Source: Mariprofundaceae bacterium
GTDB lineage: Bacteria; Pseudomonadota; Zetaproteobacteria; Mariprofundales; Mariprofundaceae
Assembly (NCBI GenBank): GCA_015488115.1
Contig: WFOK01000022.1
Location: 1-36,444 of the forward strand
DNA: 36,444 bases
Direction: 5' to 3'
Below the pieces are notes generated by a model, which saw only the letters and a program-made list of their open reading frames with translations, did no database searches and was not told the origin of the DNA. This document shows, in pieces, positions 1-36,444 of this stretch. Made by a program: the position numbers and the translations under genes. Position 1 is the first letter of the stretch. Each line of letters starts with the position of its first letter.

Positions 1-160
1 GGGTGCCATACTTTTCTAGGGAACTGGAGTATTTATCGGATTGTCTCTTTAATGAAAGGGTTGAAACAGCCATTAGGGATGGCAGTGAATTCTTCAGTGA
101 GTCAAGTTGCTGCAGAAATCGATCAAGAATTAACTCAAAGCTTTCTATCTCTGCCATCAT
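1..160 (-). CDS. Unrecognised protein, N-terminal part, runs off the left edge
   Basis: On the minus strand an ATG at 160-158 opens a frame of 53 codons that reaches the window edge with no stop. A purine-rich Shine-Dalgarno-like stretch (AAGGGAAGGGG) lies directly upstream. A second ATG follows immediately at 157. The visible residues (MMAEIESFELILDRFLQQL, continuing with Asp-Ser-Leu-Lys) look amphipathic and helical, like the start of a coiled-coil or cytoplasmic protein. I do not recognise the family and assign no function. The base composition (about 42 % GC) is unlike the rest of the window. Two plus-strand frames are also open here, but neither has a visible start. Confidence 0.45.
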   Translation of the reverse strand, partial: MMAEIESFELILDRFLQQLDSLKNSLPSLMAVSTLSLKRQSDKYSSSLEKYGT

Positions 161-219
161 GCCCCTTCCCTTCTGATTCAAGCTCCCATCAAGCAGAATA
201 TTTTGAAAGCCCAAATTAG

Positions 220-242
220 TCTGAGGAAGGATATTCCTCAGA
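220..242 (-). terminator. Hairpin between the OYE operon and the left-edge gene
   Basis: A perfect 9-bp inverted repeat (TCTGAGGAA, 5-nt loop, TTCCTCAGA) starts three bases after the stop codon of the leftward OYE gene. The T-tract after it on the minus strand is weak (CTAATTT), so the hairpin may be an imperfect intrinsic terminator. Its position at the operon end supports that role. Confidence 0.45.
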
Positions 243-244
243 AA

Positions 245-1330
245 CTACGTTTTCAATTCTGAAACAAGCCGAGGATAGTCCGTATAGCCTTCCGCACCAC
301 CACCGTAGAAGGTGGCTGGGTCCGGCTCGTTGAGCGGCGCGCCGAGCTTAAAGCGGCGCACGAGATCCGGGTTGGCGAGAAACGGCACGCCGAAGCTCAC
401 CAGGTCCGCGCGTCCCTCGGCGATGGCCGCATGGGCGCGATCCTTCGTGTAGCCGCCATTGGCCATGTAGGCCCCGGGAAAGCGGCGGCGGATCTTCGTG
501 AAATCCACGCGAGCATCCGGCTCGCCAATCATCGAGACCTCGACAACATGCAGATAGACCACGCCGATCTCGCCCAGCCTTTCGGCCACGCGGTTGAACA
601 GCGCTTGGGGATCGGAGTCGTCGATGTCGTTGAAGCGGTTGACCGGCGAGATGCGCACGCCGACCTTATCCGCACCGATCTCATGGCTGACGGCCTCGGC
701 TACCTCGGCCAGGAAGCGGATGCGGTTCTCGATACTGCCGCCGTAGGCATCGGTGCGCTGGTTCGTGCGGTCGCGCAGGAACTGGTCGATCAGGTAGCCA
801 TTGGCGGCGTGGATCTCCACGCCGTCGAAGCCCGCGTCCATTGCGCAGGCCGCCGCATGGCGGTATTGATCCACGATGTCTGGAATCTCGTCCGTATCCA
901 GCGCGCGCGGGGTGACGAAGTCCTTCATGCCCTCCAACGTGAAGGCCTGGCCTGCCGGCCGGATCGCGCTCGGGGCCACCGGCGGCTCACCGGCATGGAA
1001 GTCCGGGTGCGAGATGCGGCCGCAATGCCATAGTTGCACGAAGATGCGCCCGCCCGCCGCGTGCACGGCATCGGTGACCTTGCGCCATCCTTCGATCTGC
1101 TCCCGCGTGTGGATGCCCGGCGTGGCCGGATAGCCGATGCCCTGTTCGGATACCTGTGCGCCCTCGGTGATGATGAGCCCTGCCGTGGCGCGTTGGCGGT
1201 AGTACTCGGCGGTCAGATCGGTCGGGATGTTGTCGGGGCAGCGGTTGCGCGTCATCGGCGCCATCACGATGCGGTTGGGCAGTTCCAGCGGGCCCAGTTG
1301 GATCGGTGTGAAAAGGTCGCTCATCGTCAT
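245..1330 (-). CDS. Old Yellow Enzyme family NADH:flavin oxidoreductase (NemA-like)
   Basis: This 361-residue protein is a full-length FMN-dependent TIM-barrel ene-reductase of the Old Yellow Enzyme class. The family reduces activated C=C bonds and nitro or maleimide-type electrophiles with NAD(P)H in the cytoplasm. Visible signatures are the N-terminal LGPLELPNRIVMAPMTRNR, the HAANGYLIDQFL substrate/flavin loop with the His-Ala-Ala-Asn pair, the YGGSIENR motif, and a C-terminal phosphate-binding FGVPFLANPDLVRRF. It is the last gene of the leftward TetR-led operon and starts 12 nt after the nitroreductase-methyltransferase stop. E. coli nemA is likewise controlled by a TetR-family repressor (NemR), which supports an electrophile-detoxification role here. 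The in vivo substrate cannot be told from sequence. Confidence 0.93.
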   Translation of the reverse strand: MTMSDLFTPIQLGPLELPNRIVMAPMTRNRCPDNIPTDLTAEYYRQRATAGLIITEGAQVSEQGIGYPATPGIHTREQIEGWRKVTDAVHAAGGRIFVQLWHCGRISHPDFHAGEPPVAPSAIRPAGQAFTLEGMKDFVTPRALDTDEIPDIVDQYRHAAACAMDAGFDGVEIHAANGYLIDQFLRDRTNQRTDAYGGSIENRIRFLAEVAEAVSHEIGADKVGVRISPVNRFNDIDDSDPQALFNRVAERLGEIGVVYLHVVEVSMIGEPDARVDFTKIRRRFPGAYMANGGYTKDRAHAAIAEGRADLVSFGVPFLANPDLVRRFKLGAPLNEPDPATFYGGGAEGYTDYPRLVSELKT

Positions 1331-1342
1331 GCCTCGTGCTTG

Positions 1343-2554
1343 TCAGTCGGCGCTTCGTTGCAGGATGCAGAACAGGGCCTTGGGCTGGGCGTCGTTTCCT
1401 GGCCCGACAAAGCGGCTATCGCGCGCGGCCAGCAACGTGAATCCGTCTGCGAACAGGCGCCGGATGTCGCCCGCGTCGTAACGCCCCGGCGGCCCCATCT
1501 CGCTGGTTTCATGCTTGTGGAAGCACTTGAGCAGCAGATGGCCGCCTTCCGCCAGCAGCCGCCGGATCGTGGCCAGGTAGGCAGCCTGCGCCTCGGGTTC
1601 GGCGAAGCAGTGGAACACGCCACGGTCGACGATGATGTCGAACGGGCCGTCAAGCCTGCTGTCCAGCACGTCGTCCACGACAAAGCGCACGTCGACTCCG
1701 GCCTTCTCGGCGCGGGCGCGGGCGGAATCCACGGCCGTCTCGGAGATGTCGCTCGCGGTCACTGCAAAGCCGCGCGCAGCCAGCGCCACGGCCTGCGTGC
1801 CCGGCCCGCAGCCGAGATCCAGCAGCCTGCCGGTGGCAAGGCCCAGTTCATCCAGCGCGCGGCCAATGTCCGCATCCAGCCCCTCGTGGAACCACGGCAA
1901 TTGCTCGGCGGCCGTTTCCTGATACCGCGCCTCCCAGCCGCAGGCTGCCGGCGGCCGCCAGGGCTCGCCCCAGCGGCCGGCATGGGCGATATCCTCGATG
2001 GGCCTGCGCGAGCGCGGCGCGGTTTCCAAGTCGCGGAACGGCCCGGGTGCTGCCTCGGGCGCGGCCGGGTGGCCAAGTGCCGTCACGCTCATCACATGCC
2101 AGCCCTCGGGCAGACCCGTGGCCTCGCGCACGGCCTCCACGTCGAAGCCGCCCATCTGATGGCTGGCCAGCCCCAGCTCCGCGGCTTGCAGGCACAGGCT
2201 GACGGCGGCCTGGCCGGCGTCGTATTCGCACCAGCGGTTGGTTCGACCGTCCTGCGAGAATGTCGGCACGCAGGCCGTGAGGATGAGCACCGGCGCGTTT
2301 TGCGCCCAAAGGCGGTTCTTCTCGGCCAGCGCATCCAGCACCCGCCGCCATGCGGCTTCATCGCTGAAACGGTCGGCCACGACGAAGCGCCACGGCTCCT
2401 CCCCGAAGCATGAGGGCGCCCAGCGCGCCGCCTCCAGACAGGCAGCGAGCTGTCCGGCCGTGACCGGTTTTTCGGCATCGAAGGCACGCGTGCTCCAGCG
2501 TTCGGCGAACAGGCGCGCCACCGGCGCCTGCACGTTCAGCCGCTGCCGTCCCAT
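1343..2554 (-). CDS. Nitroreductase / SAM-dependent methyltransferase fusion protein
   Basis: A single 403-residue frame joins two enzymes. Residues ~10-185 are an FMN nitroreductase domain ([27 protein letters not shown], ending near VTALGHPA). Residues ~200-403 are a class I SAM methyltransferase with motif [17 protein letters not shown] near 245, an acidic SDISE and [11 protein letters not shown], resembling the TehB/thiopurine-methyltransferase-like group. The frame extends to 2614, but I place the start at ATG 2554. It overlaps the CDGSH stop as ATGA, and the added 20 residues would lie inside the CDGSH coding region. The gene sits between the CDGSH protein and OYE in the redox operon, so oxidoreduction followed by methylation of one small xenobiotic is a reasonable inference. 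I cannot name the substrate. No frameshift or degraded linker is visible. Confidence 0.88.
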
Positions 2555-2790
2555 CAGAGCTCGTCGTGCGAGCCGTCGCAGAACGGCGGGTTCTTCGTGT
2601 GCTTGCACTGGCACAGGGCCACGGTCTGCGTTTCCCTGATCTCGAAGGCCCTGGGCTCGATGCCCGTTCCCTCGTGCGAGCCGTCACAGAACGGCTGGTT
2701 CTTCGAACGCCCGCAGGCGCACCAGTAATAGGTGCCCGGCTCAAGCTCCAGCAGCTTCGGCTCCTTGGCGGCAATCACGGGTTCACTCAT
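2554..2790 (-). CDS. Double CDGSH iron-sulfur protein
   Basis: The protein has 78 residues and two CDGSH motifs, one at ~34-38 (C-A-C-G...PFCDGSH) and one at ~71-75 (C-Q-C-K...PFCDGSH). Each has the Cys-x-Cys...Cys...His pattern that holds a [2Fe-2S] cluster with three Cys and one His. This tandem layout is typical of small bacterial CDGSH proteins related to MiNT/CISD3, which carry redox-labile clusters. It has no signal peptide and is probably cytoplasmic. A strong Shine-Dalgarno (GGAGGAAGG) precedes the ATG. The first 8 nt overlap the end of the cytochrome b gene and the stop overlaps the next start, so it is translationally coupled on both sides. It is likely an electron-transfer or redox-sensing partner for the neighbouring flavoenzymes (inference). 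Confidence 0.93.
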
Positions 2791-3484
2791 TTCCTTCCTC
2801 CTTGTGCCCCATTCGGGCGAGTTCCTCTTCGGTGAAAAACTTGTTGCCTGAAATCATGCTCGATGCCAGCCCGCGTGTTTCGAGCAATTCATGAACGACC
2901 AGCATCAACAGATGGGCGAGAATGAAGACGGCTATCAGCAGGGCCCCGATTTCATGGGGAACATGCAGCCATGCAGGCGGCCATTGCCCTGCCTGCGGGA
3001 CATGCTCGTGGGCTGCGTGCGCTGCGGCCTCGGGCATGGCCGGTCCGAGCAGATACATGGTCGCGCCCGTCATGATCTGGGACAGGGCCAGCAGAAAGAA
3101 GCCCGCATAGGCGATCCCCGCCAGGGCGTTGTGTGCAAAATAGACAGGCCCTCTGCCACGAAAGCCGCCCAGGTAGAAGCGCAGCGTGTCCATGAGCTCC
3201 TGCCGCCGCCATGCATCCAGCGGCAGGATGTCCCGCCAGTGTCCGGGCCCCGGGGGGCCGGCAAGCGCATAGCCAAGGCGCGCAAGCAGGAAGGCCGCGA
3301 ACACGAAACCGATGGCCGCATGCACATCGATCATGGCTTCTTCAACATGCTCGGCGATGCCCAGGGGCTCCCTCGCCCAGATCAGTCCGCCGATGAGCAG
3401 CAGGCAGATCACGCACAGGGCATTGACCCAGTGCGTGAGCCTTATCAGTCCGTTCCAGACATGCACTGGACGATAGGGCGCCAT
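2783..3484 (-). CDS. Cytochrome b561-type membrane protein (Ni/Fe-hydrogenase b-type cytochrome family)
   Basis: This 233-residue integral membrane protein has about four to five hydrophobic segments and conserved histidines in or next to them: RLTHWVNAL, DVHAAIGF, YFAHNALAG, VPHEIGALL and AHLLMLVVHELLE. That pattern fits the prokaryotic cytochrome b561/HydC family that binds two b-type hemes and passes electrons between quinol and a periplasmic or cytoplasmic partner. A His-rich loop (AAAHAAHEHV) lies before the last segments. The frame is open further upstream, but ATG at 3484 overlaps the upstream stop as ATGA and gives the family's usual N-terminus (YRPVHVWNGLIRLTHW), so I use it. Within the operon it may link the flavin/FeS proteins to the quinone pool (inference). 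Confidence 0.85.
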   Translation of the reverse strand: MAPYRPVHVWNGLIRLTHWVNALCVICLLLIGGLIWAREPLGIAEHVEEAMIDVHAAIGFVFAAFLLARLGYALAGPPGPGHWRDILPLDAWRRQELMDTLRFYLGGFRGRGPVYFAHNALAGIAYAGFFLLALSQIMTGATMYLLGPAMPEAAAHAAHEHVPQAGQWPPAWLHVPHEIGALLIAVFILAHLLMLVVHELLETRGLASSMISGNKFFTEEELARMGHKEEGNE

Positions 3485-3891
3485 CAGTCCACCGACTTCA
3501 GTTTCATGATGCCGATGCCCATCAGCAGCATCGAGGCGATGATCGAGATGCCGCCGATCGGCGTGAGCATGCCGGCGAAACCGAGGCCAGCGCCGGCCAG
3601 ATACAACATGCCCGAATGAAACAGCGCGCCGATGATCAGCAGCACCGAGACGGTTTTGGCGATCCAGTCCTCCAGCGCCAGCCTGCAGAGCAGATAGCCA
3701 ATGACGATGTTCAACACGCTCTCCAGATTGCCATGAGCGTGCGCGGCCTTGAGCAGGGCATGCTGTGGACTGGCCAGCCATTTGCCGAGTTCCTCGCCCG
3801 GCAACTGGAACTTGCTGGCCAGGAACATGCCGAGCCCCAGCGTGGTGAGAAAATAGAAAAAGCCGAAGGCCATGTTCTTCTTTCCGATCAT
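3484..3891 (-). CDS. Small four-helix integral membrane protein, function unknown
   Basis: The product is 135 residues with four clear hydrophobic segments (around 8-26, 55-72, 78-97 and 104-126) and short loops. A conserved-looking KAAHAHGNLESVLN stretch precedes helix 2, and its histidines could bind a metal, heme or quinone, but that is speculation. I do not recognise the family. ATG 3891 overlaps the tetR stop as ATGA and is preceded by GGAGGG at good spacing. Its stop overlaps the cytochrome b start. Being locked between tetR and cytochrome b561 suggests it is a membrane subunit or partner of that cytochrome. Confidence 0.75.
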   Translation of the reverse strand: MIGKKNMAFGFFYFLTTLGLGMFLASKFQLPGEELGKWLASPQHALLKAAHAHGNLESVLNIVIGYLLCRLALEDWIAKTVSVLLIIGALFHSGMLYLAGAGLGFAGMLTPIGGISIIASMLLMGIGIMKLKSVD

Positions 3892-4484
3892 CGTTTCTTC
3901 CCTCCTTCGTGGTTGCGGGGCGCCAGCCCCCTTCGGAGCAGCTCGATCAGCCGCTCCAGATCCGCTTCCAGCACGGGCAGCTCGTTGTACCGGAGCGAAA
4001 CGGGATGGTTGTAACGCATCAGCGCCTGGTGGATGTCGTAGGCTGTGCGCTCGGGATCATCCACGGCGAATGCGCCTTCACGCACGCCGCGCCGCAGGAT
4101 GTCCGCCAGGGCAAGGATCACCCTCCGCTCAAACTCGAGCAACAGGTCGCGGTAGCGTTCGTTGGCGAGCCGGACCATGTCGTACAGGTGGCGGGTCTGG
4201 GCGAACTGCGCATGTCCGGCCCGAAGGCGTGCAAGCAGGAAGGCTTCGAGCGCCTCGCTTGCGGATCGGGCGCGGGCGGCGGCATCAATGCCGGCGCGAA
4301 GCTTGGCCTCGAGCTGGCGGCGCATACAGGACATGGCAAGGGTTTCCTTGTTTTCGAAATGACGGTACAGGTTGCCGACGCTCATGCCCGCATCGGCGGC
4401 GATTTCGGCCATGGTGGTCTTGGCATAACCGTAGTCCGCGAAACGACGCTCCGCGGCGGCCAGAATGCGTTGTTTCACATGCAT
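3888..4484 (-). CDS. TetR/AcrR-family transcriptional regulator
   Basis: This 198-residue protein has a canonical N-terminal TetR helix-turn-helix: KQRILAAAERRFADYGYAKT, then MAEIAADAGMSVGNLYRHFENKETL at residues ~25-50. A divergent helical ligand-binding domain fills the rest. It is the first gene of the leftward redox operon, and its stop overlaps the next start as ATGA, so it very probably autoregulates. The promoter-proximal region contains a perfect 14-bp palindrome suitable as operator. TetR repressors ahead of OYE or nitroreductase genes (for example NemR) sense electrophiles. The ligand of this one cannot be predicted. Confidence 0.93.
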   Translation of the reverse strand: MHVKQRILAAAERRFADYGYAKTTMAEIAADAGMSVGNLYRHFENKETLAMSCMRRQLEAKLRAGIDAAARARSASEALEAFLLARLRAGHAQFAQTRHLYDMVRLANERYRDLLLEFERRVILALADILRRGVREGAFAVDDPERTAYDIHQALMRYNHPVSLRYNELPVLEADLERLIELLRRGLAPRNHEGGKKR

Positions 4485-4503
4485 GCGTTCGAGGTTACGG
4501 GCG

Positions 4504-4535
4504 GTGAATACTGAATGTCAACGTAAAATATTCAC
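4504..4535. promoter_or_regulatory. Promoter region of the tetR operon with a wide inverted repeat
   Basis: On the minus strand a perfect TTGACA (4521-4516) is a plausible -35 element. The matching -10 is poor (TAACCT at 4497-4492 with 18-bp spacing), which would place the start of transcription right at the ATG. Flanking it are GTGAATA (4504-4510) and TATTCAC (4529-4535), a 7-bp inverted repeat with an 18-bp gap, perhaps a second regulator site. The exact promoter is uncertain. Confidence 0.35.
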
Positions 4536-4537
4536 TT

Positions 4538-4551
4538 CCGAATGCATTCGG
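4538..4551. promoter_or_regulatory. Candidate TetR operator (perfect 14-bp palindrome)
   Basis: CCGAATGCATTCGG is a perfect dyad located 54 bases upstream of the tetR ATG. GAATGCATTC-type dyads are common for TetR/AcrR repressors. It lies upstream of a TTGACA hexamer on the minus strand at 4521-4516, where repressor binding could block the promoter. Confidence 0.6.
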
Positions 4552-4571
4552 TGCTGGTTTGTGTCATCGCG

Positions 4572-5753
4572 TCAGTTGCCTGCCGTTTTCCCGGAAGCGC
4601 CAAGGCGCAGGACCAGATAGCCGAGCATGCCCGAGAGCAGCGAGCCCGCCAGCACGGCGAGCTTGTCCGTGTAGGCGAACATGGCGTCGTCCTCGAAGGC
4701 AAGGGACGTGATGAACAGGCTCATCGTGAAACCGATGCCGGTCAGCGCCGATACGCCGTAGAGTTGGAGCCAGCGGCAGCCGTCCGGCAGCCTGGCCCAA
4801 CCAAGGCGGATGGCCAGCCAGGCAAAGCCGAAGACGCCAGCCTGCTTGCCGAGAAACAGGCCCAGAAGGATGCCGAGCGGCACGGAGGCCCCCATCTGGT
4901 CGAGGGCGATCGGGCGCATGTCCACGCCTGCGTTGACGAATGCGAACAGCGGCAGGATGAGGAAACTCACCCAGGGATGAAGATCGTGTTCCAGGCTCTT
5001 CAATGGCGAAAAGCCCCGATGCTGGCGGCCCCGGGTTGAAAGCGGGATCGTGAATGCCAGGGCCACGCCGGCCAGCGTCGCATGAACGCCGGACTTGAGC
5101 ACGCCCAGCCAAAGCAGCAGCGCAACGAGGAAATAGGCACTGCGTCTGACGACGCCCAGGCGGTTCATGAGCACGAGCGCGCTCAGGGAGGTCAGGGCCA
5201 GGGCCATCGAAATCCAGGAGAGCTCGGAGGTGTAGAACAGGGCGATGATCACGATGGCACCCAGATCGTCGATGATGGCCAGGGCCATCAGGAAGATCTT
5301 CAAGGCTGTGGGAACGCGACTGCCGAGCAGCGAAAGGATGCCGAGCGAGAAGGCGATGTCCGTGGCTGTGGGGATGGCCCAGCCCTGCAAGGCCGTCGCA
5401 TGGGCATGATTGATGAGCACGTAGATCAGTGCGGGTATCAGCATGCCACCCGCTGCGCCGAAAATCGGCAGCGATGCCTGCCGCAGGGAGGACAGATGTC
5501 CCTCGAGAACCTCGCGTTTGATCTCCAGGCCGATCAACAGAAAAAAGATGGCCATCAGTCCTTCGTTCACCCAATGATAGAGGGATTTGTCCAGCTCCAG
5601 CGGTCCGACATGGATTCCCACGGGCATATGCAGCGTGGCCGAATACCATGACGAGAGGCTGGAATTGCTGAGCACGAGGGCCAGCGCGGCGGCCAGAATC
5701 AGCAGCAGGCCGCCGGTCGCTTCATGGCGGATGAATTCGTCGATCCATTTCAA
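4572..5753 (-). CDS. nhaA: Na+/H+ antiporter NhaA
   Basis: This 393-residue inner-membrane protein aligns by eye along its whole length with E. coli NhaA, which exchanges Na+ or Li+ for H+ and controls cytoplasmic pH and sodium. Signatures are FFLLIGLEIKREVLEGHLSS, GWAIPTATDIAFSLGILSLL, the ion-binding pair IIDDLGA (Asp162-Asp163), LKSGVHATLAG, LPLFAFVNAGV and a C-terminal TGIGFTMSLFITSLAF. The frame is open to 5855, but the first ~34 residues there are not NhaA-like. A TTG at 5753 gives M-KWIDEFIRHEATGG, matching the family N-terminus. It overlaps the upstream cimA-type stop as TTGA, implying translational coupling. The rare TTG start may keep expression low. Confidence 0.95.
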   Translation of the reverse strand: MKWIDEFIRHEATGGLLLILAAALALVLSNSSLSSWYSATLHMPVGIHVGPLELDKSLYHWVNEGLMAIFFLLIGLEIKREVLEGHLSSLRQASLPIFGAAGGMLIPALIYVLINHAHATALQGWAIPTATDIAFSLGILSLLGSRVPTALKIFLMALAIIDDLGAIVIIALFYTSELSWISMALALTSLSALVLMNRLGVVRRSAYFLVALLLWLGVLKSGVHATLAGVALAFTIPLSTRGRQHRGFSPLKSLEHDLHPWVSFLILPLFAFVNAGVDMRPIALDQMGASVPLGILLGLFLGKQAGVFGFAWLAIRLGWARLPDGCRWLQLYGVSALTGIGFTMSLFITSLAFEDDAMFAYTDKLAVLAGSLLSGMLGYLVLRLGASGKTAGN

Positions 5754-7351
5754 GGGGCAGGCACCTTGTCGATGGTCAGCTTGTATTCGATGGCATCGTT
5801 CAGTGCCCGGTAGGCCGCTTCGAGCACATCGGTGGAGACGCCCACGGTGCTCCATTTCGATTTTCCGTCCGTGGATTCGATCAGCACGCGAACAGCACCT
5901 TCCGTGCCCTTGCGCGTGGAAAGCACCCGGACCTTGAAATCGGCCAGGCGCATGTCGGCCAGCATGGGATAGACATCGACCAGGGCCGCGCGCAGCGCAT
6001 TGTCCATGGCGTTGACAGGTCCGTTGCCCAGCGCGGCCGTGTGCAGGGTACGCTCGCCCACCCGGAGCTGCACCGTGGCCTCGGCCTCCGCCGGATCGTG
6101 ATGGCCGCGCTTGTCGTCAAACACGCGGTAACGGATCAGTTCGAAATGGCGCCTGAAGCGACCCATGGCGCGCAGCAACAGCAGATGGAACGAGGCATCG
6201 GCGCCTTCAAAGGCGTAGCCCATGGCCTCCAATTCCTTGATGCGCCGCACGGCCTCGGCAACGACGGGGTCGTTCTCGTTCAGGCCTGCCGCGGGCTCGA
6301 GTTGTTGCATCTTGCTCAGGATATTGCTCCTGCCCGCCTGATCGGACACGAGAATTCGCCGCTCATTGCCGACCAGCGCCGGATCGATGTGCTCATAGAG
6401 CCGGCTTTCCTTGCGGATGGCCGATACATGCACGCCGCCCTTGTGCGCGAAGGCGTTCGTGCCGACATAGGGCTGGTGTCGCCAGGGCAGCCGGTTGGCC
6501 ATTTCATTGACGTAGTCCGATAGCGCTTTCAATTGCTTCATCGTTTCGGGCGATATGCCGCAATCCAGCCCCATCTTCATCTGAAGCGTGGGAATGAGCG
6601 AAATCAGGTTTGCGTTGCCGCATCGTTCGCCGATGCCGTTGACTGTTCCCTGAACCAGGGTGGCGCCGACGCGCAGGGCCGCGATGGAGTTGGCCACGGC
6701 CATTTCGCAGTCGTTGTGGGCGTGAATGCCCACCTTGTGCCCAGGGAAGGCCTCCAGCACCTTGCGCGTGATGCGGGCGACCTCATAGGGGATCGAACCG
6801 CCATTCGTGTCGCAGAGTACCAGATAGTCGGCGCCGCCCTCCGCGGCGGCTCGAAGCACGGAAAGGGCATATTCGGGGTCATCCGTAAATCCATCAAAGA
6901 AGTGCTCCGCATCGAAGAACACGACCGGCATCCTGGCCTTTAGCCAGGCGACGGAATCATGAACCAGATCGAGGTTCTCAAGCCGATTCGTGCGCAGGCT
7001 TTTTTCGACATGCAGCGCCCAGGCCTTGCCGAAAATGCACGCGGCGTCCGCGCCACAGGCGGCTAGCCGCGTCAGCAGAGGATCCTCGCCCGCTTTCTTG
7101 GACGGACGGGCGGTTGAGCCGAAGGCCACCAGCCTGCTTTTTGTCCATTGGCGCTGTCTGGCGAGGTTGAAGAAATGATCGTCCTTGGGATTGGCGCCGG
7201 GCCAGCCGCCTTCAATCCAATCCATGCCGAAATCGGCAAGCCTTTCGGCAATGCGCCATTTGTCCTCGCTTGAGAAATGAATGCCGGCGGTCTGGGCGCC
7301 ATCGCGCAGCGTGGTGTCGTAAAGCTCGATGCGTCGATGTGCATGGTTCAT
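5750..7351 (-). CDS. cimA: Citramalate synthase-type enzyme (alpha-IPM/homocitrate synthase family)
   Basis: The protein has 533 residues. It begins with the HMGL-like TIM barrel (IELYDTTLRDGAQT, FGMDWIEGGWPGANPKD, CDTNGGSIPYEV, VGIHAHNDCEMAVANS) and ends with a LeuA-type regulatory domain (~400-533; KVRVLSTRKGTEGAVRVLIES). This long form with the early GGWPGANPKD motif matches the citramalate synthase group that condenses pyruvate and acetyl-CoA, the first step of threonine-independent isoleucine synthesis. I choose ATG 7351. The in-frame ATG at 7372 would leave only about 7 nt of leader after the predicted promoter. nhaA is coupled to its stop codon. A 2-isopropylmalate synthase-like activity cannot be excluded, but the subgroup call is fairly secure. 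Confidence 0.88.
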   Translation of the reverse strand: MNHAHRRIELYDTTLRDGAQTAGIHFSSEDKWRIAERLADFGMDWIEGGWPGANPKDDHFFNLARQRQWTKSRLVAFGSTARPSKKAGEDPLLTRLAACGADAACIFGKAWALHVEKSLRTNRLENLDLVHDSVAWLKARMPVVFFDAEHFFDGFTDDPEYALSVLRAAAEGGADYLVLCDTNGGSIPYEVARITRKVLEAFPGHKVGIHAHNDCEMAVANSIAALRVGATLVQGTVNGIGERCGNANLISLIPTLQMKMGLDCGISPETMKQLKALSDYVNEMANRLPWRHQPYVGTNAFAHKGGVHVSAIRKESRLYEHIDPALVGNERRILVSDQAGRSNILSKMQQLEPAAGLNENDPVVAEAVRRIKELEAMGYAFEGADASFHLLLLRAMGRFRRHFELIRYRVFDDKRGHHDPAEAEATVQLRVGERTLHTAALGNGPVNAMDNALRAALVDVYPMLADMRLADFKVRVLSTRKGTEGAVRVLIESTDGKSKWSTVGVSTDVLEAAYRALNDAIEYKLTIDKVPAP

Positions 7352-7386
7352 GGTTGGCGTTCGTCCGTACATCGTTAGGATGTTGC

Positions 7387-7416
7387 ATCATATCATGACA
7401 GGATTACAACTGTCAG
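7387..7416 (-). promoter_or_regulatory. Predicted sigma-70 promoter for cimA-nhaA
   Basis: Read leftward, the -35 is CTGACA (7416-7411), the spacer 18 bp and the -10 TATGAT (7392-7387), each hexamer matching consensus at five of six positions. The predicted start is near 7380, giving a leader of about 28 nt to ATG 7351. The element lies just upstream of the divergent quinone oxidoreductase gene. Confidence 0.6.
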
Positions 7417-7446
7417 CAAATGGCTTGTCATGGCATGGGAGGAAGC

Positions 7447-8442
7447 ATGCGTTCGATTGTCATGAGCCGAATCGGCGGTCCCGAGGTTCTTGTCGAGATG
7501 GATGTCGAGACGCCCCGGCCGGGGCCGGGCGAGGTCTTGGTGCGCGTCATGGCCGCCGGGGTCAATCCCATTGATACGAAATTGCGTGCCCGGGGACTTT
7601 ATTTCGGCGAGCCTCCAGCCATCCTGGGCTGCGATGGCGCGGGCATCGTCGTGAAGGTTGGCGAAGGGGTCAGCCGTTTCAGCGAGGGCGATGCCGTCTA
7701 TTACTGTTTTGGCGGGCTTGGCCAGGCCAGCGGCAATTATGCCGAGTATGCCAGCGTTCCCGAGGCGTTTGTCGCACGCAAGCCTGAACGCCTGGACTTC
7801 ACGGAGGCCGCCGCGGCGCCCCTGGTGCTGATCACGGCCTGGGAGGCCCTGTTTGATCGCGCCCGCATGCGGGCAGGGCAGCGCGTGTTCGTGCAGGCGG
7901 GTGCTGGCGGTGTTGGTCATGTGGCTGTCCAGTTGGCGCGCATTGCAGGTTGCTGCGTGGCGACAAGCGTGGGCGATGAAGCCAAGGCGCAACTGGCAGA
8001 GGAGCTGGGCGCCGAATGCATCATCCGGTACCGGGAGCGGGATGTCGCGGAGGCCTTGCTAGAGTGGACGCATGGGGAAGGCGTGGACATCGCACTGGAT
8101 GTCGTCGGGGGTCCGGCGTTCGCCGGGCTGGCGCCTGCGATCCGTGTCTATGGAGACCTGGTGACCCTGCTGCAAGTGCCGGATGATACGGACTGGAAGA
8201 CCCTGCGGATGCGCAACATCCGCATCAGCCAGGAACTCATGCTGACGCCGATGGTGCTTGGTCTTGAACAGGCAGCGCGCCATCACGGGAAGATTCTGGC
8301 GCAATGTGCCGAATGGTTCGATGATGGAAGGCTGCGCATCGAGCTTGCGGACGTGCTGCCGCTGGCGGAAGCGGCCGAAGCGCACCGTCGCATCGAGGCA
8401 GGCCATATGCGCGGCAAGCTCGTCTTGCAGGTTGCAGGCTAG
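7447..8442 (+). CDS. Zinc-independent quinone oxidoreductase-type medium-chain dehydrogenase
   Basis: This 331-residue MDR-superfamily enzyme is probably an NADPH:quinone or enone reductase. It has the N-terminal GroES-like fold (GPEVLVEMDVETPRPGPGEV, AAGVNPIDTKLRARG) and the nucleotide-binding VFVQAGAGGVGHVAVQLARIAG at ~150-175. The cysteine cluster of the structural zinc site is absent, as in QOR proteins. The frame opens at 7420, but ATG 7447 has a strong GGGAGGAAGC Shine-Dalgarno and gives the typical M-R-S-I-V-M start, so I use it. It is a single gene divergent from cimA. Its stop shares the sequence CTAG with the stop of the converging ftsH. Like OYE in region 1 it could remove reactive carbonyls or quinones, but there is no physical link to that operon. 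Confidence 0.9.
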   Translation: MRSIVMSRIGGPEVLVEMDVETPRPGPGEVLVRVMAAGVNPIDTKLRARGLYFGEPPAILGCDGAGIVVKVGEGVSRFSEGDAVYYCFGGLGQASGNYAEYASVPEAFVARKPERLDFTEAAAAPLVLITAWEALFDRARMRAGQRVFVQAGAGGVGHVAVQLARIAGCCVATSVGDEAKAQLAEELGAECIIRYRERDVAEALLEWTHGEGVDIALDVVGGPAFAGLAPAIRVYGDLVTLLQVPDDTDWKTLRMRNIRISQELMLTPMVLGLEQAARHHGKILAQCAEWFDDGRLRIELADVLPLAEAAEAHRRIEAGHMRGKLVLQVAG

Positions 8443-10298
8443 TCCCGTGTCCGGGTTTTCGGGCGCTCGTCGCAGGCGTTCCGCAGCTCGCGCGTCAGCT
8501 CCTTCAGTTGATCTTCCTCCAGCGTTTCACTGCGCAGCAGTTCCTGGGCGCAGCGCTCGAGCACGTCGCGGTTCGTTTCCAGAATGCGGGTCGCGCAGTC
8601 GAACTGCCGGGCAATGATCCGGCGAACGGCCTCGTCGATTTTGCGCGCGGTTTCCTCGCTGAAGCGCGGGCCCGAGCCAAATGCAAGCTCTTGCTGTTTG
8701 CCGAGAAAGCCCTGCTGTGATTCGTCGTAGACGACAAAGCCGAGATCTTCATCCATGCCGTAACGCATGACCATGTCCCGCGCCGTATCGGTTGCCTTGG
8801 CCAAGTCGTCGGCGGCGCCCGTCGAGAGGTGACCGAACACGAGCTGCTCGGCCGCCCGGCCCCCGAGCAGGACGCTGATCTTGTTCTGCAGTTCCTCCCG
8901 CGTCATGAGGTAGCGGTCTTCGGTCGGGCGCTGGATCGTGTATCCGAGTGCCCCGATGCCGCGAGGGATGATGGAAACCTTGTGCACGGGATCCGTGCCC
9001 GGCAAGGCCATGGCCACCAGGGCATGGCCCATTTCATGGTAGGCCACGACCCGGCGCTCCTTCTCGCCGAGCACGCGGTTTTTCTTTTCCAGGCCAGCAA
9101 TCAGGCGTTCGATGGCTCGTGTGAAATGCGCCATGGACACGGCCTCGGCATTTTCGCGCGTGGCAAGCAGCGCGGCCTCGTTGACCAGGTTTTCCAGGTC
9201 TGCTCCGGAAAAGCCCGTGGTCAGGGCGGCGATCTTGCCGGCATCGACATCGTCCGCAAGCCTGATGCGTTGCATGTGCACCTTCAGGATCGCTTCGCGT
9301 CCAGGCTTGTCCGGCCGGTCGACGAGCACCTGGCGGTCGAATCTGCCGGCGCGGAGCAGGGCCGGATCCAGGATTTCCGGCCGGTTCGTGGCCGCAAGGA
9401 TCACGAGCCCGGAAGACGGGTCGAAGCCGTCCATTTCCACGAGCAACTGATTGAGCGTCTGTTCCCTTTCGTCGTGGCCTCCGATCGGCCCACCGGCGGC
9501 CCGGGAGCGTCCGAGGGCATCGAGTTCGTCAATGAAGATGATGGCCGGGGCGTGCTTGCGCGCCTGCTCAAACAGGTCGCGCACGCGCGCAGCGCCGACG
9601 CCGACGAACATTTCGACGAATTCGGAGCCGGAAATCGAGAAGAACGGCACGCCGGCCTCGCCCGCGACGGCCTTGGCCAACAACGTCTTGCCGGTTCCGG
9701 GTGGGCCCACGAGCAGCACGCCCTTTGGAATGCGCGCGCCCAGGCGACCCCAGCGCTGCGGGTTTTTCAGAAACTCGACGACTTCCTGGAGTTCCTGCTT
9801 GGCCTCATCGACGCCGGCCACGTCGTCGAAGCTCACGCCGGTATCCTTTTCGACGAACACCTTGGCACGGCTCTTGCCGATGGAAACAAAGCCGCCGCCA
9901 AGCCCCTGCTTTTCGGCCATGCGGCGTACGAAAAACAGCCAGATGCCGAAGAAGATCAGCGTGGGCGCCAGCCAGGACAGCACGTTTTCAAGGAAATGGC
10001 TTTCAATGAGTCGGGTATAGGTCACGCCGTACTTGTCGAGAAACTCGATGAGCTGCGGCTCGACCCGGGCGGAAACCACGACCTTCAGGCGGTCCTCGCT
10101 TTCCTTCAGCTTGCCGGTGATATAATCCTCGGTGATCACGACCTCGTCGATCTTGCCTTCCTTCAGGTACTGCTCAAACTGACTGAACGGCACGGTCTGG
10201 CTTTCGGTCATCGACGAGATCAGCCATTGCTGGATGAAGAAGATCGCGATCATGGCGAGAAGAAGGTAGCCGAAATTGATCTGGGCCTGCTTGTTCAT
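8439..10298 (-). CDS. ftsH: Membrane-bound ATP-dependent zinc metalloprotease FtsH (second-type paralogue)
   Basis: This 619-residue AAA protease has two N-terminal membrane helices (~9-26 and ~105-124) around a periplasmic domain. The AAA module has Walker A GPPGTGKT (~198-205), pore motif MFVGVGAAR, Walker [12 protein letters not shown] and SRH with arginine fingers ([12 protein letters not shown]). The zinc protease site is HEMGH at ~421-425. Most FtsH proteins have HEAGH; the zinc ligands and catalytic Glu are intact here. It degrades misfolded or regulatory membrane proteins. ATG 10298 gives [15 protein letters not shown] at 10319, overlapping the upstream stop and with AGAGGA at good spacing, is an alternative start. 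It forms an operon with the upstream Do-type protease, suggesting joint envelope quality control. The usual rrmJ-ftsH-folP context is absent, so this is probably not the only FtsH. Confidence 0.95.
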
Positions 10299-10315
10299 GT
10301 TCCCCCCGTCCTGGT

Positions 10316-11443
10316 TCAATGCATGGTCCTCTTTTGCGGATTGGCCAGCACGATTTCAAGCTCGCGCGTTTGGCCGTCGCGCCAGACCCGCAGGACCACC
10401 GCATCGCCGATGTGCCGCTTGGACAGCAGACGTTCAAGATCACGCACGGTGTCCAGCGGGGCGCCATCGAGTTCCAGCAGGATATCGCCCGGTACGATCG
10501 AGCCGTCCCATGCCAGGCGGGCCGGCAGCAGACCGGCCTCGGCTGCCGGCGAGCCATGGGCTGTCTTCAGCACCAGCAGGCCATGCTCGAGTCCGAGACG
10601 CTTGCGGACAAGCGCAGAGATCCGGTCATCGCTGCCAATGCCCAGCCAGGGACGGATGACGCGTCCGTAGGCGATCAGCTCCGGCACGACGGCATTGACC
10701 TGGTCCGATGGAATCGCAAAGCCGATGCCGGCATAGGCCCCGGAGGGCGAGTAGATGGCCGTGTTGACGCCGATCAGGCGTCCGGCCGAATCCAGCAGGG
10801 GGCCACCCGAATTGCCGGGGTTGATGGCTGCATCGGTCTGGATGAGATGGTCGATGGTCCGCCCGTTCGCAGCCAGGCTGCGGTCCAGTGCGGAGACAAT
10901 CCCCGTGGTCAGCGTATGATCGAGACCGAAGGGGTTGCCGATCGCGAATACCTTCTGACCGACCTTCAGGTTGGCGCTTTCACCCAACGGGATCGGTGGC
11001 GGCGGGTCAAACGGCACATTGATGCGCAGGACGGCCAGGTCATGTTCGGGACTGGCTCCCACCAGCACGGCCGCATAGGCGCGTCCATCGGCCAGGCGGA
11101 TCGTGGCCTTGGAGGCGCCGCGAATGACATGAAAGTTCGTGACAACATGGCCTTCGCGATCCCAGATGAAGCCTGATCCCGTGCCCTTCCTCGTCTGAAA
11201 CACCATGCGGGTCCAGGGGTCCACGACTTCCGCCGTGGTGGAGATGAACACGACAGACGGGCTGACTGCCTCGAAGATGGCGATCGTGGTTTGTTCATCC
11301 TCGGCCAGGCTGCCGCGAGGCGTCACGGTCCGGGGTTCGGGCTCCGGCGTGATCAGCAGGGGCCGAAGCCAGTAGCCGGTTGCGGCCGCAACCAGAACCA
11401 GCAAGACTAGGGTCATGAGTCTGACGCGCATGACTCGTACCAT
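10316..11443 (-). CDS. Membrane-anchored Do/DegS-type serine protease with PDZ domain
   Basis: The product is about 375 residues: one N-terminal hydrophobic segment (signal anchor, ~8-25), a trypsin-like S1C protease domain and a single C-terminal PDZ domain. The catalytic triad is visible as His in TNFHVI, Asp in EHDLAVL and Ser in INPGNSGGPLLDSAG. The PDZ region includes GSPAAEAGLLPA and PGDILLELDGAPL. One PDZ and an uncleaved anchor resemble DegS rather than DegP, so it probably acts at the periplasmic face of the inner membrane. The frame opens further upstream. Candidate starts are ATG 11458, 11443 and 11431; 11443 has the least weak ribosome site, and the choice does not affect the anchor. 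ftsH follows within 17 nt or overlaps, so the two are co-expressed. Confidence 0.9.
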   Translation of the reverse strand: MVRVMRVRLMTLVLLVLVAAATGYWLRPLLITPEPEPRTVTPRGSLAEDEQTTIAIFEAVSPSVVFISTTAEVVDPWTRMVFQTRKGTGSGFIWDREGHVVTNFHVIRGASKATIRLADGRAYAAVLVGASPEHDLAVLRINVPFDPPPPIPLGESANLKVGQKVFAIGNPFGLDHTLTTGIVSALDRSLAANGRTIDHLIQTDAAINPGNSGGPLLDSAGRLIGVNTAIYSPSGAYAGIGFAIPSDQVNAVVPELIAYGRVIRPWLGIGSDDRISALVRKRLGLEHGLLVLKTAHGSPAAEAGLLPARLAWDGSIVPGDILLELDGAPLDTVRDLERLLSKRHIGDAVVLRVWRDGQTRELEIVLANPQKRTMH

Positions 11444-11540
11444 GCCGGCCTGACCCATGGCGTCAAGCGGCGCGTGCGCTGCCGGGTGTCGGCAGCTTGT
11501 GCCTGGTCGTCGGGTGCTCGTTGCGGAAAGGAGGGGCATC

Positions 11541-12101
11541 GTGAGTGTGTATTTTGATCGTAGAAACTGGGTGGACTCCTATATCGGATCCCTGCGGTGC
11601 CTGCTGATGCATCCGGGATCGTTCTATGCCGGTCTGCCCGAGGCGCATGATTATGTGAACAGCCTGTGGTTTCTGATCATCACCGTGAGCGTGCCGACCC
11701 TGGTCATTGCCGCCGGAACCCTGGGGGTTTCGCTGTTTCTGGCGCCGATGTTCTGGCTGTTCGTGGTCATGGGCACCTGGCTGTGGGCCGTTTATCTGCG
11801 TTGGGTCTTGCGTGTTTTCGCGAAGAAGGAAGTCCGAACCGCTCATGCGTTCGAGATCTGTGCCTATGCCAATGCACCGCTGTTGCTGGCATGGGTGCCG
11901 CTGGTCAACGCCGTGGTGGGCATCTGGTCCTTCGTGCTCATGTGGCTTGGGCTTACGCGCAACCTGGGCCTCGGTAGCGGCATGGCCCTTGCCATTCTGC
12001 TGGTTCCGTTTTTGATCATGACTTTGAGCGGAGGCGTGCTGCTTGCCCTGCTGGGCACCTATGCGGTCCAGAATGGCATGACCCCTCCCGACATCCTCTG
12101 A
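11541..12101 (+). CDS. Yip1-family integral membrane protein
   Basis: This 186-residue membrane protein has about five hydrophobic helices. It carries the layout of bacterial Yip1-domain proteins: an N-terminal soluble part with a HPGSFYAGLPE-like motif, then multiple helices with a HAFEICAYANAPLLLAWVP segment. The function in bacteria is unknown; these proteins are often envelope-associated. The frame opens at 11457, but GTG 11541 is preceded by AGGAGG at 7-nt spacing and removes an unconvincing Arg/Ala-rich lead, so I use it. It is divergent from the Do-type protease and sits just ahead of rnpB. Confidence 0.8.
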   Translation: MSVYFDRRNWVDSYIGSLRCLLMHPGSFYAGLPEAHDYVNSLWFLIITVSVPTLVIAAGTLGVSLFLAPMFWLFVVMGTWLWAVYLRWVLRVFAKKEVRTAHAFEICAYANAPLLLAWVPLVNAVVGIWSFVLMWLGLTRNLGLGSGMALAILLVPFLIMTLSGGVLLALLGTYAVQNGMTPPDIL

Positions 12102-12130
12102 TGGTGGTGTAAATCCGGCTGCCGAGGGTG

Positions 12131-12136
12131 TATCCT
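12131..12136 (+). promoter_or_regulatory. -10 element of the predicted rnpB promoter
   Basis: TATCCT lies 8 nt upstream of the first base of the RNase P RNA P1 helix, the spacing expected for a -10 box. The -35 at 17-bp spacing (TGTAAA, 12108-12113) is poor. The element overlaps nothing coding and follows the Yip1 stop by 29 nt. Confidence 0.4.
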
Positions 12137-12144
12137 TCAGGCGT

Positions 12145-12509
<365 letters not shown>

Positions 12510-12557
12510 CTCAATGACCTGACGGCATGCAAACGCCCGAGGCTTGGAGGTTTCCCC

Positions 12558-13022
12558 ATGAGCATCAGTTTCTCGGACGCGGTCAAGGCCAAACAATTGC
12601 GAGAGTTTTTCGCCCGGCACGGCAGGGTGTTCATTGTGGTCAACGCGACGAGCGAGGATGTGAAGGTTCCGCCCCATCTGATGGGCGATCCGGCATTGCG
12701 TCTCGTGCTGAATCAACGCATGCCCCAGCCGATCCATATCCGTGATGATGCGCTGGTGTCCGATTTTTCATTCGGCGGGCAGGTTTTTTCCTGTCGCATT
12801 CCCATGCATGCCATCTGGGCCGTTTATCTGCCCGAAGGGGATCTGGATCAGGGTATCGTCTGGGAGGAGGATGTGCCCGAGATCATTCGGGCTGCTGTCG
12901 AGGAGGCGCGTGGGCACGAGAGCCATGAGGAGGGCCGCGCAGATGCGCATGAGGCATCCACGGACGACGCCGATGCGCCCTCCGGCGGGCGACGGGTGCG
13001 GCATCTCAGGGTGATCAAGTGA
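12558..13022 (+). CDS. sspB: ClpXP adaptor SspB (stringent starvation protein B)
   Basis: This 154-residue protein tethers ssrA-tagged and other substrates to ClpXP. The folded SspB domain covers ~1-115 (RVFIVVNATSEDVKVPPHLM, LVLNQRMPQPIHIRDDAL, SFGGQVFSCRIPMHAIWAVY). An acidic, His-rich disordered linker follows, and the last residues HLRVIK match the ClpX-binding tail (LRVVK in E. coli). ATG 12558 has GGAGG eight bases upstream; the longer frame runs into rnpB and is rejected. In many proteobacteria sspB follows sspA, whereas here it follows rnpB and is coupled by GTGA overlap to a small exported protein. Confidence 0.95.
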   Translation: MSISFSDAVKAKQLREFFARHGRVFIVVNATSEDVKVPPHLMGDPALRLVLNQRMPQPIHIRDDALVSDFSFGGQVFSCRIPMHAIWAVYLPEGDLDQGIVWEEDVPEIIRAAVEEARGHESHEEGRADAHEASTDDADAPSGGRRVRHLRVIK

Positions 13023-13315
13023 GCAGGACGCAATACCTGGCGTTGGTGGGGCTGCTCGCGTGCGCCGGCGAGGCCGGTGCGGCCGAATACGAATTGCTGC
13101 TTGAGCGCCAGGCGGAATTGGCCGAGCAGGTGTTGTTCGAGCAGGATCTGCGCAGGGACGCAAGGGTTGGGGTCATTCCCGTCGAGCTGTCCGGTGGGCG
13201 CCAGCGCTACCGCATCATCATGGATGAGGGCAGGGCGGCCGAGTTGGGTTACTGGCTGCAGGCTCACGGGTTTCATGTGCAGGCGACCGATAACGGCTGG
13301 AGGGTCTTCCCCTGA
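13019..13315 (+). CDS. Small exported protein, function unknown
   Basis: The 98-residue product starts at a GTG that overlaps the sspB stop as GTGA. Residues 1-22 form a plausible Sec signal peptide (LALVGLLACAGEAGAAEYE, likely cut after AGA), leaving a periplasmic domain of ~76 residues. It has an alternating Glu/Leu helix and a short C-terminal beta-like part (RYRIIMDEGRAAELGYWLQ, GWRVFP). I do not recognise the family. The C-terminal part is vaguely like a small SPOR or ferredoxin-like fold, but this is not enough for a call. Coupling to sspB suggests co-expression only. Confidence 0.7.
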   Translation: MSRTQYLALVGLLACAGEAGAAEYELLLERQAELAEQVLFEQDLRRDARVGVIPVELSGGRQRYRIIMDEGRAAELGYWLQAHGFHVQATDNGWRVFP

Positions 13316-13361
13316 CATGGCTGGCAAAGCATCTGCTTCTGGAGCCTGATGGCCCTTGTCC

Positions 13362-13916
13362 ATGAACCGCGTCCTGAACCTTCCCAACCTGCTGACCCTG
13401 GCGCGCATGCTGCTGACGCCCTTCATCGTCTATGCCATCCTCGAACAGCAGCCCGAGCTTGCGCTTCTGTTCATGATCGCCGCGGGCATGACGGACATGC
13501 TCGATGGCGCCATTGCGCGCATGTTCAACCAGCGGACGGTCGTGGGGGCCTATATGGACCCCCTGGCCGACAAGCTGATGCTGATCAGCGCCATTGTGAC
13601 CCTTTATGCCATGGGACAGGTGCCGCTTTATCTTTTTCTGGCCATTGTCTTCCGCGACATTGTCATCATCCTGGGCGCCATTGCCTACGAGATTGTGACC
13701 CGCAAGCTTACGATGGCCCCGACGCTGACTTCCAAGATCACGACGTTCTTTCAGATCACGCTCGTGCTTTCGGTGCTGGTTCAGATGGGATGGGGCATCA
13801 TGCCGGACTGGCTCATGCTTGGCCTGGAATGGATGACCTTCGCATTTACGGTGTTTTCCGGCATTCAGTACATGGTGGTCTGGATGGGCAAGGCGCTCAA
13901 TGACGAGACCTCATGA
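13362..13916 (+). CDS. pgsA: CDP-alcohol phosphatidyltransferase, probably phosphatidylglycerophosphate synthase
   Basis: This 184-residue inner-membrane enzyme of phospholipid synthesis transfers a phosphatidyl group from CDP-diacylglycerol to glycerol-3-phosphate. The family signature D-x2-D-G-x2-A-R-x8-G-x3-D-x3-D is complete (TDMLDGAIARMFNQ then GAYMDPLADK). The N-terminus NRVLNLPNLLTLARMLLTPF is also typical, and about five hydrophobic segments follow. ATG 13362 matches the family start; a TTG two codons earlier is possible. Its stop overlaps the next start as ATGA. Related CDP-alcohol transferases (for example cardiolipin-type) cannot be excluded from sequence alone. Confidence 0.88.
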   Translation: MNRVLNLPNLLTLARMLLTPFIVYAILEQQPELALLFMIAAGMTDMLDGAIARMFNQRTVVGAYMDPLADKLMLISAIVTLYAMGQVPLYLFLAIVFRDIVIILGAIAYEIVTRKLTMAPTLTSKITTFFQITLVLSVLVQMGWGIMPDWLMLGLEWMTFAFTVFSGIQYMVVWMGKALNDETS

Positions 13917-14650
13917 TGCAGGTCCAGCGTCTTAAGCTGAATCTGCCTGCGCATCGCGCCTACAGTTCCTGGGTGCGCCATCCAGGTGTTGAGCAGGCCT
14001 GCAACCGTCTTGGCTTGTGGCTGGTGCAGGGCGGCATGCTCTGGCTGTGCTCGCGCGGGGTTGCTGGCAAGACGCATTTGCTGCAGATGCTGGCGGCGGA
14101 TCACGCTGCGCTCGGCCTGCATACCGTGGCGCGCATGGATCCCCGGGCGCCCTATGTGCAGGTCAATGAATGGGCTCAGTTCCTGATGCCGAGCGCGTTC
14201 TGGGCCATCGACGTGCCTGCGGGGCAGGTGCATCGCGCCTCGATGCTTGCGCTTTTCCATCTGATCGAACGGGCCCGCGTCCTGGGCAGGCCGCTGCTGA
14301 TTTCCTGGCGCGTCCGCATCGATGACGCGCTGCCGAGAGAGCTTGGCTCCCGTCTGGCGGGCATGCTCGAGCGCGTGGACATCGCTCCTCCGCCGGATGA
14401 TGCGTGGCTTCGGGCCGTCATGCGTTCCATCTGTAATGACATGCAATGGCAGGTCGAGGATCGTGTGCTGGACACGATGCTCAGCCTTTTGCCACGCCGG
14501 CTGGAGGTGATTGCGCCGGCCCTTTGTCATCTCGAGGCCATGTCCCTGGCGCAGCGCAGGCGCCGTCTGAGTCAGGCCTGGGTCAGGGAGACGCTGGGTG
14601 CATGGCTGCAGCGCCGCTCAGATCAGGGTGAGTTGGCAGTTTGCGACTGA
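13913..14650 (+). CDS. hda: Hda-like DnaA-homologous replication regulator
   Basis: This 245-residue protein is a DnaA-type AAA+ domain without the DNA-binding domain IV. In E. coli, Hda with the beta clamp stimulates ATP hydrolysis by DnaA to stop re-initiation. Visible landmarks are a P-loop (CSRGVAGKTHLLQML, ~46-60), a sensor I region (RPLLISWRVRID), an arginine-finger box (LGSRLAGMLERVD) and a sensor II-like RRLEVIAPALCHLEAMSL. The Walker B area (FWAIDVPAGQV) lacks the usual second acidic residue, and the N-terminal clamp-binding motif is only weakly recognisable (KLNLP). ATG 13913 overlaps the pgsA stop. Its last 28 nt overlap the end of the converging trmFO. I infer an Hda role with possibly altered nucleotide use. 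Confidence 0.8.
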   Translation: MMQVQRLKLNLPAHRAYSSWVRHPGVEQACNRLGLWLVQGGMLWLCSRGVAGKTHLLQMLAADHAALGLHTVARMDPRAPYVQVNEWAQFLMPSAFWAIDVPAGQVHRASMLALFHLIERARVLGRPLLISWRVRIDDALPRELGSRLAGMLERVDIAPPPDDAWLRAVMRSICNDMQWQVEDRVLDTMLSLLPRRLEVIAPALCHLEAMSLAQRRRRLSQAWVRETLGAWLQRRSDQGELAVCD

Positions 14651-15987
14651 GCCGTTATCCAGCGCTTCAAATGCTCGAGGGCCCGTTCCGAGATCCGTCG
14701 ACGGCGTTCGTGTCTCGAAAGCCTGCGCCTGGCTTCGTCTGGTGGCGCGGGGGGGAGAAGGCCGAAATTGATGTTCATGGGCTGGAAATCCTCGGCGCGG
14801 GTTCGCGAGATGTGGGCCAGCAATGCCCCATGCGCCGTCGTTTCCGGCGGCGGCGTCGGTGGCTGCCCCCGGCAAAGCCTGGCCAGAAAGAGGCCGGCCA
14901 TCAGGCCCGTGCTTGCTGATTCCACATACCCCTCGACGCCAGTGATCTGGCCGGCGAACAGGATGCGCGGGTCCTTCTTCAGCCTGAGCGTGCCGTCCAG
15001 CAGGACGGGGGATTTGATGAAGGTATTGCGGTGCAGGCTGCCGAGCCGGAAAAACTCGGCCTTTTCAAGTCCCGGAATCATGCGGAACACGCGTTTCTGG
15101 GCGCCGTAGGTCATCTTTGTCTGGAAGCCGACCATGTTCAGCAGGTTTCCCAGCCGATTGTCCCGACGCAATTGAACGACCGCATGGGGGATCTTCCCCG
15201 TGCGGGGATCCTCCAGGCCGACGGGCTTCATCGGCCCGAAACGCGGTGTGTCGCGCCCCCGCTCGGCCATTTCCTCGATGGGCATGCAGCCTTCGAAAAA
15301 TGGAATGTTCTCGAAGTCCTTGAACGCCACCTTCTCCGCTTGGATCAGGGCATCGATGAAGGCCTCGTACTGTTCCTTGTTCATCGGACAGTTCAGGTAG
15401 TCTCCCTTGCCTCCATCGCTCACATGCTTGTCATAACGGTTCTTCCAGTAGGCCACGCCCATGTCGATGGTTTCGGCATTCACGACCGGAGCGATGGCAT
15501 CGAAGAAGCTGAGGTGCCGCTCCCCGGTAAGGCGCTGGATGGCTGCATACAGGGCATCCGAGGTCAGTGGCCCGGACGCGACGAGCACGAAGCCTTGTTC
15601 GGGAATGCTGGATACCTCCTCGTGGATCAGTTCGATGAGGGGCTCACGCTGCAGGGCCTCGGAGACCAGTTCGGAGAATTGTTCGCGATCCACAGCCAGC
15701 GCCGTTCCGGCGGGGATCCTTGAACGGTCGGCGCAATGCATGATCAGGGATCCCAGCATGCGCATTTCCTCATGCAGCAGGCCGACGGCATTTTCCAGAT
15801 GGTCGGCGCGGAACGTGTTAGAACAGACGAGTTCGGCGCACTTGCCCGTCTTGTGGGCCGGCGTCATCTTCACCGGCCGCATTTCATACAGGCGCACCGG
15901 GATGCCCCTGCGGGCAAGCTGCCAAGCGGCTTCACTGCCGGCCAGTCCGGCGCCGATGATGGTGACGGGAGAGTCTGAAGCATGCAT
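14623..15987 (-). CDS. trmFO: TrmFO, folate/FAD-dependent tRNA (uracil-54-C5) methyltransferase
   Basis: The 454-residue protein makes ribothymidine 54 in tRNA using 5,10-methylenetetrahydrofolate and FADH2, unlike SAM-dependent TrmA. The N-terminal FAD site VTIIGAGLAGSEAAWQLARR (~8-27) is followed by the family hallmarks YEMRPVKMTPAHKTGKCAEL, VCSNTFRADHLENAVGLL, YLNCPMNKEQYEAF, FEGCMPIEEMAERGRDTPRF and FAGQITGVEGYVESASTGL. Length and motifs are complete, so it is probably active. It converges on hda with a 28-nt overlap of the 3' ends. The 271-bp gap upstream must carry its promoter. Confidence 0.96.
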   Translation of the reverse strand: MHASDSPVTIIGAGLAGSEAAWQLARRGIPVRLYEMRPVKMTPAHKTGKCAELVCSNTFRADHLENAVGLLHEEMRMLGSLIMHCADRSRIPAGTALAVDREQFSELVSEALQREPLIELIHEEVSSIPEQGFVLVASGPLTSDALYAAIQRLTGERHLSFFDAIAPVVNAETIDMGVAYWKNRYDKHVSDGGKGDYLNCPMNKEQYEAFIDALIQAEKVAFKDFENIPFFEGCMPIEEMAERGRDTPRFGPMKPVGLEDPRTGKIPHAVVQLRRDNRLGNLLNMVGFQTKMTYGAQKRVFRMIPGLEKAEFFRLGSLHRNTFIKSPVLLDGTLRLKKDPRILFAGQITGVEGYVESASTGLMAGLFLARLCRGQPPTPPPETTAHGALLAHISRTRAEDFQPMNINFGLLPPAPPDEARRRLSRHERRRRISERALEHLKRWITAQSQTANSP

Positions 15988-16258
15988 GGCGCAAGCCTAG
16001 CCCGGACTTTTCATGATGACCATGCGCCGGGATTTAATTTATAGAAATGCCGAAACACAAAAAGGGGTGCATCGGAATTGAAGATGAACACCTTGCATTA
16101 CGTGGTGCCTGGCCTGTCTGCGCGAACCATAGCGACGGCCATGCTTCTTGCCTGCATGCGCGCCCCGACCTCGCTCATCCCGCGCCATCCATCCGCGATC
16201 AGATGAAAAACCGGTCAAGCGATGGACTTGGGGCAGGTAGATCGTTGCCGTGAGCGAT
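15988..16258. other. Gene-free spacer with an AT-rich promoter-like patch
   Basis: Between the trmFO start and the end of the DUF3617 gene no convincing gene is seen. An AT-rich patch near 16032-16050, read leftward, offers -10-like hexamers (TATAAA, TTAAAT) with only a weak TTGTGT -35, and is the likely trmFO promoter. A rightward 40-codon frame at 16084-16206 has a hydrophobic stretch ending in LLAC but is not well supported as a gene. Confidence 0.4.
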
Positions 16259-16675
16259 TCAGGGGCGGCTGCAGGGCCCGAGGTAACGGCCTTCCATGCT
16301 CACATCCATGGCGCCATCTGCGCTGCTGACATGCATCGAGCCATGCATGTGGTCGCCAGAGCGGGTTGTTTCGCCTTGAATCTCGGATTCGCCGGAGGGC
16401 GTCTGGCAGCGGACATGCCATTGAACGGTGTTTGCATGCCGCTGCATGGAAACAAGATGGCAGTGCTCCCCGGAACGAGCCGGATAGGGGGAGTCCAGAT
16501 CATCATAGCATTGGCGATGGGTTCCGCCAGGCATGCTGCCCATGCCGGGGATCTGGACAGTGGTGCTCACCAGCCATTCACCATGCATCAACTCGCCGGC
16601 CATGGAGCCGGCGGGCAGGCACAGCAGCCATGCAAGGCCGAAAAGTGCTTGCCATGCTTTCTTCTTCGCGACCAT
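16259..16675 (-). CDS. Exported DUF3617-family protein
   Basis: The protein has 138 residues with a signal peptide (VAKKKAWQALFGLAWLLCL, cut near GSMAGE). The mature part resembles DUF3617: HGEWLVSTTVQIPGMGSMPG, a Cys in HRQCYDDL and further cysteines (EHCHLVSM, WHVRCQTP, GPCSRP) that could form disulfides. It also has a Met/His/Ser-rich segment (GDHMHGSMHVSSADGAMDV). The function of the family is not known. The frame is open far upstream into ogt. I choose ATG 16675 because a near-consensus promoter places the transcription start on this very codon and the signal peptide begins here. Confidence 0.82.
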   Translation of the reverse strand: MVAKKKAWQALFGLAWLLCLPAGSMAGELMHGEWLVSTTVQIPGMGSMPGGTHRQCYDDLDSPYPARSGEHCHLVSMQRHANTVQWHVRCQTPSGESEIQGETTRSGDHMHGSMHVSSADGAMDVSMEGRYLGPCSRP

Positions 16676-16681
16676 GTCATC

Positions 16682-16710
16682 ATTATAGACGGGCGCTGGG
16701 TGCATGCCAA
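16682..16710 (-). promoter_or_regulatory. Strong sigma-70 promoter inside the 3' end of ogt (leaderless DUF3617 mRNA)
   Basis: Read leftward, the -35 is TTGGCA (16710-16705), the spacer exactly 17 bp and the -10 a perfect TATAAT (16687-16682). Six bases later comes the ATG at 16675, so the expected +1 is the A of the start codon. No Shine-Dalgarno is present. The ogt stop codon TAA lies within the -10 box. Confidence 0.7.
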
Positions 16711-17171
16711 ATCGCAATGCCCGGCCGCCGGTTGGGCGGGAAGGATTTCTCGAACGCGACGAGCCTTCGTTTCCAGTCGCGACCGGCGCTGAATCCGCCC
16801 AGCTGCCTGGCGGCCAGGATGCGGTGGCATGGCACGATAAGCGGGAGATGGTTGGCTCCCAGCGCCTGCCCGACGGCCCTCGGAGAGCTTCCCAGGCTCC
16901 TGGCGATATCGCCATAGGTTTGGAAGCTGCCGAAGGGGATCGTGAGCAAGCGTTCGCGCAGTTTCGCCTGGAAGGTTGTTCGGGCTGGCGACAGGGGTGG
17001 TGGCGGCAGGCTCTGGCCGGTAAAGAAGTAGGCATCCAGCCAGTCGCTCACGGGATCCGGACTTGCATCCTGCGCCCTGGGGTCGTCGCGCAGCCATAGG
17101 TGATGACAGATGCCTTCATGCCAGTCGTAGCAGATTGTGCCCAGGGGCGAGTGATAGCGAAAAAGGGTCAT
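16683..17171 (-). CDS. ogt: Methylated-DNA--protein-cysteine S-methyltransferase
   Basis: This 162-residue suicide enzyme repairs O6-alkylguanine by moving the alkyl group to its own cysteine. The C-terminal domain shows the PCHR active-site motif (LIVPCHRILAARQLGGF, Cys115), the DNA-binding helix region (FQTYGDIARSLGSSPRAVGQAL) and the FQAKLRERLLTIPFGS entry. The N-terminal domain is of normal Ogt size. ATG 17171 overlaps the prmA stop as ATGA, so it is coupled to prmA. The far C-terminus (~20 residues after EKSFP) extends past the usual fold and contains the promoter of the next gene. Confidence 0.93.
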   Translation of the reverse strand: MTLFRYHSPLGTICYDWHEGICHHLWLRDDPRAQDASPDPVSDWLDAYFFTGQSLPPPPLSPARTTFQAKLRERLLTIPFGSFQTYGDIARSLGSSPRAVGQALGANHLPLIVPCHRILAARQLGGFSAGRDWKRRLVAFEKSFPPNRRPGIAIWHAPSARL

Positions 17172-18013
17172 TTTTTCCGGGTCAGCACCAGACATGCCCA
17201 TCCATCGAGCTCATGCATTTCCGAGCGGCGGAGGCCATGCTTCTCGTAGGCCTGGCATATGGCATTGCCTTGCTCCTGCAACAGCCCGGACAGGATAAGC
17301 GTTCCATCCGCGCAAGCGCTCAAGGACTCGGCCATATCAAGGAGGGGGTTGGCAAGAATGTTGGCCACGACCAGGTCGTAACGGCCCGCTGGCGGCTTGT
17401 CATGCTGCCAGGCATTGAGCCTTACGCCGTTGATCAGGGCATTGGCACGACAGGCATCGACGGCTTCCGAGGCCATGTCCACGGCGTCGGCGCGTGAAGC
17501 GCCGAGCTTGAGTGCGGCAATGGCCAGAATGCCGGATCCAGCGCCCATGTCGAGCATGTTGTTCGTCCGGTGCGATGAGCAAAGGGACTCGATGGCCTCC
17601 AGGCAGAGGCGGGTTGTGGGATGCGTTCCCGTGCCGAAGGCCATGCCGGGGTCGAGCACGATGTCCAGTCGCCCGGATGGAGCCGGCTCGCAAAAGGAGG
17701 GCCTGATCCAGAGGCGGCGGCCGATGGGCAGGGCCTGCCAGTTTTTCTGCCAACTTGTCGCCCAGTCCTGTTCTTCAAGGATGCGGCATTGAAGTCGTTC
17801 GGTATCAAGACCCAAGGCCATGACATGATCGTAGAGATCCGGGGCGCTTACCCTGGCGGCATCGAACCAGGCCACATGGCTACTCAGCCCGCTTTCGACG
17901 TCGATCTCATGCGCATGACCCAATGCGTCAAACCGCTCGCACAAACCGGAAAACGTCTGTTCGTCCATGCATTCGGCCGGGATGCGGCATTCCAGGCATT
18001 TTGATTCTTGCAT
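17168..18013 (-). CDS. prmA: Ribosomal protein L11 methyltransferase
   Basis: The 281-residue enzyme trimethylates ribosomal protein L11 with SAM. Family motifs are DWATSWQKNWQALPIGRRLWI, the signature DPGMAFGTGTHPTTRLCLEA (~121-140), motif I MLDMGAGSGILAIAALKLGA (family norm DxGxGSGIL) and VANILANPLLDMA. The frame is open for another 350 codons upstream, but that part is antisense to the divergent oxidoreductase and has no homology. ATG 18013 has AAGGGAG upstream and gives 281 residues, close to the family norm. Only 48 nt separate it from the divergent pyr-operon start. Confidence 0.95.
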   Translation of the reverse strand: MQESKCLECRIPAECMDEQTFSGLCERFDALGHAHEIDVESGLSSHVAWFDAARVSAPDLYDHVMALGLDTERLQCRILEEQDWATSWQKNWQALPIGRRLWIRPSFCEPAPSGRLDIVLDPGMAFGTGTHPTTRLCLEAIESLCSSHRTNNMLDMGAGSGILAIAALKLGASRADAVDMASEAVDACRANALINGVRLNAWQHDKPPAGRYDLVVANILANPLLDMAESLSACADGTLILSGLLQEQGNAICQAYEKHGLRRSEMHELDGWACLVLTRKK

Positions 18014-18061
18014 CTTGAGGCTCCCTTCGCTGCAATAGCCGACCCTGATGAGGAGGTTGGT

Positions 18062-18781
18062 GTGCCGAAGTCTTCCCCATATCGCATGAAGGTCAAAGAG
18101 AACGAACGCATGACCGATCCTTCGTGCGATGATGTCGTGGTGCGTCTGAGGCTTGTGCCCGTCGACGGTGGACGCGTGAGACCGTTCAAGCCCGGCCAGT
18201 ATGTGCGGCTCGGGCTTCCGGGTGTCTCGCAGCCTGCTCCCGGTTATTTCGCCATCGCCACCGAGCCCGAGGAAACGGCAGGCTATGATTTCTTCATCAA
18301 ATCGGCGGGGCCGCTTTCCATGCGGCTTTGCGAACTCGAGCCGGGCGCCGAGCTTGAAGTGGAAGGCCCGATGGGCAAGGCCTTTGATATCGATGCCTTC
18401 AAGGGGTTCGATGCCTACCTGATCGGTGTGGGAACCGGCATTGCGCCATTGCGCAGCGTCTGGCGGCATATCATCCGGAACCGGCAGGACTTTGGCAGGG
18501 TGGCCATCTATGCCGGTTTTCTGACGCCGTTGCATCGCTTGCTGACGGACGAGCTGCAGTCCATGGCGAAGCACGACATCGAGGTCAGCGTGACGGTCGA
18601 GGTCGGGCAGGACAACTGGGACGGGCCCATCGGTTATGTCCAGCATGCGCTGGCCGCAGACCGGCCGGACGGCAGCAGGGCCGTGGCCTGTCTGGCGGGC
18701 ATGAGCGCCATGGTGGACGCTTGCCGGGAGACGCTGCAGAATCTCGGCTTTGATGAGCGACACATTCTGCTTAACTACTGA
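18062..18781 (+). CDS. FAD/NAD(P)-binding ferredoxin reductase-like oxidoreductase
   Basis: This 239-residue protein has the two-domain ferredoxin-NADP reductase fold. The FAD barrel shows FKPGQYVRLGLPG and PGYFAIATEPEE (the GYFAIA form seen in hydrogenase-gamma-like members). The nucleotide domain shows LIGVGTGIAPLRSVWRHI (~120-137) and a C-terminal ACLAGMSAMVDACRETL in place of the usual CGPxxM. No iron-sulfur motif is present. GTG 18062 is chosen because GAGGAGG lies five bases upstream; ATG 18086 lacks a ribosome site. It is the first gene of the ruvX-pyr operon, and ruvX starts one base after its stop. The electron partner is unknown. Confidence 0.82.
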   Translation: MPKSSPYRMKVKENERMTDPSCDDVVVRLRLVPVDGGRVRPFKPGQYVRLGLPGVSQPAPGYFAIATEPEETAGYDFFIKSAGPLSMRLCELEPGAELEVEGPMGKAFDIDAFKGFDAYLIGVGTGIAPLRSVWRHIIRNRQDFGRVAIYAGFLTPLHRLLTDELQSMAKHDIEVSVTVEVGQDNWDGPIGYVQHALAADRPDGSRAVACLAGMSAMVDACRETLQNLGFDERHILLNY

Positions 18782-18782
18782 C

Positions 18783-19235
18783 ATGGCCGATGCTGCTCGT
18801 CCGCTGGATGCGCTGCCCCTGCTGGGGCTGGATATCGGGACGAAGCGCATCGGCGTGGCCGTTTCCGATCGGCTGGGCATCGGCGCGCGGGGCATCGCCC
18901 GCCTGTCCAGGCGGGACAGGCTCTGGCCAGGAAAACTGCGAGACATCATCGAAGCGTACGGTGTGCGAGGCATTGTCGTCGGCCTTCCCCGCAACATGGA
19001 TGGGAGCGAGGGTGTGCAAGCCGCGGACGCCCGGGCGGCGGTTCGCGAGCTCCGGGCCTTCATCGAGCTGCCCGTCGCCTTTCAGGATGAGCGACTGACG
19101 ACGTGGTTGGCCAAGGAGCGCCTTTATGCCCAGGGTCTGTCGGCCCGCAAGGTGGCCGAACGGGTGGATCAGACGGCTGCGGCAATCATCCTGGAGGATT
19201 TCTTGCAGCTTCATCCGGAATTGCGGCGCTCATGA
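18783..19235 (+). CDS. ruvX: RuvX/YqgF-family Holliday-junction resolvase-like nuclease
   Basis: The 150-residue RNase H-fold protein is implicated in 16S rRNA 5' pre-processing and junction resolution. Catalytic acidic residues appear in LLGLDIGTKRIGVAVSD, in VVGLPRNMDGSEG and in the C-terminal DQTAAAIILEDFL; AFQDERLTT is also typical. ATG 18783 follows the preceding stop by one base without its own strong ribosome site, so it depends on coupling. Its stop overlaps pyrR (ATGA). The ruvX-pyrR-pyrB-pyrC order is also known from Pseudomonas. Confidence 0.94.
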   Translation: MADAARPLDALPLLGLDIGTKRIGVAVSDRLGIGARGIARLSRRDRLWPGKLRDIIEAYGVRGIVVGLPRNMDGSEGVQAADARAAVRELRAFIELPVAFQDERLTTWLAKERLYAQGLSARKVAERVDQTAAAIILEDFLQLHPELRRS

Positions 19236-19750
19236 TGGAGGTGCAGGTTATCTTTGATGCGCGGGCCGTCGATGACGCCCTGGATCGCATGGCGGATGCC
19301 ATGCGTAGCGATCAGGTCTGGCTCGTCGGCATTCTGCGCGGGGGTGCAAGGGTTGCTGATGCGCTCCAGAAGCGGCTGGAAGCCGGCGGCAGCTTGGTGC
19401 ACCGCGGCAATCTCGACATCAGCTTTTACCGCGACGATCTCGATACGGTTGGCCCCAATCCGCAGGTCCGGCCGACGCGGTTGCCGTTTGATGTCGGAGG
19501 CAAGAGCGTCTGGCTGGTCGATGATGTGCTGTATACCGGTCGCACGGTGCGCGCCGCGCTGGGAGAGATCTTCGACTATGGACGGCCGGCCGCCGTTCGG
19601 CTTGCCGTGCTCGTTGACCGGGGAGGCAGGGAGCTGCCCATCGCGGCGGATGTGGTCGGTCTTGTGCACAAGGCCCCTTCCGGGTGTTCGGTCAAGCTGG
19701 TCACGGATCGTCCCGGCTGGCATGTCCTTCAACGCAGGGTGCGCTCATGA
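19232..19750 (+). CDS. pyrR: PyrR-type bifunctional pyrimidine regulator / uracil phosphoribosyltransferase
   Basis: The 172-residue type I phosphoribosyltransferase carries the PRPP loop VWLVDDVLYTGRTVRAAL (~95-112). In Gram-positives PyrR binds pyr mRNA and causes attenuation; in proteobacteria its regulatory role is less clear. ATG 19232 (a second ATG follows at once) overlaps the ruvX stop, and its own stop overlaps pyrB. I could not find a PyrR-type anti-antiterminator loop upstream of the operon; the 48-nt spacer at 18014-18061 is short for that. Confidence 0.93.
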   Translation: MMEVQVIFDARAVDDALDRMADAMRSDQVWLVGILRGGARVADALQKRLEAGGSLVHRGNLDISFYRDDLDTVGPNPQVRPTRLPFDVGGKSVWLVDDVLYTGRTVRAALGEIFDYGRPAAVRLAVLVDRGGRELPIAADVVGLVHKAPSGCSVKLVTDRPGWHVLQRRVRS

Positions 19751-20676
19751 TAGCCCTGCGGCACCTTTTCGGCATTGCGGAACTGGATGCGGAACAAATC
19801 CGCTATCTGCTGCAACTGGGGGCTTCCTTTGTGGGCCTGTCGAGACGATCGATTCGGAAGGCGCCCACGCTGAGGGGCAAGACGATCATCAACCTGTTCT
19901 TTGAGAGCTCGACGCGAACGCGGACGAGTTTCGAAATAGCCGGCAAGCGTCTTTCGGCAGATGTCATCAACATCTCGTCCTCCACCAGCGCCACCAAAAA
20001 GGGGGAGTCGCTGCTCGATACGGCACTGACGCTGGCCGCCATGCGGCCGCATGTGCTGGTTATACGCCATGCACTGCCGGGATGCTGTCATTTTCTGGCA
20101 GAACACCTTCGGGAAACGTCCATTGTCAATGCCGGCGACGGCGCGCACGAGCATCCGACCCAGGCGTTGACGGATCTTCTGACCTTGCAGGAGCATGGCG
20201 GCTTTGTCGGCAAGACGATCACGATCGTCGGGGACATCGCTCATTCAAGGGTTGCCCGCTCCCATCTTCTGGCCGCTCGCAAAATGGGGTACCGCGTTCG
20301 TCTGGTGGCGCCGAAGACGCTGCTGCCGCGGCGGGTTGAGCAGTTTGGTTGCGAGGTTTATCACGATTTTGATGAGGCCATACCAGGCAGTGACGTGCTC
20401 TACATGCTGCGTATCCAGACCGAGCGGCTGACCTCGAACTGTTCCTTTCCGTCGCTGCGGGAATATCACGAGGCCTACGGGCTGAACGGAAGGCGCTTGG
20501 CTGCCGCCGGAGAGCAGTGCCTGGTCATGCATCCGGGCCCCATGAACCGTGGCGTGGAGATAGCCAGTGACGTGGCCGACTCTGCAGCCAGCCGGATCCT
20601 TGACCAGGTCGAGCATGGCGTGGCCATGCGCATGGCCGTGTTGACGGCCCTGTGCGGAGGGGGAGAGGAAGCATGA
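19747..20676 (+). CDS. pyrB: Aspartate carbamoyltransferase catalytic subunit
   Basis: This 309-residue enzyme forms carbamoyl-aspartate from carbamoyl phosphate and aspartate, the committed step of pyrimidine synthesis. Motifs are the carbamoyl-phosphate site FFESSTRTRTSFEIAG (~52-67), SSTSATKKGESLLDT, HEHPTQALTDLLT and IVGDIAHSRVARS; the C-terminal HPGPMNRGVEI is complete. There is no pyrI gene nearby. pyrC follows with ATGA overlap, as in bacteria where PyrB associates with a PyrC or PyrC-like protein (class A ATCase). A PyrB-PyrC complex is therefore likely by analogy. Confidence 0.97.
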   Translation: MIALRHLFGIAELDAEQIRYLLQLGASFVGLSRRSIRKAPTLRGKTIINLFFESSTRTRTSFEIAGKRLSADVINISSSTSATKKGESLLDTALTLAAMRPHVLVIRHALPGCCHFLAEHLRETSIVNAGDGAHEHPTQALTDLLTLQEHGGFVGKTITIVGDIAHSRVARSHLLAARKMGYRVRLVAPKTLLPRRVEQFGCEVYHDFDEAIPGSDVLYMLRIQTERLTSNCSFPSLREYHEAYGLNGRRLAAAGEQCLVMHPGPMNRGVEIASDVADSAASRILDQVEHGVAMRMAVLTALCGGGEEA

Positions 20677-21965
20677 GGGCATGCGATCTGCTGATCCGTG
20701 GCGGTAGGATTGTCGATCCGGCCGCGCGTCGCGATGAAACAGCCGATCTTTGGATTCAGGACGGCAGGATCGCGGGCATGGGTCGTTTTGAGGGTTGGGC
20801 CAGACAAGAGATCGATGCCGATGGCGCCGTGGTCTGTCCTGGGCTGGTTGACATGCATGTCCATTTGCGCGAACCGGGCGAGGAGTGGAAGGAGGACATC
20901 GAATCCGGTTCGCGGGCGGCCGTGGCCGGCGGCGTGACCTCGATGTGCTGCATGCCGAATACCCGTCCGCGCCTGGACCATGCCGGCGTCATCATGCAGG
21001 TCAAGGCGCGCGCGAAAGCGATCGGGTTGTGCGATGTACACCCGATTGCTGCCGTCACGCGCAACCTGGAGGGGCGTGAATTGACCGAGATGAGGGAGCT
21101 GGCGCGCGCCGGAGCCGTGGCCTTTTCCGATGACGGCATGCCGGTCTGGCATGCCGGGGTCATGCGCAAGGCGCTGGAATATGCATCCAGCTACGATTTT
21201 CTGGTCATCCAGCATGCCGAGGACAAGCAGTTGACCGAGGGAGGCGCCATCAACGAGGGATGGGTGGCCACGCAGCTCGGCGTATCGGGCATGCCGCCCG
21301 AAGGCGAGGATGCAATGATCGCCCGGGACATCATGCTGACCCGTTGCGCCGGTGCCAGGTACCATGTGGCGCATATTTCAACGGCCGGGGCCGTCAGCCT
21401 GGTTCGCCAGGCCCGCAATGAAGGCTTGCGCGTAAGCGCCGAGGCGGCACCGCACCATTTCGCGCTGACCGAGGACGAGGTGCTTGGATACAATGCCGAT
21501 GCAAAGATGAGCCCGCCGCTGCGCACCGAGGCAGATCGCCTGGCCGTGATCGAGGGGTTGCGGGATGGAACGATCGAAGTCATCGCGACCGATCACGCGC
21601 CCCACCATGTTGATGATAAGCGCTGCGGTCTTTCCTGCGCAGCATTCGGTATCGTCGGTCTGGAAACAATGCTGCCGGTGTCGCTGCAGCTTGTGCGTGA
21701 TGGCGCGCTGTCATTGCCGGATCTTTTGGCCAAGATGACCGTGAATCCGGCCCGGCTCCTGGGGCTGGAGGCGGGTACATTGGCGGAGGGGGCCGTGGCG
21801 GACATCTGCATCTTCGATCCGGAGGCGACATGGACGCTGGAGCGTGAGCGGCTGTTTTCCAAGTCGAAGAACACGCCGTGGCATGGCAAGGTGATGCAGG
21901 GCCGGGTCACCCATACGATCAAGCGCGGCCGGCTTGTGTTTGAAGGTGGAAAGATCCTTGTCTGA
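20673..21965 (+). CDS. pyrC: Type I dihydroorotase, catalytically complete
   Basis: The 430-residue amidohydrolase closes carbamoyl-aspartate to dihydroorotate. Metal and catalytic residues are all visible: HxH in VDMHVHLREPGEEWKEDI, the DDG region AFSDDGMPV, His in VIQHAED, His in HVAHISTAG and Asp in EVIATDHAPHH. This contrasts with the inactive pyrC' partner described in Pseudomonas, which lacks zinc ligands. ATG 20673 overlaps the pyrB stop, has GGAGGGGGAGAGG upstream, and is downstream of an in-frame start at 20652 that I reject. pyrK overlaps the end. Confidence 0.95.
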   Translation: MRACDLLIRGGRIVDPAARRDETADLWIQDGRIAGMGRFEGWARQEIDADGAVVCPGLVDMHVHLREPGEEWKEDIESGSRAAVAGGVTSMCCMPNTRPRLDHAGVIMQVKARAKAIGLCDVHPIAAVTRNLEGRELTEMRELARAGAVAFSDDGMPVWHAGVMRKALEYASSYDFLVIQHAEDKQLTEGGAINEGWVATQLGVSGMPPEGEDAMIARDIMLTRCAGARYHVAHISTAGAVSLVRQARNEGLRVSAEAAPHHFALTEDEVLGYNADAKMSPPLRTEADRLAVIEGLRDGTIEVIATDHAPHHVDDKRCGLSCAAFGIVGLETMLPVSLQLVRDGALSLPDLLAKMTVNPARLLGLEAGTLAEGAVADICIFDPEATWTLERERLFSKSKNTPWHGKVMQGRVTHTIKRGRLVFEGGKILV

Positions 21966-22839
21966 TTGCTTGCCGCCTCATCGGAACCGCGTGTTCGAAT
22001 GCGAAGCCAGGATTGTCGCGCATGCCCATCATGCTGGAGATCAGCACATCCTTAGGCTTGAGGCCCCGTCCATAGCCGAACATGCCCTGCCCGGGCAGTT
22101 CGTGCATGTGCGCGTCTCGGATTGCCACCTGCTCAGGCGGCCCGTTTCCATCATGCTTGCCGACGCAGAAAAGGGAACCGTGGACCTGCTCTACAAGGTC
22201 GTGGGCGAGGGCACGCGGGTTCTGGCGGCGTGCCAGGTCGGCCAGCAGTTGTCCGTCTTGGGCCCGATCGGGCGACCATTTGACCTCGGTGATGCGGGTT
22301 CCCGCTATGTTCTGATCGGTGGGGGCGTGGGCATCCCGCCCATGATCTTCGCTGCCGTGCGCCTGGTTGGATTCGCCGACTGCGTGCTGTTTGCCGGTTC
22401 CGAGGTGGCCTTTCCGTTTGCCCTCAGGCCGTCCACAATGCTGTTGCCGGGCGTCCAGGGCAACGCAATCCTTTCCATCGCCTCGCTCGAGGACCGGGGC
22501 ATTCCCTGCCGTCTGGCCTCCAATGCCGGGCTCTACGGCTGTTTCGAGGGGCATGTGCCGGAGCTGGCCCGGCAATATCTGATGGCCCTTGATGAAGCCG
22601 AGCGTTCCAGATGCGTGTTGCTGGCCTGTGGCCCCCATCCCATGCTGCACGCCGTGGCGAGACTGGGCAGGGAGCTTGATCTGCCGGCCTTTCTGAGTCT
22701 GGAGGAGTTCATGGCCTGTGGCGTGGGCGGCTGTGCGGGCTGTGTCGTCAAGACGCTGGAGGAGGGCAGGGAGCATTATCGGCGTGTCTGCGTCGACGGG
22801 CCGGTGTTTCCCGCAAACATGCTGCCCGAGTTTGCCTGA
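21958..22839 (+). CDS. pyrK: Dihydroorotate dehydrogenase electron-transfer subunit-like protein
   Basis: This ~293-residue protein has an FAD barrel (PGQFVHVRVSDCHLLRRPVS), an NAD domain (YVLIGGGVGIPPMIFAA, VLLACGPHPMLHAVA) and a C-terminal [2Fe-2S] site with four cysteines (FMACGVGGCAGCVVKTLEEG...RVCVDGPVF), the PyrK pattern. PyrK passes electrons from class 1B dihydroorotate dehydrogenase (PyrD) to NAD+. TTG 21958 gives an N-terminus close to HRNxVF-type homologues and has AAGGTGGA upstream. It overlaps pyrC by 8 nt; nearby GTG 21946 and TTG 21970 are alternatives. No pyrD is present in the window, so the partner must be encoded elsewhere. Confidence 0.88.
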   Translation: MSDCLPPHRNRVFECEARIVAHAHHAGDQHILRLEAPSIAEHALPGQFVHVRVSDCHLLRRPVSIMLADAEKGTVDLLYKVVGEGTRVLAACQVGQQLSVLGPIGRPFDLGDAGSRYVLIGGGVGIPPMIFAAVRLVGFADCVLFAGSEVAFPFALRPSTMLLPGVQGNAILSIASLEDRGIPCRLASNAGLYGCFEGHVPELARQYLMALDEAERSRCVLLACGPHPMLHAVARLGRELDLPAFLSLEEFMACGVGGCAGCVVKTLEEGREHYRRVCVDGPVFPANMLPEFA

Positions 22840-22884
22840 TGCAGGGTTCCATGCCATGCTGCTGAATCCAAAAGGAGAGAGTTC

Positions 22885-23814
22885 GTGACTCATATTCGTA
22901 TTGCCACCCGACGTTCGCCGCTGGCCCTGTGGCAGGCCGAGTACGTGGCCCGGAGGCTCCGGGAGATTGATCCTTCCGTGACGACCGAGCTGGTCAAGAT
23001 TGTCACGCGGGGAGACAAGATCCTGGATGTACCCCTGGCCAAGGTGGGCGGCAAGGGACTGTTTACGAAGGAGATCGATCAGGCGCTACTGGACGGTCGC
23101 GCGGATATAGCGGTTCATTCGATGAAGGATGTCCCCACGGCCCTGCCGGCTGGCACGAGCATTCGGGCCAATCCGGTCCGCGAGGACCCGCGCGATGCCG
23201 TGGCGACAGTTACGGGGGGCGGTCTGGACTCCCTGCCCGAGGGCGCACGGATCGGAACCTCCAGCCTGCGCAGGATCGCCCAGCTCAGACAACGGTTTCC
23301 GGGTTTTTCCTTCATTTCCATCCGCGGCAACATCCAGACGCGGCTCGGCAAGCTTGGCACGGAGGTGGATGCCGTCATCCTGGCCGCGGCCGGCGTAAGA
23401 CGCATGGGCATGGAGGCGCAAATGCACGAGTTCATCGATGCCGATGTGCTGATGCCCGCGGTTGCTCAGGGAACATTGGGCATTCAGACGCGTGATGAGG
23501 ACGAGGCCATCAATGCGCTCGTCGACCGTCTGAATGACCCCGAGACGGCAGTGAGGACGAAGGCCGAGCGCGCGTTCCTGGCCCGTCTGGAGGGAGGGTG
23601 TCAGGTGCCGATTGCCGCTCATGCCGTGCTTGATGGGGAGACGCTGAACCTGCGCGGCTTGGTTGGAGAGGTGGATGGAAGCCGCCTGATCAGGGACGAG
23701 ATCAGCGGTCCGGCAGATCAGGCCGAGGCACTCGGCATCAGGCTTGCCGAAGCCATTCTCGACCAGGGTGGAAGGTCCATTCTTGAGGCCCTGTATGCCC
23801 CGCATGAAGCGTGA
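22885..23814 (+). CDS. hemC: Porphobilinogen deaminase (hydroxymethylbilane synthase)
   Basis: This 309-residue enzyme of heme/tetrapyrrole synthesis polymerises four porphobilinogens. Motifs are IATRRSPLALWQAEYV at the start, HSMKDVPT with catalytic Asp82, IGTSSLRRIAQL, RGNIQTRLGKL and the dipyrromethane-cofactor cysteine in EGGCQVP (Cys239). GTG 22885 has AAAAGGAGAGAG upstream. It lies 45 nt after pyrK in the same direction, so read-through from the pyr operon is possible. A clear terminator follows. hemD is not adjacent. Confidence 0.97.
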   Translation: MTHIRIATRRSPLALWQAEYVARRLREIDPSVTTELVKIVTRGDKILDVPLAKVGGKGLFTKEIDQALLDGRADIAVHSMKDVPTALPAGTSIRANPVREDPRDAVATVTGGGLDSLPEGARIGTSSLRRIAQLRQRFPGFSFISIRGNIQTRLGKLGTEVDAVILAAAGVRRMGMEAQMHEFIDADVLMPAVAQGTLGIQTRDEDEAINALVDRLNDPETAVRTKAERAFLARLEGGCQVPIAAHAVLDGETLNLRGLVGEVDGSRLIRDEISGPADQAEALGIRLAEAILDQGGRSILEALYAPHEA

Positions 23815-23878
23815 GCTTGGTCACATCATGCTTGCCGCGGGTCTGCCATCCTTGGGCCAGCAGCAGCAAGAAGTCACG

Positions 23879-23905
23879 AAAAAGGCGGGGTCATCCCGCT
23901 TTTTT
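23879..23905 (+). terminator. Rho-independent terminator after hemC
   Basis: The hairpin has GCGGG and CCCGC arms flanked by an A-run before and six T after, with a short loop. It is a classic strong intrinsic terminator, and the A/T flanks make it usable in both directions. Confidence 0.85.
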
Positions 23906-23940
23906 CGCGGTGTCTCCCGCAGTGGGCCCATAACTGCGTC

Positions 23941-26031
23941 ATGAAATCGGCTTCTTCCATTCAGCAGAATCCCTTGCTCCATCCCAGGCCCAATGCCTTG
24001 CCGGCTTTCGATGCCATTCAGCCGGAGCATGTATTGCCGGCGCTGGAACGGGTGCTTGGCCAGGCGCGTGCCGAGATTGCGGCGCTGTGTACCCAGGAGC
24101 AGCCATGCTGGGAAAGCCTGATGTTGCCATTATCGCTCATCGAGGAGCGTATTGATCGTACATGGGGGCCGATTGCCCATCTGAATGCGGTCATGGATGA
24201 TGAGCACTTGCGCGATGTCCACCGCAAGGGCGTGGCCATGATGGCCGAGTGGCGCAGCGAGTTGGGGCAGAACCGGTCGCTGTTTGCCGCCATCAGCCGT
24301 TTGCGGGAAAGCGCAGGCTTCCAGTCCTGGCCGGAGCCAAGGAGGCGCGTGGTTGAGCACACGCTGCGCGATTTCGAGCTGTCGGGTGCGCGGCTTTCGG
24401 GTGAGAAACGGCGGCGCTTCCGCGCCATTCAGATGCGCCTGGCCGAGCTGGCCACCCTGTTTGAGCAGCATGTGCTGGATGCCACGAGGTCCTTCAGTCT
24501 GCATTTGACGGATCGGCGGGATGTAGAAGGTCTGCCGGAGTCCGTGCTGGTGCCGGCGGCCGAACGAGCCGCCGCCCAAGGCAAGGGGGGCTGGCTGTTC
24601 ACGCTGGATGCCCCGTCTTATGTGCCATTCATGCAGCATGCACGGCGGCGAGATCTGCGGGAGCTCATGTACCGGGCCCATGTGACGCGAGCTTCCGAGG
24701 GCGCGTTGGACAACGGCCCGTTGATCGAAGAGATCCTGTGCTTGCGGCAGGAGGCGGCCCGACTGCTTGGCTTTCCACATTATGCGGCCTGTTCCCTGGC
24801 GACGAAGATGGCTTCAGATGCGCAACAGGTCGAGTCCTTTCTGCTTGATCTTGCCGCTCGCAGCAGGCCGTTTGCCGAACGCGAGCTGGCCGAATTGCGT
24901 TTGTTTGCACGTGACGAGCTGGGCCTGGAAGAGCTTCATGCCTGGGATATCCCCTTTGCATCCGAGCATCTTCGCAGACATCTCCATGCGATTTCCCAGG
25001 AGGATCTGAAGCCCTATTTTCCCGAGCCTCGGGTGCTTGAAGGGCTGTTTTCGCTGGTGGAGCGGCTCTACGGCCTGACGATCCGACAGGATGCGGAGGC
25101 CCCCGTCTGGCATCCTGATGTGCGTTTCTATCGCGTGTTTCAACAGGGCCGGCCGCTGGCTGGCTTTTATCTTGATCTTTACGCGCGTCCCCACAAGCGT
25201 GGTGGGGCATGGATGGATGAATGTCTTGCGCGCATGCGCTATCCGGATGGAACGTTGCAACTGCCCGTGGCCTACATCGTGTGCAATTTCGAGTCCCCGA
25301 CTGGCGGTCAACCCGCTTTGTGGTCCCATGATGAGGTCATCACGCTGTTTCATGAATTCGGGCATGGACTGCACCACATGCTGACGGAGATGAGTGATTA
25401 TGACGTGTCCGGCATTCGCGGCGTGCCCTGGGATGCCGTCGAATTGCCCAGTCAGTTCATGGAGAATTTCTGCTGGCACAAGCCGGTCGTGGACATGATG
25501 GCCCGGCATGTCGCGACCGGGGCGCCTCTGCCGGATGAGCTGTTCGAGCGCATGCTTGCCGCGCGGAATTTCCAGTCGGCCATGCAGATGCTGCGTCAGA
25601 TCGAGTTTGCCCTTTTCGATCTGCGCCTGCATATGCATTTTGGCGCTGACGGGGGAACGGTTCGGGGGATTCTGGCGCAGGTACGCAAGCAGGTTGCCGT
25701 GCTTGAGCCGCCTTCATTCAATCGGTTTGAATGCAGCTTTTCCCATATCTTTGCCGGCGGCTACGCTGCGGGGTATTATGCCTACAAATGGGCTGAGGTG
25801 CTTTCCGCCGACGCTTTCTCGGCCTTCGAGGAAGACGGCGTGCTCAATCCCGAGACGGCGGACCGCTTCAGACGATGCATTCTCGCCTGCGGTGGAGGTC
25901 GGGACATCATGGACGCCTTTGTGGACTTCCGGGGACGCATGCCGAGCGTTGATGCCCTGCTCCGACATGCCGGCCTGGCGGAGCGGTTCAATCCGGCTTG
26001 TTCCAGCGCACGAGACGGCCTTCAAGCGTGA
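23941..26031 (+). CDS. prlC: Oligopeptidase A (M3 metallopeptidase)
   Basis: The 696-residue cytoplasmic zinc peptidase degrades oligopeptides, including signal-peptide fragments. The zinc site is HEFGHGLHHML (His471, Glu472, His475), with the third ligand Glu501 in VELPSQFMENF. Other family landmarks are NPLLHPRPNALPAFDAI at the start, GAWMDECLARM, FAGGYAAGYYAYKWAEV and FVDFRGRMPSVDALLRHAGL at the end. Length and start match E. coli PrlC (~680 residues). It has no strong ribosome site. Its last 44 nt overlap the end of the converging purN. Confidence 0.96.
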   Translation: MKSASSIQQNPLLHPRPNALPAFDAIQPEHVLPALERVLGQARAEIAALCTQEQPCWESLMLPLSLIEERIDRTWGPIAHLNAVMDDEHLRDVHRKGVAMMAEWRSELGQNRSLFAAISRLRESAGFQSWPEPRRRVVEHTLRDFELSGARLSGEKRRRFRAIQMRLAELATLFEQHVLDATRSFSLHLTDRRDVEGLPESVLVPAAERAAAQGKGGWLFTLDAPSYVPFMQHARRRDLRELMYRAHVTRASEGALDNGPLIEEILCLRQEAARLLGFPHYAACSLATKMASDAQQVESFLLDLAARSRPFAERELAELRLFARDELGLEELHAWDIPFASEHLRRHLHAISQEDLKPYFPEPRVLEGLFSLVERLYGLTIRQDAEAPVWHPDVRFYRVFQQGRPLAGFYLDLYARPHKRGGAWMDECLARMRYPDGTLQLPVAYIVCNFESPTGGQPALWSHDEVITLFHEFGHGLHHMLTEMSDYDVSGIRGVPWDAVELPSQFMENFCWHKPVVDMMARHVATGAPLPDELFERMLAARNFQSAMQMLRQIEFALFDLRLHMHFGADGGTVRGILAQVRKQVAVLEPPSFNRFECSFSHIFAGGYAAGYYAYKWAEVLSADAFSAFEEDGVLNPETADRFRRCILACGGGRDIMDAFVDFRGRMPSVDALLRHAGLAERFNPACSSARDGLQA

Positions 26032-26611
26032 AGCCCGCTTCGGCGATGCGCTTCAAGGTTTCGGGATACAATCGGTGTTCCTGTTCCTGGATGCGTGCAT
26101 GCAGCGTGTCGCGATCGTCGTCTTCATGGACGGGCACCACAGCCTGGGCCAGGATCGGTCCCCCATCGAGCACTTCGTCCACAAGGTGTACGGTGCAACC
26201 CGTAAGCTTCACGCCATAAGCCAGGGCATCCTCGACCGCATGGGCCCCTGGAAAGGCCGGAAGCAGCGAGGGATGGATGTTCAGGATGCGCCCGGGGAAC
26301 CTGCGCACGAAATGGGATGACAGGATGCGCATGTAGCCGGCGAGGACAATCCATTCGCAGCCGGTGGCCTCGATGCGCTCGGCGCATGCCGCATCAAAGC
26401 TGGCCCTGTCCGGGAAGGCCTTCGGATCCAGATGAACGACCTCCTCTATGCCGGATCGCCTGGCTATGTCCAGGGCACCGGCTTCAGGCCTGTCCGACAG
26501 GACCATGGCCACGTCCACCGGGCACTTGCCTTGTTGGGCGGCATCAATGATGACCTCAAGGTTGCTTCCCTTGCCGGAGGCCATCACGGCTATGCGCAGT
26601 CGCTTGTTCAT
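25988..26611 (-). CDS. purN: Phosphoribosylglycinamide formyltransferase
   Basis: This 207-residue enzyme carries out the third step of purine synthesis, using 10-formyl-THF. Signatures are IAVMASGKGSNLEVIIDAA, VLAGYMRILS, the catalytic ILNIHPSLLPAFPGAHA (Asn and His) and VDEVLDGGPILAQ (Asp). ATG 26611 has AGGAGA eight bases upstream. It lies 15 nt after the nitroreductase stop, so the two form a small operon. purM, its usual partner, is not adjacent. Confidence 0.96.
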   Translation of the reverse strand: MNKRLRIAVMASGKGSNLEVIIDAAQQGKCPVDVAMVLSDRPEAGALDIARRSGIEEVVHLDPKAFPDRASFDAACAERIEATGCEWIVLAGYMRILSSHFVRRFPGRILNIHPSLLPAFPGAHAVEDALAYGVKLTGCTVHLVDEVLDGGPILAQAVVPVHEDDDRDTLHARIQEQEHRLYPETLKRIAEAGFTLEGRLVRWNKPD

Positions 26612-26626
26612 GGTGGGTTCTCCTGT

Positions 26627-27292
26627 TCAGTCGAAAAAGCGCGTGAACGCATGCACGTCTTCGCGGGGTGTTCGATAGCTGTTGGCTGGCGCAGCCGGAT
26701 CCTCGTAGCCCAGCGCCATGCCGCACAGAAGGAGCAGGTGCGGATCATAGCCAAGCTCATCCCGGACGATGTCGGGATATTCCGCCAGCGCGGCCTGGGG
26801 GCATGTGGACAGCCCCTCGTCCACGGCGGCCAGCATCAGGGTCTGCAGAAACATGCCATAATCGATCCACGATCCCCTGGCCAGTCGTCCATCGACGAAG
26901 AAGAACAGCATGACCGGGGCGTCAAACGCCCTGTAATTGGCGGCCCATTGGGCGCGGCGCAGCTCAATGTCTCCACGCTGGATGTTCAACGCCCGGTAGA
27001 GCTGCATGCCGCAGGCAAAGCGCCGCTCGCGGTAGGGAGACGGCCAGTTGTCAGGGTAGTAGGCATAGTCCATGCGGCTCGGTTCTCCCTGCTCGAAGGC
27101 CCGGGTCAATCGCCGTTGCAGCCGCTGTTTCTTGCGTCCCGTCACCACGGCTACGAGCCAGGGCTGCGTGTTCGCCCCGGATGGCGCATGTCGGGCAAGA
27201 TCCAGCAGCTTCTCGATCTGGGCGCGGGAGACGGGTCTGTCGACATAGGCCCGAACGGACTTGCGGCGCAGGATGGCCTCACGGAGTTCCAT
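26627..27292 (-). CDS. Nitroreductase-family FMN oxidoreductase
   Basis: The 221-residue protein has the FMN-binding pattern of the nitroreductase superfamily: ILRRKSVRAYVDRPVSRAQI at the start, LARHAPSGANTQPWLVAVV, IDYGMFLQTLMLAAVDEGLS, and GMALGYEDPAAPAN near the end. Members reduce nitro compounds, quinones or flavins. ATG 27292 gives the typical MELREAILRRKS start. The open frame further upstream has no homology and crosses into the bcs promoter region. purN follows closely, and no functional link is evident. It differs from the nitroreductase domain of the fusion protein at 1343-2554. Confidence 0.9.
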   Translation of the reverse strand: MELREAILRRKSVRAYVDRPVSRAQIEKLLDLARHAPSGANTQPWLVAVVTGRKKQRLQRRLTRAFEQGEPSRMDYAYYPDNWPSPYRERRFACGMQLYRALNIQRGDIELRRAQWAANYRAFDAPVMLFFFVDGRLARGSWIDYGMFLQTLMLAAVDEGLSTCPQAALAEYPDIVRDELGYDPHLLLLCGMALGYEDPAAPANSYRTPREDVHAFTRFFD

Positions 27293-27415
27293 GGCCGGGA
27301 ATGTAAGATTGGCCGCCTGCGCATGCAAGCGCGCCTTCCATGAGGAAATGCGAAAATCCCAAGCCATCGCTTGAGCAGTTTCGTCTATCTTTTTGATTTT
27401 TCTGGGCGGGAAAGT

Positions 27416-27443
27416 TTGACAAGCCGGGATTCTGTGCTTTACT
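27416..27443 (+). promoter_or_regulatory. Predicted promoter of the bcs operon
   Basis: The perfect -35 TTGACA (27416-27421) is followed by a 16-bp spacer and TTTACT (27438-27443), a four-of-six -10. The predicted start is near 27450, about 40 nt ahead of the bcsA GTG. Confidence 0.5.
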
Positions 27444-27454
27444 TGTTCCAGAAT

Positions 27455-27470
27455 TGTGACCTGGATCACA
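27455..27470. promoter_or_regulatory. CRP/Clp-type binding site in the bcsA leader
   Basis: TGTGACCTGGATCACA matches the CRP-family consensus TGTGA-N6-TCACA at all ten half-site positions. It lies just downstream of the predicted transcription start and ends five bases before the bcsA ribosome site. A position centred near +13 would fit repression or roadblock rather than class I/II activation, if the promoter call is right. Confidence 0.7.
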
Positions 27471-27490
27471 GGGCCAGGAGGGGAATCGAC

Positions 27491-29794
27491 GTGTTTGGGC
27501 GATTGCTTCATACGATCAAAAGGCACATGCCGTTCTTTATCTGGGCCCCCGGCGCCGCGTTGCTGGTCTATATCGCCGGGGTTGACCTTTACCTTTCCGA
27601 GCAATTGATTCTTGCGGTCATGTGCGTGCTTGTCATGGTGATCTGCTGGTGGCGTTATGTGCATACGCTGGACAATCATTACACGCTCAGGCTTTCGCGC
27701 CTGCTGCTCATGGTTATTGCAGGCTTCATGGCCGTACGCTACATCATTTGGCGCTTCGAGTATTCGATTCCCTGGTATGAGGACACCCTGTCGGTCACCT
27801 GTGCCCTGACGCTGCTGTTTGCCGAATGTCTAGCCGTTGCACTGTATTTCAGCGGCGCCTTCGTCAATCTTCATCCCCTGCGGCGCGAACCTCAGCCCAT
27901 TGATTTGAAGGATCCGAATCTGCCTACGGTCGACGTGTTCGTGCCCACTTATAACGAGGATCCCGAACTGTTGCGCACGACCTTGCTGGCTGCCACGGAC
28001 ATGATCTATCCCCGTGACAAGCTCAGGGTCTATCTGCTGGATGATGGCGGCACCCAGGCCAAGTGCGAACAGCCAGGCAAGAAGGGGGAGCAGGCCCGGC
28101 TCCGGCGCAAGGAGCTGCAGGACCTGTGCTTCGAGGTGGGCTGTTTCTACCTGACGCGCAAGGACAACCGGGACGCCAAGGCGGGCAATATCGATGCCGC
28201 CCTGGCAAGGACCGATGGCGAATTCATCGTCATTTTCGATGCTGATCACATTCCGACGAACGATTTTCTGAAGAACACGATCGGCACCCTGCTTGCCGAC
28301 GAAAAGAAGGCCTTCGTGCAGACCCCTCATTTCGTGATCAACCAGGATCCGTTCGAGAAGAACCTGCGGGCCGACCGCGAGTTTCCGAATGAGGCCGAAA
28401 TGTTCTACACGATGAACCTGCGCGGCATGGACAACTGGAATGCTGGATTCTTTTGCGGCTCGGGCGCGGTCATGCGTCGCAAGGCCTTGGAGGATGTCGG
28501 CGGCATGCTCACGGACACGATCGTCGAGGATGCCGAGACCTCGATCGAGCTGGCCAGGCGCGGCTGGAAGGCCGCCTATCTGCATCAGCCGATGCTTTGC
28601 GGGCTGAACTCCGAGAGTACCGAGGCCTATGTGCATCAGCGGCAGCGTTGGGGTACGGGCATGACGCAACTGCTGTGGGAGAAGAACCCGCTGTTCGTGC
28701 GCGGGTTGAACATCGCCCAGCGGGTCTGCTACATGAATTGCATCCTGTTCTGGCTGTTTTCCATCGCGCGCATCATCTTCATCGTATCGCCGCTGCTGGC
28801 GCTGCTTGGCGGCATCACGCTGTTCGCGGCGCCGCCGATTGAGATTCTGCTTTACATGGTGCCCTACCTGATCGGTCTCGGACTGGTCATCAACATGCTT
28901 TATGGACGGGTCCGATGGCTGTTTGTCTCCGAGATCTATGAAACGTTGACGGCCGTGTTCCTGGTCAAGAACGTGATCAAGACCTTGCTATTTCCGAAGC
29001 ATGAGCCATTCATCGTGACCCCGAAGGGCGAAGTGCTGGAGTATGACAAGCTTTCCTACCTGGCCCCGCGCTTTTATGTCCTGATCGGGTTGCAATTCAT
29101 CGCCATGGGTGCCGGCTACTACCAGCTTTCGACCGATCCGACGACACTGAATTCGGTGACGTTCTCGATGGGATGGAATCTCTACAACATGATCTTCACG
29201 CTGGCTGCGCTCGGCGTGTTGATCGAGCGCAGGCAGGTGCGCGCCCGGCCCAGGGTGCCCATCCATGAGATGGGCAAGGTCAAGTTCGGTGAGCAGTTCA
29301 TGCCCTGCGAGATCATCGACATGACCGAGGATGGCGCCCTGCTGAAGCTGCCCGGCTGGATGGGCAGGCTTGATGCCAAGGAAGGACAGTTGGAGTTTGC
29401 GCAAAGCCATATCGCCAGCGACGAGCTGTCCCTGACCAGGGTGCTGGACAATCTGAGTCGCGTGGGCTTCAAGGTCGTGTCCGTGCGTACGCAAAAGGAC
29501 AAGAAGAAGGAGCATCTGCTGGTTTCGGTCAAGTTTGATTACGAGGACGAAACGCAGCGCCTGGCCGTGATATCCTATGTGTATGGAAATTCGAGCCGTT
29601 GGCGTGAAATGCTCAAGAGCCGCAACAAGCATTCGCGCATCATGCAGGGCATGGTGTTCGTCACGCGCGCGGCCTACCTTGGCCTTGTGCACATTGCCAT
29701 GGCCTTCAAGGGGCTTCATCATGTTCTGTTGGCCTTCAAGTTGCTGTTGCAGAGGAAAAAGGCTCCAAAAGCTGTTCAGGAGGGGAAAGCATGA
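27491..29794 (+). CDS. bcsA: Cellulose synthase catalytic subunit with PilZ domain
   Basis: This 767-residue inner-membrane GT2 enzyme polymerises UDP-glucose into cellulose and extrudes it. Catalytic signatures in order are LLDDGG (~184), FDADH (~250), QTPHFVINQDPF, TIVEDAETS (~343-351; most relatives have TED), QRQRWGTGM (~383) and the gating loop FIVTPKG (~507). Hydrophobic helices flank the GT domain. A C-terminal PilZ domain has RQVR (~581) and DMTEDG (~610), the c-di-GMP-binding RxxxR and D/NxSxxG regions. GTG 27491 has AGGAGGGG at 7-nt spacing; ATG 27527 is a weaker alternative. bcsB overlaps the stop (ATGA). No bcsQ or bcsEFG genes are adjacent. Confidence 0.96.
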   Translation: MFGRLLHTIKRHMPFFIWAPGAALLVYIAGVDLYLSEQLILAVMCVLVMVICWWRYVHTLDNHYTLRLSRLLLMVIAGFMAVRYIIWRFEYSIPWYEDTLSVTCALTLLFAECLAVALYFSGAFVNLHPLRREPQPIDLKDPNLPTVDVFVPTYNEDPELLRTTLLAATDMIYPRDKLRVYLLDDGGTQAKCEQPGKKGEQARLRRKELQDLCFEVGCFYLTRKDNRDAKAGNIDAALARTDGEFIVIFDADHIPTNDFLKNTIGTLLADEKKAFVQTPHFVINQDPFEKNLRADREFPNEAEMFYTMNLRGMDNWNAGFFCGSGAVMRRKALEDVGGMLTDTIVEDAETSIELARRGWKAAYLHQPMLCGLNSESTEAYVHQRQRWGTGMTQLLWEKNPLFVRGLNIAQRVCYMNCILFWLFSIARIIFIVSPLLALLGGITLFAAPPIEILLYMVPYLIGLGLVINMLYGRVRWLFVSEIYETLTAVFLVKNVIKTLLFPKHEPFIVTPKGEVLEYDKLSYLAPRFYVLIGLQFIAMGAGYYQLSTDPTTLNSVTFSMGWNLYNMIFTLAALGVLIERRQVRARPRVPIHEMGKVKFGEQFMPCEIIDMTEDGALLKLPGWMGRLDAKEGQLEFAQSHIASDELSLTRVLDNLSRVGFKVVSVRTQKDKKKEHLLVSVKFDYEDETQRLAVISYVYGNSSRWREMLKSRNKHSRIMQGMVFVTRAAYLGLVHIAMAFKGLHHVLLAFKLLLQRKKAPKAVQEGKA

Positions 29795-32391
29795 GTCATC
29801 ACTGGAAGATCGGAATTATCGCATGCGCGTTGCTCGCATGGCCTTGTTGCGCAAACAGCGCTGATGCACCCAGCGGCCCGGCGCCGGCAGCGGCCGCAAG
29901 CATGCAGCCGGCCGAAAAAGCTTCCCCGGCAGCTATGGCGTCAGAGACATCCGCGGTCAAGAAGGCCGAGACCGCGGCAAAGGCTGCTGCCGACAAGAAG
30001 GTCCCGGGGGCGGCCCAGGAGTCTGAGGTCAAGGCGCCGGCCAAGCTAGCGACGGAGAAGGCCGTGGCTCAGCCAGGGTCGGCCGGAAACGAGGGTTCCA
30101 AGCAGGCCGAGTCGAAGAAGGCCCGGGCCGAAGACAAGCAGCCTGCTGCAAAGGCCGCAAAGAAACAGCCTGTCAAGCCCAAGCGCGTGTATGTGCCCGC
30201 CGATGTGCCGGCCCAGGAGCTCAAGGCGGTCAGCGTCCGCCGCAGCATGCGCGATTTCATCCGCAACCATGCGCGCCGTTTCATCGTGCTTCGCCAGTCC
30301 GAGGCCACCTATGCCATCAATGTGCCCGTTTCCTATCGGATCGAGCCCTCGAAGATCAAGGCACATATCGTGTTCACGAACTCCAATGCCCTGCTCAAGG
30401 GACGCTCGCAGATGCGTCTGCGCTGGAACGGGGGCGTGTTCGCCCAAGCGCCGCTGGACCCTTCCTTTCCTGATGGCATGATCGATGTCACCGTGCCGCT
30501 CGAGCTCGTGACCAGCGGCCAGAACCAGTTCACGATCGATGTCTCGCAACATTATCTCTCCGAATGCGAGGACCCGGGCAGTCCGGAGTTGTGGACCATG
30601 GTGGACATGGAAGCATCCTACATCGAACTCGAGGGCAAGATGCGTCCCGTTCAGCCGACCCTGCGCAGCTTCGACAATCTGCTTTCCTCACTCGACTGGA
30701 GCGATCTGCATGTGACCATGGTGCCGCTGAGCAAATCGCCAGAGCATCTGCATGCGGGCACCCTGCTTGCCGAGAGCCTGGCCAATCGCGCCGGAGAGCA
30801 ACATGTCATCATCGACAGCGCCGAGCTCGGGCAGACCGTGGGCAGCACGGCCATCGGGCATGATCTGGTGGTCTTTGGCACCTATGAGGAGGCTGAAGCC
30901 ATGCTTGGCCCGATCGAGCCCAAGGGCGGTGCCAGGGGACATATCCTGGTGCGCGCCAGGCAGAATGATCCGGGGCATTTCCTGCTCGCCGTGCTGGGCA
31001 AGACCAAGCAGGATGTGGTCAAGGCCGCCTCCGCGTTTGCGTGGGCCACACTGCCGCTTTCCGATGAGGCGACCATGGATGTCTTCGACGTGCAGGTTCC
31101 AAGCGCCATGGCCTATTCCTCCCGCCATGCGGTGCAGGAGGGGCGGGAATACAATTTCGCCGACCTGGGCTTCCATACGACAACCCTGAAGGGGCTGCAG
31201 GATGCGGCCACCGTGACCTTGTGGCTGCCTCCGGATTTGTTCGCCAAGACGCATGCCCAGGTCGAGATGCGCCTGCACTTCAGCTATGGCGCGGCCCTGC
31301 GTCCGGATTCGGTGCTGAACGTGTATCACAACGGGCAGTTCTTGCGCGGTATCTCGCTTTCCGACCCTCGCGGTCTGCTGGTCCGGGACTATCGCATCTG
31401 GATTCCCCTGCATGCGTTCCGACCAGGCCTGAACGAGTTCCGCTTTGAAAGCCGCATGCGGGCGAACACGGGCACGAACTGCACGACGGGCAACACGGAC
31501 AATCTGCTCATGACCCTGTTTGATGATTCAACGTTCACGATCCCTGAAACCTCGCACTATGTGGCCATGCCCGATCTGAACTATCTCGTCAATACGGGGT
31601 ATCCCTATCTGGGTGACTTGGGCGACACGCCCGTGATCCAGATTCCGAACCTGAAGCCCCATATGCTGGCCAGTGCATGGACGCTGGCAGCCAAGCTCGG
31701 TCAGCTCAAGGGCAGCCCGATTCAGTCGTTGACCGTGTCGAACACGGATATGGGCGCGACCAATGTCATCCGTATGGACGTGTTTTCCAACATCGATGAC
31801 CGCATCTGGGAGGCTGCTCCTGTTCACCTGGGCAGGAAGGGCTTCGTGAACCATCCCAGCCTGGCCAATCCGAGCGTGCTGGGGCACGACCCGCTGACAT
31901 GGCGCAAGAAGCTGAACATGTTGCTCGAAGGCTCGGAATATGAGTCGGGTGTGGAAGGTCCGCGGTATCACAGCGTGGGTATCCAGCAGTCCTTCAGCCT
32001 GAAGAATCAGGGCGTCATGATGCAGTTCGAAAACCCGCGCGTGGACAACGGGACGATGACCCTGCTGGTTTCCGACAGCCAGGAACAGCTTGTGGATGCG
32101 ATCCACAGCCTGATTCGACTGTGGCCGCAGATGCAGGATTCTCACGGCGATCTGCTTCTCTGGGGAACGGCCATCGAGCAGGGCAGACCGGATTTTTGGT
32201 CGGCCGAGGTCGGGTCGCATACCTACCATATCGGCAGCATGCCCTTCTTGGAGAGGATCACGTACTTCGCGATTCAGTACCCTGTCTTCCTGCTGATCGT
32301 GCTGTTCATCGTCTTCGTCTTCATGGCCATTCTGACGAGGGCGCTGCTCATCATGTACCGTCACCAGGTGCATCCGCATATCGAGCCATGA
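29791..32391 (+). CDS. bcsB: Cellulose synthase periplasmic subunit BcsB with Ala/Lys-rich N-terminal extension
   Basis: This 866-residue periplasmic protein is anchored by one C-terminal helix (~835-857, VFLLIVLFIVFVFMAILTRA) that docks to BcsA. A signal peptide covers ~1-24. Residues ~25-135 are a low-complexity Ala/Lys/Glu-rich segment (such as AVKKAETAAKAAADKK and AAKAAKKQPVKPKR) not typical of E. coli BcsB. From ~140 the conserved carbohydrate-binding and flavodoxin-like domains follow (INVPVSYRIEPSKIKAHIVF, DVSQHYLSECEDPG, FRFESRMRANTGTNC). Start and stop couple it to bcsA and, 10 nt on, to bcsZ. Function within the BcsAB synthase is secure; the extension's role is unknown. Confidence 0.95.
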   Translation: MSHHWKIGIIACALLAWPCCANSADAPSGPAPAAAASMQPAEKASPAAMASETSAVKKAETAAKAAADKKVPGAAQESEVKAPAKLATEKAVAQPGSAGNEGSKQAESKKARAEDKQPAAKAAKKQPVKPKRVYVPADVPAQELKAVSVRRSMRDFIRNHARRFIVLRQSEATYAINVPVSYRIEPSKIKAHIVFTNSNALLKGRSQMRLRWNGGVFAQAPLDPSFPDGMIDVTVPLELVTSGQNQFTIDVSQHYLSECEDPGSPELWTMVDMEASYIELEGKMRPVQPTLRSFDNLLSSLDWSDLHVTMVPLSKSPEHLHAGTLLAESLANRAGEQHVIIDSAELGQTVGSTAIGHDLVVFGTYEEAEAMLGPIEPKGGARGHILVRARQNDPGHFLLAVLGKTKQDVVKAASAFAWATLPLSDEATMDVFDVQVPSAMAYSSRHAVQEGREYNFADLGFHTTTLKGLQDAATVTLWLPPDLFAKTHAQVEMRLHFSYGAALRPDSVLNVYHNGQFLRGISLSDPRGLLVRDYRIWIPLHAFRPGLNEFRFESRMRANTGTNCTTGNTDNLLMTLFDDSTFTIPETSHYVAMPDLNYLVNTGYPYLGDLGDTPVIQIPNLKPHMLASAWTLAAKLGQLKGSPIQSLTVSNTDMGATNVIRMDVFSNIDDRIWEAAPVHLGRKGFVNHPSLANPSVLGHDPLTWRKKLNMLLEGSEYESGVEGPRYHSVGIQQSFSLKNQGVMMQFENPRVDNGTMTLLVSDSQEQLVDAIHSLIRLWPQMQDSHGDLLLWGTAIEQGRPDFWSAEVGSHTYHIGSMPFLERITYFAIQYPVFLLIVLFIVFVFMAILTRALLIMYRHQVHPHIEP

Positions 32392-32401
32392 GGCCGGTTG
32401 C

Positions 32402-33442
32402 ATGTGGGGGAGGCGCCTGATGGCGGGGGCCGCGGCAATGTTGGCCCTGGTCTCCTGTGGGCCGGGGCCGACATCGGTTCCGGCTCCGGACGCGCATGAC
32501 TGGGTCGCGTACAAGGCGCGCTTCATCATGGATGATGGGCGCGTCATCGATGATGCCCAGCAGGGGGTGTCGCACTCGGAAAGCCAGGGTTACGGCATGC
32601 TGCTGGCCGTTGCCTTCGACGATGCGGAAACGTTCCGCCGGATCTGGCAATGGACACGCAGCCATCTTCAGGTCCGAAACGATTATCTGTTCGCCTGGTT
32701 GTGGGATGCCGAGACCGGTCAGGTGGCGGACACGAACAATGCTACTGACGGGGATGTGCTCATTGCCTGGGCCCTGTTGCGGGCCGCCCGCCACTGGTCC
32801 GATAATGCCTATGAGATTGCGGGAAGGCAGATCCTGAAGTCCTTGGCGTCGCTTCAGGTTCGCGTCAACGGCAGGGTGTATCTGCTTCCCGGTCAGCAGG
32901 GCTTTTTGTCCAGCGACAAGCTGGTGCTCAATCCCTCGCATTTCGTGCTGCCGGCCTTCCGCGAGTTTGCCGACCTTGATACTTCGGTCGACTGGCAGGC
33001 CTTGTATGCCAATGGCGTGTTCCTGATCGAGAGCAGCGCGACGGGTCCATGGCATCTGGCTCCGGACTGGGTCGATTTGCGGCAGGGAGGTCGCCCTTGG
33101 GCTGAACGCAGGCCTTATTTCGGATATGATGCGGTGCGCATACCCTTGTATGCGTCCTGGGTGGGCGAGCGCGACCTGCTGGATGCCTATATCAGGCTGT
33201 GGCGGCAGTTTTCGATGCGGGAGCTGCAGCCGGACTTGGTGGATCTGACCAGTGGCTTCGTGCATTTGCGAGAAGGGCCATCCGCCGTGCGCGCCATTTG
33301 GCAGCTGTGCGAGCATGTTAGCGGGCATGAGAGCACCGTGCCCAACATGGACTGGGGGCAGGAGCCAAGTTATTACGATGCCAGCCTGTACCTGCTCGTC
33401 AGGCTGGCTTGGTACGAGTTCGATTTGACGAATGAACAATGA
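32402..33442 (+). CDS. bcsZ: Glycoside hydrolase family 8 endoglucanase BcsZ, lipoprotein-type signal
   Basis: The 346-residue cellulase of the bcs operon trims or releases misassembled glucan in the periplasm. GH8 features are the general-acid Glu in SHSESQGYGMLLAVAF (~55), NNATDGDVLIAWALLRAA with the catalytic Asp (~110-120), and RPYFGYDAVRIPLYASW. The N-terminus WGRRLMAGAAAMLALVSCGPG has a lipobox (LVSC), so it is probably a lipoprotein, unlike the soluble E. coli BcsZ. ATG 32402 keeps the Arg-Arg n-region; ATG 32420 has a better ribosome site but would lose that charge. The last 11 nt overlap the open frame leading into bcsC. Confidence 0.94.
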   Translation: MWGRRLMAGAAAMLALVSCGPGPTSVPAPDAHDWVAYKARFIMDDGRVIDDAQQGVSHSESQGYGMLLAVAFDDAETFRRIWQWTRSHLQVRNDYLFAWLWDAETGQVADTNNATDGDVLIAWALLRAARHWSDNAYEIAGRQILKSLASLQVRVNGRVYLLPGQQGFLSSDKLVLNPSHFVLPAFREFADLDTSVDWQALYANGVFLIESSATGPWHLAPDWVDLRQGGRPWAERRPYFGYDAVRIPLYASWVGERDLLDAYIRLWRQFSMRELQPDLVDLTSGFVHLREGPSAVRAIWQLCEHVSGHESTVPNMDWGQEPSYYDASLYLLVRLAWYEFDLTNEQ

Positions 33443-33452
33443 GGGAATGGGG

Positions 33453-36077
33453 ATGAAGTCTATGATGAACATCAAGCATCTTGCCGCGGCTGCCGCTCTG
33501 GTCGGCATGCTTGCCGCTACGGCACCCGCGCAGGCGGCCGATCAGCAGGTGACCGTGAAGAGCACGAACCGTTCTTCCAACATCGATGTCCAGCGCACGA
33601 CGCGATCGATTGTCAAGCCGACGCGGGGCCAGAGCAAGGCCGAAGAAAAGCCCGCTCCGCGCGCTGCCGAGGCCGTGAAATCCGTCCAAGGCAAGGAAAT
33701 CATCGATGAAGGCGTGATCTGGGCACTGATCCGCAATGAGCAATTCGATTCGGCCTACCGAACGATCGACAAGATCAAGGCCGAGCATCCACAGTGGAAG
33801 CCAGCGGACAAGCTCGTGGAAGTGCTGGAAAACAATCATGCCGACTATCTGATTCGAGAGGGGCAGAAGCGCAGGCGCTGGTCTCAGGTCGTCGAAGCCG
33901 CGAAGCGCTACCCTGCTAGGTTCGACTGCGAGCACAACTATCGTCGTCTGGCTCTCGCGGATGCCTATGTGCATCAGCACCGCATCCATGATGCCAGGAG
34001 GGTTTATGATGCCGTCATCGCGCAGTGCGGCGAACGTCAGCGGGTCGAGGCGCTGGATCATGCCGCATCGAGGCTGACGGAAACCGAATTCCATCGCCTG
34101 TACATCAGGGCGAGCAAGAAGCCGATGTCGGCCAAGGCGAAATCACGCATGGCGGCGATTGCCGTCGGCAGCGCGCTGAGAGGCAAGCCGACGGCCGAGG
34201 AGCTGGCCAGGCTGACCGAGCAGGAGTCGGTTTTGCTGCAGTCGAAGGATCCGTCCGTGGCCAATACGCTGGCCTGGGCCAATCTGGAGCACGGGAAGCC
34301 CGAACATGCGCTCGAGCTATTTCGCAAGAGCCGTTTATGGCGGGACAATGATGAGGCCTTGAAGGGCGAAATCCTCTGCCTCCATCGTCTGCATCGTTCG
34401 CGGGAGGCCCTGGATCTGATCCAGGCCGAACAGGGGCGGATCGAGCAGCACGACATGCAGGCGGACATCCTGCCCTTGAAGGCGGCCGCCTGTGGTGATC
34501 TGAAGGATTATGCCTGCCAGGCCGAGTCGCTGCAGGCCCTGGAAAAGATCCGCCCGCTGGATGAAGGTGAGCGAGAAGCACTGGCCTGGGCGCATTTCCA
34601 ACTGGGGAACTATGCGGATTCGGAGCAGTTGTTTGAAGGCCTGTACCGTGCACATCCGAGCGAGAATCACGCCCAAGGTCTTTACCTGAGCCTGCAACGT
34701 CAGGGCAAGCAGGATCGGGCAAGGGACCTGGCCGGCGAGCTTGGCGGTCCGCTGCGCGGGGAATTGGCCAAGGAAGAGGGCATCAAGCGCAGCAGCGAGG
34801 CGGCGCAGCTTTTCGGGCGGGATTTGTTCCATGCAGCCCAGGATGTCGACGAGGGTTATGATGCCTCGTTGCGGAATGTGGACTCGACCTATGTGCGATT
34901 CGGCGGCATGAACCGCATCCGCTCTGCGCTCAATGCCCAGCCGATGATTCACACGATGAAGCTGAGCAAGTTCTTTGGCGAGGGAGGCTACTATTTCGAC
35001 AGGACGCATTCGCTGCGCGTGCGTGTCGAGCGTACGTTCATCGACGCAGGAACGCCTCTGGCCGAGGCAGTGAGCATCGGCACGCTACCGGCGCTGCCCG
35101 TGCCATTGCTCGTGCCGGCCAATGCGATTCCGACCTACCTGAACGGGTATGAATGGGATCTGGAGTATCGCAACGAGGGCTGGGACAGCTATTACGCCAG
35201 CGTGGGCCAGGGCTTCATCGGCGCAGGCCTTCGGGCCACCTGGAAGGGGCGGCTGGGCCTGGTTCATCAGTATGACAAGGGCTTTGCCCAGGGCGAGCTT
35301 TACCGTCAGCCGCACCGGGAGAAGCTGCTGCCCTATGTCGGCTTGCTCGATCCCTATACAGGCAGGTACTGGGGCAGGGTGTCGAAAAACGGGCTTGTCC
35401 TTCGCGGCTACCATGGTCTGTATGACGATATCCCGGCCACGTTTGATGAGCGCACCGGTCTGGGCATCTATTACGAGGTCGGGGCCGAGGTGCTCAATGG
35501 CGTGGGCGTGAAGACGAACAACCACTATTTCGTTGGGCTGACCCTGCCCTGGAGCTTTGACGTGAGCCTGCCCTGGGGCGCGTTGGTCAGCGTTGGTCCG
35601 CAGATTCGGTACGAACACTACAAGCAGGATCAGGACCACTTCACCTATGGCCACGGCGGCTATTTCAGTCCGCAGTGGTCATTGATCACGGGCGTAAACC
35701 TGTTTGCCGAGTCCCATGAGGGCGAGGTCGTCAACTACATGTTCAATGGCTTTGTCGGCAAGCACCAGCACAGGCACAATGCTTCGCCGATGCTGCCGTT
35801 CACGCCGGGCGTGCCGACCATCGAGGGTGTCTTCTATCCGGGCGGCCGGGTTTCCGACTGGGTTTACAACCTGCGCTTCACGGCCGTTGTCGAGCTCAGC
35901 GAGCATGCCCAGTTGGGAGGAGAGGTCAGCTATGCCCGCAGCAGCTTTTCACAGGCTGGACAGCCCTTCGCGACCAAGGATCTGGCCTATTTGCTGTATC
36001 TGACATGGAACTTCGATCCGCGGCAGGGCACGTTGAGAATGGATCATGCTCCCTATGGGGTGCAGCCGCTGTTTTAG
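33453..36077 (+). CDS. bcsC: Cellulose synthase outer-membrane export subunit BcsC (short form)
   Basis: The 874-residue protein has a signal peptide (~1-28), a basic linker (~30-75), a periplasmic TPR region (~80-450; ALIRNEQFDSAYRTIDKIKAEHP, WANLEHGKPEHALELFRKS, AWAHFQLGNYADSEQLFEGL) and the C-terminal BcsC beta-barrel (~510-874; YYASVGQGFIG, HGGYFSPQWSLITG, ending in aromatic PLF). It is clearly shorter than E. coli BcsC (~1150 residues), mainly in the TPR part. ATG 33453 has AGGGA at 6-nt spacing; the upstream ATGs 33432 and 33447 are too close to any ribosome site and overlap bcsZ. It completes the bcsA-B-Z-C set, and a terminator hairpin follows. Confidence 0.94.
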   Translation: MKSMMNIKHLAAAAALVGMLAATAPAQAADQQVTVKSTNRSSNIDVQRTTRSIVKPTRGQSKAEEKPAPRAAEAVKSVQGKEIIDEGVIWALIRNEQFDSAYRTIDKIKAEHPQWKPADKLVEVLENNHADYLIREGQKRRRWSQVVEAAKRYPARFDCEHNYRRLALADAYVHQHRIHDARRVYDAVIAQCGERQRVEALDHAASRLTETEFHRLYIRASKKPMSAKAKSRMAAIAVGSALRGKPTAEELARLTEQESVLLQSKDPSVANTLAWANLEHGKPEHALELFRKSRLWRDNDEALKGEILCLHRLHRSREALDLIQAEQGRIEQHDMQADILPLKAAACGDLKDYACQAESLQALEKIRPLDEGEREALAWAHFQLGNYADSEQLFEGLYRAHPSENHAQGLYLSLQRQGKQDRARDLAGELGGPLRGELAKEEGIKRSSEAAQLFGRDLFHAAQDVDEGYDASLRNVDSTYVRFGGMNRIRSALNAQPMIHTMKLSKFFGEGGYYFDRTHSLRVRVERTFIDAGTPLAEAVSIGTLPALPVPLLVPANAIPTYLNGYEWDLEYRNEGWDSYYASVGQGFIGAGLRATWKGRLGLVHQYDKGFAQGELYRQPHREKLLPYVGLLDPYTGRYWGRVSKNGLVLRGYHGLYDDIPATFDERTGLGIYYEVGAEVLNGVGVKTNNHYFVGLTLPWSFDVSLPWGALVSVGPQIRYEHYKQDQDHFTYGHGGYFSPQWSLITGVNLFAESHEGEVVNYMFNGFVGKHQHRHNASPMLPFTPGVPTIEGVFYPGGRVSDWVYNLRFTAVVELSEHAQLGGEVSYARSSFSQAGQPFATKDLAYLLYLTWNFDPRQGTLRMDHAPYGVQPLF

Positions 36078-36091
36078 CCTTTTGCTCCGCT

Positions 36092-36121
36092 GGCCATGGA
36101 CCGCAAAAGCGGTCCATGGCC
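36092..36121. terminator. Bidirectional terminator hairpin between bcsC and the GMC gene
   Basis: A perfect 13-bp inverted repeat (GGCCATGGACCGC / GCGGTCCATGGCC) with an AAAA loop sits between the convergent ends of bcsC and the GMC oxidoreductase. The T-tracts are weak, so it may act by stem strength or with Rho. Confidence 0.65.
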
Positions 36122-36444
36122 TCAGCGTTTCTTGAGTCGGTCGGCCAGGCGTAGGCTGAGCGCAGCCAGCGTCAGCGTGGGATTGGCCGTACCCATCGTG
36201 GGGAACACACTGGTGCTGGCAATATGCAGATTGGGGTGATCATGGCTTTGGCAGTGCCTGTCGACCACGGCGCGTCGTGGGTCATCACCCATACGCGTGG
36301 TTCCGCATGGATGATGCGATGACAGCGCGGTTTTCATCTCTTCCAGGCGTGCCTGCATGTGCCGGATCATCTTCTCCGTGTATGCCTGCCAGTGTCTGAG
36401 GCCTTTTTCCGTATACGGGCCTGAGTGAAAGTGCGCCGTAGGCA
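36122..36444 (-). CDS. GMC oxidoreductase, C-terminal part, runs off the right edge
   Basis: About 107 C-terminal residues of a glucose-methanol-choline family FAD oxidoreductase are visible. Hallmarks are HHPCGTTRMGDDPRRAVVD (active-site His region), the NLHIASTSVFPTMGTANPTL motif and AALSLRLADRL. This version resembles membrane-linked sugar/polyol dehydrogenases such as gluconate 2-dehydrogenase large subunit, which oxidise sugars in the periplasm and feed cytochromes. The N-terminus with the FAD site lies beyond the window. The frame has no stop up to 36444. It converges on bcsC; any link to cellulose metabolism is unproven. Confidence 0.92.
   Translation of the reverse strand, partial: PTAHFHSGPYTEKGLRHWQAYTEKMIRHMQARLEEMKTALSSHHPCGTTRMGDDPRRAVVDRHCQSHDHPNLHIASTSVFPTMGTANPTLTLAALSLRLADRLKKR

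Follow-up and report, generated by a model that had tools for sequence, protein, structure and literature searches.

The cellulose synthase operon of an uncultured Mariprofundaceae bacterium (Zetaproteobacteria) carries a perfect CRP-type palindrome in the start region of its promoter, and a CRP-family protein of the cAMP type probably represses bcsABZC from this operator, with c-di-GMP acting on the enzyme BcsA; we put the probability of this reading at about 0.6. The window—i.e., the whole 36,444-nt stretch of DNA that was analyzed—comes from a 1.69-Mb, 98.65% complete draft genome (G000), and the operon has the order bcsA-bcsB-bcsZ-bcsC. The features of the window are as follows:

26627..27367, − strand: divergent nitroreductase gene (PF00881), probable start near 27367
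27416..27421, + strand: −35 hexamer TTGACA of the bcsA promoter, read from sequence; TTTGACA identical in G000, G001, and G002
27433..27445, + strand: conserved block TGTGCTTTACTTG with the −10 region, identical in the same three species
27455..27470, + strand: CRP-type operator TGTGA-CCTGGA-TCACA, centre 27462.5, about +11 to +13 relative to the predicted +1
27476..27481, + strand: Shine-Dalgarno AGGAGG, read from sequence
27491..29794, + strand: bcsA, cellulose synthase catalytic subunit with PilZ domain (PF07238), GTG start, 767 aa (TIGR03030, 745 bits, over cut-off)
29791..32391, + strand: bcsB (PF03170, 2.4e-80)
32402..33442, + strand: bcsZ, GH8 endoglucanase (PF01270, 1.3e-57)
33432..36077, + strand: bcsC, TPR and outer-membrane barrel (PF05420, 3.3e-33)

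The original prediction placed a perfect TGTGA-N6-TCACA between the promoter and the ribosome site of the operon, and this is what we found: TGTGACCTGGATCACA lies on the + strand at window positions 27455-27470 with 0 mismatches, and the GTG start of bcsA follows 20 nt past its end. Within TGTGCTTTACTTG, the −10 element may be either TTTACT (27438-27443), with an extended TG and a spacing of 16 from TTGACA, or TACTTG (27440-27445), with a spacing of 18, and from these spacings the +1 is predicted at about 27450-27452. A strict sigma-70 promoter scan called no promoter at bcsA, and the −10 is non-canonical and weak. The distance from the operator centre to the start of the −35 is 45.5-46.5 bp in all three species. 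At or shortly after the predicted +1, an operator would occupy a repressing position, acting through a steric or roadblock block. We favored repression because activation from this operator would need a transcription start inside bcsA, the 20 nt between operator and start codon leaving no room to activate a downstream promoter. Activation of bcsA from the operator in the genus of G000 was dropped on the same ground. The roadblock repression that had been proposed from a position downstream of +1 therefore stands as probable, given the predicted start and a geometry conserved in three species.

We then compared the bcsA promoter in the three species of the genus with a bcs operon, i.e., G000, G001, and G002. 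They agree at every base of TTTGACA (7/7) and TGTGCTTTACTTG (13/13) and at 5/5 and 4/5 of the half-site bases, while the spacer (2/12), the gap (1/9), and the central N6 (2/6) are variable; in the flanks, identity falls to 2/20 over the 20 nt downstream and 36/160 upstream. Since the −35, the −10 block, and the half-sites are kept while the flanks and the neighbor gene differ, the palindrome does not look like a product of chance, and with this footprint as the strongest evidence we conclude from sequence that it is very probably a genuine CRP-family operator of the bcsABZC promoter, as had been proposed. The closest named bcsA relatives (81-83% identity) are MAGs labeled Zetaproteobacteria and Mariprofundaceae. 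Upstream of bcsA, the position held by the nitroreductase gene in G000 is taken in both of its relatives in the three-species comparison by a lipoprotein-like gene (tblastn), and the bcs operon is kept. Because the neighbor on the other side changes among relatives and the operator stays, we assign the operator to bcsA; the nitroreductase gene was ruled out as its target, being absent at the same position in both relatives with the operator. The sequence upstream of bcsA in G041 and G047 yielded no CRP-type palindrome in which both half-sites are intact, and in several other draft genomes the bcsA start was out of reach, the matches being partial or cut.

The genome holds four perfect sites, two of them in open reading frames (an ilvD-like gene, L004, and a prepilin, L002) and two intergenic, one at bcsA and the other in the promoter of cyc2 (L001:1501-1516; G000:C7:11783-11798). 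Cyc2 is defined by the motif AXPXFAR[Q/K][T/Y] upstream of CXXCH and by PXL downstream (PMC8406198). The gene behind the second intergenic site encodes a product with AIPAFARQTGAACLSCH and, four residues on, PTL, and thus matches cyc2, the Fe(II) oxidase gene, by motif; Pfam and NCBIfam gave no match for this product. When 30 cyc2 genes of the order were searched for [A/T]GTGA-N6-TCAC[A/G/T], 17 sites were detected in 5.9 kb of upstream sequence, compared with 1 in the remaining 113.5 kb of these loci. The palindrome is present in several genera of the Zetaproteobacteria, at loci L001, L056, L059, L100-L105, L107, L110, L113, and L121-L125. In genera g1, g7, and g10, it is preceded by TTGAC and followed by a −10 that reads CAnnGT or similarly; in g14 it occupies the same place despite an altered −35, and in two g4 genomes it lies downstream of the core promoter. 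By geometry, a protein bound at any of these positions should get in the way of polymerase. The same cyc2 core, TTGACC-N17-CAnnGT-TCG, is retained in several genomes that have no site (g5, g12, and G006 of g4). Some 15-60 bp ahead of the cyc2 site, L096-L105 also show a recurring GACACAC followed by TGTGnC. Many genomes have this block before the cyc2 promoter, whether or not they have the CRP-type site; it may represent a second operator, and a comparable GTGTCATTTTGCAACA block stands before the rpfF-like gene.

Further candidate targets came to light, the extent of the regulon being what the pattern searches revealed. A site lies just before a DSF-synthase (RpfF)-like gene in G000 (L127:1501-1516; G000:C15:36501-36516) and G003 (L054:1501-1516), in both cases downstream of a conserved TTTGAC promoter, an arrangement as at bcsA; the product scores 214 bits against NF053515, whose cut-off is 550, and is over the cut-off of NF006452. 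Other one-mismatch sites are mostly in or near coding sequence and bear no sign of conservation. Upstream of a PAS-GGDEF-EAL gene in G000 there is a one-mismatch site, TGTGACCCAGCTCACT (L131:1501-1516; G000:C51:28342-28357), about 29 bp before GATAAT, which would suit class II activation and is a possible link from cAMP to c-di-GMP. One-mismatch sites are also found between metG-like and DUF2062-like genes (named by eye) in G001 (L135:1501) and G002 (L140:1501), a candidate for a further conserved target.

Could the bcsA palindrome nonetheless be a chance match without function, or serve another purpose at this locus? At the G+C of this genome, its 1.69 Mb should contain about 0.75 perfect matches, and two of the four observed sit in coding sequence, as chance would allow. 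However, three species keep the half-sites but differ in the central bases and flanks, and the pattern is enriched over a reversed-pattern control in the genus (across four genomes, 10 perfect sites against 0; 72 versus 28 with one mismatch allowed), so that chance is scarcely credible as an explanation. Alternatively, CRP might activate bcsA through an unrecognized promoter, or the site might serve the nitroreductase gene, which is divergent here. A similar site does occur at about −64 of bcsA in G022, a genome of another genus (bcsA 58% identical), where a one-mismatch palindrome (L014:1383-1398) precedes a TTGACG-N17-TACAAG promoter by 29.5 bp; this position would suit activation, and the sign of the site type may, on this single case, have changed between lineages. 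In the genus of G000, by contrast, transcription activated from the site would have to begin within bcsA, the site comes after the conserved TTGACA and −10 block, and it remains in two relatives with a different neighbor gene. We therefore consider activation, or service to the nitroreductase gene, improbable.

The remaining alternatives concern the identity of the regulator and its ligand. The check attached to the original prediction, a search of the genome for CRP-family regulators, yielded six cNMP-domain matches, and two of the proteins read, C44 and C19, join a cNMP domain with a Crp-type HTH. In a third cNMP-domain protein an HTH was not apparent on reading; of the other matches, two share a 360-aa frame and the third is in a frame of 755 aa. 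The two candidates are as follows:

G000:C44:14907-15587, − strand: CRP of the cAMP type (PF00027 and PF13545 over cut-off)
G000:C19:33612-34256, − strand: second CRP/FNR protein, with a Crp-type HTH and equivalents of R180/E181/R185, without the cAMP pocket

The C44 protein has all the residues by which E. coli CRP contacts cAMP (G71, E72, R82, S83, R123, T127, and S128) as well as R180, E181, and R185, which read TGTGA (E. coli CRP numbering). It has matches in 65 of the 78 genomes of the order, and the orthologues fetched from 30 loci, one without its C-terminal end, all agree at the cAMP-pocket and DNA-reading positions covered. Because it scores 96 bits against the NCBIfam equivalog NF008732 (CRP), below the cut-off of 266, we call it a cAMP-type member of the CRP family rather than the equivalog of E. 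coli CRP. The genome also encodes a HAMP and class III cyclase protein (PF00211, 110.6 bits), whose motifs DKYIGD and NVASR we take to be of the adenylate type. A cAMP-CRP pathway is therefore plausible in this genome, which gave no positive sign of a Clp-type one. In Acidithiobacillus, CRPs reportedly conserve the cAMP residues poorly (PMC6416229). The original prediction had raised a Clp-like CRP homologue that represses bcs until released by c-di-GMP, which would then act on both transcript and enzyme. The PilZ domain in BcsA, the Clp-type regulators known in Xanthomonas (review), and the abundance of c-di-GMP signaling genes in Zetaproteobacteria (PMC8250860) would agree with such a regulator, but the full cAMP pocket of the C44 CRP, kept in the fetched orthologues, and the class III cyclase argue against it. 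We regard c-di-GMP binding by this protein as unlikely and Clp-like control of bcs as very unlikely, and the Clp-type reading was not kept as the best explanation since the cAMP pocket is complete. A different possibility is that the C19 protein is the repressor and answers another signal, e.g., redox or sulfur state. It has a Crp-type HTH with the R180/E181/R185 equivalents, and it was found in 50 of the 78 genomes of the order, including two drafts (G018 and G076) with cyc2 sites in which the CRP was not detected. Conversely, there was no match to it in two drafts with sites and the CRP, G002 (97% complete, with perfect sites at bcsA and cyc2) and G041, and no shared palindrome that might be a self-operator precedes its own gene. 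The distribution across drafts is thus indecisive between the two proteins, and we judge C19 a rather unlikely repressor.

We return, then, to repression by cAMP-CRP, for which we infer the binder (CRP), the ligand (cAMP), the start site, and the sign from sequence. The cAMP-bound C44 protein would sit over the transcription start and the first transcribed bases, centered at about +11 to +13, where the bound dimer would overlap RNA polymerase and hinder its binding or escape. High cAMP would then keep the cellulose genes off, while at low cAMP the bcs operon would be transcribed and c-di-GMP would switch on the PilZ-bearing BcsA. In favor of this reading we counted the same kind of operator on cyc2 core promoters and, in two species, near the start of the DSF-synthase-like gene; against it we counted the weak −10, the R180/E181/R185 shared by C19, and the G022 site at about −64. 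As for the double switch of the original prediction, its enzyme arm is plausible, given the PilZ domain in BcsA, but relief of transcription by c-di-GMP does not fit the intact cAMP pocket; the likelier pair is cAMP-CRP acting on the transcript and c-di-GMP acting on the PilZ-bearing enzyme.

One repressor, probably sensing cAMP, may control both bcs and cyc2. More broadly, we tentatively propose, at somewhat less than even odds, a zetaproteobacterial cAMP-CRP circuit that represses cyc2 and also, within the genus of G000, the bcs operon through core-promoter operators, with the DSF-synthase-like gene in the same regulon. If so, a single cAMP signal would set iron-oxidizing, matrix-forming life against dispersal, with a sign opposite to that of c-di-GMP. 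An operator common to cyc2 and bcsA suggests which regulator and which second messenger may be involved, and hence how iron oxidation might be controlled, a hypothesis that can now be tested by gel shift and reporter assays without culturing the species.

Some CRP operators of E. coli coincide with +1 or lie downstream of it. In Vibrio cholerae, cAMP-CRP represses the vps biofilm polysaccharide genes (as cited in PMC4686702). What these systems share with the arrangement described here is a CRP consensus site and, if repression holds, a matrix polysaccharide under negative control and a steric block at the start region; the differences are that the target here is bcsA itself, in an uncultured iron oxidizer, that the same kind of operator is found on cyc2, and that repression is deduced from site position. 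The CRP/FNR-Kh and -Kx proteins of Komagataeibacter likewise govern cellulose production, with a positive effect exerted at least via bglAx, and a direct bcsA operator is not described in the passages of that report on these regulators (PMC4686702). Clp of Xanthomonas campestris, a c-di-GMP-responsive CRP homologue (review), is also of the CRP family, and the DSF-synthase-like gene here has a site as well; unlike Clp, the C44 CRP retains the whole cAMP pocket, and its genome encodes a class III cyclase. Finally, Bcam1349 of Burkholderia cenocepacia, which the original prediction had drawn as a parallel, is a CRP/FNR regulator on bcs promoters but no mechanistic match, since c-di-GMP enhances its binding and it activates (PMC3584217), whereas the position of the site here suits repression.
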